From Palaeococcus ferrophilus DSM 13482 (GTDB lineage Archaea; Methanobacteriota_B; Thermococci; Thermococcales; Thermococcaceae): a DNA stretch of 64,000 nt. The notes beneath the pieces were generated by a model that saw only the letters and a program-made list of their open reading frames with translations, was not told where the DNA came from and searched no databases. Positions 1 through 64,000 of the stretch are shown here, one piece after another; within the stretch, counting starts at the first letter, position 1; every line of letters starts with the position of its first letter. The DNA lies in assembly GCF_000966265.1 (NCBI RefSeq), contig NZ_LANF01000019.1:248001-312000 (forward strand). The letters run 5' to 3'. A program made the position numbers and the translations under genes.

Positions 1-558
1 TCTTGACTTCCCAACTGCAAGATCCTGGAAGAACTCGCCAACGACGTAGAACAGCATGACCGCTACTCCTTCCGGATATTCCCTGATTATGAAAGCACCT
101 ACGGTCGCCACTGCTATCAGGAAGTTCTCGTCGAAGACGTTGCCGCGGATGGAGTTGACTACAGCACTCCTCAGTACTTTCCAGCCGGAGATGACGTAGC
201 TCGCCAGGAATATTCCGAACACGAGGGCGTTGTCCATGTCGTAGTAGTAGCGCAGGACTATCCCTATGAAGAAGAGCAGCAGTGAGGTTCCTATCAGGTA
301 CACCGTCTTCCCGTACTCCTCTTCCTCTCCGTGCTCGTGGCTGTGTCCGTGCCCGTGCTCGTCCGCCTCCAAAACTTCAACGTCCGGCTCGACCTTCTTG
401 ATTATCTCCTTGGCCTTCCCGATGTCGCCTTCGATTATAGCTTCCTTTGTTGTGAAGTTCACAACAGCGAACTCAAAACCCTCTTTCTTTAAGGCCTCCT
501 CTATCTCGTAGGCGCAGCTTGCGCAGTCGAGACCCTCCAGCTTGAGCTTCTTTGGCAT
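1..558 (-). CDS. Zn/Cd-type heavy-metal P1B ATPase, N-terminal part (cut by window edge)
   Basis: This is the first 186 codons of a P-type metal efflux ATPase; the phosphorylation and ATP-binding domains lie outside the window. The N-terminus is a heavy-metal-associated domain with the metal-binding motif GLDCASCA. A His-rich linker (HGHGHSHEHG) follows, then the first membrane helices. The segment FDENFLIAVATVGAF and the following EYPEGVAVMLFYVVGEFF are typical of the Zn/Cd/Pb (ZntA/CadA) branch rather than CopA. The ATG follows the arsR stop directly, with GGAGGTGA a few bases upstream inside arsR, so the two genes are co-transcribed. The likely role is export of Zn(II), Cd(II) or Pb(II) under ArsR control. 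The family is secure; the exact metal is inferred from the helix motif and the regulator. Confidence 0.88.
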   Translation of the reverse strand, partial: MPKKLKLEGLDCASCAYEIEEALKKEGFEFAVVNFTTKEAIIEGDIGKAKEIIKKVEPDVEVLEADEHGHGHSHEHGEEEEYGKTVYLIGTSLLLFFIGIVLRYYYDMDNALVFGIFLASYVISGWKVLRSAVVNSIRGNVFDENFLIAVATVGAFIIREYPEGVAVMLFYVVGEFFQDLAVGKSR

Positions 559-915
559 TCACTTCACCTCCGAGAGATGCTCCATAGCCGTTCTCAGAAT
601 GTCCTTGATGTGCTCATCATCGAGGCGGTAGAAGACGTTCTTGCCCTCCTTGCGGTAGGCGACTATCTTCCTGTCTTTGAGGATTCTAAGCTGGTGCGAA
701 ATGGCGGATACCGAAAGCTTCGTTACCGCCGATAGGTCGCAGGTGCAGAGCTCGCCGGCCTCCATTAGTGCCAGCAGGATTTTGAGCCTCGTTGGGTTGC
801 CGAGGGCGTCAAAAAAATCCGCCACCTCCAATACGGTCTCCTCCTCCGGGATTTTTGATTGGGCCTCAAGCACCTTGTCGAGGTGCTCCTCGTACACCCT
901 ACATACCTCGGTCAT
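559..915 (-). CDS. ArsR/SmtB-family metal-responsive repressor
   Basis: A 118-residue winged-helix repressor of the SmtB/CadC type. The recognition region reads LSVSAISHQLRILKDRKIV. Two metal sites are visible. The alpha3/alpha3N site has an N-terminal Cys (C5) and the ELCTCDL motif. The alpha5 site has the exact spacing D-x-H-x10-H-x2-E in the last helix. Proteins with these ligands sense Zn, Cd or Pb and leave DNA when metal binds (family knowledge). The gene is first in a two-gene unit with the P1B ATPase. AAGGTGAT lies upstream of the ATG, and a perfect palindrome overlaps the expected transcription start, consistent with autoregulation. No key residue is missing. Confidence 0.9.
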   Translation of the reverse strand: MTEVCRVYEEHLDKVLEAQSKIPEEETVLEVADFFDALGNPTRLKILLALMEAGELCTCDLSAVTKLSVSAISHQLRILKDRKIVAYRKEGKNVFYRLDDEHIKDILRTAMEHLSEVK

Positions 916-929
916 TTTTCATCACCTTT

Positions 930-960
930 ACATTTGAGCATTTGTGCAAATGTTTATAAA
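930..960 (-). promoter_or_regulatory. Promoter and palindromic operator of the arsR-ATPase operon
   Basis: On the minus strand a TATA box (TTTATAAA, 953-960) is followed at once by a perfect inverted repeat: ACATTTG (930-936), a 10-nt spacer, CAAATGT (947-953). The palindrome covers the expected start-site region and ends about 15 nt before the arsR ATG. A repressor bound there would block initiation. ArsR/SmtB operators are palindromes of this general size, so ArsR autoregulation is the simplest reading. Confidence 0.75.
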
Positions 961-1151
961 CCTTGCTATTGAGGGGATTGCATAGGCATGGAGTTCCCAG
1001 GTTGAGGAGAAAGCAACTCCACGATTCCCAAGAATAATCGGGTGTTAAAGGAGGATTAACCCTATGGGACCCGGAGAAACCCCTTGAAACCCTAAAATCC
1101 CGCCGTTTCCCTAAAATAAGTGACGAATTAAGGTAGGATTGGTGATGTGAT

Positions 1152-2837
1152 ATGTGGGCAGAGTTGAGGAAAATGAAAAAACTGATCGCAGGCCTTTTGC
1201 TCGCCCTGCTCCTCGCGGGCGGGCAGGCGTTTGCCGACAACGTGACAGGAACAGTGGGAGGCAGCAACAGTGGAACCCTCCAGGTGGGTGTGAACGTGAC
1301 TACCAACGTCACCCTCCAGGAGAGGGCATACAATATGCTTATCATTCTTGAGAGGGTGGCCAACTACACCACGATCCTAATTGACAACTCCGGTACCGTG
1401 GACAACGAAACCCTGAGCCTCTACGCTCAAGCGGAGAACCTCAGGGGAAGTGCATGGGCAGCATACAATGCCGGCAACTACAGCGAGGCGATAACCGCTG
1501 CGATGAGCGCAATGGAGACCTACGAGCTTGTGATCGAGAGGATGACTCCCTCTAGTGGCATGCAGCAGATGAATCCCTCCGCTAACATGAACAGCCAGGC
1601 TCTCTACTGGGCCAGTATTGAACTTCAGAGGGCCAAAGAGTACCTCGCCTACGCCGCAGAGATAATAGACGAGGCCTCAGGGCTTGGCATTGATACCTCT
1701 CAGGCCTCAGAGCTCTACGATCAGACCGTCGAGGCTTACACCCGGGTGGAAGTGGACATAAAGAACGGCGATGTGAGCAACCTCAGAAACGACATGAGGG
1801 TTGCAGAGAACCTCAGGATGCGGCTCGAGATGGCCGTCGAAGGGCTCGTTAGGGGAATACTCTCGGCCAACGCCGGCGACATAGCCGAGACCTTCACAAA
1901 AAAGCTCGAGGTCGAGCTCAACAGAACCGCCGAGTTAATGACCCTTATGGAGAGCGTGATGGGGAACTCCAGCGCTGACGACCCCAGGGCGTCCATGATG
2001 TTAAGAATGATCGAAATGAGAAAGGCAGAGCTCCAGAACATGCTTGCGATGGTTCAGAGGCTCATCGACTCAGGTAGGTACGAAATGGCCCTCCGCATGG
2101 TGAAGGAGATAAACCTCGAGCTGGAGGAGGCCATAAGTGAGATAGGACAAGCGGCCATGGAGTTCCAGAACAGTTACATGATGGACTACTGCGGTCAGTA
2201 CGCCAACACAACAACCCAACCCATGAGTCCGGACTACCAGAAGTACTGCAACCAGAGCTGGTGGGGACAGTGGGAAAGAGAGATGGACGATATGATGGGA
2301 ACCGGTTGGTGGAACGAGGAGACAGACCACATGGGCGCAGGAATGGGCATGAACCAGAACGGAAGCTGGAACGGCATGGGAATGGACAATATGGGCGGAT
2401 GGAACGGTCCATGGTGGAGCGATGATGAAGAGGGAATGAACTGGAGAGCCCCCGGTAATGGAAGCATGGGCGGGGGCTGGATAAGCCAGGAGGACAGCCA
2501 CCGTGGAAACGGTACTAGGTACGGCATGGTCTACGACGACTGGAGCGAGAACTGGATGGGAACCAACAACGGCAACTGGACAATGAACCAGACTAACAGT
2601 ACTGAAACGAGCAACGAGACCACAGAAGGGAACGCCATGCAGGACGGTGACCAGATGGAAGACAGCAACCAGGACAGTGGTGCGGGAGATATGAGTAACA
2701 ACATGGGTGATGGCAGCGATGACCAGAATAACATGACTGACTCAGGAGATGGCTCGGGAGGCAGCGGGAATGACGATCAGGACAACGACGATTCCGGCGG
2801 CTCCAGCGGCAGCTGGAATGGCTGGTGGGGCGGTTGA
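1152..2837 (+). CDS. Secreted Met/Trp/Asn/Gly-rich protein, function unknown
   Basis: A 561-residue protein that I cannot assign to a family. The ATG is preceded by GGTGAT at a good distance; an internal Met at residue 8 begins a clear signal peptide (MKKLIAGLLLALLLAGGQA). Residues about 40-370 are predicted to be largely helical, rich in Ala, Glu and Met, with several N-glycosylation sequons. Residues about 375-450 are strikingly rich in Met, Trp, Asn and Gly (for example MGMNQNG, MGMDNMGGWNG). The tail from about 480 is acidic and low-complexity (Asp, Asn, Gly, Ser). No C-terminal membrane anchor is visible. Methionine clusters of this kind bind Cu(I) or Ag(I) in some periplasmic proteins, and neighbours on both sides handle metals, so metal binding is possible but is only inference. 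The next gene starts 31 nt downstream. Confidence 0.75.
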   Translation: MWAELRKMKKLIAGLLLALLLAGGQAFADNVTGTVGGSNSGTLQVGVNVTTNVTLQERAYNMLIILERVANYTTILIDNSGTVDNETLSLYAQAENLRGSAWAAYNAGNYSEAITAAMSAMETYELVIERMTPSSGMQQMNPSANMNSQALYWASIELQRAKEYLAYAAEIIDEASGLGIDTSQASELYDQTVEAYTRVEVDIKNGDVSNLRNDMRVAENLRMRLEMAVEGLVRGILSANAGDIAETFTKKLEVELNRTAELMTLMESVMGNSSADDPRASMMLRMIEMRKAELQNMLAMVQRLIDSGRYEMALRMVKEINLELEEAISEIGQAAMEFQNSYMMDYCGQYANTTTQPMSPDYQKYCNQSWWGQWEREMDDMMGTGWWNEETDHMGAGMGMNQNGSWNGMGMDNMGGWNGPWWSDDEEGMNWRAPGNGSMGGGWISQEDSHRGNGTRYGMVYDDWSENWMGTNNGNWTMNQTNSTETSNETTEGNAMQDGDQMEDSNQDSGAGDMSNNMGDGSDDQNNMTDSGDGSGGSGNDDQDNDDSGGSSGSWNGWWGG

Positions 2838-2868
2838 ATCAAACTGAACAGACCGGAGGTGAGTTCAC

Positions 2869-3813
2869 GTGATTAAAAAAATCTTCGCTGCTTTCCTTTT
2901 CCTTTCATTGTTTCTTCCGCTCTCTGCGGCGCAGTACACCGTAGAATCCGCTGAACTGGTTGTTTACCCCGATGGGTACGTTAAGGTGATAGAAATTGTA
3001 AGGCCCGCTGAATACACCGTCGCGGTTAGCATCCCTCTCCTTGACGACTCCCCCAAGGGGGTTATTGTGGTGGACGAGACCGGCTCTCCCATCCCCTACG
3101 AGATAACCAACTCTACCCTAACGGCCTACTTCGAAAACGCGAGCCTGATTAAGGTTACCTATCACACCCCAGCCCTCACGTCCAAGGAGGGCTCCATATG
3201 GAGGATTAAATTGAGCTCCGAAATCCCTGTAAGGTTTCACCTTCCCGATAACGCGGTTGTTGTCAAGCTGAGTGAGGTGCCCCTCCAGGTGGATAAGAAC
3301 CACATCCTCATGCCCGCTGGGAACGTGAGCGTGTCCTACACCCTTGAGAAGTTTGGGGGGGCAGAACTGGCCGACTATTCCGCGGAGGGGAGCGGAGATG
3401 CTCCCTCTACAACTGCTGGGGAAGACGCGTCCCCTGCCGGCTCAGATGTCCCCTCAAAGGGCGGCAGAAGCGGGATACTTTACCTCATTGGACTGGGTCT
3501 TGTGTCCCTCGGCGTGGGCTACTCCATTGTTACAAAACGTAAAGGGGAAGACCCCTACGAGGAGGATGAGGGGTTGCCCGTAAGCAGGGAAGAGTACAAG
3601 AGAAAGCTGGAGGAGAGCGACCTCAACAGCGACGAGATAAGGGTGCTCCTCTACATCTACGACAGGGGAGGCAGAACGACCCAGGCAGAAGTGAAGAAGA
3701 TGCTGAACATCCCCAAGACGACCGCCTGGAGGATGTTCAAGCGTCTCGAAGAGAGAGGGCTCGTGAGGGTCTACAAGAAGAGGCGCGAGAACTGGGTAGA
3801 GCTCCTCTTTTAA
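2869..3813 (+). CDS. Membrane-anchored winged-helix DNA-binding protein with extracellular domain
   Basis: A 314-residue protein starting at GTG behind GGAGGTGAG. Residues 1-21 form a signal peptide. Residues 22 to about 200 form a beta-rich extracellular domain with a low-complexity Ser/Gly/Ala/Thr stalk at its end. Residues about 202-222 are one transmembrane helix, followed by basic residues (TKRKGE). The cytoplasmic part ends in a winged helix (about 245-314) with a MarR/TrmB-like pattern, DRGGRTTQAEVKKMLNIPKT then TTAWRMFKRLEERGLVRV. This layout suits a one-component regulator that senses something outside the membrane. It probably forms an operon with the preceding secreted protein, which may be its partner. 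The target promoters are unknown. Confidence 0.8.
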   Translation: MIKKIFAAFLFLSLFLPLSAAQYTVESAELVVYPDGYVKVIEIVRPAEYTVAVSIPLLDDSPKGVIVVDETGSPIPYEITNSTLTAYFENASLIKVTYHTPALTSKEGSIWRIKLSSEIPVRFHLPDNAVVVKLSEVPLQVDKNHILMPAGNVSVSYTLEKFGGAELADYSAEGSGDAPSTTAGEDASPAGSDVPSKGGRSGILYLIGLGLVSLGVGYSIVTKRKGEDPYEEDEGLPVSREEYKRKLEESDLNSDEIRVLLYIYDRGGRTTQAEVKKMLNIPKTTAWRMFKRLEERGLVRVYKKRRENWVELLF

Positions 3814-3832
3814 ATTTTCTTTTTAAAATTCA
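3811..3832. terminator. Shared AT-rich terminator between convergent genes
   Basis: AATTTT (3813-3818) and AAAATT (3825-3830) form a 6-bp inverted repeat around CTTTTT, between the stop codons of the winged-helix gene and the convergent EamA gene. The region is T-rich on the plus strand, as expected for archaeal termination. The assignment rests on position and composition only. Confidence 0.4.
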
Positions 3833-4731
3833 TCCAGAGAAAGCAGATATACCCCGAGGAACATTAAAATGCCAAAAAGCGCTTTAGCTATTCCAAAACC
3901 TTCTCCAAGTATGAGAAAAGCAAAGAACGCACCAATTAGTGATGAGGTTGAGAAAATCGCACCCGTCCTCATCGCCCCAATCTCCCTGAGGGCAAAGAGG
4001 AAGAGCACGATGGAAAAGCCTATACTGAAGGCACCGACCGTCAATACATATGGAAGGCTCTGAAGTGGGATGTGAAGGGGGATTCCAATTAGAGAAGCTA
4101 AAACTAACAATGCACTTCCCCCAGAAAGTCCTTTTAGAGAAGTCACCAATAGAAGATCTCGCTTAACGCTCAGGAGCTTGCTCAGATTGTTGTCTATCGC
4201 CCATGAAAGGCCCGCTAAGATTATTAAAATATTCCCGAGGATACCCTTGCTGAGCTCTACCTCCATGAAGTTCTCCGTCGAGATCACAGCGGCCCCAATT
4301 AAAATTAAGAGAATTCCTAGGATGCCTCTTCTTGAGGCTTTCTCCTTAAAGACCATGAGGGCTATTAAAACTGTGAACAGAGTTTCCGTGTTGAGCAGGA
4401 GGGAAGCATTTACGGCCGTTGTCTTACTCAGTCCAAACATGAATAAGAGCGGCGCCAAGAAGGAGCCAAAAAGCACGATAAAAGTTAACAACAGTAAATC
4501 TCGCCTTGAGAAGACCTCTTGGGTTTTGACTTTAAATTCAAGTCTTTCAAGGATCTTCTCTTTGACGGGCGTAAAACGGAGGAACATTAAAACTATTCCA
4601 GCTGTCAGGTAGATACTTCCTGCTATTATCATGGGGTGAACAGTTTTAAGGGCTATTTTATTCAGCGTTGAGCTTATTCCAAAGAGCAGGGCTGCCAAAA
4701 CTGCACTTACATAGCCGTAGTGGTGGGTCAT
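3823..4731 (-). CDS. EamA/DMT-superfamily permease
   Basis: A 302-residue integral membrane protein with about ten hydrophobic helices in two homologous halves, the hallmark of EamA drug/metabolite transporters. The first half contains the usual AALLFGISSTLNKIAL segment and the second half GLSWAIDNNLSKLL. The substrate cannot be told from sequence; relatives export amino acids, metabolites or drugs. No ribosome binding site precedes the ATG. A TATA-like TTATAAAC at 4755-4762 lies about 27 nt upstream, so the mRNA is probably leaderless. It follows merA on the same strand after a gap of about 100 nt and appears to have its own promoter. Confidence 0.85.
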   Translation of the reverse strand: MTHHYGYVSAVLAALLFGISSTLNKIALKTVHPMIIAGSIYLTAGIVLMFLRFTPVKEKILERLEFKVKTQEVFSRRDLLLLTFIVLFGSFLAPLLFMFGLSKTTAVNASLLLNTETLFTVLIALMVFKEKASRRGILGILLILIGAAVISTENFMEVELSKGILGNILIILAGLSWAIDNNLSKLLSVKRDLLLVTSLKGLSGGSALLVLASLIGIPLHIPLQSLPYVLTVGAFSIGFSIVLFLFALREIGAMRTGAIFSTSSLIGAFFAFLILGEGFGIAKALFGILMFLGVYLLSLDEF

Positions 4732-4828
4732 GGTGGTGGATACAATAAAGAAAGTTATAAACGTATTTCACACAAAAAATTGGTAGAGTAATACAAAGTC
4801 TCATTCTTTTGAGCAAAGTAACACTTGA

Positions 4829-6226
4829 TTAAAGGGCACAGCACGGCATTTTTGATACGTCCCCCTTGAAGGAGAGCGCAACCAGCTTTATCGCCTCGCT
4901 CATCGTCGGAAAGACGTGGAGGGTCTCTATCACGTCGTCAAGGGTCATATTGTTCCTCACTATCATCGCCGCCTCATGAATCATCTCCGCCGCGTTGTGG
5001 GCCAGGATGTGAACCCCGAGGATCCTCTCGGTTTCGTTGTCCACCACCATCTTGATCAGCCCGCGCTCCTCCCCGAGGATCCTTGCCTTCGGGACGCTCG
5101 AAAATTCAACTGTGTTGCAGAGACACCTTCTTGCCTTTGAGGCCTCCCGGTCGGTCAGGCCCACGCTGGCCAGCTGGGGATCGGTGAAGACCACCTTCGG
5201 AACCACAGAGTAGTCCATCTCGACCGGGCCGGCTCCAAGCGCGTTAGAGGCGGCCACGAAGCCCTCTCTCGCCGCCACCGTTTCAAGCATGGGCTCTCCA
5301 ACGACATCACCAGCGGCGTAAACGTTCCCCCCGGCCCTCATGGTTTCGTCAACAGCTATAAAGCCCCGCTCGTCCGTTCTCACCCCAAGGTTCTCAAGGC
5401 CGAGGCCAGCGGTGTTTGGAACCCTCCCCGTGGCGAAGAAGATGTACTCCCCTTCGAAGGTCCTGGCTTCGCCGTCAACGGTGGCCTCGAGGACTACGCC
5501 GTCCCCGCCCCTCTTCAGAGCTCTCGGCGCTGCCAGGGTGTGGATTTCCACCTCTTCTCCTAAAATCTCCTCAAGCTCCAGTGCCAGCTCCGGCTCCGCA
5601 TCGGGCATTATCCTTATGCTCCTCTGGAGGAGTGTGACCTTACTGCCCGCCCTCGCGAAGACCTGGGCGAACTCAAGGGCCTGCGCCCTCCCCCCGATAA
5701 CGATCACGGAGTCAGGAACTTCCCTAAGGTTCAGAGCCTCTACATGGGTGAGGACTCTTTCCCTAACCGCCTCAAGTCCCTTAAGCGGGATTATTCTCGC
5801 CTTCGAGCCCGTCGCTATGAGGGCCTTTTTGAAGCGGAACCGCTTTCCATCGACATTGACGGTGTCTCTTGAGGTGAACCTGGCGGAGCCATCAACGTAG
5901 TCAACGTTTTCGAGGCCCTCAATGACTTTCTCGTACTTCTCTTTCCTGAGCTTCCTGACAAGCCTCTCCTTTCCCTCCATCAGCTCGGCGAAGTCAAATT
6001 TCTCGATGGAGAACTCCATCCCCGGATAGGGGCTGAAAAGTGCCTTCCTCTTAAGTTCAAAAGCACTAAGGAGGTATTTCGTTGGGACGCATCCGACGTT
6101 TACGCACGTCCCGCCTATCGGCCCCCTGTTGACCATAAGCGTCCTTACTCCAAGCTCGTCAGCCTTCAGGGCCGCGGCAAAACCGGCGGCACCGCCGCCG
6201 ATGATAACAAAGTCGTACTCACCCAT
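4829..6226 (-). CDS. merA: Mercuric reductase-like FAD-dependent disulfide oxidoreductase
   Basis: A 465-residue flavoprotein of the class I pyridine nucleotide-disulfide oxidoreductases. The FAD fold is at the start (VIIGGGAAGFAAA) and the redox-active pair is C41/C46 in GGTCVNVGCVPTK. A second dinucleotide-binding motif (VIVIGGRAQALEFA) binds NAD(P)H, and a dimerization domain ends the protein. The C-terminus is SKMPCCAL: a vicinal Cys pair at 462-463 is diagnostic for mercuric reductase, where it hands Hg(II) to the active site of the partner subunit. The N-terminal HMA domain found in many bacterial MerA proteins is absent; it is a separate gene two positions upstream. Expected reaction: Hg(II) plus NADPH to Hg(0). 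It is third in an HMA-YHS-merA cluster, 33 nt after the YHS gene. Confidence 0.85.
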   Translation of the reverse strand: MGEYDFVIIGGGAAGFAAALKADELGVRTLMVNRGPIGGTCVNVGCVPTKYLLSAFELKRKALFSPYPGMEFSIEKFDFAELMEGKERLVRKLRKEKYEKVIEGLENVDYVDGSARFTSRDTVNVDGKRFRFKKALIATGSKARIIPLKGLEAVRERVLTHVEALNLREVPDSVIVIGGRAQALEFAQVFARAGSKVTLLQRSIRIMPDAEPELALELEEILGEEVEIHTLAAPRALKRGGDGVVLEATVDGEARTFEGEYIFFATGRVPNTAGLGLENLGVRTDERGFIAVDETMRAGGNVYAAGDVVGEPMLETVAAREGFVAASNALGAGPVEMDYSVVPKVVFTDPQLASVGLTDREASKARRCLCNTVEFSSVPKARILGEERGLIKMVVDNETERILGVHILAHNAAEMIHEAAMIVRNNMTLDDVIETLHVFPTMSEAIKLVALSFKGDVSKMPCCAL

Positions 6227-6259
6227 ACCATTTCCCCCAAAACGAGAAAAGTGAGAGAA

Positions 6260-6448
6260 TCAGTGGTGGCAGCCGCCCATGTGGTGCATCCTGTGGTGGG
6301 AGTGCCCAACACTAACGTACTTCTCAGGATTCGCCTCGAACTCAGCCTTACACCCTGGAGAGCAGAAGTAGTACACTCTACCCTTGTACTCGACCCTAAA
6401 ACCAGTGCCCTCATCAACCTCCATTCCACAGACTGGGTCAATGGGCAT
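6260..6448 (-). CDS. YHS-domain metal-binding protein with His-rich tail
   Basis: A 62-residue protein made almost entirely of one YHS domain: DPVCGMEV with C7, then YYFCSPGC with C29 and C33, and the usual KAEFEANPEKY ending. The tail HSHHRMHHMGGCHH adds at least seven His and one Cys, a likely extra metal site. YHS and the related TRASH domains accompany Cu and Hg resistance proteins and are thought to bind or shuttle the metal. The start codon directly follows the HMA gene stop, so translation is probably coupled. The likely role is cytoplasmic metal handling for MerA, analogous to MerH of Sulfolobus, though that is a TRASH protein and not necessarily an orthologue. Confidence 0.85.
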   Translation of the reverse strand: MPIDPVCGMEVDEGTGFRVEYKGRVYYFCSPGCKAEFEANPEKYVSVGHSHHRMHHMGGCHH

Positions 6449-6655
6449 TCACACCACCTCCACCTCGTAACCATACTTCTTGATGGCTTTAATCACATCC
6501 TCCAGCCTCGTTTTTCCGGGGTCGAAGTCAACCACGGCCGTTTTGGTTTCGAGGTCGGCCCTTCCATCAGCCCCAGCACTCTTTATGGCCTTCTCTATCC
6601 TCATGACACAGTGCCCACAACTCATGTTGGGTATCTTCAAAACAACTTCAGTCAT
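6449..6655 (-). CDS. Heavy-metal-associated (HMA) domain metallochaperone
   Basis: A 68-residue single-domain protein with the ferredoxin-like HMA pattern. The metal motif is NMSCGHC (C13, C16) in the first loop, and the protein ends in GYEVEVV. It resembles MerP and CopZ in size but has no signal peptide, so it acts in the cytoplasm. GGTGAT precedes the ATG. It is the first gene of the HMA-YHS-merA cluster. It probably supplies the metal-trafficking function that bacterial MerA carries as an N-terminal domain. Copper chaperoning is the alternative; the merA linkage favours mercury. Confidence 0.88.
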   Translation of the reverse strand: MTEVVLKIPNMSCGHCVMRIEKAIKSAGADGRADLETKTAVVDFDPGKTRLEDVIKAIKKYGYEVEVV

Positions 6656-6663
6656 TCACATCA

Positions 6664-6713
6664 CCAATAAGGACTGGGAAAGAAGGCTTATTGGCCTTAT
6701 CATTTGCATTGTG
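6664..6713 (-). promoter_or_regulatory. Inverted repeats upstream of the mer-like cluster
   Basis: CCAATAA (6664-6670) and TTATTGG (6688-6694) form an exact 7-bp inverted repeat just upstream of the HMA gene. AAGGC-N6-GCCTT (6683-6698) overlaps it. Further upstream the minus strand reads CACAATGCAAATGAT, which resembles part of the arsR palindrome (ACAAATGCTCAAATG). No clear TATA box was found. A regulatory role, possibly for the ArsR protein encoded at 559-915, is only suggested. Confidence 0.35.
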
Positions 6714-6830
6714 TAAAGTCCGAAGCCAGAAATTTGAATAGTTGAAAATCGAGGGATTCTAATAATCCGATGACTCTCCCATCCCGTCACAACACTATTG
6801 GACCCAATGGATCTGCCGTCCCTTATGCTC

Positions 6831-8108
6831 TCAATCCCTCTCCCGCTCCCCGAGGAGGTATGTGGCCGTTGCCTTCCTCACCCTCGCCTTCACGAACTCC
6901 CCACTCTCGCCCGAGTCAATGATTATATCCTTGTAGTTGAACGTTCTCCCCTCAACGCCGCCCTTTCTGCCCTCGCCGTGCACTAAAACTTCCACCCTTC
7001 TCCCCACGTAGGCGCGGTTTATTTCGTGGGCTATCTGAAGGCGGAGCCTGTGCAGCAGCCTCGACCGCTCCTTGATCTTCCATCCCGGGAGCTGCTTCCA
7101 CTTGGCCGCTATCGTTCCGGGCCTCGGCGAGTAGCGGGAGACGTTTATCTTGTCCGGCCGGACTCTCTTAACCAGTTCAACAGTGTTCTCGAAGGCTTCC
7201 TCACTCTCCCCAGGGAAGCCGACTATGATGTCAGTGTTGAGGTTGAGGTGGGGGATGGCCCTCCTGAAGGCCCTCACTATCTCCTCGAACTCCTCAACGG
7301 CGTAGGTTCTACCCATTCTCCTCAAAACCTCGTTATCGCCGCTCTGAACGGGGAGGTGGAGGAACCTGTAGACCTTCTCGCTCCGGTATGCCTCAACCAG
7401 CTCGTCGAGTATCCTCACCGCGTGGTTGGGGTTCATCATGCCAACCCTTACCCTGAACTCTCCTTCAATGGCGGTTATCTCGTCGAGGAGCTTTGCCAAG
7501 TTGGTGCCTATGTCGAAGCCGTAGCAGCCGGTGTCCTCACTGGAGAGCTGTATCTCCCTGTAACCCCTCGCTATGGCATCTTTAACCCACTTCACCACGA
7601 GCTCGGGCCTGTAGCTCTTGAGTACGCCGCGAGCAAACCTCGTCGCGCAGTAGGTGCACCCGTTCAGGCACCCCTCGCTTATCGGGACGACGAAGGCAAC
7701 GCCCGACTTCCAGAGGCGCGGGAGCTCGAGCTTGTCTATGCTCCTCTCCCTCCAGTTCTCAACACTAACCAGCTTTCCACCGCTCTCGGCAACCTCTATG
7801 GCCTCGACGATTCTATCAATGCTCTTAACTCCGAGCATCCCGGAAACGCGTGGATCTATGACATCGGGGTTCACGTGGGGCAGGCAGCCCGTCACGATGA
7901 CCCTCTTTTCGGAGTCAAGGAGCTCCTTAATCCGCTCCCTCATGTGCTTCTCTGTGGGGTCCTTGACGGCGCAGGTGTTGACCACGACGTAGTCCGCCTT
8001 TTCCGGAGCTTCGACCAGCTCGTAGCCCGCCCTAACCAGGAGGGCCTCCATAATCTCCGCATCAGCCTTGTTCCTCGTGCATCCGTAGGTCTCGACGTGG
8101 ACTCTCAT
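6831..8108 (-). CDS. tRNA-t6A37 methylthiotransferase (archaeal e-MtaB type)
   Basis: A 425-residue radical-SAM methylthiotransferase that converts t6A37 to ms2t6A37 in tRNAs reading ANN codons. The N-terminal domain has the three conserved Cys contexts (ETYGCTRNKAD, VVNTCAVKD, VTGCLPH) for the auxiliary 4Fe-4S cluster. The radical-SAM motif CLNGCTYC (C-x3-C-x2-C) follows, and a TRAM RNA-binding domain lies near the C-terminus. This arrangement matches CDKAL1/e-MtaB. I start the protein at the ATG giving MRVHVETYGC, because homologues begin there; upstream in-frame residues look non-coding. The gene is divergent from the next gene, about 85 nt apart. Confidence 0.88.
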   Translation of the reverse strand: MRVHVETYGCTRNKADAEIMEALLVRAGYELVEAPEKADYVVVNTCAVKDPTEKHMRERIKELLDSEKRVIVTGCLPHVNPDVIDPRVSGMLGVKSIDRIVEAIEVAESGGKLVSVENWRERSIDKLELPRLWKSGVAFVVPISEGCLNGCTYCATRFARGVLKSYRPELVVKWVKDAIARGYREIQLSSEDTGCYGFDIGTNLAKLLDEITAIEGEFRVRVGMMNPNHAVRILDELVEAYRSEKVYRFLHLPVQSGDNEVLRRMGRTYAVEEFEEIVRAFRRAIPHLNLNTDIIVGFPGESEEAFENTVELVKRVRPDKINVSRYSPRPGTIAAKWKQLPGWKIKERSRLLHRLRLQIAHEINRAYVGRRVEVLVHGEGRKGGVEGRTFNYKDIIIDSGESGEFVKARVRKATATYLLGERERD

Positions 8109-8193
8109 GCTCTCAACTTCAGGGGGGAGTTTAAAAACCTGATGTCCCGCAAGGTTTAAGTTCCAGGGGGGCGAAAACCTTGGGGGTGTGCAT

Positions 8194-9351
8194 ATGAAGG
8201 AGGTAATACTTCTAACCGGGGCCCCCCTCAACGGGAGGGACGAGTACGCCTGCGAGGCCCTGGAAGGGGCGGGGGAAATCTACCAGTACTACCACGTTTT
8301 TGACTACATCAGGAGAGTAGCGAAGGACATGGGCGTTAAAATAACCCGGAAGAACGTCCTCGACTTTGCGCTCAACCACTCAGAGCTCATGAACGACATA
8401 CGGGATGAGGCCTTCAGCAGGATAAGGCGCGAGATAGATGATAGCGAGAAGGATTACCACATAGTCTCAACCCCGGCGCTCTTCCGGTGGGGCAGCGGGA
8501 GCGTTATAGGCTTCACCCTGAGCAACCTCAAGCTCCTCAAGCCGGAGAGGGTGATAATAGTCCTCGACGACATCCTCAGCGTCAGGCGGAGGATCATAAA
8601 CGACCCCGAGTGGTTCGAGCGCTTCGGAAGCGAAGAGAACATAAAGCTCTCCACCCTCGTCATGTGGCGCGAGGATGCGATAAACCACGTCAAAACGCTC
8701 GTCCACGAGCTCAAGAAGGAGGGCATAGAGGTTCGCTACGTCCTCCAGTTCGGAATAAGACATCCAAAGGAAACCTTCCTTGACCTGCTCTTCCATGAGA
8801 ACGAGAAGCCGCTCGTTTACCTCAGCTACCCCATGACCGGCCACGAGGAGGAGTACTATCAGCGCGTCAGGGGCTTCTACGAGAAGCTGAGCGAGCACTT
8901 TACGGTTCTTGATCCCGGTGCCCTCGACGATTGGTGGGTCGTTGCCGAATACGACAACCAGGTGGAGAAGGATCCGGAGATAAAAAAGATACACATAAAG
9001 CACCTCCTCGACGGCAACGAGGTGGACGAGCTGGACAGGGAGGACATAGAGCAGGCCACGGAAATCCTCAGGAGGCAGCTGGTGGACAGGGACTTCAACC
9101 TCGTGAGGGTGAGCAAGGCCATAGCGGTTTACCACTACACACAGCACGTCTCGGCTGGGGTTATAAGTGAGATGGCCGAGGCTCACAGGAACTTCGGGGC
9201 GATATACCTCTACTACCCCTTCAAGCGCCGTCCCAGCCCGTTCATGGAGTACTACGGCATGCAGAACCCCTCGAGAAAGACGATGTTCAAGGACGAGGAC
9301 GAGATGATAAGGGCGATGGTGGAGGAGAAGGAGTACTGGACTAAGGCGTGA
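8194..9351 (+). CDS. Nucleoside kinase-like / deoxyribosyltransferase-like protein with degenerate P-loop
   Basis: A 385-residue protein. The start is the ATG at 8194, placed by GGGGGTG five bases upstream; a GTG six bases earlier is less likely. The N-terminus begins like a P-loop kinase (VILLTGAP) but continues LNGRDEY in place of GK[S/T], so ATP binding by a normal Walker A is doubtful. The C-terminal part (from about residue 200) contains VYLSYPMTGHEEEYYQRV, a conserved LDPGALDDWW, and ISEMAEAH. This resembles nucleoside 2-deoxyribosyltransferase-like folds with their catalytic Glu. Such kinase-like families are often labelled AAA ATPase in archaeal genomes. The function is unknown; nucleotide metabolism is a guess. 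It is convergent with, and directly abuts, the next gene. Confidence 0.65.
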   Translation: MKEVILLTGAPLNGRDEYACEALEGAGEIYQYYHVFDYIRRVAKDMGVKITRKNVLDFALNHSELMNDIRDEAFSRIRREIDDSEKDYHIVSTPALFRWGSGSVIGFTLSNLKLLKPERVIIVLDDILSVRRRIINDPEWFERFGSEENIKLSTLVMWREDAINHVKTLVHELKKEGIEVRYVLQFGIRHPKETFLDLLFHENEKPLVYLSYPMTGHEEEYYQRVRGFYEKLSEHFTVLDPGALDDWWVVAEYDNQVEKDPEIKKIHIKHLLDGNEVDELDREDIEQATEILRRQLVDRDFNLVRVSKAIAVYHYTQHVSAGVISEMAEAHRNFGAIYLYYPFKRRPSPFMEYYGMQNPSRKTMFKDEDEMIRAMVEEKEYWTKA

Positions 9352-10434
9352 TCAGGGGAGGGGAATCCTCTCCACCTCTATTCTGTCCCACGTGGGGTAC
9401 TCCTCCACTATGAAGAACCTCACGTCGCCTTCTATCGCATCCGCCAGCTCAACCGCCACCTCCTCGGGCATCTCAAGCCTTCCCCTCTCGCGGTTGATGT
9501 AGAGCCACTCTCCCGGGACTTCCGCCTCCTCAACGAGGAACTCGTAGAGCTCATTCAAATCTTCGTACTCCGCTATTCCAAAGCGGAGAGTTCCCTCTTC
9601 AGTTATCTCCATGTATGGCCTCGCGACGTTCTTCGCCATCCTCCTCAGGCGGTTCTTGAGCTGAACCGCGTCCTTGAGCTTCGCGGTGCACAGGTGGTAG
9701 CTGAGGGAGGTGTTCTCCTCCCCCCAGCGGAGGAGCTCAAGCCCGAGCTCGAGGGAGCCCTTTATGGCGGAACTCTCGTCGCTTATGGGCTTGAAGCCCC
9801 TGTTGAGTATGGCCCTTAGGTTGGTCTCGCTGAACTCAAGCTCGTTCACGTTGAGGAACTTCGCGCCGAGCTTATCCAGGAACCCGGCGTACCACCTCAT
9901 CCTCTCCAGCTGGCCTGGGATGGAGGGTATCTCTCCTCCAACGTCCCAGCCGAAGTCGAAGGCGTTGCGAATGTTCTCTATCTCAACTTTGAAGAGCTTC
10001 GAGTTCGGGTTGAAGAGATCAGGGTGGAATCTTATTTCGTCTAAACCGGCGTCGTAGAGCTTTTCGAGGTTCTTCTTCGTTGCGAGCGCTCCGGTTGTGT
10101 AGAGGTGGACGTGGAACCTCTCCCCGAAGCTGTCCTTGAGGGTCTTTATGTACTCCACAGTCCTGTCGAGCCTGGCGAGAGGGTCTCCCCCTGTAACCCC
10201 TGCACCTTTAGCCTCCTGAATTTTGGCCTCCTCGATGATATCTCTTACCCTCTCAACGGGCCTCTCGTTGGCATAAACAACGTCCTCCCTCCTCCACGGG
10301 CTGAGAGGGCAGTAGAAGCAGTCCCTTGGACATGCCCCCGTTGTGAAAAGGACAAGCTTCTCGCCCCTAACGCAGAGCTGGCAGCCCTTTGGAAGCTCTC
10401 TCACGGAATAGGAAAAATAAGGGGTCTCTCTCAT
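9352..10434 (-). CDS. Radical SAM protein of unknown specificity
   Basis: A 360-residue radical-SAM enzyme with GACPRDCFYCPLSP, a C-x3-C-x2-C cluster motif, and a GGDP-type SAM-binding segment (GVTGGDPL). Two further Cys near the N-terminus (GCQLCVRG) could bind extra iron-sulfur or metal. The start is the ATG giving MRETPYFSYS, preceded by GGTGACG; an upstream in-frame extension has no ribosome binding site. The layout recalls pyruvate formate-lyase-activating-enzyme-like archaeal radical-SAM proteins, but no partner enzyme lies nearby and the substrate is unknown. Its stop codon is adjacent to the stop of the convergent gene. Confidence 0.75.
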   Translation of the reverse strand: MRETPYFSYSVRELPKGCQLCVRGEKLVLFTTGACPRDCFYCPLSPWRREDVVYANERPVERVRDIIEEAKIQEAKGAGVTGGDPLARLDRTVEYIKTLKDSFGERFHVHLYTTGALATKKNLEKLYDAGLDEIRFHPDLFNPNSKLFKVEIENIRNAFDFGWDVGGEIPSIPGQLERMRWYAGFLDKLGAKFLNVNELEFSETNLRAILNRGFKPISDESSAIKGSLELGLELLRWGEENTSLSYHLCTAKLKDAVQLKNRLRRMAKNVARPYMEITEEGTLRFGIAEYEDLNELYEFLVEEAEVPGEWLYINRERGRLEMPEEVAVELADAIEGDVRFFIVEEYPTWDRIEVERIPLP

Positions 10435-10537
10435 GAGCGTCACCAAAAAAGAGAAAGGGGCGGGGGGCTTTAAACCCTTCGGTGGCGGGGGCTGATTTAA
10501 TCCACTGATTACACCATGGAACGCAAAACGGGGGTGC

Positions 10538-11338
10538 CTAACGGAGGATCGTAACAAGCTCTTGTATCTCCTCGCTCTGCGTGAGCTCCTCCACCTCTTC
10601 CAGTATTCTCTCCTTCTGGCTGATGACGATTCCGGAGGCCCTGTCCTCGCCGGGGACTATCACGTGGATGTTGCCCATTATTATGGCCCCAAGGTTGAGC
10701 CTCTTTATGAGGAAAGGTCCGTACTTCTGCACGATTCCGTGAATGAGCTCCTCGATGGCCTCCCTCGAGTACTTGAGCCCCTCGGGCTTCACGGTGACGG
10801 CGAAATCTAACTTTAAATCCACCTTCTTTCCGATGGGAGCATGGAACACCTGGGTGGACAGGACGAGGTTGTTCACGTCAACGCCCTTCTCCCTAAGGTG
10901 TATGGCCACACCCTTGGCGAACCTCTCAAGCTCTTCCCTGTACTCCTCGGGACAGTCCACGAGCACCGTGAGCTTTCCCCTCTCCTCGACATCGCCTGTG
11001 GTGAACTCTATCCTGAGGACCTCCTCCGGGACGTAAACTAGTAGGCCCCTTCCCTTCAGCTTCTCCGTGAGGTTCTCCGCTACCTTCTGGACTATTGACG
11101 TTATGAGCTCCTCCTCGTCGAAGAGGATGTAGCTCTGGGAGTCGTCCACGGCAAGGTAGGTGAGGGGAATTAACACCCTCCGTCCGTCCCCAAGCGTCCT
11201 GGTCTCCACCCTCACAAGGACCTTCACGGGCTCCATTCCCACTGCCTGTATGCCCGATAGGATTGGGTTCACGTAGTGACTCCTTATGATTGAATGATAA
11301 GTGGGATTCTCGGCGATGACCATAATCTCCTCAACCAT
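10538..11338 (-). CDS. Conserved hypothetical protein
   Basis: A 266-residue soluble acidic protein that I do not recognise. The ATG at 11338 is chosen because GAGGTGG lies six bases upstream; an in-frame GTG three codons earlier overlaps that site. It has no membrane segment or Cys-rich motif. The second half is a regular alternation of strands and helices (VDLKLDFAVTVKPEGL, YGPFLIKRLNLGAII) and the end is Glu-rich. A TATA box lies at 11380-11388, and inverted repeats surround it. Confidence 0.6.
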   Translation of the reverse strand: MVEEIMVIAENPTYHSIIRSHYVNPILSGIQAVGMEPVKVLVRVETRTLGDGRRVLIPLTYLAVDDSQSYILFDEEELITSIVQKVAENLTEKLKGRGLLVYVPEEVLRIEFTTGDVEERGKLTVLVDCPEEYREELERFAKGVAIHLREKGVDVNNLVLSTQVFHAPIGKKVDLKLDFAVTVKPEGLKYSREAIEELIHGIVQKYGPFLIKRLNLGAIIMGNIHVIVPGEDRASGIVISQKERILEEVEELTQSEEIQELVTILR

Positions 11339-11367
11339 CTTAACCACCTCCTCTCGCCAATTGAAAA

Positions 11368-11409
11368 TTGTCCTAAAAGTATATAAATTTTTCCCAAAAT
11401 TTTGGACAA
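11368..11409 (-). promoter_or_regulatory. TATA box enclosed by inverted repeats, upstream of the 266-residue gene
   Basis: On the minus strand TATATAAAT-type sequence (11380-11388) lies about 45 nt ahead of the ATG. TTGTCC (11368-11373) and GGACAA (11404-11409) flank it as inverted copies. A perfect 12-bp palindrome, CCAAAATTTTGG (11394-11405), sits on the BRE side. Such an arrangement could bind a regulator competing with TBP/TFB. The TATA call is fairly strong; the operator call is weak. Confidence 0.4.
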
Positions 11410-11501
11410 GTTTTTAGTATTGCATTAAAATGTGGTAATATTTCCAAGTAAGTTCTTCTTTTGTTGAAAAATTTACAATACTGGTTGTAAAATCTCCAAC
11501 A

Positions 11502-11951
11502 TCATGCAACCTCCGTCTGGTCGTATATGGGGAGGTTCTTCATATGCCTTGACAGCGTCCTGTAGAAGAACTCCTTCATCTCGGCGCTCATCCCGTCGTC
11601 GAGGATTATGTCGGCCTTTCTCTTCTCACGGTAGTTCATCCTATCCGCCCTCTGGAGGAGGAGCTCTATCGCGGGCAGGAGCTGGATTATGAGCTCCCTG
11701 AACAGGTCAACGTAAACGTCCTCGTCAAGTCCTTCATCGCTCTCTATCCCGACGTAGATCGCGTACCCCCTCAGCTGTATGACTATCACGAACTCGTTCT
11801 CGCTCACCTCAACGAAGGAGAATGAGTACTGGGTTGAGCCGATGGTGGCTAGCATAACCCCCTTTATCGAGAGTATGACGCTCTCTCCCTCAACCTCGAA
11901 GATTAAATCCTTGGCCAGCTCCCTCTGGGCTATGTCGTACAGGCCTATCAT
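11502..11951 (-). CDS. Hypothetical protein
   Basis: A 149-residue protein, family not recognised. It is mostly beta-strand in the first two thirds (VILSIKGVMLATIG, FVIVIQLRGYAIYVGIE) and helical at the end with many charged residues (MNYREKRKADIIL). No signal peptide or membrane helix is seen. I start at the ATG giving MIGLYDIAQ; an in-frame TTG five codons upstream is possible. A TATA-like CTTTATATCC (11981-11990) places transcription only about 10 nt upstream of the start, so the leader is very short. Confidence 0.55.
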   Translation of the reverse strand: MIGLYDIAQRELAKDLIFEVEGESVILSIKGVMLATIGSTQYSFSFVEVSENEFVIVIQLRGYAIYVGIESDEGLDEDVYVDLFRELIIQLLPAIELLLQRADRMNYREKRKADIILDDGMSAEMKEFFYRTLSRHMKNLPIYDQTEVA

Positions 11952-12096
11952 ACAAACCCCTGTCAAAGTAGGGCGTAGGCCTTTATATCCCTTTGCACTT
12001 TTAATAACGAAAAGTTTTTAAAATCTCCCGTCCATAGTTAAATCGCCTCTTCTTGGAGCGCCTTGGCAAACCCAAAAAACACCGGGAGGTGGGGCC

Positions 12097-12183
12097 ATGC
12101 TCGAGGATGTGCTCCTGCTCTACCTACTGAGCGATAGGAAGAAGGGGAAAAAGCGCAGGCCACGCGACACCCAAACCCTTTAA
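12097..12183 (+). CDS. Small 28-residue ORF with strong ribosome binding site
   Basis: An ATG preceded by GGGAGGTGGGG opens a 28-codon frame (MLEDVLLLYLLSDRKKG...) ending in TAA. The first half is hydrophobic and the second half strongly basic (DRKKGKKRRPRD), like a small membrane-associated or nucleic-acid-binding peptide. It lies 32 nt before the ATG of the next gene and would be its operon leader. The evidence is the ribosome binding site and the amphipathic composition only; it may be a chance frame. Confidence 0.4.
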   Translation: MLEDVLLLYLLSDRKKGKKRRPRDTQTL

Positions 12184-12215
12184 ATTCCCTCCCCCAACTA
12201 CATACGGGTGTGACC

Positions 12216-13727
12216 ATGGACGTGTTCTCCCTCCTCGTGAGCCTCAAGAAACCGGAACCCCTCACCCCCGAGAAGAGGGCCCGGGACTTCCAATCACTCC
12301 TGCAGTCGGCCAGACCCGGCGATGAAATCGAGGTAAGGGGATTTCTCCTCATGAGGGAGCCCCCTAACTCACCGCACGATGCCCTCTACTACCTCCTATC
12401 GCCCCTGAGCCCTTCGGAGCTTGAAAAAAGCCGTTTCCGAACTTTCGCGGTCCTCAAGATAACCGAGAGGACGAGGGTGTCAAAGGATGCAGACTTTCGG
12501 GGAGGGGCCTACGTCAGGGTGAGGGGCCTTCTCGAGCCCTATCCCTACGGCACCCTGCGGGCCGTGAACGCCCTTTCCATTGAGGGGGAGGATTACACCT
12601 CATACTGGAGGGACTACCGCGGGTACGCCCTCAGCAGACGGGAGATGGAGGAGCTCTTCGCTTCAACCTTTGACATGAACTTTCAGCTCAGGACGGCCTT
12701 TTTGTACACCCTCTTCTCCTCCCCCACGCTCCCGGAGTACCGCATGAGCGAGGGGGGAACGCTCTCCGTAATCGAGACGGACGAGAGGGTCGTAAAATCC
12801 TTCTGGGAGGTGGGGCGTTACCTCGTGGGGCTCCTTCCACCGGAGCTCCTGCTCCGTAGGGGAATGGCGAGAAGGCTCTACGTTGACCCCGAGCTTGACA
12901 TTGACTTCCCGCTCTTCCTCCCGGGCGGCTCAATGAGGTACTACTCTCCCACCTCCTCGGCGCTCCTGAAGAGGGAAGTGCCCGTCGCGAAGTGGGCGAG
13001 GGAGTACTTCACCTCCCACGGAGCGGTTTTCATAACCCCCAAGGCCGCTGGAAAGCTGACCCCCGCGGACTCCCTCGCCCACCTCTCGGAGTTCCCGTTC
13101 ATACGTCAGGAGCCGGCTGGAGTCGAGAGGAACCGCGAGTTCGAACAGCTCATCCCCAACATACTGGTCACCATAGCGCTCGCCCGCGAGAGGGTAAAAA
13201 CTCTCTCAAGCGGGGACCCCGCCGTTGAGGACTTTGGAGAGCGCTTCCAGCGCTGGTTGACCAAAAACCGCTTCGAGTACGGCGAGATGATGGACGCCCT
13301 CATGCTCCACGGAAGCGTCTTTGACGCGGACACCCGCTTCAGGCTCAGCCTCGCCCTCCTCGGGGAGATGGCCCGCTTCGAGGGGAAGGTTACGAACTCG
13401 CTCAAGGGCAATGTGCTCGAGATCAACCAGGAGCTCCTCGACACGTGGATAAACGAGGTGCCGGAGGAGACGATAATGAGGGCCGTCAAGGATTACGAGA
13501 CCTTCGTGAGCAGGGACAAGAGGATGCGCATGGCCCTTCGCGTGTTCCTCGACCTTGAGGCCACCTCCTCGGGAGGACTGGTTGGAAGGGCGGAGTTTGA
13601 GAGGGCCCTCGTTGGGGCTGGTTTCAGGCCGGCTGACGCTTCGAGGATAACGGACATGCTGATAAAGGAGGGCTACATCTTCCAGCCAAGGCCCGGAAGG
13701 CTGCGCCTGATAGTGAGGGACTTCTAG
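12216..13727 (+). CDS. Conserved archaeal protein with OB-like N-terminus and MCM-like winged-helix C-terminus
   Basis: A 503-residue protein without a named family that I can give. The ATG at 12216 has GGGTG five bases upstream. Residues about 30-130 look like an OB-type beta domain (GDEIEVRGFLLMRE, AYVRVRGLLEPYPYGTLRAVNAL). The middle is helical with no Walker A, Walker B or arginine-finger motif. The last about 80 residues (RVFLDLEATSSGG to GYIFQPRPGRLRLI) follow the pattern of the winged helix at the end of MCM helicases. One reading is an MCM-derived protein that has lost its AAA+ core; an unrelated OB/wHTH DNA-binding protein is equally possible. Confidence 0.6.
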   Translation: MDVFSLLVSLKKPEPLTPEKRARDFQSLLQSARPGDEIEVRGFLLMREPPNSPHDALYYLLSPLSPSELEKSRFRTFAVLKITERTRVSKDADFRGGAYVRVRGLLEPYPYGTLRAVNALSIEGEDYTSYWRDYRGYALSRREMEELFASTFDMNFQLRTAFLYTLFSSPTLPEYRMSEGGTLSVIETDERVVKSFWEVGRYLVGLLPPELLLRRGMARRLYVDPELDIDFPLFLPGGSMRYYSPTSSALLKREVPVAKWAREYFTSHGAVFITPKAAGKLTPADSLAHLSEFPFIRQEPAGVERNREFEQLIPNILVTIALARERVKTLSSGDPAVEDFGERFQRWLTKNRFEYGEMMDALMLHGSVFDADTRFRLSLALLGEMARFEGKVTNSLKGNVLEINQELLDTWINEVPEETIMRAVKDYETFVSRDKRMRMALRVFLDLEATSSGGLVGRAEFERALVGAGFRPADASRITDMLIKEGYIFQPRPGRLRLIVRDF

Positions 13728-13735
13728 GGCGATAC

Positions 13736-13745
13736 GTTTATAAGT
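13736..13745 (+). promoter_or_regulatory. TATA box for the DUF357-DUF555 pair
   Basis: GTTTATAAGT lies about 38 nt ahead of the DUF357 ATG, overlapping the region just after the preceding stop codon. Initiation would fall about ten bases upstream of the start. Confidence 0.55.
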
Positions 13746-13778
13746 CTATCACTTTATCCCCTACCGAGGCGAAAGCCA

Positions 13779-14063
13779 ATGAGGGAGATAACGGAAGAAA
13801 AACTACAGAAGTACTTTCAAATTGCCAGAGAAGCCCTGGAAACCCTCGAAATTGCCGTCCATGAGAAGAGTCTTCTGTACCCCGTTGCGAAAGACTTTTT
13901 AACCATGGCCAGAAGCTACTATGAAGACGCCCGGTACTACTACGAAAAGGGCGACTACGTGACGGCTTTCGCGGCTTTGAACTACGCACACGGCTTCATT
14001 GACGCAGGGGTAAGGCTTGGAGTGTTTAAGGGCGAAGACGACAGGCTGTTCGCCTTCGGATGA
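13779..14063 (+). CDS. DUF357 family protein
   Basis: A 94-residue all-helical protein matching the archaeal DUF357 (COG1698) pattern. The central segment SYYEDARYYYEKGDYVTAFAALNYAHGFIDAGVRLG is the family's helical-hairpin signature, with tyrosines lining one face. Members are compact cytoplasmic proteins found across Euryarchaeota; no biochemical role is established. It lies nine bases before the DUF555 gene, so the two probably share a transcript. Confidence 0.85.
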   Translation: MREITEEKLQKYFQIAREALETLEIAVHEKSLLYPVAKDFLTMARSYYEDARYYYEKGDYVTAFAALNYAHGFIDAGVRLGVFKGEDDRLFAFG

Positions 14064-14072
14064 GGTGAGAGC

Positions 14073-14465
14073 ATGGGAGACTACGTTGTGGTGTTGGAAG
14101 CACCAATCATAGTGAGAGACGTTGAGACGGCTGAGGATGCAATAAACGTGGCCGTTTCAAAGGTTGCAAAGGCTTTGAATAAAGAGAAGCTCGATTTTGT
14201 GAGGGTTGAGCTCGGGTACTCCCAGTGCCCGGTCTGCGGGAACCACTTCGAGAGCGCGTTTGTCATAGGGAACGTCGGACTCGTTGGGATTTACCTGACG
14301 CTCAGAGTGTTCAACGCCCAGAGCGTTGAGCACGCCGAGAGGATAGCCAAGGCCGTTGTCGGAAAGGCCCTCAAGAAGGTGCCCCTGAAGGTGTTTGAGA
14401 TTAAAGAACTCCACGACGGAACGGACGAAGAGGGGATAGAGATAAACAACGGGGAGATGCTTTAG
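14073..14465 (+). CDS. DUF555 / UPF0212 family protein
   Basis: A 130-residue protein matching UPF0212 (DUF555). The motif YSQCPVCGNHFESAFV contains a CPxCG zinc-knuckle-like pair, and the start YVVVLEAPIIVRDVETAEDAINVAVSK is typical of the family. GAGGTGAG precedes the ATG. It is second in an operon with DUF357. The function is unknown; a single CxxC suggests metal binding on dimerization. Confidence 0.88.
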   Translation: MGDYVVVLEAPIIVRDVETAEDAINVAVSKVAKALNKEKLDFVRVELGYSQCPVCGNHFESAFVIGNVGLVGIYLTLRVFNAQSVEHAERIAKAVVGKALKKVPLKVFEIKELHDGTDEEGIEINNGEML

Positions 14466-14535
14466 TCGCCTTTTCTGCCCTTTAACTTTTGGCTACCTCT
14501 CTCCCTTCATTGGATGCCTTCGGGAAGGAGGCCAT

Positions 14536-14964
14536 TCAAAGCAGGCTTTCGATGAGCTTGTAATCCTCCTCTGGAATTTGCCTCATCGATTTACCCATCA
14601 AGTGGCCGCTCCAGCGCTTCTTGTTCGTGATGAACTTCAGCTTTGGAATGAGCGGCTTGAAATCAATCTCGCCGAGTTTGGCCGGCTTGATCTTCACCCT
14701 GAGTGGATAAGTCTCGTTCGGCATATGAGCCTTGAAAATCCTGCTTGAGTCCTCGTAAGGCTCGCTTATCACTTCAAAAATGCCGACAATTCTGGGTTCA
14801 AGGACTTCCTTGTTTTCGCGCTCCTGCTTGAGGTAGATGACGAGCTTATCGCCGAGCTTGACTTTGGCGATGGTATTCCTGTGCCTCCTCGGCACGCCCC
14901 AGACGTTCTTCTCCTTAATCACCTTCCAGTTCGCACGGTTGGTAATGCAGAGCCAGTAGGTCAT
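14536..14964 (-). CDS. EVE-domain protein (PUA-like, possible modified-base reader)
   Basis: A 142-residue protein that is a single EVE domain. It opens with [16 protein letters not shown], then [25 protein letters not shown], the pocket-forming part of the fold, and ends [29 protein letters not shown] domains are related to YTH and PUA folds and bind modified bases in RNA or DNA; many sit beside restriction or other defence genes. Here the type I restriction operon is the next operon. The ATG at 14964 is chosen for the GGTGACC just upstream; an in-frame GTG six codons earlier is less likely. Confidence 0.85.
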
Positions 14965-15044
14965 GGAGGTCACCCCCACCACTCTATAAACGGGAAGCTT
15001 AATAACCTTTTGTGTTCACCCATGCATATATTTAGCCACTAACC

Positions 15045-15150
15045 TTTAAATAGAAGTTTAACAGAGAAAAGAGTGGAGATGAGGGTAAGTCCCGGTGTCC
15101 GCCGCGTACCCTGAGGTACGCAGAAATGGCGGCCCGGGGGCCGATTCTAG
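15045..15150 (+). ncRNA. Putative structured RNA gene with its own TATA box
   Basis: A TATA box (TTTAAATA, 15045-15052) predicts initiation near 15075. Downstream is a GC-rich hairpin. CCCGG (15091-15095) pairs with CCGGG (15134-15138), CCGCC (15099-15103) with GGCGG (15128-15132), and GCGTACC (15104-15110) with GGTACGC (15115-15121) around a CTGA tetraloop. An AGAAAT bulge lies on the 3' side. The high GC in an otherwise AT-rich gap is typical of hyperthermophile RNA genes. It does not fit C/D-box spacing or show a 3' ACA, so the class is unknown. A terminator hairpin is an alternative. Confidence 0.45.
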
Positions 15151-15152
15151 GT

Positions 15153-15971
15153 TCAGTCTCTTATTAGCTGTGCTAAATCAAGATTTATTGCTTCAATCTT
15201 TATTGGAGTTTTAGGAAATTCCAGCTCAATAAGGTGCTTCAATTTGTTAATATATTCGGGGGTTGCACCAACAATACCAAGTAGTATCACTGCGTCTCGC
15301 CGGTATCTACGTTCATATGCTTTCCTGGCAGCATCTAAGCGAAATATTTGACTACGTACAACTTCTAGAGGAAGAGGACTAAGTTTTATCTCGATTATAG
15401 CATCCGTTTTTTCATCAAGTGGCATGACAGCATCTGCAACATGTCTCTCAATTCTGACCTGTCGTTTTGCTATAGAGTTATACTTCCGCTCAAGTTCCCT
15501 AATTGCAAATTCTTCGATAATGTACGGAGGAATTTTGTCTTTTTGATTGAACTTCAGTTTAACCCCTGGAGAAGCTTTGTCCTTGTTCTTTGATACTTCC
15601 GGGATTTCCTCGAGTTCACTTCTTTCCTTTTCTTGTACTTCTTGAGGGGTCGCATATGGAAGCTTAACAAGAACTTCAAAAAATGTACGTGCTGCTTCCC
15701 CACCTCTAAGTATTGCTACAAGATTCAAAAGAAAGTCTAATCTCGTGATTCCCGTTGCGATGATAACAATAGCAAGAAAATAAATTAATGAGTCCCTGGC
15801 AATTAGAGCTATTGACGATACTAAAACAATACTTGAAACCCTAAGGAGATCAGTTATATCAAGGCGTTCTTTTTTCATTTTGAATATGAATAATGCCAAT
15901 ATCATTACAAAAGCAAGAACAATGCCTAAAACTCCCACACTTGTTGGATCTGGAATTTCAAAGTTATACAT
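15153..15971 (-). CDS. Membrane protein with PD-(D/E)XK-like nuclease domain, fourth gene of the type I RM operon
   Basis: A 272-residue protein. Three hydrophobic helices occupy residues about 10-90 (VLGIVLAFVMILALFIF, LVSSIALIARDSLIYFLAIVII). A charged linker follows, then a C-terminal domain. That domain contains VADAVMPLDEKTDAIIEIKLSP, fitting the D-x(n)-E-x-K core of PD-(D/E)XK nucleases, followed by a helix and a hydrophobic strand (YRRDAVILLGIVG). The start is the ATG of a TGATG overlap with the hsdS stop, with GGGGTGAG just upstream, so it is coupled to hsdS. Its AT content is visibly higher than in hsdM and hsdR. It is not a standard RM subunit; it could be an accessory nuclease or an anchor for the complex. 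The fold is inferred from motif spacing. Confidence 0.65.
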   Translation of the reverse strand: MYNFEIPDPTSVGVLGIVLAFVMILALFIFKMKKERLDITDLLRVSSIVLVSSIALIARDSLIYFLAIVIIATGITRLDFLLNLVAILRGGEAARTFFEVLVKLPYATPQEVQEKERSELEEIPEVSKNKDKASPGVKLKFNQKDKIPPYIIEEFAIRELERKYNSIAKRQVRIERHVADAVMPLDEKTDAIIEIKLSPLPLEVVRSQIFRLDAARKAYERRYRRDAVILLGIVGATPEYINKLKHLIELEFPKTPIKIEAINLDLAQLIRD

Positions 15972-17281
15972 CACAACTCACCCCTGAACGCCCTGTCGAG
16001 TATCGAGGGGAATAGCCTCTCAAGCTCCTTCTCCCTCTCCTCGTAGAGCTTTACAAGCTTCTGCGCGCGCTCGCTGATCCTGTCGAGGTAAGCTACTATG
16101 CGTTTCTGTTCTTCGAGGGGCGGGAGGGGTATTGGAGTCTTTTTGAGGGTATCCATATTAACTCCAGCTTGCCCCACCCAGCGAGTGCATACACTTCTAA
16201 AATACCCCTGCATCCAAAGGTAATTAATGGAAACTGTAAGCCACTCGGGCAAAATTACTTCCTCTTTAACACGAATTCTTGTTATGTGATTGCTGTACCC
16301 CCATGGGAGCTCCTCAGTTACTAACGCCGCTCTACCTACAAGCTCAAAGCTGTTAGTATTGTTAAAGAGAACATCCCCCTTTTGGAGGTAGTAGTCTTTG
16401 ATGTTAATTTTCTCATCAAGCTTAACCTTTACAACCTTCTCTAGATTTAAATGACCAACATCAATGTTATTTGGCCTCAAGTGAGGAACGCCATCTTCAC
16501 TAATGTGCTTTTTATTTCTTGCAAAGCCTGGTTTCATATCCTTAGCAACTTCACCAAGCCTCACCCACTCCCAGCCCCTCTTGTCCGCCCGCGAGAAGAC
16601 CTCGTGCAGAGCGGAAGCCACGAGATTTTCCGCCTCTTCCCTCGCTTCCCTCGCGAGCCTTTTGGCTTCCTCAAGCCTCTTGCTCACCTCGTCGAGCTTC
16701 GCCACGATGCGCTTTTGTTCTTCGAGGGGTGGGAGGGGAACTAAGATACGGGAAAGTTCTTTGGCATTTATTCCCTTTCTCAGCTTATCTCCCATCTCCG
16801 CTTTGACATTAGCCCAATAGTATGGAGTTTGGGCAAAATAAAACACAAACTTGGGGAACACATCTGTTCTTTTAACTTTTAGTCGGATTAAGTATGAAGC
16901 AAAAACAGAATTTATCTCCCGATCAATATAAGTTGCCTTGCCTGTCGTTGCTCCGATTCTTGCGAATAGTAAATCCCCAATTCTTAAGCGATATTTCTCT
17001 AACTCCTTTTTGGAAATTTCACAGAAGGGAACTTCTTCCCAATTTATGTTTCCAGTTTCATCAATGTCGGTTATCCTAAGAAACTTTACCCCAGTATTGT
17101 TCTCTATAGCCGATGCAGTATAACCATACCCAAACTTCCCTAAATCGCCCAGCCTCACCCATCTCCACCCTTCCGGAAGCTCCCACGGGCCTTCGTGCTT
17201 CTTCGGCTTTTCCGCCTTCTTCTCGGCCTTTTCTGCCTTTCTCGTCTTCCCAAGGAACGCCGTGAGCGGCTTCTCCTTCAT
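15971..17281 (-). CDS. hsdS: Type I restriction-modification specificity subunit
   Basis: A 436-residue HsdS with two target-recognition domains. Each half begins with a WxWVRLGD-type segment (GWRWVRLGDLGKFGYG; GWEWVRLGEVAKDMKPG). Each ends with the conserved PLPPLEEQKRIVA sequence leading into a long helical spacer. The N-terminal leader is Lys/Ala/Glu-rich. HsdS chooses the bipartite DNA site for the methyltransferase and restriction complex. The start overlaps the hsdM stop by four bases (ATGA). The conserved spacers are GC-rich like the host genes, while both recognition domains are AT-rich. This is typical of domain exchange between strains. Confidence 0.92.
   Translation of the reverse strand: MKEKPLTAFLGKTRKAEKAEKKAEKPKKHEGPWELPEGWRWVRLGDLGKFGYGYTASAIENNTGVKFLRITDIDETGNINWEEVPFCEISKKELEKYRLRIGDLLFARIGATTGKATYIDREINSVFASYLIRLKVKRTDVFPKFVFYFAQTPYYWANVKAEMGDKLRKGINAKELSRILVPLPPLEEQKRIVAKLDEVSKRLEEAKRLAREAREEAENLVASALHEVFSRADKRGWEWVRLGEVAKDMKPGFARNKKHISEDGVPHLRPNNIDVGHLNLEKVVKVKLDEKINIKDYYLQKGDVLFNNTNSFELVGRAALVTEELPWGYSNHITRIRVKEEVILPEWLTVSINYLWMQGYFRSVCTRWVGQAGVNMDTLKKTPIPLPPLEEQKRIVAYLDRISERAQKLVKLYEEREKELERLFPSILDRAFRGEL
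16102..16738. repeat. 28-bp direct repeats within hsdS flanking a recognition domain
   Basis: Positions 16102-16129 and 16711-16738 share a 28-bp sequence with three differences; both contain TTCTTCGAGGGG followed by GGGAGGGG. They encode the two LPPLEEQKRIVA spacer starts. The repeats bracket the second target-recognition domain and one spacer, so homologous recombination could swap or delete it. Confidence 0.7.
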
Positions 17282-18774
17282 GGCTTCTCACCGAGCACTG
17301 CCTTTATCTCGTTCAGGAGCTCGCTTATCCCCCTCTCCTTCTCCTCAAGAGAGGCTATTATTTCCTCTGGTGCGGGGTACTCGATGGTTAGCTTTCTGTT
17401 CGGGTTCCTCGCGCTTAAATCGTAGTCCCTCTCCTTTATCTTGTCAATGCCCACAACCCACGAGTTCTCAGAGAGGGCCTTCTTCTTCCACTCCTCGTCG
17501 CCCGTTTCAAGGTACTTCCTCCAGGCCTCGAACTTGTCCAGGGCGTCGCTTAAGTCCTCGTCCTTTATCGGGTTCGCCCTCGTGTAGTTCTTCCCGTTGG
17601 GAGGAACGAGCTCGTAGTACCAGATCTCCCTCGTGGGCTTACCGCGCTCGAAGAAGAGCAAACTAGTCTTCGGCCCGGTTCCACCCTTGGGCGAGATGTT
17701 GGCGAAGACCCCCTGCGGGAGGCTGACCACCGCGAAGACGTTGTTCCTCTCGAGGAGCTCCTTCCTGACCTTGATGTAGGACTTCGTAACGTTCGAAAGG
17801 ACGCCATCGGGCAGGACTATCCCGACCCTTCCCCCCGGCTTCACCTTTCTCATGACGTATTGAAGAGCTGCAAGCTCCGTGGAGCGCGTCCTAACCGGGA
17901 GGTTCTGGAGGTTTGATTCCTTTATCTTTCCACCAAAAGGCGGGTTCGTGAGGATGATTTTGTAGAGCTCACCGGGACTGTGCAGGTCTTCGCTGAAGGT
18001 GTCGGTCTTGGTGAGCTTGGCGTTAACACCGTGGAGGAGGGTGTTCATGCTGGCTATGAGGTAAGCTTGGGGCTTCAGCTCCTGGCCGTAGAAGGACTCC
18101 TCAAGCTTCTTTAGATCTTCGACGCTCTTCGCCTTCTCGTAGGCGTGGTTGTAGGCCTCCACGAGGAAGCCGCCGGAGCCGCAGAAGGGATCGAAGACGG
18201 TCTCCCCTATCTCCGGATCAACCACCTTCACCATGAACCTCACAATGGGCCTCGGCGTGTAGTACTCTCCGGCCGCTCCACCCTCGCGCCCCATGAGCAT
18301 CAGCGTCTCCTCGTAGAGCTGGGACATTATGTGGGTGTCCTCCTCATCCGTCCTGATGTCCTCTATACTCTGGAATATCTCAAGGAGGTTGTGGGGGTCG
18401 TGTATCTTCAGGCTCACGTTCGAGAATATTTCCCCTATCTTGTTGAGCTCGTCGCTACCACCCAGGGAGCCCAGGTAGGGCCAGAGTTCGGTGGATATGA
18501 ACTCGTAAAATGCCCTGACGTCCTTTACCTTTTTTAGACTGGGGGCATCGAAGCGCCTCGGCCAGTTGTGGAAGAGGTACTCCTCCTTTATCACCGGCCG
18601 GTACTTTTCCCCCTTCAGCTCTGCGGTGAGTTTCCTTTCCTCCTCCCTGTCGCTCAGTATTTTGAGGAAGAGCATCCACGAGAGCTGTTCAACGTAATCC
18701 AGTATGCTTAAACCTTCAGCGCGCATTATTTCGTAAATGTGCTCGATTTTATTCGCAAGAGCCTGCCTTTCCAT
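17278..18774 (-). CDS. hsdM: Type I restriction-modification methyltransferase subunit
   Basis: A 498-residue N6-adenine DNA methyltransferase. An N-terminal helical HsdM domain (IEHIYEIMRAEGLSILDYVEQLSWMLFLKIL) precedes the catalytic domain. That domain has the SAM motif DPFCGSGGF and the catalytic motif NPPFGG, followed by the LPDGVL segment typical of HsdM. Two HsdM and one HsdS form the methylase that protects host DNA. The ATG lies two bases after the hsdR stop, and the stop overlaps hsdS, so the genes are translated from one mRNA. All key residues are present. Confidence 0.94.
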   Translation of the reverse strand: MERQALANKIEHIYEIMRAEGLSILDYVEQLSWMLFLKILSDREEERKLTAELKGEKYRPVIKEEYLFHNWPRRFDAPSLKKVKDVRAFYEFISTELWPYLGSLGGSDELNKIGEIFSNVSLKIHDPHNLLEIFQSIEDIRTDEEDTHIMSQLYEETLMLMGREGGAAGEYYTPRPIVRFMVKVVDPEIGETVFDPFCGSGGFLVEAYNHAYEKAKSVEDLKKLEESFYGQELKPQAYLIASMNTLLHGVNAKLTKTDTFSEDLHSPGELYKIILTNPPFGGKIKESNLQNLPVRTRSTELAALQYVMRKVKPGGRVGIVLPDGVLSNVTKSYIKVRKELLERNNVFAVVSLPQGVFANISPKGGTGPKTSLLFFERGKPTREIWYYELVPPNGKNYTRANPIKDEDLSDALDKFEAWRKYLETGDEEWKKKALSENSWVVGIDKIKERDYDLSARNPNRKLTIEYPAPEEIIASLEEKERGISELLNEIKAVLGEKP

Positions 18775-18776
18775 TT

Positions 18777-21311
18777 TCAGCCCTCCATCAGATCAGCGTA
18801 CAGACCTTTTTCAAGCTCTTCGAGGAGCTTCTTTAATCCCTCTCCTCCACCAAGGATCCTCAACACTCCCTTAAGGTTGCCGTATTCCCTGAACGTTGGT
18901 AACTCAAACACCTTCGGATCCTCTATCTCACTCAGACCGTAGAGCCTGTAGTGGTCGAGGAGCGTGAGTATAACGTCCCTTCCTTTCTGGCCGAACTTCT
19001 TTATGAATTCTTTCTTTACCTCCCTGAACAGCTCGGCCCTCTCATCGCGCGTTACTATTGGTGCGTCAAAGAGGAGGTGGGCCAGAAGGTCGAACTCGTC
19101 CGCTTCGGGAACCTTCTCTATAAGCGAGAGGAGTTTGAGGTCTATACCGGACTTCTTGAGGTCTTTCTTGAACTGGAGCCTCATGTTGCGGTTGAGCCAC
19201 ACTTTTTTCAGGTCGTTCAGGCTCGCGACCCTCCTTTTCACCTGCTCTCTGGTGTATTTGACGTACTCCGCCTCAAGAACCTTGTTGCCGCGGACCTCTA
19301 TCCTGATTTTGTTTTCTTCCTCGATGAAGACATTTAAGCCATGGACGGTTATCGGGGCTTTGTTCTCAGGGTTGAGCTTCCTCAGGGTTACGGTGGTTGT
19401 GCTGTCGGGCCGTGGGAAGGTTGTAACGTACGTCTTCTTCGGGCGGTAGCCACTTGCCCGTATATCAATCAGCACCGCCTCTCTGGGCACGTTGCTTTGA
19501 AAGACCCTCCCATCATCTCCGGCCACAACATGGAGGGGCTTTCCGGGTTTAACGTGAATAACAACATCGGCCCCTTTGACGGGTTCCAGCGTCTCATCGT
19601 CCACTATGGCCATGTTTAGATACCAGTCGGTGGGCCTTTCTTTTTTGGGTTTATACGGGGGGAAATCCCACCTGTCCAACAATCTCGTGGCCCCAGTGAA
19701 GTCCACTATCCTGAAGGTGTACTTCTTCTTAATGACATCCCCCCTTGTGTAAATCCTTGCGGCCCTGCCGATAATCTGGTGGAACTCAACCTTGGAACCG
19801 ACGTGCTTGAGGAAAATGATGTTCTTTATCGTGGGGACGTCTATCCCGGTGCTCAACATGTCAACGGTCGTTGCCACCACTGGAAAAGGCTCTTGGGAGC
19901 TCGCAAAACTGTTCCTCAGTATGGTGTGGGATTCCGGGTCGTCCGAAACTATTGGGTAGGCGTAGTTGTCAACGCCAAACCGGGAATTGAAATGGTTATT
20001 CAGCAGCGCCGCCACTTCCCTTGCGTGCCTCTGGGTGGGGCAGAATATAACGGTCTTCTCAAGGGGGCCTGTCTCTTCTAAAAACCTGGCTATCCATCCC
20101 ACTATCGCCCTGGTTCTGTCAGGTAGTATGATGTTCTTCTCAAACTCGTTGGCGGTGTAGTACTCCTTCACTTCCGCCCCTTCAGGTATTTCGAGCTTAA
20201 CCCCCGCCGTTCTGAGCTCCTTGAAAGTGATCATACCATTCTTGTCAACGTTGGTGTAAACCCTTATTATCTCCTCGGGTGGCGCGAGATAGCCGTCTTC
20301 TATACCCTGTGCGAGCTTGTATTCGTAAACAGGCTTGCCAAAGTAATCGTAAACGTCCACGTTGTCGGCCCTCTGTGGAGTGGCGGTGAGACCGAGGTGA
20401 ATCGCCCTATTGAAATACTTGAGGATGTCGTGCCACCTGTTCCAGCCGGAGCGGTGGCACTCGTCTATTATCACGAGATCAAAGTAATCCGGGTCGAATT
20501 CCTGGTAAACTTTCTTGCCATCCTTTTCAGAATAGAGGGTCTGATACGTGGCGAAATAGACATCCTTGGCAAAGTTGAGGTTGTCCCCCTTCAGCTCCTC
20601 ACGTGCGGTTTTGAAGGCTTCAAACGCGTTGTAAGCTTGATTCCTAAGGTAAACCCTATCAACCACAAAAAGTATCTTCTTCACAAGTCCGCTCTTGTAG
20701 AGCTTCCATGCTATCTGGAACGCTACGAAGGTTTTTCCACTCCCCGTGGCCATGGTGAGCAATAAGCGCTTTTTACCAAGAAGTATTTCTTCAATGGCCC
20801 TCCTCACGGCCACTTCCTGGTAGTAGCGTGGCTTTTTGTCACGAATATAATAAGGAACTTCCAGTGGATTTGCCCCGCTCCTCTTTACCGCTTCGTCCAG
20901 TCCCTTTCTTCTGGTGTATCTCTCCCAGAGTTCTTCTGGACCAGGAAACGCTTCAATCTCCCTCGCCTCTTTCGTGAAGAAGTCATACTCAATTATCTTG
21001 AGGCCGTTGGTGGCGTATGCGAATGGTGCATCCAGAGCTTTTGCGTACCTTTTCGCCTGCTCTAACCCATGGTATGCATCTTCCCTTGCTTTCTTTGCCT
21101 CAACAACGGCTATTATATGACCCTGAGCATTTGGGTAGAAGAGAACGTAATCCGCCCTTTGGGGGGATGTTCTGCCCCCATCGCTGTTGAGAATTCTCCC
21201 CACCGAAATAGTGAACTCTCTCATTATTTTATCCTCGTCCCATCCACTTTCATGGAGCTTGGGATCAATGAGTTTAGCCCGCGTGTCTTCCTCACTATAA
21301 CGCGTGTACAC
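18777..21311 (-). CDS. hsdR: Type I restriction endonuclease/translocase subunit
   Basis: An 844-residue HsdR. The N-terminal nuclease core is visible: an Asp in RADYVLFYP and VVEAKKARED (the ExK), as in PD-(D/E)XK enzymes. The SF2 translocase follows with Walker A TMATGSGKTFVAF, DEAD-type motif II DECHRSGW, TATP (LGLTATPQ) and motif VI QIIGRAARI. The C-terminus is helical and contacts the methylase. Unmodified DNA is pumped past the complex and cut at a distance. The GTG start has GGTGGGG upstream. It is the first gene of the hsdRMS operon. It shows no frameshift or lost motif, so the system looks functional. Confidence 0.93.
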   Translation of the reverse strand: MYTRYSEEDTRAKLIDPKLHESGWDEDKIMREFTISVGRILNSDGGRTSPQRADYVLFYPNAQGHIIAVVEAKKAREDAYHGLEQAKRYAKALDAPFAYATNGLKIIEYDFFTKEAREIEAFPGPEELWERYTRRKGLDEAVKRSGANPLEVPYYIRDKKPRYYQEVAVRRAIEEILLGKKRLLLTMATGSGKTFVAFQIAWKLYKSGLVKKILFVVDRVYLRNQAYNAFEAFKTAREELKGDNLNFAKDVYFATYQTLYSEKDGKKVYQEFDPDYFDLVIIDECHRSGWNRWHDILKYFNRAIHLGLTATPQRADNVDVYDYFGKPVYEYKLAQGIEDGYLAPPEEIIRVYTNVDKNGMITFKELRTAGVKLEIPEGAEVKEYYTANEFEKNIILPDRTRAIVGWIARFLEETGPLEKTVIFCPTQRHAREVAALLNNHFNSRFGVDNYAYPIVSDDPESHTILRNSFASSQEPFPVVATTVDMLSTGIDVPTIKNIIFLKHVGSKVEFHQIIGRAARIYTRGDVIKKKYTFRIVDFTGATRLLDRWDFPPYKPKKERPTDWYLNMAIVDDETLEPVKGADVVIHVKPGKPLHVVAGDDGRVFQSNVPREAVLIDIRASGYRPKKTYVTTFPRPDSTTTVTLRKLNPENKAPITVHGLNVFIEEENKIRIEVRGNKVLEAEYVKYTREQVKRRVASLNDLKKVWLNRNMRLQFKKDLKKSGIDLKLLSLIEKVPEADEFDLLAHLLFDAPIVTRDERAELFREVKKEFIKKFGQKGRDVILTLLDHYRLYGLSEIEDPKVFELPTFREYGNLKGVLRILGGGEGLKKLLEELEKGLYADLMEG

Positions 21312-21460
21312 TTAACCCCACCCAATGTTGTTAGTGGTTACTTTTCTCTTCCGAAAGCCTCGCCCTTCAGGGCGGGGATGCAGTATTCGGAGATTCAGCC
21401 TGAGAGCAGGAAAGCACTCCACCAAAACACTTAAATATTAAACCATACTACTAAATACTG

Positions 21461-21625
21461 GTGAGTGAAGTGGGAGTAATCACGATCTCCGTTGATGATG
21501 AAATCGAGAAAAAATTCAGAGAACTCGTGGTGAAAAAATACGGGAAAATCAGAGGAGCGTTAGGAGTAGCAGTAACCGAGGCTATGAAACTCTGGATTAA
21601 AAAAGTCGAAAGCGAGGAAAAATGA
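21461..21625 (+). CDS. Small ribbon-helix-helix-like protein encoded in the TnpB element
   Basis: A 54-residue protein with a strand-helix-helix pattern: GVITISVDDEIEKKFRELVV, then KIRGALGVAVTEAMKLWIKK. This fits small RHH/CopG-like DNA-binding proteins. The GTG at 21461 lies about 26 nt after a TATA-like CTTAAATATTA (21429-21439), which suggests a leaderless mRNA. A second GTG at 21470 has GGTGAG upstream and is an alternative start. The stop overlaps the tnpB ATG by four bases (ATGA), so it is translationally coupled to tnpB. It may regulate tnpB or the ends; this is inference. Confidence 0.7.
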   Translation: MSEVGVITISVDDEIEKKFRELVVKKYGKIRGALGVAVTEAMKLWIKKVESEEK

Positions 21626-22920
21626 AGCGGTCAATAACCATTAAGCTCCAGCCCTCAAAAACCCAAGAGAAAACACTCAAAGAGTTAGCTCTTATTAGCT
21701 CGAAAGTTTGGAACAGGGTGAACTATCTCAGAAGGCAGGAATTCTTTGAGGGGAAACCCATAGACTTTCTCAAAACTGAGAAAATAGTTTATGAAGAGTT
21801 CAAAGCTGAAATAGGCTCGGCAACAGTCCAGCAAATTTGCAGGAAGAACGCCGAAGCTTGGAGAAGTTTCTTCTCCCTTTTGAGGAATAAACGGAACGGA
21901 GAACTCCCCAAATGGCTTAAACCAAAACCACCCGACTACATCAAGGAAGAAGGCTTAATCGTCCTTAGAAATGACCAATACAGAATTGAGGGGAATAAAC
22001 TCATCCTAAAAGGCCTTGGGAAGTTTAAACGCTTGGAAGTTCAATTCAAGGGGAGAATTCATCTTAAAGGAAAGCAAGGGAGATTAGAGATAACTTATGA
22101 CCCAATAAGGCAGAAGTGGTATGCTCACATTAGCATCACCTTAGAGAAAAAACTTCAGGGCGAGGAATGGGTAGAAGTTCCAAGACAACCTTTAGGAAAC
22201 CTATCCGCCGGAATTGACCTTGGAGTGAACAATTTGATGGCCGTTTACGTCGAAAACGGGGAAAGTTTTTTGGTGAACGGCAGGCCTCTGAAGTCAATAG
22301 CCTTCTATTGGCAGAGGAGAATAGCGGATTATCAGTCAAAACTCAACAAAAGCGGAGCTAAAAAGAGCAGAAAACTCTCCAGAATGCATCAGAAGGCCAA
22401 GCTTCAAGCGAGGCACTACATTAACACGGCGGTAAGGCAAACTGTTGAAAGGCTTTATCGTCTCGGAGTTTCCAGAATTGTAGTCGGTTATCCAAAGGGA
22501 ATAGCAAGAAACCCTAACAAGGGTAAGAAGCAGAATTATCTCCTCTCCCACATCTGGAGGTTCAACACGGTAATAAAACGGCTCAAGGAAGTAGCCGAGG
22601 AGTATGGTATTCAAGTTCTGGTTGTTAACGAGGCTTTCACTTCAAAAACGTGCCCCGTCTGCGGGAAGCCCCACGAAGGGGCTCGCTTTGTTAGAGGATT
22701 ATTTAAGTGTCCCGCAACGGGGCTTATCTTTAACGCCGACTTAGTTGGCGCTTTTAATATTTTGAAGAAGGGCGTAAAAACTATAACCCCGAGCTTGCCG
22801 GGTTTAACGGCAAGTAGGGGTAATTGGCCGAAGGCCCGGCCAGAGGGGTTCGAAGAACCCGATTCAAGTTGGGTTCTTGTAAGAACCCCTCAAACTTCCC
22901 TGTCTTTAGCGAGGGGTTAG
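21622..22920 (+). CDS. tnpB: RNA-guided nuclease TnpB
   Basis: A 432-residue TnpB. The RuvC catalytic triad is intact: D199 (GIDLGVNN), E337 (VVNEAFTS) and D373 (NADLVGAFNIL). The zinc finger is incomplete. C344 and C347 (TCPVCGK) and C363 (FKCPATG) are present, but residue 366 is Thr where the fourth Cys normally stands. TnpB uses an RNA derived from the right end of its element to find and cut DNA beside a short target-adjacent motif. The last about 45 residues overlap the probable guide-RNA region and end RTPQTSLSLARG. The start overlaps the stop of the small upstream gene. Activity is likely unless the zinc-site change matters. Confidence 0.9.
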   Translation: MKRSITIKLQPSKTQEKTLKELALISSKVWNRVNYLRRQEFFEGKPIDFLKTEKIVYEEFKAEIGSATVQQICRKNAEAWRSFFSLLRNKRNGELPKWLKPKPPDYIKEEGLIVLRNDQYRIEGNKLILKGLGKFKRLEVQFKGRIHLKGKQGRLEITYDPIRQKWYAHISITLEKKLQGEEWVEVPRQPLGNLSAGIDLGVNNLMAVYVENGESFLVNGRPLKSIAFYWQRRIADYQSKLNKSGAKKSRKLSRMHQKAKLQARHYINTAVRQTVERLYRLGVSRIVVGYPKGIARNPNKGKKQNYLLSHIWRFNTVIKRLKEVAEEYGIQVLVVNEAFTSKTCPVCGKPHEGARFVRGLFKCPATGLIFNADLVGAFNILKKGVKTITPSLPGLTASRGNWPKARPEGFEEPDSSWVLVRTPQTSLSLARG

Positions 22921-22965
22921 CTCGTTGGAACCCTCGCCGTTCACGGCGGGGAGGAGGTCAGATAC
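22780..22965 (+). ncRNA. Probable omega/reRNA scaffold of the TnpB element
   Basis: The 3' end of tnpB and the right end of the element contain nested complementary segments. GGTTCGAAGAACC (22849-22861) and GGGTTCTTGTAAGAACCC (22871-22888) both fold back on themselves. The terminal hairpin CGCCG-TTCA-CGGCG follows at 22935-22948. In this group the guide RNA ends just past the right end, with the guide taken from flanking DNA. The placement is by analogy. Confidence 0.5.
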
Positions 22966-24843
<1,878 letters not shown>

Positions 24844-24849
24844 TTCCAT

Positions 24850-24864
24850 CCCTCTTTTTTTAAC
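24850..24864 (+). terminator. T-rich terminator after pyrG
   Basis: CCCTCTTTTTTTAACC follows the pyrG stop by a few bases. A run of seven T after pyrimidines is a typical archaeal terminator. The next gene has its own leader region. Confidence 0.5.
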
Positions 24865-24930
24865 CGGCCCCCGTGGGCCTTAAGAAAACGTTTTAAGTCC
24901 CGTCCCGTTATGAAGAGTTAGGTGAAAGAC

Positions 24931-26283
24931 ATGCTGGACCTCAAGCTTATCCGTGAAAACCCGGATGTTGCCAGGGCAGACCTCCTCAAGCGCGGTGAAA
25001 TAGAGAAGCTCAAGTGGATTGACGAGATACTCGAGCTCGACGAGAAGTGGCGTGAGAACCTCCGCAGGATAAACGCACTGAGAAAGGAGAGGAACAGCAT
25101 TGCCATGGAGATAGGGAAGCGCAAGAAGGCCGGCCAGCCCGCGGATGACCTCCTCGAGAGGAGCAAGGAGGTAGTGAGGCAGATTGGGGAGCTTGAGAAG
25201 GAGAACAACGCCATAAGGGAGAAGATTGACTACTACCTCTGGCGTTTACCCAACATAACCCACGAGAGCGTCCCGGTCGGCAAGGACGACAGCGAGAACG
25301 TCCCCATAAGGTTCTGGGGCAAGGCGAGGGTGTGGAAGGGCCACCTCGAGAGCTTCCTTGAGCAGAGCGGCGGTAAGATGGAGTACGAGGTCATAGAGTG
25401 GAAGCCCCTCCTACACGCAGACCTGCTCCCCGTGATAGACGGCGCCGACCTCGAGAGGGCGGCAAAGGTGAGCGGTTCGCGCTTCTACTACCTCAAGAAC
25501 GAGCTGGTCATCCTTGATCTTGCCCTAATACGCTTCGCCCTCGACAGGCTGATTAAGAAGGGCTTCGTTCCCGTAACTCCTCCCTACATGGTGCGCCGCT
25601 TCGTCGAGCAGGGGGCCACGGTCTTCGATGACTTCGAGGAGGTCATATACAAGGTTGAGGGCGAAGACCTCTACCTCATCCCGACAGCTGAACACCCGCT
25701 CGCGGGAATGCACGCCAACGAAATCCTCGATGGGAAGGACCTCCCACTCCTCTACGCCGGGGTTTCACCGTGCTTCAGGAAGGAGGCGGGAACGGCAGGA
25801 AAGGATACGAAGGGCATCTTCAGGGTTCACCAGTTCCATAAGGTGGAACAGTTCGTCTACGCGAGGCCGGAGGAGAGCTGGGAGTGGCACGAGAAGCTCA
25901 TAAAGAACGCCGAGGAGCTCTTCCAGGAGCTTGAGATTCCGTACAGGGTTGTCAACATATGTACCGGCGACCTCGGCTACGTGGCAGCTAAAAAGTACGA
26001 CATAGAGGCTTGGATGAGCGCCCAGGGCAAGTTCAGAGAGGTTGTGAGTGCGAGCAACTGTACGGAGTGGCAGGCGAGACGCTTAAACATCCGCTTCAGG
26101 GATAAAACCAATGAGAAGCCGCGCTTCGTCCACACGCTCAACTCAACGGCGATAGCCACGTCGAGGGCCATCGTGGCAATCCTCGAGAACTTCCAGGAGG
26201 AGGATGGAACCGTCAGGATTCCAAGGGCCCTCTGGGACTACACGGGCTTCAAGGAAATCCTCCCAGTGGAAAAGAGGAAATGA
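24931..26283 (+). CDS. serS: Seryl-tRNA synthetase (bacterial/eukaryal type)
   Basis: A 450-residue class II seryl-tRNA synthetase that charges tRNA-Ser with serine. The N-terminal about 110 residues form the antiparallel coiled-coil arm that grips the long variable arm of tRNA-Ser (DLKLIRENPDVARADLLKRG onward). The catalytic core includes the motif 2 region FRKEAGTAGKDTKGIFRVHQF and motif 3 near the end, TLNSTAIATSRAIVAILENFQ. The ATG at 24931 is chosen because GGTGA stands six bases upstream; a GTG three codons earlier overlaps that site. It is the common type, not the rare methanogen form. Confidence 0.96.
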   Translation: MLDLKLIRENPDVARADLLKRGEIEKLKWIDEILELDEKWRENLRRINALRKERNSIAMEIGKRKKAGQPADDLLERSKEVVRQIGELEKENNAIREKIDYYLWRLPNITHESVPVGKDDSENVPIRFWGKARVWKGHLESFLEQSGGKMEYEVIEWKPLLHADLLPVIDGADLERAAKVSGSRFYYLKNELVILDLALIRFALDRLIKKGFVPVTPPYMVRRFVEQGATVFDDFEEVIYKVEGEDLYLIPTAEHPLAGMHANEILDGKDLPLLYAGVSPCFRKEAGTAGKDTKGIFRVHQFHKVEQFVYARPEESWEWHEKLIKNAEELFQELEIPYRVVNICTGDLGYVAAKKYDIEAWMSAQGKFREVVSASNCTEWQARRLNIRFRDKTNEKPRFVHTLNSTAIATSRAIVAILENFQEEDGTVRIPRALWDYTGFKEILPVEKRK

Positions 26284-26290
26284 GCTCGCA

Positions 26291-26842
26291 TTAGAGCTTT
26301 ATAACTTTTCTTACCCCTTCTTTGGCCACCTCAAGGGCGCGGGGGACTTCCCGCGGATGCTCAAGGATTATCACGCCCTCGTCCCTCAGCGCCTCAAGGT
26401 GCTCCAGGTCAATTTTGCGCACGTATATCTCGAACTCCTGACCGTTGGGGGCCTTTGTTTTTACAACGGGCTTCGAATCTGTGGGAACGATTATGAGGGG
26501 CACGCGGCTCTTGAGGGCGAGGATGGCGCAGCAGCTCAGAAAGCTGTCCCCTATTCCGAGCCTTATCTTTGCCACGGTGTTCGAGGTGGCAGGCGAAATA
26601 ACGAAGACGTCGTACCTTCCGAGGTTAAATGCCCCGCAAGAGGGGAAGGAGCGCCCCTGCCGCGATTCGCGCACAAGGGGGAGTTGCCCTATGTCCTCGA
26701 GCACCTTGTACATGGCCGCGACCTCTTCCCCGGCCGCTGAAAGGAGAACCTTAACGTCGTGCTTCTCCGAGAGCTTCATGAGGACCTCAACGCTCTCCTG
26801 CAGAAGGTGGCCCGCCCCGCTTATTCCCCAAGCTATCCTCAT
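26291..26842 (-). CDS. Flavoprotein of the archaeoflavoprotein/DmrB-like family
   Basis: A 183-residue flavoprotein-fold protein. It starts MRIAWGISGAGHLLQESVEV and contains VFVISPATSNTVAKIRLGIGDSFLS, the FMN-binding region of the family, and VPLIIVPTD. The architecture matches archaeoflavoprotein AfpA and dihydromethanopterin reductase-like proteins. AfpA takes part in electron transfer from ferredoxin; the partner here is unknown. The ATG at 26842 has GGTGAG upstream, and an in-frame extension of 19 codons is rejected. It is divergent from the HAD gene. Confidence 0.8.
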   Translation of the reverse strand: MRIAWGISGAGHLLQESVEVLMKLSEKHDVKVLLSAAGEEVAAMYKVLEDIGQLPLVRESRQGRSFPSCGAFNLGRYDVFVISPATSNTVAKIRLGIGDSFLSCCAILALKSRVPLIIVPTDSKPVVKTKAPNGQEFEIYVRKIDLEHLEALRDEGVIILEHPREVPRALEVAKEGVRKVIKL

Positions 26843-26937
26843 AGCCTCACCTAATGGAGTTTCGAGGGAGAAGCTATAACCTTTTCCTCGATGGGACAAG
26901 CCTTAAGAGATGGACGCGTAGTTTAACCGGTGGTCGT

Positions 26938-27384
26938 ATGGAGATACCGAACTACGGAGTTCTTGAGGCGAAAACCGTTGTCTTTGACCTCAACGGCACC
27001 CTCGGGGAGAGCGGAAAAATGGGAGAGGAAGTGAGGCACCTGATGGAGAGACTCACCGACCGCTATACCGTCGTCGTGTTGAGTGCGGACACCTTCGGCA
27101 CGCTCGAGGAGGAACTCAAGGGGCTGCCCGTTAAGGTCGAGAGGGTCTCGAGCGGCGAGGAGAAGCTTGAGAAGGCTTTGGAATACGCGCCCTACATAGG
27201 GGTGGGCAACGGCAACAACGATGTCCCAATGCTCGAAAACGCGGAGCTGGCATTTTGCGTCATAGGGAAGGAGGGGGCCACCGTTGATGCTCTCCTGGCC
27301 AGCGATATAGTCGTCACGGACGTGAGGGATGCGATAGCGATGCTCCTGGACGAGAAGAAGCTCATCGCGACGCTGAGGAGATGA
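26938..27384 (+). CDS. HAD-superfamily phosphatase-like protein
   Basis: A 148-residue minimal HAD protein. Motif I reads VVFDLNGTLGES, with the first Asp as nucleophile but Asn in place of the second Asp (DLNGT rather than DxDGT). Motif IV reads GNGNNDVPMLENAE. The absent second Asp weakens the usual acid/base role in phosphatases. Soluble relatives resemble the ATPase P-domain and are seen in many archaea. GGTGG precedes the ATG. The stop codon is one base before the GTG of the IMPACT-family gene, so the two form a pair. Confidence 0.8.
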   Translation: MEIPNYGVLEAKTVVFDLNGTLGESGKMGEEVRHLMERLTDRYTVVVLSADTFGTLEEELKGLPVKVERVSSGEEKLEKALEYAPYIGVGNGNNDVPMLENAELAFCVIGKEGATVDALLASDIVVTDVRDAIAMLLDEKKLIATLRR

Positions 27385-27385
27385 G

Positions 27386-28012
27386 GTGAAAGGTTTGGAC
27401 TACAGGACGCTCAAGGGGGCGGGGACAGCCGAGCTGGTGGTCAAGAAATCAGTGTTCATCGGCTACGCCTCACCCGCTGGAAGGGAGGAGGAGGCAAAGG
27501 CCTTCATAGCGAGGATAAAATCCAGCCACAGCGACGCGACCCACAACGTTTCAGCCTACGTTATAAACGACGGAAGGAACTTCGCGGTCAGGTATGACGA
27601 CGACGGCGAGCCCAAGGGATCAGCAGGAAAGCCAGTCCTCAAGGTCATCCAGAACAAGGGGCTAAGCAACGTTGTTGTGGTAGTTACGCGCTACTTTGGA
27701 GGAATAAAGCTCGGCTACGGCGGTTTGGTGAAGGCCTACAGCGACGCTGCCAGTCTGGCCATAGAAAACGCCGGGATCGTTGAGGTCTACGAAACGGAGC
27801 GCTTTGAGGTAGCTTTTCCCTACAACATGTTCCACGTCGTTAAAGAGACCGTCGAGAAGGCCGGCGGAAAAGTCGTGGACGAGGAGTACGGGGAACTGGT
27901 AAAGTTTACGGTTGAGACGAGGAAAGGGGAAGCGGAGCCGCTGATGGAGCTTTTAACCGAGAGGACGAGGGGAAGGGCGAGGCTTCGGGCGATGTTCATG
28001 AGGGCTCTCTAA
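27386..28012 (+). CDS. IMPACT/YigZ family protein (UPF0029)
   Basis: A 208-residue protein of the UPF0029/IMPACT family. The N-terminal domain has the signature ATHNVSAYVINDGRNF, DDDGEPKGSAGKPVL and VVVVTRYFGGIKLGYGGLVKAYSDAA. The C-terminal part is the DUF1949-type domain with an EF-G-like fold. Yeast and mammalian relatives affect translational control; the bacterial YigZ role is unclear. The start is either GTG at 27386 or TTG at 27395; the latter is better spaced from GAGGTGA. It is coupled to the HAD gene. Confidence 0.88.
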   Translation: MKGLDYRTLKGAGTAELVVKKSVFIGYASPAGREEEAKAFIARIKSSHSDATHNVSAYVINDGRNFAVRYDDDGEPKGSAGKPVLKVIQNKGLSNVVVVVTRYFGGIKLGYGGLVKAYSDAASLAIENAGIVEVYETERFEVAFPYNMFHVVKETVEKAGGKVVDEEYGELVKFTVETRKGEAEPLMELLTERTRGRARLRAMFMRAL

Positions 28013-28021
28013 GGAAAGCCT

Positions 28022-28076
28022 TTTATATTTACACGCCGTGTAATTTACATGGGGTGTAATTTACATGGTATGTAAA
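28022..28076 (+). promoter_or_regulatory. Promoter with three tandem 16-nt palindromes over the start codon
   Basis: A TATA box (TTTATATTT, 28022-28030) runs into three palindromes of the form TTACAY-N3-RTGTAA. They occupy 28029-28043, 28045-28059 (one mismatch) and 28061-28075, exactly 16 nt apart. The third is part of the perfect TTTACAT-GGT-ATGTAAA (28060-28076) and includes the ATG at 28065. A dimeric regulator binding all three would cover promoter, leader and start codon, giving tight repression. Confidence 0.75.
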
Positions 28077-29189
28077 AACTTCTTCAGCACGAGGCCGGTT
28101 ATGGAGGAGGATTGCCTATGGGGGGAGGGGCACATAAGGGCGGTGGAAAACCTTCTGAAGGCTGTAATCAGGGGCAACACCTCCGTCCTCCTCGGGCCGA
28201 GACGGGTCGGCAAGACCAGCGTGGTAAGCGTCATGGCCGAGAAGCTCGCCAGGAAAAGGGGACACCACTACATCTACTTCAATCTCTCGCGTTTTATTGG
28301 GGCTAAAGCTCTCTCGATAGCAGACATCGAGCCCAACAGAACTTCCCTCAGGATGATAACAACGAGCAAAAGCTACAGCCTCTCACTGAAGGGCCTGTCC
28401 GTAGAGGTGAGAAAAACGAGTATAGAGGAGTTCACATCGGACTTTTCGAGACTCGTCAGACTCCTTTCGGAGAACGCTAAGGTGGGTGTCTTGATATTCG
28501 ACGAGGCCCAGGTCCTTGCGAGGCTGAAAAACGTGGACTTTCGGGGTCTGTTCCAGGAGATAACGGACAGCTATCCGAATATCTCGCTCGTGTTCACCGG
28601 CTCAATGCCCGGAATGCTCATGGAGTACCTGAACCCGGAGGCAGAGAGGGCCGGCTTCATGCGCTCGGCGGAGACCTCCACCCTCGAACGGTGGAGCGAG
28701 GAGGAAAGCCTTTCCTTCTTAAAGGCGGGCTTTGAGTCCTACGGAATAAAAATTTCCGACGAGCTTGAGCTAAGGAGGGCATCGGCGGAGCTTGGAGGAA
28801 TCCCTGGTTTCCTCTCATACTTTGGGATGACGGTGGTGAACCTCATCAGGGGAGGACTTCCAGCCAAGGAGGCCCTGCCAAGGGCCCTTGAGGAGAGCAG
28901 GAGGTACGCGTTAAGCGAGTGGAAGAGGGACATAGAGGCCTTCCTTAACGTCTACAACAGCGAAGTTTACGTCGAAGTCCTCGAGGTTCTTGCATCGTCG
29001 TACCCCACGGCCCTCAGGGGGGCTCAGGTCTACAGGGAGCTTGAGCGGATTGGGAAGGCTCCCAAAAGGGTTCAGCACATCTACAAGTACCTTGGAACCC
29101 TCAAAAAGGCCGGCTTTATAAGGGAGGCGGAAGGGGCCTACTGGATAGACGACCCCCTCCTCAGGAAGGTCATCAGGGCCCTTCCGTAG
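28065..29189 (+). CDS. Archaeal STAND-like ATPase (AAA_35/ATPase_2 type)
   Basis: A 374-residue P-loop ATPase of a group that is expanded in Thermococcales. Walker A is LLGPRRVGKTS and Walker B is VLIFDEAQVLARL. Sensor text (VFTGSMPGMLMEYL) follows, and the C-terminal winged helix (VYRELERIGKAPKRVQHIYKYLGTLKKAGFI) is of the family's usual type. The family start usually contains FFxxRP, matched here by FFSTRP at residues 6-11, so the ATG at 28065 is kept although it lies inside an operator palindrome. The function of these ATPases is not settled. Its 3' end overlaps the convergent helicase by 17 bases. Confidence 0.8.
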   Translation: MVCKNFFSTRPVMEEDCLWGEGHIRAVENLLKAVIRGNTSVLLGPRRVGKTSVVSVMAEKLARKRGHHYIYFNLSRFIGAKALSIADIEPNRTSLRMITTSKSYSLSLKGLSVEVRKTSIEEFTSDFSRLVRLLSENAKVGVLIFDEAQVLARLKNVDFRGLFQEITDSYPNISLVFTGSMPGMLMEYLNPEAERAGFMRSAETSTLERWSEEESLSFLKAGFESYGIKISDELELRRASAELGGIPGFLSYFGMTVVNLIRGGLPAKEALPRALEESRRYALSEWKRDIEAFLNVYNSEVYVEVLEVLASSYPTALRGAQVYRELERIGKAPKRVQHIYKYLGTLKKAGFIREAEGAYWIDDPLLRKVIRALP

Positions 29190-31860
29190 ACCTTAAAATT
29201 CTCTCCCACACCCTTATGGCCAGCCATTTGTCCAGAAACTCGTTGAATGTTCCGCACTTCGGCGAGAGAACGCAGACTGGACAGCCGTCCTGGCACTCAC
29301 AGGATCTCAGGTGCTCAAGGCTCTTCTCCATCAACTTCTCAGCGTTCTCGTAGATTATCTCCGCCAACCCTGCACCGCCCTCGTTGCCGTCGTAGATGAA
29401 AACGACCGGCTTCCCGAAATAGGGCATTCCAGGAAAGTTCTCGTAGCTGTAGCCACCGAGCTCTCTTGAATCCACGTAGGTGAATATCGGCGCTATCTTT
29501 ATCATGTTGTGCTCTATCGCGTGGAGCGCGCTCCCGATGCCGTCCTTGCTGTCCACCATCTTCTTTACGGCGAAGGCGAGCTCCTCATCCTGGATTCCGG
29601 CCTTCTGGAGGCTCTCACCTATCGTCTTCTTTATGGCAAAGCTCGTGGCGCCGAGGTAGAGTGAAAAGATCTTTCTCCTGTCGAGGCTCTCGTAGATGTA
29701 GAATGCAATATCCTCAAACCCCCTCTCGGCCGCCCTGCCAAGGAACTCCCTGAACTCCTCTTCCGTTAGTTCTCGTACCTCATCGGGGAAGACAAGCCAG
29801 ATTCCCTCGGTCTCGAATTCCCTAACGTAGGGTTCTTCGAACTCGACCTTGGCAAAGCGCTCCCAGTTGAGTATCGAGAAGTCTTCCCCCGTCTCAACTC
29901 CCTCGCCCGTCGCTGGAGAGGAGATTTCACCCCTGAGTATTCCCGCTTCCCTCAGCTTTACCAGTTCGCCCACGTAGTTCCCGGTATCGAGGCCCTTGAC
30001 GGCGAAGCCGGTATAAATGTGCCTGACGCGGAGCCTTCCTAGACCAATCTCTACGCCTTTGTAGGACTTCTTTGCCCTCTCTTCCAGTATCTCGACCTCT
30101 TCCAGCTTCCTCGCGAAGGTCCCAACGTCCCAGAGGCGGTTTAGTTGCTTTGCGAAGACGAAGTGGAACTTTCCGATGCTGACTCTTTCTTTAGCCATGT
30201 AGAGCTCTCCCCTTGAGAAGTACGCCATCCCCGGCAGGAGAGAGCGGTGGTATTCATCTTCATCAACTTCTTCGATGATGTAGCCCTTCATCTTGAGCCA
30301 GTTGATGAAGTTTAGGAGCTCCCTGAGCGAAGCCTTCTCCATCAGCTTCGCCCTTATCCACGGCTCGTCCTTCACGAGAAAGAAGCTCTCGTCGCTGGCA
30401 GTCCTAAGTGAGGAGTACTCGAAGGCCGGTCTTCTGACTCTAACCTCAAGCTTCCCTGTCAGCGGGTTCTTCTTGAGGTCTGCCTTCCTCTCGATGGCGA
30501 GTTTTTCGGCTATTTTCCTCTCAAACCCGTCCAGCTCGTCCCAGTCAAGGATTCCAAGCTCTGTGAAGAGGTAGTGCAGGTGCTTCTCCGCTATGCGCTC
30601 GTTGTCTACCTTGACCGGCATGTACTCGATGATGCCCTTCTCAAGCCTCTCGACGAGCTCATCGAAGTGCTCCCGATAGTAATAGTCGAGGCCGTTCTTC
30701 CTCAGAACAACGCCGTTCAGAGCTTCCCTGTCGGCGCTCCTTCCTGCCCTCCCAAAGCGCTGGATTAGCGAGAAGAGGCCATCGGGAGGAATGCCGTAGT
30801 TTATCACCGCGTCAAGGTCGCCGATATCTATCCCGAGTTCGAGGGCGTTCGTCGTGAGGAGGACGAGGAGCTTTCCATCTTTGAAGTCCCGTTCTATCTC
30901 CCAGCGGACGTTCTTCGGCAGGGTGCCCTTGTAGGTGCTCGTTTTGGCGAAGATCGACGAATTCAGGAGAAACCTCATGAGTTTCTCCGTGCCCCTCCTG
31001 CTGTCGAAGAAGACGAGGGTTTTGATCTTTTCCGCGGTGAGCCTCTCAACCGCCGCCCTTAGGAGCTGCCTCTCATCGAGGTTCTTCGGTTCGAAGAGCA
31101 CCAGATACCTCCTCGGGAAGGGGTTGGTTGCACTCTTTACCTCCTTGAACTCGGCCCTGAAAAGCCTTTCCGCGAACTCCTTAGGGTTCCTCAGCGTCGC
31201 GGAGAGGGCAATTATCTGGGGCCTAACGCCGAGGCGTTTGAGCCTGAAGAGCAGACGCCTGAAGAGCCACGCCGCGTTGCTCCCGAAGACCCCGCGGTAG
31301 ACGTGGAGCTCGTCAACGACAAGGTAGCGGAGGCTTCTCAGGAGCCACTCGTAGTCCCTCCACCGCCTTAGGATGTTGTAGTGGAGCATGTCGGGGGTTG
31401 TGAAAAGGACGCGCGGCTTCTCGCGGATCAAGGCCTTTCTCTCGCTCCAGGGGACGTCGCCGGTTAGAATCCTCGCGCTCACCATTTTCCCTGTCAGGCG
31501 GTAGAAGATGAGATTAGCCCTCTGGAACTTCTCAAGCTGGTTGTTTATGAGCGCCCTCGTGGGGTAGACCAGCAGGTAGGTCTTTCGGGGGTCGGAGAGG
31601 TAGGAGTCGAAGATAGCTAAGCGGAAGATTTCACTCTTACCGCTGGCCGTGGGCGTTGTAACGACGATGTTTTTGCCAGAGTAGAGCTTCTCCAATGCCT
31701 CAACCTGGTGGCGGTAGAGGGAAAAGCCCAGCTCGTCAACGAGGGCGTTTATCTCGGGGTTTTTGAACATAAACTCTCCAAACTCGCCCTCCTTCGGAGG
31801 GAAAACGTGGACTCTCGCCATCTCTGACTTTAAAGGCTTGAGGGCTTCGAAGAGGGACAT
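29173..31860 (-). CDS. DEAD/DEAH helicase of the MrfA/Hrq1 group
   Basis: An 895-residue SF2 helicase. Walker A is TPTASGKSEIF, motif II VVDELHVYRG, motif III ALSATLRNP and motif VI QRFGRAGRSADREA. The C-terminal domain has the four-Cys zinc site, CECQDGCPVCVLSPKCG, that defines the MrfA/Hrq1 (DUF1998) group. Relatives unwind DNA 3' to 5' and act in DNA repair, including mitomycin or crosslink repair. No ribosome binding site is visible at the first ATG. An internal Met at residue 14 (MARVHVFPP) also lacks one, so the start is uncertain. No repair gene is adjacent. Confidence 0.88.
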   Translation of the reverse strand: MSLFEALKPLKSEMARVHVFPPKEGEFGEFMFKNPEINALVDELGFSLYRHQVEALEKLYSGKNIVVTTPTASGKSEIFRLAIFDSYLSDPRKTYLLVYPTRALINNQLEKFQRANLIFYRLTGKMVSARILTGDVPWSERKALIREKPRVLFTTPDMLHYNILRRWRDYEWLLRSLRYLVVDELHVYRGVFGSNAAWLFRRLLFRLKRLGVRPQIIALSATLRNPKEFAERLFRAEFKEVKSATNPFPRRYLVLFEPKNLDERQLLRAAVERLTAEKIKTLVFFDSRRGTEKLMRFLLNSSIFAKTSTYKGTLPKNVRWEIERDFKDGKLLVLLTTNALELGIDIGDLDAVINYGIPPDGLFSLIQRFGRAGRSADREALNGVVLRKNGLDYYYREHFDELVERLEKGIIEYMPVKVDNERIAEKHLHYLFTELGILDWDELDGFERKIAEKLAIERKADLKKNPLTGKLEVRVRRPAFEYSSLRTASDESFFLVKDEPWIRAKLMEKASLRELLNFINWLKMKGYIIEEVDEDEYHRSLLPGMAYFSRGELYMAKERVSIGKFHFVFAKQLNRLWDVGTFARKLEEVEILEERAKKSYKGVEIGLGRLRVRHIYTGFAVKGLDTGNYVGELVKLREAGILRGEISSPATGEGVETGEDFSILNWERFAKVEFEEPYVREFETEGIWLVFPDEVRELTEEEFREFLGRAAERGFEDIAFYIYESLDRRKIFSLYLGATSFAIKKTIGESLQKAGIQDEELAFAVKKMVDSKDGIGSALHAIEHNMIKIAPIFTYVDSRELGGYSYENFPGMPYFGKPVVFIYDGNEGGAGLAEIIYENAEKLMEKSLEHLRSCECQDGCPVCVLSPKCGTFNEFLDKWLAIRVWERILRSTEGP

Positions 31861-32070
31861 GGAGGAATTTTGGAGCTGGAGGCTAAAAAGGTTACCTCTC
31901 TCCCAAAGTCTCGGCCGCCGGGCAGGAACTCACTCCCAAATGCTCAAACGCCACTTTAAGTCCACGGAAGGCGGTAACTCGGGACTTTTTTCTTGTATCA
32001 GGGAATCCCAAAAACGTGGGAGCTTCGCAAGTGGGGCCTTTTGGGACTTCGCCCCTACACCGCCGAAACA

Positions 32071-32113
32071 CTTATATACATGTAAAGGAAGCTTTACGTA
32101 AAGGAAACTTTAC
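32071..32113 (+). promoter_or_regulatory. Promoter with two tandem 16-nt palindromes ahead of the DUF2178-ABC operon
   Basis: A TATA-like CTTATATAC (32071-32079) is followed by two directly adjacent copies of GTAAAGGAARCTTTAC, at 32082-32097 and 32098-32113. Each is an inverted repeat (GTAAAG-N4-CTTTAC). They cover the expected transcription start and end just before the ribosome binding site. The XRE-family regulator encoded third in this operon is the obvious candidate to bind them. Confidence 0.75.
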
Positions 32114-32125
32114 ACGGTGGATGCC

Positions 32126-32509
32126 ATGAAGACAAAACACTGGCTCGGGTGGGGTGTGATATTCGTTCTCCTCCTCGTACTGTTCGTTGAAGCCTCCAAC
32201 AGGAAAAGCGTGGCTCTTGCCGTTGGGAGCCTTTTCCTTGGAGCCATCATCGCCACAGCCTACGAACGCTACCTCGAAAGAACTGGAGAGGTAATCGTTG
32301 ATGAGCGGATTAAGGTGATCGAGGAGAAGAGCTACGCCCTGACCATGCGCGTCCTCGGCTTCACCATAGCGCTCACCTTTGTCTCAACGAGCATAATCTC
32401 CCAGAGCGACCCATTCTGGAAGAGCGCCTCCATCGTGAGCGGGCTTTTTCTGGCAATCATAGCCCTCCTCCCGCTTTTCGCGAGGGCGCACTACGAGGAG
32501 GTGATGTGA
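32126..32509 (+). CDS. DUF2178-like membrane protein
   Basis: A 127-residue membrane protein with four hydrophobic helices in two pairs. The central cytoplasmic loop contains VDERIKVIEEKSYALTMRV, which fits the DUF2178 motif (DER...I..KA...T). The ATG at 32126 has GGTGG five bases upstream. It is the first gene of a six-gene operon with a second DUF2178 protein, an XRE regulator, a CPBP protein and an ABC exporter. DUF2178 genes often travel with small XRE regulators; their role is unknown. Its stop overlaps the next start (TGATG). Confidence 0.8.
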   Translation: MKTKHWLGWGVIFVLLLVLFVEASNRKSVALAVGSLFLGAIIATAYERYLERTGEVIVDERIKVIEEKSYALTMRVLGFTIALTFVSTSIISQSDPFWKSASIVSGLFLAIIALLPLFARAHYEEVM

Positions 32510-32874
32510 TGTTAAAGTACGAAGGCCTGCTCGCGGTTTTGATAGCCGGCATTGTGATCGGCCTGGCCTACTCTACGAAGTCGGGGAGGGGCTTGCTTGC
32601 GGTCGGGATATTCCTAATAGGTCTCTCGCTGACATACGCCCTTAACTGGTACTACAACTCTCGGGTGGAGAGGATAGAAGACGAGAGAACCGAGATGATA
32701 AACGCCAGGAGCACGAGGAACGCCTACGCCCTGATGAGCGCCCTTCTCTTTGCAGAATACCTCTGGGAGTACAGCAAAGGGAACACTGAAACGGCAACCA
32801 TGCTCCTCATCCCCCTGGCCGTGGGTGCATTCGTGCTCCTCGTCTCCCAGTACTGGTATGGGCGGGTGATGTGA
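32509..32874 (+). CDS. Second DUF2178-like membrane protein
   Basis: A 121-residue paralogue of the preceding gene, with two pairs of hydrophobic helices and the more typical DUF2178 loop IEDERTEMINARSTRNAYALM. The ATG is the one in the TGATG overlap with the first gene; GAGGAGGTGA lies just upstream. The two proteins may form a heteromeric membrane complex. The stop codon abuts the ATG of the XRE regulator. Confidence 0.82.
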   Translation: MLKYEGLLAVLIAGIVIGLAYSTKSGRGLLAVGIFLIGLSLTYALNWYYNSRVERIEDERTEMINARSTRNAYALMSALLFAEYLWEYSKGNTETATMLLIPLAVGAFVLLVSQYWYGRVM

Positions 32875-33075
32875 ATGCGCAACAGGCTCCGCGAGCTCAG
32901 GGAGTGGAAGGGCCTCACGCAGGAGGAGCTTGCGAAGGCGTTAGGCGTAACCAGGCAGACGATAATAGCGATAGAGAAGGGCAGGTATGATCCCTCGCTG
33001 AGGCTCGCCTTCAGGATGGCAAGGTTTTTCAAAGTTAAAATTGAAGACATCTTCATCTACGATGGTGAACCGTGA
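32875..33075 (+). CDS. XRE/Cro-family transcriptional regulator
   Basis: A 66-residue helix-turn-helix protein (RLRELREWKGLTQEELAKAL, GVTRQTIIAIEKGRYDPSLR) that ends KVKIEDIFIYDGEP. It belongs to the small YdaS/YozG-like group that usually controls its own operon together with DUF2178 or ABC exporter genes. It has no sensor domain. The gene is coupled on both sides by overlapping stop/start codons. It is the likely ligand of the two 16-nt palindromes at 32082-32113. Confidence 0.92.
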   Translation: MRNRLRELREWKGLTQEELAKALGVTRQTIIAIEKGRYDPSLRLAFRMARFFKVKIEDIFIYDGEP

Positions 33076-33770
33076 TGCTGAAGTTCCTCCTTGTCGTGTT
33101 TGCCCTCTCGTGGCCCCTTCAGTTTATGGGATATCCTCATGCCTCCATGCTCGCGGTGGCCCTGGGGACGTTTGTGGTTGTCCACCTCGAGGGGGGAGTT
33201 TATCCGGGCATCACCCTCAGGAGAGGTTCCGAGCTCCTCAAGGCGGCGCTCTTTGGCATTGTGGTATTTCTTCCGGCGTTCTACGCTTCCCCTGCTTTCA
33301 GGAGGTGGTTCATGGGACAGGGCGCAATCCACGCTCTGGTGGCTCTACTCCTCCAGATTGCGCTCTACGTGATATACGCCTACGGCGAGGAGGTGGGGTG
33401 GAGGGGGTACCTGTTCCCGGTTCTCGTTGAGCGTTTTACCCCCATGAGGGCCCTCTGGATTCACAACGGGGTCTGGGCGCTGTGGCATGCCCCACTCCTG
33501 CTCGTGCTGGGGGGAGGGATGGTTGAGTTCATCGCCAACCTGCTTGGGGCATTTGTTCATGCCTCTCTCTTCGCCTACTTCTACCACCGTGGCGGTCTGG
33601 CGGTATCGGTGCTTTATCACGCTCTTTGGAGCGGCTTGAGGGATGTTGTGCTGTCCACGGGAGGCGTTGAGGGGCTCTACCTCCCCGGAATGGTGGTTGT
33701 CTTCATCGGGACGTACCTAACTCTGATGCCAAACGTATGGATGGGAGGTGGTGAAACTGCCCGCTGTTAA
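33075..33770 (+). CDS. CPBP-family intramembrane metalloprotease-like protein
   Basis: A 231-residue membrane protein with six to eight hydrophobic helices. The CPBP (Rce1-like) motifs are present: GEEVGWRGYLFP (EExxxR) and HNGVWALWHAPLLL with the conserved His. These residues bind the catalytic metal in Rce1. The ATG is in a TGATG overlap with the regulator. CPBP proteins often accompany exported-peptide or ABC systems; the substrate here is unknown. The 3' end overlaps the ABC ATPase start by about 20 bases. Confidence 0.85.
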   Translation: MLKFLLVVFALSWPLQFMGYPHASMLAVALGTFVVVHLEGGVYPGITLRRGSELLKAALFGIVVFLPAFYASPAFRRWFMGQGAIHALVALLLQIALYVIYAYGEEVGWRGYLFPVLVERFTPMRALWIHNGVWALWHAPLLLVLGGGMVEFIANLLGAFVHASLFAYFYHRGGLAVSVLYHALWSGLRDVVLSTGGVEGLYLPGMVVVFIGTYLTLMPNVWMGGGETARC

Positions 33771-34512
33771 AGTTGAGAACCTTGAGAAGGACTACGGTAA
33801 GGTTAAGGCCCTGAAGGGCATAAGTTTTGAGATTAAAGAGGGCGAAATCTTCGGCCTCATAGGTCCAAACGGTGCCGGAAAGAGCACCACGCTCAAGATC
33901 CTCGCAACGCTCCTCAAACCAACGGGTGGGAGGGCGGAGGTCTTTGGCCACGACGTTGTTGATGAAGCGGATGAAGTCCGCGCCCTCATAAGCTACCTCC
34001 CCGAGGAGGCCGGCGCCTACAAAAATCTAACGGGCAGGGAGTACCTCCAGTTCATGGCTAGACTCTACGCGAAGGACGAGAATAAGGCCAGAAAGATGCT
34101 TGAGCTTGGAATGGAGCTCTCCGGCCTGGGGGAGCGCCTCGGGGACAAGGTGTCCACTTACTCGAAGGGAATGACGCGGAAGCTCCTCCTCGCGAGGGCC
34201 CTCATGGTGAGGCCGAAGTTAGCTATACTTGATGAGCCGGCGAGCGGCCTGGACATTGTGAACGCCTACGAGATAAGAAAGACCATAAGACGCTTTGCCC
34301 GCGAGAAGGGCGTTACGTTCCTCGTCTCCAGCCACAACATGCTCGAGGTGGAGTTCCTCTGCGACAGGGTTGCCCTCATCGAGGCCGGCAGGATAGTGGA
34401 GAGCGGAACACCGGCGGAGCTTAAGGATAAATACAGCGCGGAGAACCTCGAGGAGGTCTTCATGACCGTCGTGGGAAGGAAGCTCGAAGAGCCCGTGGGG
34501 GGTGCCTACTGA
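33748..34512 (+). CDS. ABC exporter ATP-binding protein (NatA-like)
   Basis: A 254-residue ABC ATPase with Walker A IGPNGAGKSTTLK, signature YSKGMTRKLLLARAL (a variant of LSGGQ) and Walker B LAILDEPASGLD, followed by an H-loop His (VSSHNML). The closest functional class is the CcmA/NatA exporter group, paired with an ABC-2 permease. The start is the GTG at 33748 or the next codon; GGGAGG overlaps it. It lies within the operon controlled by the XRE regulator. The likely role is export of Na+, a drug or a small peptide. Confidence 0.9.
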   Translation: MVKLPAVKVENLEKDYGKVKALKGISFEIKEGEIFGLIGPNGAGKSTTLKILATLLKPTGGRAEVFGHDVVDEADEVRALISYLPEEAGAYKNLTGREYLQFMARLYAKDENKARKMLELGMELSGLGERLGDKVSTYSKGMTRKLLLARALMVRPKLAILDEPASGLDIVNAYEIRKTIRRFAREKGVTFLVSSHNMLEVEFLCDRVALIEAGRIVESGTPAELKDKYSAENLEEVFMTVVGRKLEEPVGGAY

Positions 34513-35783
34513 TGTCGGACTTCTGGGTGCTCGTGAAGAAAGAGCTTAAGGACATGCTCAGGGACAAGGGCCTCATATTCGGCATACTCATCGTGCCCCT
34601 GATAATCTACCCGGCCCTTGGCAACCTCATGCAGGTCGGTTTCGAGCAGGCGCAGGAGGAGACGAAGGTCGTCATAGCGAACTTCGATGAGGGCTCCTAC
34701 GGCCAGCTGCTCATCAATAGCCTTAAGCTCGCTCCCAACATCACGGTGACGGAGATAGAGGCCTCGACGCTGGAGGACGCGATGCGCGAGGCCGAGGAGC
34801 GGCAGTACAACATGATAATCGTCATCCCCTCGAACTTCTCCGCGAGCATAGAGTCCAACAGGAAGGCCGTGATCGAGGCCTACGGAATCTTCAGGGGGAT
34901 GAGCATGGGAATGCGCGAGAGCGTGAGCGAGGGCAGGATTCAGGCGGTTGTGAATGTACTCAACGAGTACCTCGCCCAGCTCAAGATAAAGGGCCTCCTC
35001 GAGGGCGACCCGGAGGCGGTACTCCACCCGATAGAGCCGAAGAGCTACTCCGTTATCAAGGGCAGGGTCGTGGACGTGCCGCCCTCGCTCGTTGCGAACG
35101 TCCTCGCCGCGCAGTCCTTCTCAATACCCATAGTCATATTCATAATGATAATACTGGTCTCCCAGATGGCCGCGGGAACCATGGCGGCGGAGAAGGAGAA
35201 CAAGACGCTGGAAACACTCCTAACTCTCCCCGTGAGCAGGATGGCCATAGTGGGCGGCAAGATGGTCGGGACGGGCGTGATAGGCCTCATAGCGGCGGTG
35301 GCTTATATGGTGGGCATGCGCTCCTACCTCGGCTCCCTGAGCGGAGGGGAGACGTCCGTAGGCCTGGCCGACATAGGGCTCTCGGTAACACCCCAGGGAG
35401 CGGCCCTCTTCGCCATCATCATGTTTTTGGCGCTTCTCTTCGCCCTAAGCTTCTCCATGCTCCTGGCCATATTCGCAGAAGACACGAAGAGCGCCAACAC
35501 CGTTGTCAGCGCCGGCATAATGCCCCTCGCCTTCCCGACTTTCGTGCTGATGTTCGCGGACATAAACTCCCTTCCAACGGCGATAAGGTACATCCTCCTC
35601 GCGATACCCTTCAGCCACCCGGTAATAGCCTCGAGGGCAATGCTAACGGCGGACTACTCCGGGATGTACTTGAGCGTCCTCTACCTCGGAACCCTCTCCT
35701 TTGTGATGCTCTACATAACGGCGAGGTTCTTCACGACGGAGAAGATAATGACGGCAAAGCTGAGGTTTGGAAGAAAGAGGTGA
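34512..35783 (+). CDS. ABC-2 type exporter permease (NatB-like)
   Basis: A 423-residue permease. The N-terminal helix (GLIFGILIVPLIIYPAL) is followed by a large extracytoplasmic domain of about 190 residues, then five or six helices. The segment AAGTMAAEKENKTLETLLTLPVSR is the ABC-2 coupling region. The architecture matches NatB and related sodium or multidrug exporters. The ATG overlaps the ATPase stop (TGATG). This is the last gene of the operon; the next gene is convergent and its stop is adjacent. Confidence 0.9.
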   Translation: MSDFWVLVKKELKDMLRDKGLIFGILIVPLIIYPALGNLMQVGFEQAQEETKVVIANFDEGSYGQLLINSLKLAPNITVTEIEASTLEDAMREAEERQYNMIIVIPSNFSASIESNRKAVIEAYGIFRGMSMGMRESVSEGRIQAVVNVLNEYLAQLKIKGLLEGDPEAVLHPIEPKSYSVIKGRVVDVPPSLVANVLAAQSFSIPIVIFIMIILVSQMAAGTMAAEKENKTLETLLTLPVSRMAIVGGKMVGTGVIGLIAAVAYMVGMRSYLGSLSGGETSVGLADIGLSVTPQGAALFAIIMFLALLFALSFSMLLAIFAEDTKSANTVVSAGIMPLAFPTFVLMFADINSLPTAIRYILLAIPFSHPVIASRAMLTADYSGMYLSVLYLGTLSFVMLYITARFFTTEKIMTAKLRFGRKR

Positions 35784-36767
35784 TCACTCCCTGAGGAAGG
35801 TGCCTATCGCGAACCCGAAGGTGAGCCCCACGATGCCGCCGAGGAGCACGTAAATGGGGCTCAGTCCGCCGCTCCCCCTCACAACCCTTTCCTTTTCTCC
35901 CTTCGCGAGGGCAGCTATGACGGAGGCGGCGTTCTCCTCCAGGACGGTGGTGTAGGGTTTTCCACTCCACATGTAGGTAACATCCGCTATGGGTTTTCCG
36001 CTCCGCTTTGAGAGCTCAAGGGCCGCTTCCCTGAGGGAATCGGGCGAGGAAGAGGTGTAGACTATCAGGTCCGCTTTCTCCGCCACCGGAAGGAGGGAAT
36101 CAACCTCCCTCGCCGGTAGCTCCTCCTCGGGTTTGACCGCGGCGACGCTCTCCACCCCCATCCACTCGAGCACGTACTGGTGGGCCGGGAGTTCAACCAC
36201 CGCGCTTTCCTTTCCGAGCCTCTCGAAGACTTCAGAGTACGCATCCACAATCTCCTCCACCCTCTTCTCGAAGGAGGAATAGGCCTCCATGTAGGAGGGA
36301 GCGTTGGAGGGGTCTGCCTCACTCAGCGCCTCCACGGTTGCCCTGGCTATCGCGAGCGCGTTCGTGGGGTCCATCCACGTTCCGTGTTCGTTCCTTCCCT
36401 CCATCCACCCCTTGTTGAGGAAGCGGAAGCCGTAGCGCGTGTAATCGTCCAGCCACAGGACTCTTGCCTCGATTTCTCCATTTCCCTCCAGCTCCCTTAG
36501 CTTCTTCTCCGCGGGGAGGTGGCCGCCCGTTGTCACTATGACTGCCGCTCTTCTCGCCTTCTCCACCTGCTCGGGGGTGAGCTGGTACTCATGCGGGTCA
36601 ACGCCCATCGGAACGAGTACTTCCACCTCGACGCTGTCTCCAAGGGCCTCCTTCACTATCTCACCGAGCGGGGCTATGCTCACAATCACGACGGGCTTCT
36701 CCGCCCTAGCCCAGGGAATCCCTGACAGTAAGATAAGAACCATCAGCAGAAACACCGCTCTCCTCAT
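35784..36767 (-). CDS. ZnuA-like metal-binding protein, membrane-anchored
   Basis: A 327-residue cluster A-I (ZnuA/TroA) substrate-binding protein. A signal peptide (residues 1-22) is followed by two lobes. Metal ligands are visible: His in GVDPHEYQLTP, His in TGGHLPAEKK, and later candidates such as H197 in LPAHQYVLEW. It ends in a transmembrane helix (SPIYVLLGGIVGLTFGFAIGTF), so it is held by a C-terminal anchor rather than lipid. The permease and ATPase are not adjacent. It likely binds Zn(II) or Mn(II). GGGTGACC precedes the ATG. It is downstream of DUF371 on the same strand. Confidence 0.85.
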   Translation of the reverse strand: MRRAVFLLMVLILLSGIPWARAEKPVVIVSIAPLGEIVKEALGDSVEVEVLVPMGVDPHEYQLTPEQVEKARRAAVIVTTGGHLPAEKKLRELEGNGEIEARVLWLDDYTRYGFRFLNKGWMEGRNEHGTWMDPTNALAIARATVEALSEADPSNAPSYMEAYSSFEKRVEEIVDAYSEVFERLGKESAVVELPAHQYVLEWMGVESVAAVKPEEELPAREVDSLLPVAEKADLIVYTSSSPDSLREAALELSKRSGKPIADVTYMWSGKPYTTVLEENAASVIAALAKGEKERVVRGSGGLSPIYVLLGGIVGLTFGFAIGTFLRE

Positions 36768-36817
36768 TTTAGGTCACCCTAACGAAGGTTCGGGCTTCAT
36801 CTTAAAAACTCTTTGCA

Positions 36818-37234
36818 CTACTCCACTATGAGCTCGACCTCCACTTGCGTGTCGGGCCTCTTCAGGAGCTCCACGAGGTCTCTCCTTATGTCCTTGGCAG
36901 CTTTGTTCGCCCTCAGGGCAAGGGTTCTCCCGTCCACGTACTCGCTCTTTCTCACCACCATCGAGAGAGGGTGGCTTAGGATAAGCCTCTCATCGCCCCA
37001 CGCTATCACCTCATCCTCAATGTCTCCAGCGCGTATCACTATTCTGAGCCTCCTTCCCTCCCGGAGCGCTCTTTTAAACTCCTCGCTCAGGTCGTCCATG
37101 CCCTTATCGGCCTTTATGCAGAGGATGCAGTCTCCCCTTGGGGTTAGGTAGTCCTCCTTCGTGAACTCAAGCGTAGAGCGGTGAGTCGCCCTAACGTTCT
37201 CATGACCCCAGCAGGTGATCTTTTCAACCATCAT
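36818..37234 (-). CDS. DUF371 family protein
   Basis: A 138-residue archaeal protein matching DUF371. It opens VEKITCWGHENVRATHRSTLEFTKEDYLTPRGDCILC, a signature with conserved His and Cys, and ends in an alternating-charge helix and strand. Members are uncharacterised. Two ATG codons are adjacent (37234 and 37231); the upstream sequence GGGGCGAG is a modest ribosome binding site, so either may be used. An in-frame extension upstream looks non-coding. The ZnuA-like gene follows about 50 nt downstream. Confidence 0.82.
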   Translation of the reverse strand: MMVEKITCWGHENVRATHRSTLEFTKEDYLTPRGDCILCIKADKGMDDLSEEFKRALREGRRLRIVIRAGDIEDEVIAWGDERLILSHPLSMVVRKSEYVDGRTLALRANKAAKDIRRDLVELLKRPDTQVEVELIVE

Positions 37235-37313
37235 GCTCGCCCCTACCCTCCCCGGCTTATAACCCTTTGGGGATTCAAGGGGCACCTGCGAACTACTCAC
37301 CCGGCTCCATGGT

Positions 37314-39587
37314 CTAAGACCTGGACGTTATTGGAATTTTGTCCAGGTCAATGACCTTCCCGAGCTCCTCCATGATGGCGTCGTATAACCAGAGCTTATC
37401 TTTTAGGTGCTCCTTTCCGAGTTTGAAGTACTTACCACCGTCTTTTCCTCTAAGGACTTCTATAACCCCCAGAAATATGTAGCCCGCCCATGAGAGGGGG
37501 TACCTCGTTGCCTGCCCTATCTTCACCATCTCACGCGCTTCTTTCTCCGCTTCGTCTAGGGCGCGGAGTCCTATCAAGGATACGACGAGGTAGGCGAGCG
37601 AGTCCACCGCCCTGCGGTAGTTCCTCACTCTGAGGAAGTACTCTGCTGCATTTCTGGCGAAGTGGGAAGCCTCTTCAAAGCGCCCTAGGTGGTAGTAGGA
37701 TTTGGCGAGCTCGAAGTACGTTATGTTCGCCCTGAATGATACATTATGTGCCTCGCAGAGCTCCTTTGCATCCAGGTAATACCTGAGGGCCTCCTCGTTC
37801 CTTTTAAGGGCGCCGAGGATGTCCCCGATGTGAAGAAGAACCAGAGCTTCTGTGTCAGGGCCGGCTTTTGCCTTCCGGGCAAACTCAAGCTCCCTGAACG
37901 CGCTTTCCAGGGCCTCTTCTATACGGCCGGCAAAGTAGAGGTACTTGGTCTCCTCCATCACGTGCCACAGCCAGACAAGGGGCTCGTTGAGCTCTTCGGC
38001 AAGCTTTCTGCTCTCTTCGAGGTATTCCCTGGCTTTTTCAATCTCCTCCTTCTCGAGGTACAGGTCAGCCAGAAAGGTCAGGACGTTGGCCTTCTGGATT
38101 CCGCCGAGTGCGTCCTTGACACGGAGCCACCTCTCCTCGGCCTTCTCAAAAAGGCCCCTCTGGAACTCTATCTCTGCCTTTTCAGCCTCTATGTACGGAT
38201 TATCCTCCGCCTCCTGGAGTATTTTCATGTACGTCTTGGGGAACTCAACAACGACCTCTCTGAACCTCCTGAGCCTTATTCCGGTCAGCTCCTTAAAGCG
38301 TTCCGCAGCATTGACCCTTACCACGTACCTGAAGGCTCTTAAAAACGCTTCTGGAGAGTCTTTTTCCAGGAGGTAGTCCGCGTAGGAGAGGTAGTAATCA
38401 CCAGGCGAAAGGCTTGAGGTTTCGCGCGCAAAGCTTCTCACAAGGTCGTGCACGGCGTAGCCCTCGCCGATCCGCTCCACTAGCCCCCTGTTGAGGAGAG
38501 AATGGAGTGCGGGAAAGAGCCCCCTGCCAGGGTACAGTCGTTTAAGGGCCTCGTATTCAATCGGGTCGTTGAAAAGCGACATGATTCCGAGAAGGCTCCT
38601 TTCCGGTTCGGAAAGGGAGCGGTAGACCTCTTCAAAGAGGAACTCGAAGAAGTTCTCCCTTCCCCACGCTTCCCCTCTGGCGGTGCTCTCGAAGAGGAGG
38701 TTGAGCGCCAGGGGGTGGCCCTTCGTTATCCTGTAGGCCTCGGCGAACTCTCCGGGCGTTATGGAGCCCTTCCTGAGAAGGGCGAGGTTATAGGCCTCTT
38801 CCGGCCTGAGTCCCCGGAGTCTGAGATAAAAAACACCCTCAACGCCTAGTGGTGGCTTTATCCTCGACGTGACTACAATCTTCCCTCTTCTCATTCTCCT
38901 GGCCAGGAACCTTAAAACCCTGAAAAAGCCCTCGTCGTTGCACTGGTGCAGGTCATCCACTGCTATGGTTGCGTTTGTGTTTTCTACCCCCTCCTTCAGA
39001 AGCTCCAGAATTGTTTTTTCATCGTTTCCGCCGGTACGGAGGTACTCTATTAGCTCACCACGCCCCAGCGACTGCAGAAACATCCCGGCTCTCCAGAAGA
39101 AGTGTTCTACGCCCTCCGTTCCCGTAACGTGGTGCCAAAATGCTCTAGGGAACGCCTTCGCGACTAGAGTGGTCTTCCCAATACCGGCTATGCCGTACAC
39201 CACCAGCACAGCCTCTCTCCTGTTTTGGAGCTCCTCAATCTCCTCTTCTCTGCCGACAAATACGCCAACACTCGGCCTTTCCTCCTCTAAGGGTAGGGTG
39301 TATTCTTCTTCCCTGCCCTCGACATGGATCTCTCCGGGGTTGAAGCGGATCTTCAGCTCATCAACCTTTAGAGAGTACATCCTGACGTTTTTGCCGCCAA
39401 CGCGGCCCCATCTTCCCTCCACAAGACCGGCCTTCTCAAGAACCCTCAGCCTCCTGGAAACGTCGCTCTCGTCCCGATTCAGGAGCCTGGCCAGCTCTCG
39501 GGGGTTCATGGCCCTCGTACTGAGAAGGGATAGTATCCTAAGGTTCGCCTCACTGGAGAGTATGCGGAGGAGTGATCGGAGATCCAT
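37314..39587 (-). CDS. STAND transcriptional regulator (ArsR-type HTH, NTPase, TPR repeats)
   Basis: A 757-residue signal-transducing ATPase. An N-terminal winged helix (LRILSLLSTRAMNPRELARLLNRDES) is followed by an NB-ARC/MalT-like ATPase with Walker A VYGIAGIGKTTLV and Walker B TIAVDDLHQC. A further winged-helix region and about ten TPR-like helical pairs end the protein. The TPR array senses an inducer or partner, and ATP-driven oligomerisation then activates DNA binding (family knowledge). The TATA box at 39623-39629 would start transcription near 39600, so the ATG at 39587 is preferred over one at 39620. It follows the giant surface-protein gene on the same strand and may control it. Confidence 0.85.
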   Translation of the reverse strand: MDLRSLLRILSSEANLRILSLLSTRAMNPRELARLLNRDESDVSRRLRVLEKAGLVEGRWGRVGGKNVRMYSLKVDELKIRFNPGEIHVEGREEEYTLPLEEERPSVGVFVGREEEIEELQNRREAVLVVYGIAGIGKTTLVAKAFPRAFWHHVTGTEGVEHFFWRAGMFLQSLGRGELIEYLRTGGNDEKTILELLKEGVENTNATIAVDDLHQCNDEGFFRVLRFLARRMRRGKIVVTSRIKPPLGVEGVFYLRLRGLRPEEAYNLALLRKGSITPGEFAEAYRITKGHPLALNLLFESTARGEAWGRENFFEFLFEEVYRSLSEPERSLLGIMSLFNDPIEYEALKRLYPGRGLFPALHSLLNRGLVERIGEGYAVHDLVRSFARETSSLSPGDYYLSYADYLLEKDSPEAFLRAFRYVVRVNAAERFKELTGIRLRRFREVVVEFPKTYMKILQEAEDNPYIEAEKAEIEFQRGLFEKAEERWLRVKDALGGIQKANVLTFLADLYLEKEEIEKAREYLEESRKLAEELNEPLVWLWHVMEETKYLYFAGRIEEALESAFRELEFARKAKAGPDTEALVLLHIGDILGALKRNEEALRYYLDAKELCEAHNVSFRANITYFELAKSYYHLGRFEEASHFARNAAEYFLRVRNYRRAVDSLAYLVVSLIGLRALDEAEKEAREMVKIGQATRYPLSWAGYIFLGVIEVLRGKDGGKYFKLGKEHLKDKLWLYDAIMEELGKVIDLDKIPITSRS

Positions 39588-39622
39588 GGCTCTCTCCCAC
39601 CTTAGAAGTTCTGTCGCCATCG

Positions 39623-39629
39623 TATAAAT
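39623..39629 (-). promoter_or_regulatory. TATA box of the STAND regulator gene
   Basis: TATAAAT on the plus strand (ATTTATA on the minus strand) lies about 35 nt upstream of the chosen ATG at 39587. Its position inside the giant-gene/regulator gap shows that the regulator has its own promoter. Confidence 0.6.
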
Positions 39630-39662
39630 CGTTTAGGGTCAAAAAGAGGGAAAGACCGACCC

Positions 39663-42600
39663 TCAGGAGTAATCCATGAGGACTCCGACCGCCTTCTTTT
39701 CGAGAATGTAGGCCTTTCTCATGTATATGGCGTAGTACACCGGGTTCGTGGGATAGTAGTCCCCCGCCATTCTAAAGTAATTCCTTGCTTCTTCGTGGAG
39801 TGTGATAGCGTTCTGGAGAACGTCTTGCGGCCCCTCAAAGCCTTCAGAGAGCTCCTCGAATTTCTCCATAAGCTCCGAGTACTGGTATTTCCAGTAGAAG
39901 CCTAGCCCTATCCACATTTCGGAACGGTACTGAGCGGTTAGCGTCGGGTCAAACTGTCTGAGGACAACCTCCACCACCGGGTCACCCCTAAGCACAATGT
40001 AGATGTACCCCCCTGCGGTTCCATAGTAATTCTCCGCCGTTGGATCCCTCCCAAGGTCCAACCTCTTGCCGTTCTTCTCCAGCGTTACCGAGACGACTTC
40101 CCTGCCGTTTAAGGGGATCATGAGGACAGTGTATCCTCTCTCTTCAATAGTAACCCTCATCCTTTCCGAGAACATTCTGTAAACTGTGGTCCCGTCTCTG
40201 GCGATCCATTCCGAACTTCCCAGTGGGTATATTTTCGCCCTGAACCTCACTAGACTCCACAATCTGCAGTAGGGCCCCGCGTCTATCCACACACTCATGC
40301 CTATGGGGAACTCGAAGTTCAGGTTGCCGTTCCCATACCTCCATCCAATCACTAGGGTCCCATTTCCATAGTGTACCTCAGTATTTGCTTCACCGGGGAT
40401 TACAAAGACCGTGCTGTTGTTCCCATGTATTACCCTGATGCTGGTATTGATGGTGAAGTTAATGAAGGTGCTGCCAACGTTGCCCCAGACATCCGATGCA
40501 ACGACGGTTAGGGTGTGATTGCCGTCTCCAACGTTCACTGAAGCTACCCACGTACCGTTGAAGGTCATGTTGTACTCGAAACCGTCTACAAGGGCCTTGA
40601 CCCACCTTATCTCCGACTCGTCTTCCACGGCCGCCCTGATCTCGGTTACGTTGGTGTCGTAGGTGGTGCTCTCCGGGTAGAGTATCATTATTACCGGAGG
40701 CTCCGTGTCTGAGATGTGGGTTGCGCTGCCGAAGAGGTTGACCCGCTGGTTGAGAAGCATTCTCGTTTCGTTGTGTCCGATTCTCCCGTGGACTACAATG
40801 GTTCTCTCGTAGGTCGCGTTTATCCAGCCTGAGGGGGCGCCATGACTGAGGTTCTCGATGAGGGAAACCCGACTCCAGTTTTCCATGGAGACGCTGTAAA
40901 CTTTATCAAAGCCTGCCGTGCTGATGTTGATGCCCTTCAGCACCGTCTCACTCCAGTTCTCGAAGTCTTCCCTGAACGGTTCCCATGAGGTGGTGTTGTA
41001 GAACCCAAAGTCCCTCTCAAAGGCGTAGTTCTTGTTTCTCGCTATTGTGACGTTCGCAAACACCTCAACGCTCCTGTTAACAGTCGAGCTGAGGTTGTAG
41101 ACGTCCCAAACGATTAGGGTAACAGTGTAAACGCCGCCTCTTGGGTATGTGTGGACGGGGTTGACTTCATTGCTTATCTCTCCATCGCCGAAGTCCCAGA
41201 GGTATCTGACTATGCCGTCCGGGTCGCTGACGTTCGTGGTAAAGCTCACAACTAGGTAGCTCGCGTTCCACGTGAAGTTTACAGCAGGAGGCTCGTTTAT
41301 CCTGAAGAGGACGGTCTTGCTGACGTTGTGGCTCACGTCCCATGCAATGATAGTTAGGTTGTGCCACCCGTAGTCAAGGGTGACCTTCCTTGAAAGGCTG
41401 GCATTCTCGCTCAGCAACTCACCGTCGAGGTACGCCCTGACACCGAGCAGGTCGGTGTTCACCACAGTGTAGTTCACCCACACTTGCTCCGTGTTGTAAA
41501 CCTCTTCAAGGGGACTCTCTATCGTTATAATTGGGGCACTCGGGTTCAGGTACACCCAGAGGGTCTCGTTTGCCCTGTTTCCGTACTCGTCCTCCGCGAA
41601 GATGACAACGGTGTTGTTGCCGGGCGAAAGCGGTAGAGTGCCAGTCCAGATGGAGCAGTTCCCTTCCTTGGCAATAAGGTCAAAATTCCTCGTGGTGTTG
41701 CCGACCTCGCCCCATACGGTGACGTTGCTCTCATCACAGGCGGTTACGTTGAAGATCGGAATTGTCTCGTAAATCCCGCTCGCCGGGTTTACGTGAATCA
41801 CCGGGGGCTCTGAGTCGGCCACCTTAGTGGCGTTCGCGAATACGTCAACCCTCTGATGGATTGTCAAAGTCATATAGTTCCAGCCGGCCGTTCCGGTCAC
41901 CGTGACGTTCCTCGCGTAGGTCGCGTTTATCCAGCCGTAGGTGTTCCCCAAGTTCTCCGAATAGCTCAGAAGCATCCATTCGGTGGCGTTCATCAGGGTG
42001 ACGTTCAGACCGCTCGCGTTCACGGGTATTGAGGCGAGACTCTCCGCCGTCCAGTTCGCGAAGTTCGCCTTAAATGCTCCCCATGACGTCGTATTATAAT
42101 GGCCGAAGTCCCTCTCAAAGACATAGCTTTCGTTCCTCGAGTTCTCTATGGCTCTATAGGCTTCCACAATCTTTTCCATTCCGTTGACTCCAACCCTGTG
42201 CTCTCCGGGCTCGTTTATTTCGATGGCCGTAGTTAAGTACTTCCTTTCCCCCGGGAGGGTCTCAATGGTGAGATACTCTACAGTCCTGCCATCGAGGGTA
42301 AAGTTAGCGGTGTAGTTTGCGGGGGTGTCGCCGATGTTAGCTATCGTGAGGTTGACCGTCACGTTGAAGGGCACTATTCCCCACTCGGGGCTCACCGTCA
42401 GGTTTTCCACGAACTCCGGGCCGAGGTAGACTGTTAGAGTCTTCACAGCGGAGGCGTTGTCGCCTTCATCGTCCCAGACCGTCAGGCTTACGTTGTAGGC
42501 ACCGGGCTTGGTGAAGGTGTAGTTGAGCACAGGCCCCTCAAAGCTTTCATTTCCTATCCTCCAGAGGTATCTTGTTATCTCCCCATCCGGGTCGTAGCTG

Positions 42601-45600
42601 AGGGATGCATCGAAGATAACAGTCCTGTTCACTATTATCTGCTCGCTAGGTGTTATAACCGGAACGGGCTTCCTGTTGCCCTTGAGGACGTAGAACTCCG
42701 GAGTTCCGGCGTCGAGTATGTGGAGTGCCCCGTTGCTTATCCACTGGGCAACTGGCTCTTTTCCGTCGCTCCTCACTGCCTTCGTGTAGCCGGTAACCGG
42801 AACGCTTAGATAGTACCAGTCGGGCGTGGAGATCTGGGGGATCACCTTCATGAAGCCCTTCTCTTCCTCCTCTGTGAAGTTAACGGCCAATACCGCAAAG
42901 TTTTCGCCGTTCGAGTCAAGTATCATCTCCGGAATTCCATCGCGGTCATCATCAACGAGGAAGTCCATCATGCCGTCGTCGTTCGCTGTATCGTTGAAGG
43001 CCCTGAAGAGCCAGTGGGTTCTTACCTCTTTTATCAGCGACGTCTCGTTGCCTCCGAGTTCATCGCTGTGCCTGAAGGTCGCGTTGTAGTATGTGAAGTC
43101 CCCCGTCACCTGAGCCGTCATGAGCCAGGCTGCTGTCGAGCTCTCCCCTGGTTTGAGGTCGCCAAAGTCCACGGTGAGGCTGTTCGGAACCTTCTTCCCG
43201 TTGACGAGCGTTCCTATTATCCTGAAGTCTATGTAAACGCCCGGATAGTTCGAGCGCTCTATCTTCGGCTGGGCGGACTCTATCCTCAGCTTCCGCGCCT
43301 CCCCGTAGCCTGTGTTCTTAACCCTAACTCCAAAGACGAACGGCACGGACGGCTCTATCTCGGGCGTGTACGGGTCATCGCCGTAGACCTTCGTAGGCAT
43401 GATATAGTCGAGCTCGAGCTGTGGGACGGGGTCAACCTCTATCACCGCCGGCCAGGTCTCGTAGACGAGCGTCGTGTTGCCGACCCTAGCGGTTATGTTC
43501 GCCATGACGTAGTAGCGCGTCCTGAACCTTTCCGCCGCACCAACCTTCGGGATTATGAGCCACCTCATCCTTGCCGTCTCTCCAGGCCCGAGGGAAGTTC
43601 CCGTTAGCCCGCTCTCCTCGTCGAGCCTCAGGAAGAACTCCTCGTTCGCTTCGTTGCCCTCGGCATCGAAGAACAGCACAGTTACGTTCACGTTCTCAAG
43701 GCTGTAGTTGCCGTTGGTGTTGGTGAACTTCAGAGAAGCCCTGAAGGCCTGCCTCTCGAAGGTCACCCTCTGCTCTATAGTCAGGATTAGGTCAACGCAC
43801 ATGTGGAGGGTGTTGCTCGGATAGTCGCCGTCCTGCTGGAGGGGTTTGAGATCCCGGGGTGAATCGATGGGTCTCAAACTAACGGCTTTGCAAATCTTTC
43901 CACCGGCAACGCTTCCGGTCTTCCCGAAGGCCCGGACAGAGCATGATGGACAGCCTATTGATTTGGTCGAGCCTCCCGAGCCGCTTGAGGACTTGTGGAC
44001 CGTTGGAAGGCCCTTACAGTCGAAATGTCCCACGCTGGTTCCGCCGCCACCTCCACCGCCGCCACCGGCGTAGGTGACGGTGTATCCGTAGAGGGAGCCG
44101 CTCGCTATGATCTGGATGGGTTTGGGAGCGGTACCGGTCGGTGGGCTACAGTCGTTGTGCATCAGGCAGATTGCGCAGTTCAGTCCTGCCTGGAGTAGGT
44201 AGGGCGTCAGGTCGCTTACGGCCTTGTCAATAAGCTGGAGGACGTTGAGGGCACCCACAACGCTTGACCCGACGCTTCCGAGCTTTGAGAGCGCTCCTGA
44301 GAGCAGGTTGGTGGCGATGCCAGCGGCCTTCTTACTGTCAACCTTGATCTGGCCGTTCGTGATGCTGACGACCCCCATTCCATAGACGTAGGTCGGGTTG
44401 GCGCTCATCGTTGAGCCGAAGCCGATGACGTTCCCCTTCGAGTCCTTCACAACCGTGAGCTGGTAGGAGGATATCTCGTTGTATATCTGCCTGTACACAA
44501 TTGGATTGGTGGCGAACGGGCCGGCCAGGAGCTGGGCGAGGTTGTTCTTGACGGAGTTGAAGGTTTTGGCGAAGTTCTCGTAGTTCTTCGCCGTCGGGTT
44601 CATTGCAAACTGGGCATAAGCATCGTAGAGGCTCTCAAGGTTGTTCATTGATTCGCCGGCCACGGTGTTCGCGAGGTTCGTGTCGTCTATGTTGCCAAGC
44701 GCGTTCCCTATCTTCTGACCGATGAACAGAAAGGCCAGCTTTCCGCTCAGCAGGGCCATGGATTTCCAGCAGCCGTCGCACGTTGGTTTGACGACTATCT
44801 GATGCACCTTCTGGGCCTTGAGGGTTATCTTCCCCGCTTCCTCGACACAGACGACACCCGCCTTAAGCTGGAAGACCTTCGTTTCGTGGAGGCACGGGTT
44901 CATCGGCGGAGAGCGGTGGTGGTATATCCTCACCACGTACGGAACCACGACCGTCTGGCCAGGCTTCAGCTCGTCTATCCTGCCGACAGCGAACTTGACG
45001 TCTATGTAGTGGCTTCCGCTGCTCTCGAAGGTTACATTGAATACCGAGACGTAGGGGTGGGTGTTGGTTACCACCAGCTGACCCCTAAGCTCGACGACAC
45101 CCGCCTCAGCCAGCTTTTCGTAGTCTATGTAAACCTCCATGTCGCCGCCGTAGCTCTTTATCTCCGGCGCTGGGACGTGGGTGGAGTAGCCTATCTCGTG
45201 TCTGACGTAGTATACATCCTGAATCGTTACGGGCACTACCTCCCACTCGACCTCGAGGATCGAGGGCATTAGAACGACGCTAACGTTCTTCTCGATGCCG
45301 GCATCTACAGTTACCGTCTTACTGCCGGTGTAGTAGCCCTCCTTCGAGACGAAGAGCTTGTAGTCTCCCATAGGAACGTCGGTGAAGGTTATAGTACCGT
45401 TTTCGTCCGTCTCCCCCTGGAAGTGGGCATAGCCGTTGTAAATCTCAACTTCAGTGTTGGCTAATCTCGTGGCGTTCGGGTCCATCACGATTACCCTTAT
45501 GATTCCGGTGGCGTTGGGCGTGACCGTGACCCTGATGGGGATTTTAATCGTCCGGTAATCGGTGGAGTTGATGGTTATCTCGCCCTCGAAGGTCCCCGTG

Positions 45601-48600
45601 AGGTTTGCCGGTGGGGCGACGTAGACGGAGATAGCCTTCTCCTCCTTGGGATTGAGTTCGGTGAAGTTGGCAACGACCCTCACCCATTCTATTGAAGAGC
45701 CAACGCTCACGTTCCTCAGCGAGTCAAAGCCCACGTTCCTGACGGTTACGGATGTACTGACTGTCTCGTTCGTGAGGACGCCTATATCGAGAACCCTCGG
45801 CTCGGTAACTACCACCGGTTCCGGCGGGAGAACATTCAGCTCAATGGTGAGGTTCTTCTCTATCGTTAGGCCGAGCTGGGTCGTCCTGAAGGTGATAGTT
45901 ATCGTGCCGTTGACCGCGTTCGTGCTCGCCAGCCCTATATCGAGCCTGTTCGTACCGCTCTTCAGGAGAAGTCTTGAGGGGACGCCCACGCTGTACTCCG
46001 GCGGGGCCGAGACCGAAACAGAGACGTTTGAGTCCTCCCAGTAGTTGATGAGCCTAACGCTTATGGTGCCGTTGAACTCCTTGGTAACGGTGAGCCTGTA
46101 AACGTCTGGAACCACCTTCAGGCCCACGACGTCGAACTCCGCGTCGTTTTCTATGGCGACAACGCTTGGATGTGTTGCGCTAACGACGAAGTGTCCAGCC
46201 TCTCCCGGGAAGGGCGTGAGGGTGAGGTTGAAGTGCCCTGTGTCGTCGGTCATAACCGCGTACTCCCTCACGAAGCCGCCCCTAGCTATCGCGACCTTGA
46301 CTAGGACGTTTGGCAGGTAGCCGCTGGAGTTGTAGGCGAAGCCAGTGATGGTGATCTCTCTTCCCTCCTCGAAGACAGGACTTACCGTTACGTTGGCGTT
46401 GTAGGGAGGCTTTTCGGTGGAAACTATCGCGGTTCTCGTGAACTCTCCGACATCGGTTATCACGGTGGCGTTGAAGACCATCTCACTCGGGGCATCGAGC
46501 GGGACGACGTAGTCGAAGGACGCTGTAACGGAGAGGTTTGCCGGGAGGACTATGGAATATCCCTTCCTCATCCCGAGAACTTCAACCGCGTTGACCCTCA
46601 GCGGGGCCGAACCCGTGTTCCTGAAGGTCACGTAGATTCTCGCCCTTGCTCCTCTCACGAAGTCCCTCGTTGAGACCATGACAGGATTGACGACGGGGTC
46701 CCTCACCTCAACGCTCTTCTCAACAGTTATTTCTCCGAGGGTGAAAGTGAGTACGTGGGTTCCCCTCTCCGAGGGCACGACGCGGAAGCTCAGCGTGGCT
46801 TCCTCATCGGGCAGCAGGAGCGGAAGCGGACCTATGGCTTCTCCGGTGGTGTTGTCGAGCTTGATAATCGCTCCAAAGGTGTCGAGCGGGGCCGAACCCT
46901 GGTTCTTGATGGTTACCTCAACGAGCCCCGGAAGCCCCGTTCTGAGGTCGTGGACTGTTATCACGGGCTCTTCGGCCTTGTCCAGCCTCACCGGAAGAAC
47001 GGTCTGGGTAGATGAGCCCCCAACGGTTAGCACTGCCCTCAGAGAGCCTAGGCCGTCTGAGATGGTTATCGTAAATGCCTTGCTCGTCCTTCCGGGGGTC
47101 AGGGTTACGTTCCTCTCAACGGCCCCCATAACCTCTCCAAAGATGTCCACGAGCTCTAGGACCAGCGTTCCGTTCGCTGCACCATCTAGGTTCTCGATAG
47201 TGACGTTCACGAGCGCTGGATAGCCAGTGACGAGCTTTCCTGTGCCTATGGTGAGCCTTGCGGGGAAGAGGTAGGCAGGATCACTCTCCAGGCCGGTGAA
47301 GTCCACCGCCGTTACGCTGTAGTTCAAGCTCCCCGCGTAGAGGTCGCGGAAGTGGGTGACCTCAACCGGCTCGTCGTTGAGTTTCTTCCCATCGCGGTAG
47401 ACGTAGTAGCCGGCTATATCTGAATCTCCACTTGGAAGCCAGCTCAGCTCCACGTAGGAGCCGTTTATGCTGGCCGTTAAGCCGCTCGGCGGGTGCGGGA
47501 TTCCGTTCACCGTGAACCTCAGGGTAAGGTTGGCCCTGTTTCCAGCTTTGTCAACGGCTTCAACTGTTAGCGTGTAGGTTCCGTCAGTCCTTATGACCCC
47601 TCCGCTGAAGGGCTCGCCGTTGACTTCCACCCTGTACCCCCTGAGGTTCTCGTCTGTGACGCTCACCCACGGGACAACGCTTCCGTTGTAGAGGGCTCCG
47701 TCGGTGATGTTCGTCTCTATCACAGGTGCCTTCCTGTCGAGGACGAAGCTCCAGGTGTAGAGCTTTGAGTTTCCAGCCTTGTCTAGGGCCGTAACCACCG
47801 CGGTGTAGTTGCCGTCCACGAGCGGGCTTGAGTTCTGAAAGATGAGCCAGCCCATTATGAACCCTGAGGTGCCGTCAATCGGGCTTCCGTTGAGGTAGAG
47901 CTCAAGCTTGCTCGCCGAGGTGTCAACACCGGACCCCTCGTCCCTCAGGAAAGCTCCAACAGTTGCTTCGTTCGTGAAGCTGCCGTTCTCCGGATAGAGC
48001 TGGAAGATGTAGGGTGGCTGGTCGTCAATTATGGTTAGGTTAAAGCTCGCCTCGTTGTTGTCCTCACCCCTCTCCTCAACCTCGTTAAAGGGATCAACGA
48101 CAGCCCTCATGGTGTATCTTCCGTAGTTGGCTTTCCATCTCAGCTCTACCGTTGCATTTTCTCCTGAGTCGAGGCCGTAGAGCCTCTTCAGGGCAACTAG
48201 GGAGTTGTTGGCGTAGACTCCAACGTAGAACGGTAGCCCGGTCTTCTCGCCTATGTTCTTCACGGTGATCCTGAAGGTGATAACGTTTCCAACTTTGAGG
48301 TCTCCGGAGTGGGTGACGGTTACGACCGTGAAGTCCGGTGCGGGGACATTTACCAAAGCTATCGCGATGTTGTTGCCCTCGTCCAGCTCGCGCACCGCGT
48401 TACCCGGGTCGGCAACTGCGCTCAGGTTGTAGGCACCGGGTTTTGCCGTCCAGTTTACGGTAACGTTCCTTTCCTCTCCAGGCGCTAGGGAGGGGACGTA
48501 GATGCCACCGAGGGTCTCGGAGTCTTTCCTTATGGCGAGGTAGAACGTCCCCGTTGATGAGTCTCCGGAGTTCCTGATAAGAACCCTTGCACTCACGGTC

Positions 48601-51600
48601 TCTCCGGAGTAGCTCGGGCTTCCCGGTGAGAGGGAGACGACCTCTATGTCCGGGGCCTTAACGTGGACGTTAACGGTGAGCTCGTTGTTGTCTTCGTTCG
48701 ACTCGAAGACGGCATTGTAGTAGTCAACCACGAATCTCAGCGTCCCCTCCCCCGGATATGGCCTTACGGTTATGCCGACCGTTCTGCTCTTTCCGGCCCC
48801 CAGCGACTCAACGTAGGCCCCTCCGATATACCTATCCCCGTCGAAGACCGCTATGAAAAAGCTCCCCTCAACACTTACGCTCCCACCGTTCTTCACCGCC
48901 ACGTTTATCGTTGCATACCTGTTGGCATCGAGCTCAGGGATTGAGACGTTATCAACGGTGAGATCAGGTAGGGCTATGTTGACCGGAATCGTAACCTCGT
49001 TGTTGCTCTCGTTCTTTTCCGGGATGTAGTTCCAGGGATCAACCTTTATCGTGACGTTGTGCCTTCCACCAACGTTGAAGCGCCATCTCAGGGTTACCTC
49101 CCTGGTTTCTCCCTTCATGAGGGAGCCGATCCAGGCGGAAGCTTTTGCCGAGCTCCCGTTGTCGAGGAACATGGAGACGTAGAAGGGCCTGTAGTCGTCT
49201 CCTCCAGTGTCCGTGACGTTCACCCTGAAGGTCAGGTAGCCCTTGGCGATGTCCTCGCTCACCCAGCGGTAGGAGGTTATGTAAAACTCCGGCGCCTCTA
49301 CGTAGGCCCATCCGGAGACCTCGTTGTTACTCTCGTTTGACTCAACTATCTGGTTGTTCGGGTCGGCTATGGCGGTGAAGGTGACGTTTTCGAGCTGGTA
49401 AATGTAGAAGCTCCACCTAATCTCCTTAGTTTCGTTTGCTTCTATTCCGTAAACCGTCGTCCAATAGAAAGTCCCGCTGACGTTTAGAGCGACGCTGAAG
49501 GGTCTGTAGATGGAATTCCCGAGGTTTGTGAGGTTCGCTCTCACCATGATGTACTTTCCGTAGGCAGGCTCGTCAAAAGTCAGGCCATAAACGTAGAAGT
49601 CCGGCGTTCCGATGGAGCCTATCTCCGCCGTCATGTTATTGTTCCCCTCGTTGGCCTCAGGAATGTTGTCGTAGTAGTCGGTGATGACCTTGAGGGTGAG
49701 GTTCCCCGGTTTGGCGTTGTACCATGTCCACGTAAGCTCCTTTGTGGCGTTCTCACCGAAGTACCAGTCTCCTGGATATGCCCAGCCGTACGCTATTCTG
49801 CTGCTCCCGTTCCATACCTCAACCCTCGTCGAGAAGCTCCGGTAAAAGGCCTGTCCGTGGTTCTCTACGTAAACCGTAAATCTAACGTTCTCTCCGGATG
49901 TGAAGTTGTATGGCTCCCAGGTTACTCCTAGGGGTTCAAGCTCGGGATTTTCGAAGGAGGTGTTGAAGGCCTCCTCATTGTTGCTCTCGTTGACCTCCAC
50001 CCACCCGGTGTTCCTGTCGAGTATCACCCTCACGCTGTGGTTTCCTGGATCGGGGTAGTAGGTTAGGGTTGCGGTCTTGGTTTGTCCCTTTGCAAGGCCG
50101 TTTATTGAGGTTCCTGACTCGTAGTGATTATCTTCGTAGAGGTAAAGGTAGAGCGTTCCCGTGAAGTTTCCACCAAGGTTGGTGACGTTCACCTTTAGCG
50201 AATAACTCTTCCACAGGTAAGCGGTGCCGTCCAGAACTTCATCCGGGATGGAGATGCCCGTTATCGTGAAGTCAGGCTTCTCGATCGTGAAGTTGATCTC
50301 GTCAGCGTTGTTGGTCTCGTTCAGTTCCTCCCACTCGTCGTTGTAGTCTGCGGTAGCGGTGATGACATTAAGGCCCCCCTGGACATCGAGGTTGTAGGTC
50401 CTTGTCACGTTCCCCCCCGGCGGGATCAAGCCGTAGTAGGAGAGGTAGGAGGAACTGTCCCCAGCTTCACTCGTATAGTTGAGCCTTACCCAGACGTTTG
50501 CATCCCAGTATGTGCTGTTAAAGGTGGCGTTCCCCCTGTTGTAGAGCACGACCGTTACAGGTACTCTGTCCCCGGCCTCAATCTTCTCAGGAAGGAGTAC
50601 CTTGGGAACAAAGTCCGGGTGGCCGGTGGTGTAGTTGAAGACCACAGAGTTCTCGTAGGATGACTCCAATGCCTTCCTCTCCGGGTTCACGGTAACGTTG
50701 ACTTCCCCTCCCGGCGGGTGGACTATGGGGTAGAAAGCCGTCTCAAAGACCTCACCTGTCTCGAAGACATCACCCACGTCGTAACTCCCAATGTAGTCGT
50801 AGTAATTTGAGCCGGCGAGACCGAGGACGATAGGTAGAGAGTAGCTGGTCACGTTGAAGGGCGCACCTCTGTTTATGACCCTAATCCTAACCGGAATCCT
50901 GCCAACAGTGTTGTTGGGTACGGTGACGTTCGCTATGACGAAGTTCGGGAGAGGTACGTCAAGCGGATAGAGGTAGTCGTTGTTGCTCTCGTTGGACTCC
51001 ATGATGTAGTCGTAAACGTCGGCCCTGAAGGTTAGGTTGTAACTCCCACCGTTGAGGGCCGGCTTGAGTAGAACCCACGTGCTCTCGTTTTCACCGAGGC
51101 CGCTGGAGATGTACCGGGAGTCGTCCCAGAGCGCTCCCCTCGTCCCAACGTAAAAACCGGTGGTGAAGGCCTTTCCACCGTTCCTTACAGTTACGTTGAA
51201 GACCGCCCTGCTCCCGGCGATGCCGTCGAAGCTCACTAATGTAACGTTATCTATCACCAAATCCGGTCCCCTGACAAAGACCATCTTCGTGAGCCCGTTA
51301 TTGAAGTAGTTGGACTCTGGAATCTCCCCATAGGGGTTGATCCCTGCCGTTAGGTTAACCAAGCCGAGGTGGGATGGGTAAAACCTTAATCTCACGATTC
51401 CGCTCTCGTTTCCAGGAACATAGGCTGAGTCCTCGGTGTAGCCGTTCTCGTAGAGCTTGAGGTAGACGTCCCCAATGTAGCAGGTGCCGAGGTTGGCATA
51501 GCTCACGTTGACCGTGTAGGTGTTTCCGCTCGTCAGGTCGGCGGGAACCGAGATGTTCGTTATCACGAAGTCTGGATAGCCTATATCAACCCCGTAAGTC

Positions 51601-53297
51601 CTGTTGTATGTGTTGTCGTCCTCTCTACTCTCATCCACCCTGTTGGATGGGTCTGCGATTACCCCTATCCATTCGAGCCTTCCGGGCTTCAGCTTAATGG
51701 CCACCGAAACGGTGGTGTTCTGACTGGCAGGAAGAGAGCTGACGTATGTACCCACTCCACTTGTTGTGTCATTGTAGGCGACTATGAAGCTCATGTAGAA
51801 GCCGTCGCTCCAGTTCGCCTCCCCGTCGTTTATAAGGGTGGCGTTGACTATTAACTCATCATTGATACAGCTCGGGATTGAGGCTGTTATTCCGATCACC
51901 CTGAAGTTAGGGCTCGGGAAGGAGAAGGTGCCCATGAAGCGGGAGTTGTCGGAGAGGTTGAGGTCGTGCTCCGGCAGGATGGCGAGGGTGAGGTTGTAGT
52001 TCCCCCCCTGGACGAGCCAGCGGCCGCTCCAGAGGGCGGTGCCGTTGACGAAGTCCTCAGGATAGAGCCAGTCCCAGAGCACCGGGCTTTCGTTCCTCAG
52101 CAGGACTATTTCCACCTTTTCTGGGTGAAGGGAGGTCGTTGAAATGGTGGCGTTTATCTCAACACTCTGCCCGACCACCATCTTCCCGATGGAAACGTTC
52201 TCAATCCCGTAGTTCCCGGGCCAGACGTGGAGCTCTTTGACGTTGTCCCCCCTGTAGGTCTCGTTGAGCTTTTCCTCCCAGTCTGCCCTGACTTCCGCGT
52301 ATAGGTTCTGGATAGGGACGACCACATAAGGCTCTACCCAGCCACTGGAGGCCAGGGAGCCTATAGGGACCTTTGCGAAGGACGGTTCAACGCTTGGAAT
52401 GGTGAGAACAAAGGTGGAATCCTCGGTTGCGTTTATCTCCACCTCGTCCATGGAGACCTTAGAGTAGTAGCCCGAGAAGAGGTCGTAGTCATAGCCAGAG
52501 TACCGGAGGAGGCGGTAGCTGAAGGTTATTGTACCGTTCTTGAAGATGACGACCTGGAAGTTAATGGGGTTCGAGGACGGATCGCCATCTGCATACGTGC
52601 AGCCGAACCACTCAACGACAACCTTATCTGGAAAACCTACCACCGCGAGGTAGCCATCGTTGGTCTTAAGATCGTCGTCGAGAGGGAAGAGAACGTCCGA
52701 ATACCTATAATACCCATCGTAATGCGTTCCGTAATAGTCCTTAATCCTGGCCTTTTCCCACTTCTCAAGGAGCTCAACGTTCCCGTTCGTGCTTACGGAA
52801 ATTCTGGTTATCTCCCTGCCGAAGTAGTTGAGCGTGAAGGGGAGCTCGTAGATGAAGTAGCCGTCGTCCTCCTTTATCACGGCACTCCCGTTGTGGACGA
52901 CCTCGCCTGAAGAGACAAGTGTGGCGTTCTCTATCTCGTCCGAAACGTTGAGCCAGCTGAAGGCCGTCTTCGTGGGCGTTGGCAGGGATTGAATTGGGAT
53001 TAGCGCGAAGGTCACGTTGAAGGGGCCGGAAGAACCGCCGTGGTTTGTAACGTTGGCGTATACCCTCATGTGGGTGGAGTTTACGAAGGCGTAGTCGAGG
53101 GTATGAACGCCGATGTCGGGAGAGGGAGCGGAGTTTTGGGCTTCACTTAGAGCTTTCGGGTTTGGAGGTGAATTTTTAGGGGGTGTGGTAGGACTATGCT
53201 CCAGGGGGTAAAGGTTTCCGGCTGTGACAATAGGGTATGAGAACGTGGAGATCACAAGGAGAAAGACCATGAAAATGGCCTGAAATTGCCTTTTCAT
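39663..53297 (-). CDS. Giant secreted multidomain surface protein (CARDB, FN3, PKD modules)
   Basis: A 4,544-residue exported protein with a signal peptide at residues 1-26 (MKRQFQAIFMVFLLVISTFS). After a beta-rich N-terminal domain, about twelve CARDB-like repeats fill residues 460-1750. Each starts PDF/PDL..I..V and ends near a VDPxNxxxESNExNN motif. An FN3 domain follows at about 1930-2015 (SGLTASINGSYVELSW). A carboxypeptidase-regulatory-like domain is at about 2600-2680. A Cys-containing helical and Gly-rich stretch lies at about 2835-3165. Two PKD domains are near 3540-3625 and 4000-4080. A duplicated unnamed domain and a helical C-terminus follow. N-glycosylation sequons are abundant. 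No C-terminal anchor or sortase signal is visible. The likely role is cell-surface adhesion or matrix formation. AGGAGGGG precedes the ATG, which overlaps the stop of the upstream 56-residue gene. Confidence 0.85.
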   Translation of the reverse strand: MKRQFQAIFMVFLLVISTFSYPIVTAGNLYPLEHSPTTPPKNSPPNPKALSEAQNSAPSPDIGVHTLDYAFVNSTHMRVYANVTNHGGSSGPFNVTFALIPIQSLPTPTKTAFSWLNVSDEIENATLVSSGEVVHNGSAVIKEDDGYFIYELPFTLNYFGREITRISVSTNGNVELLEKWEKARIKDYYGTHYDGYYRYSDVLFPLDDDLKTNDGYLAVVGFPDKVVVEWFGCTYADGDPSSNPINFQVVIFKNGTITFSYRLLRYSGYDYDLFSGYYSKVSMDEVEINATEDSTFVLTIPSVEPSFAKVPIGSLASSGWVEPYVVVPIQNLYAEVRADWEEKLNETYRGDNVKELHVWPGNYGIENVSIGKMVVGQSVEINATISTTSLHPEKVEIVLLRNESPVLWDWLYPEDFVNGTALWSGRWLVQGGNYNLTLAILPEHDLNLSDNSRFMGTFSFPSPNFRVIGITASIPSCINDELIVNATLINDGEANWSDGFYMSFIVAYNDTTSGVGTYVSSLPASQNTTVSVAIKLKPGRLEWIGVIADPSNRVDESREDDNTYNRTYGVDIGYPDFVITNISVPADLTSGNTYTVNVSYANLGTCYIGDVYLKLYENGYTEDSAYVPGNESGIVRLRFYPSHLGLVNLTAGINPYGEIPESNYFNNGLTKMVFVRGPDLVIDNVTLVSFDGIAGSRAVFNVTVRNGGKAFTTGFYVGTRGALWDDSRYISSGLGENESTWVLLKPALNGGSYNLTFRADVYDYIMESNESNNDYLYPLDVPLPNFVIANVTVPNNTVGRIPVRIRVINRGAPFNVTSYSLPIVLGLAGSNYYDYIGSYDVGDVFETGEVFETAFYPIVHPPGGEVNVTVNPERKALESSYENSVVFNYTTGHPDFVPKVLLPEKIEAGDRVPVTVVLYNRGNATFNSTYWDANVWVRLNYTSEAGDSSSYLSYYGLIPPGGNVTRTYNLDVQGGLNVITATADYNDEWEELNETNNADEINFTIEKPDFTITGISIPDEVLDGTAYLWKSYSLKVNVTNLGGNFTGTLYLYLYEDNHYESGTSINGLAKGQTKTATLTYYPDPGNHSVRVILDRNTGWVEVNESNNEEAFNTSFENPELEPLGVTWEPYNFTSGENVRFTVYVENHGQAFYRSFSTRVEVWNGSSRIAYGWAYPGDWYFGENATKELTWTWYNAKPGNLTLKVITDYYDNIPEANEGNNNMTAEIGSIGTPDFYVYGLTFDEPAYGKYIMVRANLTNLGNSIYRPFSVALNVSGTFYWTTVYGIEANETKEIRWSFYIYQLENVTFTAIADPNNQIVESNESNNEVSGWAYVEAPEFYITSYRWVSEDIAKGYLTFRVNVTDTGGDDYRPFYVSMFLDNGSSAKASAWIGSLMKGETREVTLRWRFNVGGRHNVTIKVDPWNYIPEKNESNNEVTIPVNIALPDLTVDNVSIPELDANRYATINVAVKNGGSVSVEGSFFIAVFDGDRYIGGAYVESLGAGKSRTVGITVRPYPGEGTLRFVVDYYNAVFESNEDNNELTVNVHVKAPDIEVVSLSPGSPSYSGETVSARVLIRNSGDSSTGTFYLAIRKDSETLGGIYVPSLAPGEERNVTVNWTAKPGAYNLSAVADPGNAVRELDEGNNIAIALVNVPAPDFTVVTVTHSGDLKVGNVITFRITVKNIGEKTGLPFYVGVYANNSLVALKRLYGLDSGENATVELRWKANYGRYTMRAVVDPFNEVEERGEDNNEASFNLTIIDDQPPYIFQLYPENGSFTNEATVGAFLRDEGSGVDTSASKLELYLNGSPIDGTSGFIMGWLIFQNSSPLVDGNYTAVVTALDKAGNSKLYTWSFVLDRKAPVIETNITDGALYNGSVVPWVSVTDENLRGYRVEVNGEPFSGGVIRTDGTYTLTVEAVDKAGNRANLTLRFTVNGIPHPPSGLTASINGSYVELSWLPSGDSDIAGYYVYRDGKKLNDEPVEVTHFRDLYAGSLNYSVTAVDFTGLESDPAYLFPARLTIGTGKLVTGYPALVNVTIENLDGAANGTLVLELVDIFGEVMGAVERNVTLTPGRTSKAFTITISDGLGSLRAVLTVGGSSTQTVLPVRLDKAEEPVITVHDLRTGLPGLVEVTIKNQGSAPLDTFGAIIKLDNTTGEAIGPLPLLLPDEEATLSFRVVPSERGTHVLTFTLGEITVEKSVEVRDPVVNPVMVSTRDFVRGARARIYVTFRNTGSAPLRVNAVEVLGMRKGYSIVLPANLSVTASFDYVVPLDAPSEMVFNATVITDVGEFTRTAIVSTEKPPYNANVTVSPVFEEGREITITGFAYNSSGYLPNVLVKVAIARGGFVREYAVMTDDTGHFNLTLTPFPGEAGHFVVSATHPSVVAIENDAEFDVVGLKVVPDVYRLTVTKEFNGTISVRLINYWEDSNVSVSVSAPPEYSVGVPSRLLLKSGTNRLDIGLASTNAVNGTITITFRTTQLGLTIEKNLTIELNVLPPEPVVVTEPRVLDIGVLTNETVSTSVTVRNVGFDSLRNVSVGSSIEWVRVVANFTELNPKEEKAISVYVAPPANLTGTFEGEITINSTDYRTIKIPIRVTVTPNATGIIRVIVMDPNATRLANTEVEIYNGYAHFQGETDENGTITFTDVPMGDYKLFVSKEGYYTGSKTVTVDAGIEKNVSVVLMPSILEVEWEVVPVTIQDVYYVRHEIGYSTHVPAPEIKSYGGDMEVYIDYEKLAEAGVVELRGQLVVTNTHPYVSVFNVTFESSGSHYIDVKFAVGRIDELKPGQTVVVPYVVRIYHHRSPPMNPCLHETKVFQLKAGVVCVEEAGKITLKAQKVHQIVVKPTCDGCWKSMALLSGKLAFLFIGQKIGNALGNIDDTNLANTVAGESMNNLESLYDAYAQFAMNPTAKNYENFAKTFNSVKNNLAQLLAGPFATNPIVYRQIYNEISSYQLTVVKDSKGNVIGFGSTMSANPTYVYGMGVVSITNGQIKVDSKKAAGIATNLLSGALSKLGSVGSSVVGALNVLQLIDKAVSDLTPYLLQAGLNCAICLMHNDCSPPTGTAPKPIQIIASGSLYGYTVTYAGGGGGGGGGTSVGHFDCKGLPTVHKSSSGSGGSTKSIGCPSCSVRAFGKTGSVAGGKICKAVSLRPIDSPRDLKPLQQDGDYPSNTLHMCVDLILTIEQRVTFERQAFRASLKFTNTNGNYSLENVNVTVLFFDAEGNEANEEFFLRLDEESGLTGTSLGPGETARMRWLIIPKVGAAERFRTRYYVMANITARVGNTTLVYETWPAVIEVDPVPQLELDYIMPTKVYGDDPYTPEIEPSVPFVFGVRVKNTGYGEARKLRIESAQPKIERSNYPGVYIDFRIIGTLVNGKKVPNSLTVDFGDLKPGESSTAAWLMTAQVTGDFTYYNATFRHSDELGGNETSLIKEVRTHWLFRAFNDTANDDGMMDFLVDDDRDGIPEMILDSNGENFAVLAVNFTEEEEKGFMKVIPQISTPDWYYLSVPVTGYTKAVRSDGKEPVAQWISNGALHILDAGTPEFYVLKGNRKPVPVITPSEQIIVNRTVIFDASLSYDPDGEITRYLWRIGNESFEGPVLNYTFTKPGAYNVSLTVWDDEGDNASAVKTLTVYLGPEFVENLTVSPEWGIVPFNVTVNLTIANIGDTPANYTANFTLDGRTVEYLTIETLPGERKYLTTAIEINEPGEHRVGVNGMEKIVEAYRAIENSRNESYVFERDFGHYNTTSWGAFKANFANWTAESLASIPVNASGLNVTLMNATEWMLLSYSENLGNTYGWINATYARNVTVTGTAGWNYMTLTIHQRVDVFANATKVADSEPPVIHVNPASGIYETIPIFNVTACDESNVTVWGEVGNTTRNFDLIAKEGNCSIWTGTLPLSPGNNTVVIFAEDEYGNRANETLWVYLNPSAPIITIESPLEEVYNTEQVWVNYTVVNTDLLGVRAYLDGELLSENASLSRKVTLDYGWHNLTIIAWDVSHNVSKTVLFRINEPPAVNFTWNASYLVVSFTTNVSDPDGIVRYLWDFGDGEISNEVNPVHTYPRGGVYTVTLIVWDVYNLSSTVNRSVEVFANVTIARNKNYAFERDFGFYNTTSWEPFREDFENWSETVLKGINISTAGFDKVYSVSMENWSRVSLIENLSHGAPSGWINATYERTIVVHGRIGHNETRMLLNQRVNLFGSATHISDTEPPVIMILYPESTTYDTNVTEIRAAVEDESEIRWVKALVDGFEYNMTFNGTWVASVNVGDGNHTLTVVASDVWGNVGSTFINFTINTSIRVIHGNNSTVFVIPGEANTEVHYGNGTLVIGWRYGNGNLNFEFPIGMSVWIDAGPYCRLWSLVRFRAKIYPLGSSEWIARDGTTVYRMFSERMRVTIEERGYTVLMIPLNGREVVSVTLEKNGKRLDLGRDPTAENYYGTAGGYIYIVLRGDPVVEVVLRQFDPTLTAQYRSEMWIGLGFYWKYQYSELMEKFEELSEGFEGPQDVLQNAITLHEEARNYFRMAGDYYPTNPVYYAIYMRKAYILEKKAVGVLMDYS
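40695..41045 (-). repeat. Second copy of an unnamed ~117-residue domain in the giant protein
   Basis: Residues about 4085-4202 share a pattern with residues about 3719-3836: YxFERDFGxYNTTSW near the start, WINATYxR in the middle, and SDTEPPVI/ADSEPPVI at the end. Each copy is followed by an Ig-like segment. I do not recognise the domain by name. Confidence 0.7.
41790..42145 (-). repeat. First copy of the unnamed ~117-residue domain
   Basis: This copy reads SYVFERDFGHYNTTSW, YGWINATYARNV, then ADSEPPVIHV. It is about 366 residues from the second copy. The two differ enough in sequence to suggest an old duplication. Confidence 0.7.
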
Positions 53298-53464
53298 GGA
53301 TATCCCCTCCTGTCTTTCCCGCTACCTGGCCTATTCAGGGCATTCTCAACCTCTCTCGCGAAAAACACCTCTTCCGCTTTGAGAACCCTAATTACTGTCT
53401 CCCTGTCAATCTTGGTGTTTTCCACTATGAATTCAACGAGCTTGCCGTTTATCCTCCCCATCAT
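53294..53464 (-). CDS. Small 56-residue protein coupled to the giant surface-protein gene
   Basis: A short gene that standard length cut-offs would miss. It starts at tandem ATGs and encodes MMGRINGKLVEFIVENTKID followed by RETVIRVLKAEEVFFAREVE and a basic tail. The predicted structure is helical with a possible helix-turn-helix (DRETVIRVLKAEE). Its TGA overlaps the ATG of the 4,544-residue gene (ATGA), and the giant gene's ribosome binding site lies inside its last codons. The coding pattern (GAG/AAG/GTT codon use) looks real. It may regulate or assist the surface protein. I cannot name a family. Confidence 0.7.
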   Translation of the reverse strand: MMGRINGKLVEFIVENTKIDRETVIRVLKAEEVFFAREVENALNRPGSGKDRRGYP

Positions 53465-53570
53465 CCAATCCCCCTTTCAAAGCTCATTACTAAGAACGCC
53501 ACCCCACTACTTACAGAGTGGGTTTGAGGAAAATTGTCAAACCCCGAATCCCATGGGACATCAGCCAATC

Positions 53571-53579
53571 TTTTATACA
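53571..53579 (+). promoter_or_regulatory. TATA box of the cDPG synthetase gene
   Basis: TTTTATACA stands about 30-35 nt before the ATG at 53609. Transcription would begin close to 53600, which supports that start over an in-frame codon further upstream. Confidence 0.6.
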
Positions 53580-53608
53580 ATGGGAGCCCACTGATTATGG
53601 GGAGGGGC

Positions 53609-54895
53609 ATGAGACTTGCGCTGATTGATGGGGAACACTACCCGGAGGTTACGCGGTGGGCCCTCAGAAAGCTGAACGCAAAGATCGCGGTCTTTCTCGG
53701 CGGGAGTGAGAAGATAGGCTCCCTGGAGCAGCTTGAGAGAGAACTCGGCGTCATAGTGCTCCACGGTGGGGACTACCTTGAGACCCTAAGGAGGGCCCTT
53801 GAGAGCTTTCCCGTGAGCGAGGTCGTTGATTTGAGTGATGAGCCGGTTCTGAGCTATGAGGACAGGTTCAGGATAGCTTCGCTTCTGATGCGGTACGGCG
53901 TCCCGTACAGGGGGGCCGACTTCGAGTTCAAACCCCGGAATTTCAAAAAACTCCTCAACAAGCCATCAATAGCGGTCATAGGCACGGGGAAGCGCGTTGG
54001 AAAAACCGCCGTGAGTGGCTTTGTAGCCAGAACCCTACGGGAGGTGGCCAAACCCATAGTGGTCACCATGGGGCGCGGCGGGCCCGAGAGGCCGGAGGTG
54101 ATAGAAGGCGATAAAATCGAGATAACCCCCGAGTTCCTCCTTAAGCTCCTCGAGGAGGGGAAGCACGCTGCTTCGGACCACATAGAGGATGCCCTCACCT
54201 CGCGTGTCCTCACCATCGGCTGCAGAAGGGCCGGCGGCGGGATGGCGGGCTTTTCCTTCTTCGACGTTGTTGAGGAGGGCGTTAGAATAGCCAACGAGCG
54301 CGAGGGGGATGTAGTTATCCTCGAGGGCAGCGGGGCCACGTTTCCGGCCGTGAAGGCGGACGCTTACATAACGGTGGTTGGGGCGACCCAGCCCATCGAG
54401 TACGTGAGGAGCTACTTCGGCCCCTTCAGGGTGGGGATGGCCGACCTAGTCGTTATCACCATGGCGGACATGGCGGAGGAAGAGAAACTCCGCGCCCTAA
54501 AGTTGGAAGTTGGGGGGATAAATCCGAACGCGGAGATTCACGTAACCATCTTCCGCCCGAGGCCCCTCGGTGAGCTTGAGGGAAGGGTCCTGCTCGTGAT
54601 GACCGCTATAAAGGAAGCGGCCGAAAGGGTGGCGCGCTACATCGAGGAAACCTACGGCGTGGAAGTGGTTGGCATAAGTCCAAACCTCTCCAACAGGCCC
54701 CTCCTTAGGGAAGACATGAGGAGGTACGACTTTGACACCGTTCTCGTGGAGCTGAAGGCTGCCGCGGTTGACGTGGTGACTAGGGAAGCCCTCGCGAGGG
54801 GCAAAAACGTTGTGTACATGGACAACGAACCCGTGAACGTGGATGGAAAAGACCTCGCTATAGCTGTGAAGGAACTCTACAGAAGGATTGGTTGA
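53609..54895 (+). CDS. Cyclic 2,3-diphosphoglycerate synthetase-like protein
   Basis: A 428-residue P-loop protein with the features of cyclic 2,3-diphosphoglycerate synthetase. The start MRLALIDGEHYPEVTRWAL and the P-loop VIGTGKRVGKTAVSG are typical. So are TMGRGGPERPEVI and VVILEGSGATFPAVKAD. The enzyme closes 2,3-DPG to its cyclic form with ATP in Methanothermus fervidus, where the product protects proteins from heat. Thermococcales have homologues, but their product is less certain. The TATA box and a Gly-rich leader fix the start at 53609. Its stop codon directly abuts the 3' end of the convergent 5S rRNA gene. Confidence 0.85.
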   Translation: MRLALIDGEHYPEVTRWALRKLNAKIAVFLGGSEKIGSLEQLERELGVIVLHGGDYLETLRRALESFPVSEVVDLSDEPVLSYEDRFRIASLLMRYGVPYRGADFEFKPRNFKKLLNKPSIAVIGTGKRVGKTAVSGFVARTLREVAKPIVVTMGRGGPERPEVIEGDKIEITPEFLLKLLEEGKHAASDHIEDALTSRVLTIGCRRAGGGMAGFSFFDVVEEGVRIANEREGDVVILEGSGATFPAVKADAYITVVGATQPIEYVRSYFGPFRVGMADLVVITMADMAEEEKLRALKLEVGGINPNAEIHVTIFRPRPLGELEGRVLLVMTAIKEAAERVARYIEETYGVEVVGISPNLSNRPLLREDMRRYDFDTVLVELKAAAVDVVTREALARGKNVVYMDNEPVNVDGKDLAIAVKELYRRIG

Positions 54896-55022
54896 GTGGC
54901 CGGCGGCGTCCCCGGGTTCCCGCCCCCTCTCGGAGGGCAGTACAACCGGGATCGCTGGCGGGCTTAACTTCCGGGGTCGAAACGAGTCCGGGTGTGACCC
55001 CGCCGCTATGACCGCCGTGCCA
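54896..55022 (-). rRNA. 5S ribosomal RNA, isolated copy
   Basis: On the minus strand the sequence from 55022 reads TGGCACGGCGGTCATAGCGG. It contains the diagnostic GACCCCGGAAGTTAAGCCC region and ends CGCCGCCGGCCAC, which pairs with the start. The length, about 127 nt, and the paired ends match archaeal 5S rRNA and closely resemble Pyrococcus 5S as I recall it. The TATA box at 55044-55051 is placed exactly for initiation at 55022-55023. No 16S or 23S gene is near, in agreement with Thermococcales, which keep an unlinked 5S copy. The 3' end abuts the stop codon of the cDPG synthetase gene. Confidence 0.93.
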
Positions 55023-55040
55023 ACCACTACTCTCCAAGGA

Positions 55041-55056
55041 GGGTTTATAAACTTTA
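55041..55056. promoter_or_regulatory. Palindromic TATA box serving the 5S gene and possibly the divergent gene
   Basis: TTTATAAA (55044-55051) is symmetrical. Toward the minus strand it lies about 25 nt before the 5S start, with an A-rich BRE-like AGTAAAG. Toward the plus strand it lies about 25 nt before the ATG at 55072, where initiation would give a leaderless mRNA. Confidence 0.6.
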
Positions 55057-55059
55057 CTC

Positions 55060-55929
55060 ATGGTGGCCCCCATGTGGAAGAAGATACTCGCGGTGCTGGG
55101 GATACTCGCGGATGAGATGGCGGTCCTGGTTATCCTCGCCTTCATCCTTCCGGCCATGGGGATAAGGGTTCCGCCCAAAATAATCGTCCTCGTGATCGCA
55201 ATTCTCCTAATCAAGGACATAGTGTTCATCCCTCTCCTCCTTCCGGTGCTTGAAAAGAGGGCCACCACCGGCAGGGAGGCCCTCCTCGGGGAGAGGGCGA
55301 GGGTCGTCGAGGAGCTCTCCCCCCAGGGCCTCGTCAAACTGGGAAGCGAACTCTGGCGGGCCGAGTGCCTCAACGGAAGCGCTCGAAGGGGAGAAGAGGT
55401 CGTGGTGGTCGGAGTTAGGGGGAACGTCCTGCTCGTGGAGCGCCGTGCCCGTAGGGAGATGTTTAAAAAGGCAGCCCCTGAGGGGAAAGGGGGTGTGGTT
55501 ATGGTAAGGATAATGCCCGTTGACAGGATGGATGACGAGGAGGTTAGGGAAATACTCACAAATTACCGGAAGATAGCGCTCGTTGGGGCCTCACCGAAAC
55601 CGGAGCGCGACGCCAACAGGGTCATGCGCTACCTCCTGGAGCACGGCTACGAGGTTTACCCCGTGAACCCGCGCTACGACGAGGTGCTCGGGAGGAAGTG
55701 CTACCCGAGCGTGCTTGAGGTTCCCGATGAGGTGGAGATAGTTGACCTCTTCGTTAGGCCCGAGTTCACGATGGACTACGTCGAGCAGGCCGTGAAGAAG
55801 GGGGCGAAGGTGGTGTGGTTCCAGTTCAGGACGTACGACAGGGATGCCTTCAAGAGGGCCAGGGAGATGGGGCTGACCGCCGTGGCCCACCGCTGCATAA
55901 AGCAGGAGCACGAGAGGCTCTTAGGGTGA
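55060..55929 (+). CDS. NfeD-like membrane domain fused to a CoA-binding domain
   Basis: A 289-residue frame with two parts. Residues 1 to about 140 resemble NfeD-type proteins: two hydrophobic helices (VLVILAFILPAMGI, IIVLVIAILLIKDIVFIPLLL), then a small OB-like beta domain ending VVVVGVRGNVLLVER. Residues about 148-289 form a CoA-binding (YccU/PH1109-like) Rossmann domain: KIALVGASPKPERDANRVMRY, VYPVNPRYDEVLGRKCYPS and HRCIKQEHERLLG. Relatives of the second part are usually stand-alone proteins of about 140 residues. GGGGGTG stands five bases before an in-frame ATG at 55501, exactly where such a protein would start. Both fused and separate products are possible. The first start is 55060 or, if leaderless, 55072. 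Confidence 0.8.
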   Translation: MVAPMWKKILAVLGILADEMAVLVILAFILPAMGIRVPPKIIVLVIAILLIKDIVFIPLLLPVLEKRATTGREALLGERARVVEELSPQGLVKLGSELWRAECLNGSARRGEEVVVVGVRGNVLLVERRARREMFKKAAPEGKGGVVMVRIMPVDRMDDEEVREILTNYRKIALVGASPKPERDANRVMRYLLEHGYEVYPVNPRYDEVLGRKCYPSVLEVPDEVEIVDLFVRPEFTMDYVEQAVKKGAKVVWFQFRTYDRDAFKRAREMGLTAVAHRCIKQEHERLLG

Positions 55930-55933
55930 TTGG

Positions 55934-57280
55934 ATGGAGATAACGATAAAACTCACCCTCCAGGAGTTCATAGCCGAGATACTCACAGAGATAGAGGAGC
56001 TCAACCTCTCGGCAAAGCACGCCCTTGAGAGGGCCTTTCGCAACGTCGTCGAGAGGGAGCGCTTTCGCCCCATAGTCCACTCCTACGTCTTTGAAATCCT
56101 GAAGTGGAAGAAGAGGATAGACTTCACCATAAATTCCGTCCTCAGGGGCTCCACCCTTGAGAACCTCCCTCCCTTCTTGGCGAACCTCATGAGGATAGGC
56201 GTCTACGACATGAAGTACCGCAAAACACCGGCCCCGATAGCCACGGACTCCGTGGTCAGGGTGGTTAGGAAGCGCTACGGTAGCAAGAGGGCCAAGTTCG
56301 TCAACGCAGTCCTACGCTCCGTCGAGGGCTTTAACGAGGAGAAGGCGCTAAGGAAGCTGAAGGAGCGCGACCCGATAGAGTACCTCAGCGTCAAGTTCTC
56401 CCATCCAAGGTGGTACGTGGAGTACGCGATTGAGCTCCTCGGGCGGGACAGGGCGATAGCCCTCATGATAAGCAACAACCGCCCACAGCGCTACTACGTT
56501 AGGGTGAACCCACTGAAGACGGATATAGACTCCCTCAGGGACTACCTCGAGGAGAACGGGGTCAGGACGGCGCTAACGCCGCTGGATGACGTGCTAAAGG
56601 TTCTCGACTACGATACTCCCCTAACGAGGCTGAAATGGTATAGGGGGGGCTACTTCGTCATTCAGGACCTCGCGAGCGCTTACGTGGCCCACGTCCTTGC
56701 TCCCGAAAAGGGAGAACTCATCCTCGACCTCGCCGCCGCCCCTGGGAGCAAGACCTTCCACATGGCCCACCTCATGGAGAACACGGGGAAGATAATAGCC
56801 GTTGACTACTCCCGTGACAGGCTCGAGAGGATGAGGGAGAAGATGAAGCTCCTCGGCATTAAAAACGTCGAGCTCGTCCACGCGGACGGGCAGAGCTTCA
56901 GGTGGAGGGAGAAGTTCGACAAGGTTCTCCTCGATGCCCCCTGCTCCTCCTCGGGCACATACAGGCAGTTCCCGGATGTAAAGTGGAGCTTCGACGAGGA
57001 GAAGATAAGGAAGGTCATAAGCGTTCAGAGGAACATGCTCCTCAACGCCTACGAGAACCTCCGCGAGGGAGGCGAGATGACCTACTCAACCTGCTCCATA
57101 AGGGTGGACGAGGATGAGGAGAACGTGAAGTTCGCCCTCAGAAAGGGCTTCGAGCTCGTTGACTACCCCTTCTCATGGGGTTCCCGCGGCTTCACGGAAA
57201 TAGGGGAAAGGGTCTTCAGGGCTTGGACCCACGAACACGACTGCAACAGCTTCTTCATAGCCAAGCTGAGGAAGCCCTAA
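55934..57280 (+). CDS. RsmB/NOP2/Sun-family RNA m5C methyltransferase
   Basis: A 448-residue RNA cytosine-5 methyltransferase. A NusB-like helical domain occupies residues 1 to about 150, as in RsmB. The Rossmann methyltransferase follows with SAM motif LDLAAAPGSKTFHMAHL. Both catalytic cysteines are present, in DAPCSSSG and TYSTCSIR. The enzyme methylates cytosine in rRNA or tRNA; the target cannot be read from sequence. It starts five bases after the preceding stop and probably shares its transcript. Its stop overlaps the convergent QueD-like gene by four bases. Confidence 0.92.
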   Translation: MEITIKLTLQEFIAEILTEIEELNLSAKHALERAFRNVVERERFRPIVHSYVFEILKWKKRIDFTINSVLRGSTLENLPPFLANLMRIGVYDMKYRKTPAPIATDSVVRVVRKRYGSKRAKFVNAVLRSVEGFNEEKALRKLKERDPIEYLSVKFSHPRWYVEYAIELLGRDRAIALMISNNRPQRYYVRVNPLKTDIDSLRDYLEENGVRTALTPLDDVLKVLDYDTPLTRLKWYRGGYFVIQDLASAYVAHVLAPEKGELILDLAAAPGSKTFHMAHLMENTGKIIAVDYSRDRLERMREKMKLLGIKNVELVHADGQSFRWREKFDKVLLDAPCSSSGTYRQFPDVKWSFDEEKIRKVISVQRNMLLNAYENLREGGEMTYSTCSIRVDEDEENVKFALRKGFELVDYPFSWGSRGFTEIGERVFRAWTHEHDCNSFFIAKLRKP

Positions 57281-57735
57281 CACTCGAGGGTCACCTCGGC
57301 GTAGCTCCTTGGGTCCTCCCATACCTTTACCCTTATCCTCCTCACGTTCTCCCCTGCCTTCTCCGCTATTCTCTCCGCGAACCACTCCGCTATGTACTCG
57401 GCAGTGACGTTGGGCTTGTCCAGAACAACGGCCTCGTCCTCTGGGAGCTCCAGTCTCTTCCCGTTCTTCTCGATAACGAGAACGCCGTCCTTCCTCTTCG
57501 CTACCCACTCCCCGCTCACGAGTATCCTGTGGTCGAGGAGTTTTATCAGGTTGCTGAGGTGGTTGAAGTCAAACACCATACCGTTCTCGTTGAGCTCGCC
57601 CCATATCTCAACGTCCACGTTGTAGGTGTGCCCGTGTATGCGGAGGCACTTGCTCTCATAGGGGAGGACTAGAAAGTGTGAGCTGTCAAAGTCCTTGTGC
57701 CATCCTATCTTTCTCTCCGTAACCTTGAACCCCAT
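57277..57735 (-). CDS. 6-pyruvoyl-tetrahydropterin synthase / QueD family enzyme
   Basis: A 152-residue T-fold enzyme. Zinc ligands are present: an N-terminal His (DSSHFLVL) and the HGH of CLRIHGHTYNVDV. The catalytic Cys is four residues before the HGH. The conserved Glu near the end is in VKVWEDPRSYAEV. In archaea, QueD makes 6-carboxytetrahydropterin for archaeosine, and related forms serve other pterins. The C-x3-HGH arrangement matches QueD. GTGAGGTG precedes the ATG chosen. An in-frame start four codons upstream is less well placed. Confidence 0.88.
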   Translation of the reverse strand: MGFKVTERKIGWHKDFDSSHFLVLPYESKCLRIHGHTYNVDVEIWGELNENGMVFDFNHLSNLIKLLDHRILVSGEWVAKRKDGVLVIEKNGKRLELPEDEAVVLDKPNVTAEYIAEWFAERIAEKAGENVRRIRVKVWEDPRSYAEVTLEC

Positions 57736-57782
57736 ACACCTCACCACCCGTGGCTCTTCAGGGGACTACTTAAACCTTCCCT

Positions 57783-58130
57783 TCATCCCTCAAAGGCCTC
57801 GTAAAGCCTCTCATTCCCCCTCTCTTCCACGAGCCTCGCCTCGTAAGTCCTGACGCGCCCGTTGGTGCTGACCTCCACGACAACCCGGCTCGGATTACTC
57901 TTTACCTTCTCCTCGAAGGTTCTTGTCTCTATGGCCTGGGTGAAAACATCACCGACGCGCTCGAACTTGAAAACAATCGTGTCCCCTTCCAGCTCGTAAC
58001 CCCTATAAACCGCTCCGCCCATGCGGAACGTCATCCGTAGCTTTATCACACGCTCACCCCCGTACGTGTAGATCATCCCCACAAGCAGGACCGCCAGAAC
58101 CAGCCCCGCGACAAGTGCAATCCTCCTCAT
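57783..58130 (-). CDS. Small membrane-anchored extracellular protein, unknown
   Basis: A 115-residue protein with one N-terminal hydrophobic helix (VAGLVLAVLLVGMIYTY) preceded by RR. A beta-rich external domain follows, with no Cys. It is not recognised. The start overlaps the stop of the TOPRIM-like gene (ATGA) so the two are co-transcribed. The pairing of a TOPRIM protein and a membrane-anchored protein is odd and is noted below. Confidence 0.65.
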   Translation of the reverse strand: MRRIALVAGLVLAVLLVGMIYTYGGERVIKLRMTFRMGGAVYRGYELEGDTIVFKFERVGDVFTQAIETRTFEEKVKSNPSRVVVEVSTNGRVRTYEARLVEERGNERLYEAFEG

Positions 58131-59074
58131 ACATCTCCCCCCAGCACGCTTATTATCTCCCCGTCTATTGGGGCATAACGCGCTATCCTCGGCCCGTCCC
58201 TCACCTTGAGGTACCTGAGCCCGAACTCTCCGAAGACCCTCCCCAGCACTTCCGAGCCCTTGTCCTCGTGGCCTTTAATGAGCTCCTCCACCCTTGCCTC
58301 GTCCACTTCCACTCCCTTCTCGCGGAGAACCATCGTCACTGCATGCGCGTCCAGCAGGTAATCCTCAATCTCGCCCCGCTCCCACACGTGTACCCCTTCC
58401 ATAGGCCCATCGAAGTCCCCGTCCACGACCGCTTTTGCTCCCCTGGGGAGTTCGCGAAGGGATCTGAGCACGTCCTTCCCTCCCAGCCGTACGAAGCCAA
58501 CCCTGAGCCCGAGCCTCCCCGCGAATACCTCCAGGATTCTCTCGTCGGACTCCCCCTCCACGAGAACCACCCTCTCAGAGAGGGATTTCATGAGCTTCAC
58601 CTTCCTATCGAGCCCCAGGGAGTCAACGAAGACCAGCTCGCTTCCGTTGAAGAAGTACGCCCTCTCTCCTTCGGGCACGGAGTTTACGTCCACCTCTACG
58701 AACTCCTGAACCCTTCCCTTGTGCTCGATTTTGAGGGTTTTCTCTTCCCTAACCACGGCCATTTTCCCAAAGAGGGCCACCAGCTTTGGCAGATCCCTGA
58801 TGATGGCCTTGCCCCTCCGGCTCACGAGGGTGAATCGGGCCCCCCTCTCTGCCAGCTCTACTACAATGTGCCCAGGAACCTTCGTGCCCGTCAGAAACTC
58901 CACCTCTCTTGGGCTTAATTCAAAGCGCAAACGTGCGTACAACCCAGCTTTCCGCCGCCTTTTGACGAGCGCCTCCAGTGCCTCCTCTATGTGCGCTAAA
59001 ACGTCCTCCTCCGTTGGGTTTATTATGTAGTTTCTTCTACCGATAATCGGGAGGGACAGTGTGATTTTACGCAT
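58127..59074 (-). CDS. TOPRIM-like domain protein
   Basis: A 315-residue protein. The central segment VVLVEGESDERILEVFAGRL carries the conserved Glu of a TOPRIM fold. AKAVVDGDFDGP about 45 residues later carries the DxD, and a further acidic stretch EIEDYLLD follows. This spacing is seen in OLD-type nucleases and other TOPRIM proteins. The N-terminal half is rich in charged residues and has no P-loop, so this is not a full OLD ATPase-nuclease. The ATG at 59074 is chosen for GGGGATG upstream; the ATG at 59080 is possible. Its partner is the small membrane protein. Confidence 0.7.
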   Translation of the reverse strand: MRKITLSLPIIGRRNYIINPTEEDVLAHIEEALEALVKRRRKAGLYARLRFELSPREVEFLTGTKVPGHIVVELAERGARFTLVSRRGKAIIRDLPKLVALFGKMAVVREEKTLKIEHKGRVQEFVEVDVNSVPEGERAYFFNGSELVFVDSLGLDRKVKLMKSLSERVVLVEGESDERILEVFAGRLGLRVGFVRLGGKDVLRSLRELPRGAKAVVDGDFDGPMEGVHVWERGEIEDYLLDAHAVTMVLREKGVEVDEARVEELIKGHEDKGSEVLGRVFGEFGLRYLKVRDGPRIARYAPIDGEIISVLGGDV

Positions 59075-59702
59075 TGGCATCCCCTACTTAGTTACACCCG
59101 GCCCCTTTTATCGGTTTCTTTGGATAGAAAAAAACGACGTATTTGGGGCTAATTGGCAATATCCAACGTTTTAAGCCTCGATTGGGCAAAAAGTTCCTTT
59201 ATCTTCCTCCTTAATATTTTTAGGTTGGCCTAACTCCTGCGCGGGTTGTCTCTCAGATTTTTCAGAGATTTGTTACGTTTAATCGGAATATCGTATTTTA
59301 AGTTTATTAATAGTATTAACATTGAATTATAAAATCATTAGAAAAATTACCTATTTAACTACTCAATATTGTAGTACCTTATTTTGTTTTCATCTCCTGT
59401 ATTGTATTTTTATCCAATTAATATTAACTAAAATAGTAAAAAATAATGATTTTTTACCACTGCATTTGATGGATGCTCCCGGGGAGATGCCCACGGCCCT
59501 ACCTTTTGCGCCTTTTCGCCTAGTGTTCTATGAATAGTCGGGCTTTTATCCTCAAATTGGCCATTACAATTAACAGTGGTAGCTCACCGGGATACGGTAC
59601 GGTGATCGGAGGCAAGCTCCTAGGAGGGAACGCCTTTAAGGCTTGCAGTTTTCACTTGTTAACGACCAGGGAACCAGTTCCTGAAGGTGGCTAACCGGGG
59701 CA

Positions 59703-59852
59703 ATGTCCTCCGAGGAGCTCAACGAATCCAAAAATGGAGTGGGACCTTTGAGAACCCCTCAAACCCTGCATCCATCGGCGGGTGTTCCAACAAATAGCCG
59801 ACCCTTAGGAGGGGAGGAAGCCAGCGGTGGAATTCATACCCTTTATGGGTAG
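59703..59852 (+). pseudogene. Remnant of a TnpB C-terminus
   Basis: A 49-codon frame reads MSSEELNESKNGVGPLRTPQ and continues to HTLYG before TAG. The RTPQT motif is shared with the intact TnpB tail (RTPQTSLSLARG). The 14-base block AGAACCCCTCAAAC is identical at 59751-59764 and 22882-22895. Upstream the same frame hits a stop at 59682, and no RuvC motif is seen, so only the 3' end survives. It may also preserve part of a right-end guide-RNA scaffold. Confidence 0.5.
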
Positions 59853-60118
59853 CTCAACGCAAATTGTGGGACCCTCAAAAAAGATTATGCCTCCCTCGAT
59901 TCGCTTTCTAAACCCCAAGGTCTTCACGTGCCTTGTGAGCCTCTAGCGTCTCTTCTCCCTGCTGGTAGATTGTCCAAAAAGGTTGGCGTATAGGGAGTTA
60001 AGGGGCATTGCGCGGGAAGACAAAACAACACTCCACTCTCTTTCGGCCTGTTGACGTTGACACCCCTTTGTGAGGGCACCTCATGATGGCCTTTTTAATG
60101 TACTAAGATATACTCCAG

Positions 60119-60148
60119 TTTTAGATATAATGTTGATTATATCTAAAA
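60119..60148. repeat. Perfect 13-bp inverted repeat
   Basis: TTTTAGATATAAT (60119-60131) and its exact complement ATTATATCTAAAA (60136-60148) are separated by GTTG. It could be an operator, a terminator hairpin or an element end. No gene is clearly attached to it. Confidence 0.85.
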
Positions 60149-60986
60149 TCCGTGCACAAAAAAGAGCACCCGCAAGCCCTCAGCCGGACAACTTGCACCC
60201 GGCTCTTAGGCTCCACTATAACGAGGGTAGTATCTTTGGAACACCCTCTATGAAACCTGATCAGGAGCAGTATAAACGTGCTTTTAGTTCCTTACGCAAC
60301 TGGTTTATTGACTTCGGCTGAAGTGGGCTACGGCGTTCTGCTTCGGCCTTTAGGGGATAGTAGGGAGGATTCTCGGATGAGGGAAGTTCATACTGAACAT
60401 TCTGGGAAGATCTTATCGCCCGCCTCGCCTTTCCATTATTTCGATGGGTGCAGTAGGTTGCTCAATTCGTATAGTCCTTTTTTGCATTTGGCTTATGGGC
60501 CGCTCGGGAGGTATGGCGGAGGGCACCGATAGTAGGGACGCTTCAACCAGAGCCGTATGGACGGACATCATCGGACTGATAACTACCTTTCATTGTAATG
60601 GCAAACTGGTTATGGAATAGCAGGACTTCTCGCGTGAATACTCTCCTTTTGATGCACCACCCGCATTTTTGAAAGATTGAGTGATCAATTCTGTCCATTT
60701 AACGTACTAAAGTAGTATAAATTTGCAATTTTCTACTTTTTATAATTGTTTTAAATACATTTAATTATATGAGGGGCATTTGAAACTTGATTATTTAATA
60801 AAAATCACATTTTAATATTTTATAATTAAATGATTTTTAATAAGATTAATAAAAACAAATAAAATAAAGTTATTAAATTTAAGAATATGGTTAGTAGCAA
60901 TTCACCGAAAAATCCAGGAGATAAACTGCAGCAAAGACAGCAAGAGGGCACCCAAAGAAAAAGCATTAGAAAGGCAAAAAAAGGAA

Positions 60987-62351
60987 TTAATAGTCTGTAG
61001 GGGCTTCTTTCCGCTCTTTCTCCTCTATAAATACCAGAACGCTGTCCACTATCCGCGGTGCAAGCCCAATGTAGTTCTCAGGCTTTAGCGCTTTGAAGTC
61101 CTCTTCACTCAGGAACTCCCTCGCGGTCTCGTCCTCCCTCACGACCTCAAGGAGGTCCCTGCCCTCGCTGAAGGCCCTCATCGCCAGCCCCCTCACCAGC
61201 TCGTGCGCCTCCTGCCTCCCCATGCCTTTCTCAGTCAGCTTCAGCATCAGCGGCTCGGCCATTATGAGATTCTTCGTCATGTAGAGGTTCCTCTCAATGT
61301 TCTCCGGGAAGAACTCAAGGCCAGAGAGCACCTTTATCATGTTCTTCAGCATCTCGTCCAGGAGAACGAAGCTCTCCGGCAGAATGACGCGCTCGACCGA
61401 GGAATTGGTGAGGTCCCTCTCGTGCCAGAGGGGGTTGTTCAACAAAGCGGGAATCACGTTGGAGTAGAGAACCCTCGCTAAGCCACTAACCTTCTCGCTC
61501 CTTATGGGGTTCCTCTTGTGGGGCATGGTTGACGAGCCCACCTGCTTCTTCCCGAAGGGCTCGCTGACCTCAAGGATTTCAGTCCTTTGGAGGTTTCTGA
61601 TTTCAAGGGCGATCTTGTCGAGTGTTGAGGCAACGATGGCAAGGAAGGCCATGAGCTCCGCGTAAACGTCCCTCTGGATAATCTGGTTGCTTATCCTGGC
61701 GGGCCTTAGTCCGAGGTCTTCCATCACCAGCTCCTGTATCTCAAGCCCCTTATCGCCGAAGCTCGCCATGGTTCCGACGGCTCCACTCATCTGCCCCACG
61801 AGGATCCTCTCTTTGAGCTGGTTGAGCCTGTCTATGTGCCTCTGCACCTCGTCGAGCCATATCGCGAACTTCATGCCGTAGGTCGTGGGCACACCGTGCT
61901 GGCCGTGCGTCCTTCCTATGCAGACGGTGTACTTGTGCTCCCTCGCGAGGCGCTTGAGGACTGAGCGGAGCTCTTTCAAGTCCCTCTCAACTATCGCGAG
62001 GCTCTCCTTTATGAGGAGCGCGTTGGCGGTGTCTATAATGTCGTTTGAAGTCGCCCCAAGGTGGACGTATCTTCCATGCTCGCCGCAGACCTCACTTAAA
62101 GCCTTGACCACGGCCATTATGTCGTGATGTATCTCCGCCTCAATCTCCTTAACTCTTTCAAGCTTCACCCACTTTGTGTTCGCTCTCTCCGAGATAACCC
62201 TCGCGCTCTCCTCAGGGATGTTGCCGAGCTTCGCATGAGCCCTCGCGAGGGCAGCCTCAACGTCGAGCAACTTTTGCAGTTTGTTCTCCTCGTCCCAGAT
62301 TCTTCTCATCTCCTCGCTCCCGTACCTGTAATCAATGGGATGAACTGCCAT
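60987..62351 (-). CDS. purB: Adenylosuccinate lyase
   Basis: A 454-residue lyase of the fumarase/aspartase superfamily. It acts twice in purine synthesis: SAICAR to AICAR, and adenylosuccinate to AMP, releasing fumarate each time. The superfamily signature is GSSTMPHKRNP, with the catalytic Ser loop. The His of GRTHGQHGVPTTYG and the TSNDIIDT segment are also present. The length fits the family. GTGGTGAT lies just upstream of the ATG. It stands alone on the edge of the non-coding island. Confidence 0.96.
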   Translation of the reverse strand: MAVHPIDYRYGSEEMRRIWDEENKLQKLLDVEAALARAHAKLGNIPEESARVISERANTKWVKLERVKEIEAEIHHDIMAVVKALSEVCGEHGRYVHLGATSNDIIDTANALLIKESLAIVERDLKELRSVLKRLAREHKYTVCIGRTHGQHGVPTTYGMKFAIWLDEVQRHIDRLNQLKERILVGQMSGAVGTMASFGDKGLEIQELVMEDLGLRPARISNQIIQRDVYAELMAFLAIVASTLDKIALEIRNLQRTEILEVSEPFGKKQVGSSTMPHKRNPIRSEKVSGLARVLYSNVIPALLNNPLWHERDLTNSSVERVILPESFVLLDEMLKNMIKVLSGLEFFPENIERNLYMTKNLIMAEPLMLKLTEKGMGRQEAHELVRGLAMRAFSEGRDLLEVVREDETAREFLSEEDFKALKPENYIGLAPRIVDSVLVFIEEKERKEAPTDY

Positions 62352-62489
62352 TTTATCACCACTTGCGTGTAAGTTTTGCCCTTAAAATAGTTTTCTTTTT
62401 ACATAAATCTGTCTAAAGTTCAGGAGAGGCTATGCAGTGTTGACATCACCTTTTTAACTGAGGGGGTGTAACATTTAGGGGTGGTTTCC

Positions 62490-62957
62490 ATGAGGTGTCC
62501 CTTCTGTCGGCCCGATGAGAGTGCCGTGCTGTACTATGATGAAGAGATTAGGATACTGCTCGACTCGTATCCCGCGAACAGGGGGCACGTCCTGGTAGTC
62601 CCGGCGAGGCACGTCGAGAGATGGGAAGAACTCGAGCCCGGGGAGAAGATGGCTCTCCTCCATGGTGTTGAATTGACCATGGGAAAGCTTAAGGAAGTCC
62701 TCGCGCCGGACGGCTTCAACGTGGGTATAAACCTCGGGGATGCCGCGGGTCAGACGGTGAAGCACCTCCACGTCCACGTCATTCCCCGCTATAAGGGGGA
62801 CTGCGGGAGGCCCAGGGGAGGGGTTAGGAAGGCTGTGCTGGATGTGGAGGACGAGAACCTGAACATGCGGGAAAGGTGGCTCAAAAACCGGTTTGGGGAG
62901 GATGAAGTAAAAATGTTAAAGGAGGCGTTTGCTCAGAACGAGAAGAGCGATGAGTGA
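62490..62957 (+). CDS. HIT-family nucleotide hydrolase/transferase
   Basis: A 155-residue HIT protein. The catalytic triad HLHVHVIPR (HxHxH) is intact, and an N-terminal CPFC pair with a later His is typical of zinc-binding HIT members. Family members cleave or transfer nucleoside phosphates, for example Ap4A or AMP-lysine. The ATG at 62490 is chosen for GGGGTGG at the right distance; the GTG at 62481 overlaps that site. The C-terminal tail is charged. The 3' end overlaps the convergent gene by 25 bases. Confidence 0.92.
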   Translation: MRCPFCRPDESAVLYYDEEIRILLDSYPANRGHVLVVPARHVERWEELEPGEKMALLHGVELTMGKLKEVLAPDGFNVGINLGDAAGQTVKHLHVHVIPRYKGDCGRPRGGVRKAVLDVEDENLNMRERWLKNRFGEDEVKMLKEAFAQNEKSDE

Positions 62958-63418
62958 ACGTAGGACTCCTCCTTTTCGGGTTCCTGTCTCTTCCCAAGCG
63001 CCAGTGCCGTGTGGAGGAGCTCCCTGAAGCCGCTGTCGCAGTAGATGAGGAGCAGGAACTCGCCATCCACGTTCCCCATTTCCCCGTGGGGCTGGATGGA
63101 AAAGAGAACGTAGTTCGTACCCTTCTTGATGATCTTCATCCTCTTCGTTGAGAAGCGGGCTATGCCGTACATCGTGCGCGCGTGTTCCCCCCATACCGCT
63201 ATCAGCTCTATGTGGCCATCCTCGAAGAAAATATCCAATAGGGGTGGCACGTCCGCCGAGATTATTGGGTACTTAAAGCCGTCGCTCACGAAGTATAGGA
63301 GCCCCCTGGCAGAGCCTATGACTTTCCGCCTGGCGAGCATGTCAACGTATTTACCTATGACTTCAACATAATCAATCACAAAACCATCCTCCCGTGGGAC
63401 ATTCAATTCCTGGTTCAA
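62933..63418 (-). CDS. Conserved hypothetical protein
   Basis: A protein of up to 161 residues that I do not recognise. It has a mixed alpha/beta pattern with strands such as YFVSDGFKYPIISADVPP and HIELIAVWGEHARTMYGIARF, and no signal peptide or membrane helix. The start is uncertain: a TTG at 63418, or a GTG at 63379 with GGGAGG upstream (148 residues). A TATA-like GTATACATAC lies on the minus strand at about 63445-63465. It is divergent from the next gene. Confidence 0.6.
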   Translation of the reverse strand: MNQELNVPREDGFVIDYVEVIGKYVDMLARRKVIGSARGLLYFVSDGFKYPIISADVPPLLDIFFEDGHIELIAVWGEHARTMYGIARFSTKRMKIIKKGTNYVLFSIQPHGEMGNVDGEFLLLIYCDSGFRELLHTALALGKRQEPEKEESYVHSSLFSF

Positions 63419-63508
63419 GAAAAGCTGATTTCACTGGTCACCTACGTTATTATGTATGTATACTCAACCTTATTAAACTATAGTTCCAAAAACAAACCGG
63501 TGGTATGG

Positions 63509-64000
63509 GTGAGGATAGTTTCCGCGGACACAGGGGGGGCGCTCCTCGACAGGAACTACACTCCCGTGGGGCTCATAGCCACGGCCGCGGTTCTCGTGGA
63601 GAAACCCTATAGGACCGCCTCCATGAGCATTGCACGGTTCTCCGACCCGTTTAACTACGATATGCGGGGCAGGCAGGCGATGAGGGATGAGGTTCTTCTG
63701 GCCCTCAAGCTCGCGAAGAAGGTAAAACCCGACGTGGTGCACATAGATTCGACCCTCGGGGGGATAGAGCTTAGAAAGCTCGATGACCCGACCATAGATG
63801 CGCTTAGGATTTCGGACAGGGGGAAGGCGATATGGCACGAGCTCGCGAGAGAACTCCAGCCCATAGCGAAGCGGTTCTGGGAGGAGAAGGGGATTGAGGT
63901 GGTGGCCATTGGAAAGGAGAGCGTTCCCGTCAGGATAGCGGAGATATATGCGGGGCTGTACTCGGTTAAGTGGGGGATTGAGTTTGCACGTGAGCACGGG
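63509..64000 (+). CDS. DUF4152-like protein, N-terminal part (cut by window edge)
   Basis: The first 164 codons of a gene on the plus strand. It starts at GTG with GGTGG five bases upstream and reads MRIVSADTGGALLDRNYTPV, then VVHIDSTLGGIELRKLD and VVAIGKESVPVRIAEIYAG. The strand order and acidic residues (SADTGG, HIDSTLGG) fit an RNase H-like fold. I connect it with the archaeal DUF4152 family, in which a Pyrococcus member has been described as a single-strand exonuclease; that identification is from memory and tentative. The opposite strand is open but is only a shadow. Confidence 0.65.
   Translation, partial: MRIVSADTGGALLDRNYTPVGLIATAAVLVEKPYRTASMSIARFSDPFNYDMRGRQAMRDEVLLALKLAKKVKPDVVHIDSTLGGIELRKLDDPTIDALRISDRGKAIWHELARELQPIAKRFWEEKGIEVVAIGKESVPVRIAEIYAGLYSVKWGIEFAREHG

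Follow-up and report, generated by a model that had tools for sequence, protein, structure and literature searches.

The locus and its genes

The gene considered here, which we call the cargo gene, is the last gene of a complete, intact hsdR-M-S operon of a type I restriction-modification (RM) system in Palaeococcus ferrophilus DSM 13482; the whole stretch of 64,000 nucleotides that was analysed is referred to as the window. The features of the locus are collected in Table 1. The coordinates given for the cargo gene in a preliminary description of this DNA are correct, and the strand, which that description did not state, is the minus strand.

Table 1. Features of the type I RM operon and its surroundings (positions in the window)
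Feature	Position	Strand	Remarks
74-nt conserved GC-rich hairpin element	15074..15147	+	TATA-like TTTAAATA upstream; convergent to cargo gene
EVE-domain gene	14536..14982	-	far border of cargo slot
Cargo gene, 272 aa	15153..15971	-	2-3 N-terminal TM helices and C-terminal PD-(D/E)XK-like domain (D180, E194, K196)
PD-(D/E)XK-like domain coding region	15156..15539	-	residues 145-272; model pLDDT 89.3
Juxtamembrane motif FLLNLVAILRGGEAA	15690..15734	-	residues 80-94; 12/15 positions invariant in three homologues
hsdS, specificity subunit, 436 aa	15971..17281	-	two target recognition domains
hsdM, 498 aa	17278..18774	-
hsdR, 844 aa	18777..21311	-	EcoAI-type (NCBIfam); own PD-(D/E)XK motif D...VVEAKK
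IS605 OrfB/TnpB-like gene	21622..22920	+	beyond the other end of the RM operon

The ATG of the cargo gene lies inside the stop of hsdS, TGATG (mRNA ...TTCAGGGGTGAGTTGTGATG...), although translation could also begin at a GTG three bases earlier, and a Shine-Dalgarno-like GGGGTGAG is found within hsdS, just 5' of the start. The overlap and the internal ribosome binding site had both been described previously, and together they support the proposal that the cargo protein is made with HsdS by translational coupling. The cargo gene has a GC content of 37.5%, against 54% for the window. Its product has no match above the cut-off in Pfam, NCBIfam, PADLOC or PHROGs, and none at E 10 among PDB sequences; a Pfam match to the LEH family (E 0.002, below the cut-off) was dismissed because it conflicts with the modelled fold.

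The C-terminal domain

When residues 145-272 are modelled alone with AlphaFold2, using one homologue, the domain is predicted with a pLDDT of 89.3 and a pTM of 0.81, in the order a-b-b-b-a-b-a-b, which includes the alpha-beta-beta-beta-alpha-beta core of the PD-(D/E)XK fold. A Foldseek comparison of this model with the PDB returns EndoMS (5gke; E 8e-4, TM on query 0.60) as the top match, followed by Pab NucS (2vld), the small subunit of R.BspD6I (2p14) and XisH (2okf), all of them PD-(D/E)XK folds. The motif VADAVMPLDEKTDAIIEIK supplies D180, E194 and K196 (D180-x13-E194-x-K196), so that the D...(D/E)xK active-site set is complete in the window copy, as it is in the homologue from genome G004; a third copy, from G309, has ExL. 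Alignment of HH profiles with the NucS of Thermococcaceae places D180, E194 and K196 on the D, E and K of NucS, with identical 14- and 2-residue spacing; the catalytic residues of Tko EndoMS are D165, E179 and K181 (PMC7343888).

Membership of the NucS/EndoMS family (PF01939) is ruled out, as there is no Pfam NucS match, the HHalign probability is 0.3% and the profile score is not significant; a separate NucS is encoded in the same genome (G000:C12). With so low a profile probability, the assignment as a nuclease depends on the predicted fold and the spacing of the motif. That the motif reflects more than chance is argued by its retention, at all three residues, in an intact homologue that is 59% identical. 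The model and the motif support a PD-(D/E)XK-like nuclease fold for the C-terminal domain. A core of this type had been proposed from the sequence, and it agrees with both the predicted fold and the full D...ExK set; the structural comparison suggested at that time for the C-terminal region has PD-(D/E)XK enzymes as its top PDB matches.

The membrane part

The hydropathy profile contains one strong membrane helix (approximately residues 12-30) and two moderate ones (approximately 39-57 and 60-78), all within residues 1-105, and AlphaFold2 places helices at 9-33, 40-57 and 61-74. Of the three N-terminal membrane helices previously described, one is therefore strong and the other two are only moderate, which gives a count of two to three. 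In the model of the whole protein the C-terminal core is clear and the membrane part is poor (pLDDT mostly 40-70), so that the fold predicted for the transmembrane region is tentative. The charges, with KMKKER after helix 1 and an acidic N-terminus, fit a cytoplasmic location of the C-terminal domain. The best-conserved stretch across the window, G004 and G309 copies is FLLNLVAILRGGEAA (FLLxLxAILRGGExA), directly after the membrane helices; this conservation suggests that the membrane part probably does more than anchor the protein.

Homologues and their surroundings

Among 94 genomes, which we place in the Thermococcaceae on their gene content, there is one further intact copy (G004, 59% identical) and a decayed remnant with stops, which adjoins an EVE gene (G086). 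Together with the copy in G309, this gives three intact copies and one remnant. No relative was found in the genome contigs, viral contigs, phages or plasmids scanned. Other archaea gave weak profile matches (E 5e-5 to 0.1; G349, G321 and G011 among them) that were not accepted as homologues; the one in G349 is confined to the membrane helices, and a full-length copy was not seen there.

The window and G004 genes are 72, 80 and 47% identical at the first, second and third codon positions, which implies constraint on the protein. Conservation between the two is highest in the nuclease domain (67%), which keeps D180, E194 and K196. The G309 copy is 36% identical overall (45% in the membrane part and 31% in the nuclease domain), and with ExL in place of ExK it has no catalytic lysine; some members of the family may accordingly be inactive. 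From its gene content, G309 would be an archaeon of another family, resembling the Archaeoglobaceae, and the gene neighbouring its copy is one that we take to encode an inositol-phosphate cytidylyltransferase/DIPP synthase. There are no RM genes within 20 kb of the G309 copy, and no second copy in 394 genomes of that organism's phylum.

The G004 copy is flanked by CAAX-protease-like and LrgB-like genes, likewise with no RM genes within 20 kb; the hsdRMS genes of G004 lie approximately 360 kb away and have no cargo gene. Directly ahead of the G004 copy, however, is KELEKPFPAVLSRVFRGEL (L005 10530-10586), which shares 13 of 19 residues with the end of HsdS and ends at the same point, in DNA that is otherwise full of stops. 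This tail indicates that the G004 gene once sat behind hsdS and outlived it; the intact copy would have survived the decay of its hsdS down to the tail. Homologues lying mostly away from RM operons were named in the preliminary description as evidence against its proposal, and two of the three intact copies do now lie away from RM genes, but the G004 tail speaks for linkage in the ancestry of the gene within Thermococcaceae.

An exchangeable slot behind hsdS

The comparison covered eight operons whose HsdM is at least 67% identical to that of the window (Table 2); two of the eight, both from G063, are on incomplete contigs.

Table 2. Content of the slot behind hsdS in eight orthologous operons
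Operon	Slot content
Window	cargo gene (membrane part and PD-(D/E)XK-like domain)
G070	2-TM coiled-coil protein, then short TM protein and DUF3800
G063, operon one	2-TM coiled-coil protein, then short TM protein
G063, other operon	2-TM coiled-coil protein, then 412-aa gene in which a PD-(D/E)XK-like motif was recognised by eye
G078	372-aa TM protein and 451-aa gene
G042	105-aa 3-TM protein and DUF3800
G030	empty
G004 hsdRMS operon	no coupled gene

A membrane-protein gene overlaps the hsdS stop in six of the eight (in one G063 operon the overlap is read from the raw frame and the start is not certain), and four unrelated families are represented across the slot. The cargo gene is absent from the other seven operons and is not an invariant type I RM subunit; even where HsdM is 85-89% identical, unrelated genes or nothing are found instead. 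The occupant of the slot is thus exchanged between orthologous operons. On one side the slot is bordered by the 3' end of hsdS, approximately 165 bp of which are 74-85% identical between operons, and this conserved end may offer a recombination border for such swaps. On the far side there is an EVE-domain gene in the window, L040, L042 and L046, and close by in L041. Genes of this type recur beside RM operons or cargo slots, being seen also at L006, L044, L089, L098 and L158.

The 74-nt element occurs as a single, nearly invariant copy in eight Thermococcaceae genomes. In all seven of the other genomes (L040 4480-4552, L043 13747-13820 and L155-L159) it directly follows a DUF3800 gene and faces it in convergent orientation, in two cases in the same hsdS slot. 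The window has the element and no DUF3800, and the simplest reading is that the cargo gene replaced a DUF3800 module, the element apparently being the scar of that swap. The element has no Rfam match. It is more conserved than the protein, and is a candidate for a small RNA associated with DUF3800, perhaps as an RNA partner or as an antitoxin.

Cargo beside hsdS in the Thermococcaceae

In this family, cargo next to hsdS commonly encodes membrane proteins. Among 42 complete hsdS genes, 20 have an operon neighbour for a membrane protein, and 21 are followed on their 3' side by a gene that is tightly coupled to them. The median GC content of cargo genes is 38.3%, against 49.5% for hsdM/R (p~2e-12), and this AT-richness is a mark of horizontal movement. 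Genes with TM segments make up 30 of 78 cargo genes (38%) and 90 of 371 neighbours (24%), the background rate being that of the genes within the fetched loci (p=0.016); the excess is modest and the related loci are not independent. Known defence genes among the hsdS-side cargo are KwaA (2e-18), KwaB and GmrSD (1.7e-32), and DUF3800 is also among the cargo types.

In the second type I operon of the same genome (L093, G000:C13:115001-129000), hsdM is separated from hsdS by KwaA, KwaB and an additional TM gene, and hsdS from hsdR by a GmrSD gene, so that Kiwa and a type IV enzyme are nested in a type I operon; genes matching this cargo are found in two other genomes (L084, L090). In three genomes the interval between hsdM and hsdS contains a PIN-domain gene whose product has one TM segment (L088 8262-9338, L078 5197-6282 and L082 5121-6224). 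The PIN match (PF10130) is that of L088, of which the L078 and L082 genes are homologues, and the product is another candidate membrane-tethered nuclease cargo.

Possible roles of the cargo protein

The explanation that we favour, and hold to be reasonably probable, is that the gene is exchangeable antiviral cargo encoding a membrane-tethered nuclease that is not part of HsdRMS. It would occupy the slot behind hsdS, translationally coupled to HsdS and outside the HsdRMS enzyme. The N-terminal helices would hold the protein in the membrane, with the NucS/EndoMS-like PD-(D/E)XK domain in the cytoplasm, and the likeliest action would be to cut nucleic acid at the membrane, for example invading DNA on entry, in the manner of SNIPE. 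We infer membrane insertion, nuclease activity, the substrate and an antiviral role, the last by analogy with KwaA/KwaB, GmrSD and the like, which are cargo at other loci.

The preliminary description took the gene to be the fourth member of the type I system, perhaps tethering the enzyme at the membrane to meet incoming DNA. The operon position and the overlap with hsdS are what this proposal would lead one to expect; nevertheless, operons with 85-89% identical HsdM manage with unrelated genes or none, two of the three intact copies persist with no adjacent RM genes, and HsdR has a nuclease motif of its own. A fourth subunit is rejected on the exchange of cargo between orthologous operons, and a tethering role is very improbable. 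A different kind of dependence on the RM enzyme would be that of a guard, in which the type I enzyme keeps the cargo protein silent until viral inhibition of restriction frees it to kill or stall the cell, with coupling to HsdS fixing the ratio of the two. The tight coupling to hsdS is in keeping with this, as is the frequency of membrane proteins among cargo of the same slot, membrane proteins being a common kind of abortive effector. There is also a precedent in EcoprrI, where PrrC is sequestered in the type I complex and freed on infection (PMC3874165; PMC12707154). Against it, the intact G004 and G309 copies have no adjacent RM enzyme to silence them (G004 does have hsdRMS elsewhere), and the swapping of cargo between nearly identical RM enzymes argues against specific contacts; we regard a guard as rather unlikely.

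It is also conceivable that the C-terminal domain is a dead PD-(D/E)XK fold used for binding, and that the activity resides in the membrane part with its FLLxLxAILRGGExA motif, which might form a pore or sensor. In favour of this, no stretch is better conserved than the juxtamembrane motif, and the G309 copy has diverged less in its membrane part than in its nuclease part, which lacks the catalytic lysine. The window and G004 copies, on the other hand, keep all three catalytic residues within their most conserved domain, and an inactive domain seems to us unlikely, somewhat more so than a guard.

Relation to known systems

EndoMS/NucS (5gke, 2vld; PF01939 NucS_C) resembles the cargo protein in its C-terminal fold, as predicted, and in the D-x13-E-x-K spacing, but the cargo protein has no sequence-level match to it and has membrane helices instead of the N-terminal NucS domain. 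The comparison with SNIPE, a membrane-bound nuclease that cleaves phage DNA as it is being injected (PMC13190303), is one of possible action: both proteins have a membrane-anchored N-terminus and a C-terminal nuclease (predicted in the cargo protein). SNIPE uses GIY-YIG and DUF4041 domains, neither of which has a Pfam match in the PD-(D/E)XK-like cargo protein, and no family is shared.

Other likenesses are of position. PrrC is embedded in the EcoprrI operon and, like the predicted nuclease of the cargo gene, is an accessory protein encoded within a type I RM operon, although it is an ABC-ATPase-type anticodon nuclease, unlike the cargo protein. TgvAB of V. cholerae, encoded by GmrSD genes within a type I operon, gives protection even when the RM genes are absent, and RloF of Campylobacter is a similarly placed GmrSD gene (PMC11411939). 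Both lie beside hsdS, as does the cargo gene, but they are bacterial type IV enzymes of the DUF262/DUF1524 type, unrelated to it in sequence. Kiwa (KwaA/KwaB), a membrane protein with a partner, is found in other type I RM operons here, one of them in the same genome (L093), and is also unrelated in sequence to the cargo gene.

Implications

Defence genes inside type I RM operons are a known arrangement, with few bacterial cases. No report of the cargo-protein family or of the Thermococcaceae slot was found in the open-access literature, and both the family and the archaeal slot appear to be new. A broader proposal, which we offer tentatively and with less assurance than the role favoured above, is that the type I RM operons of Thermococcaceae may serve as docks for interchangeable, often membrane-linked defence modules flanking hsdS, and that the cargo gene may found a new family of membrane-tethered PD-(D/E)XK nucleases whose cleavage of invading DNA at the archaeal membrane would complement sequence-specific restriction. 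One hsdS-side slot can be traced across orthologous archaeal operons in which the restriction enzyme stays and the passenger changes, the passengers often being membrane proteins or nucleases. Reading what sits behind hsdS is a direct route to uncharacterised archaeal antiviral genes, and the cargo gene itself provides a candidate membrane-bound nuclease of hyperthermophilic archaea that can be put to the test.
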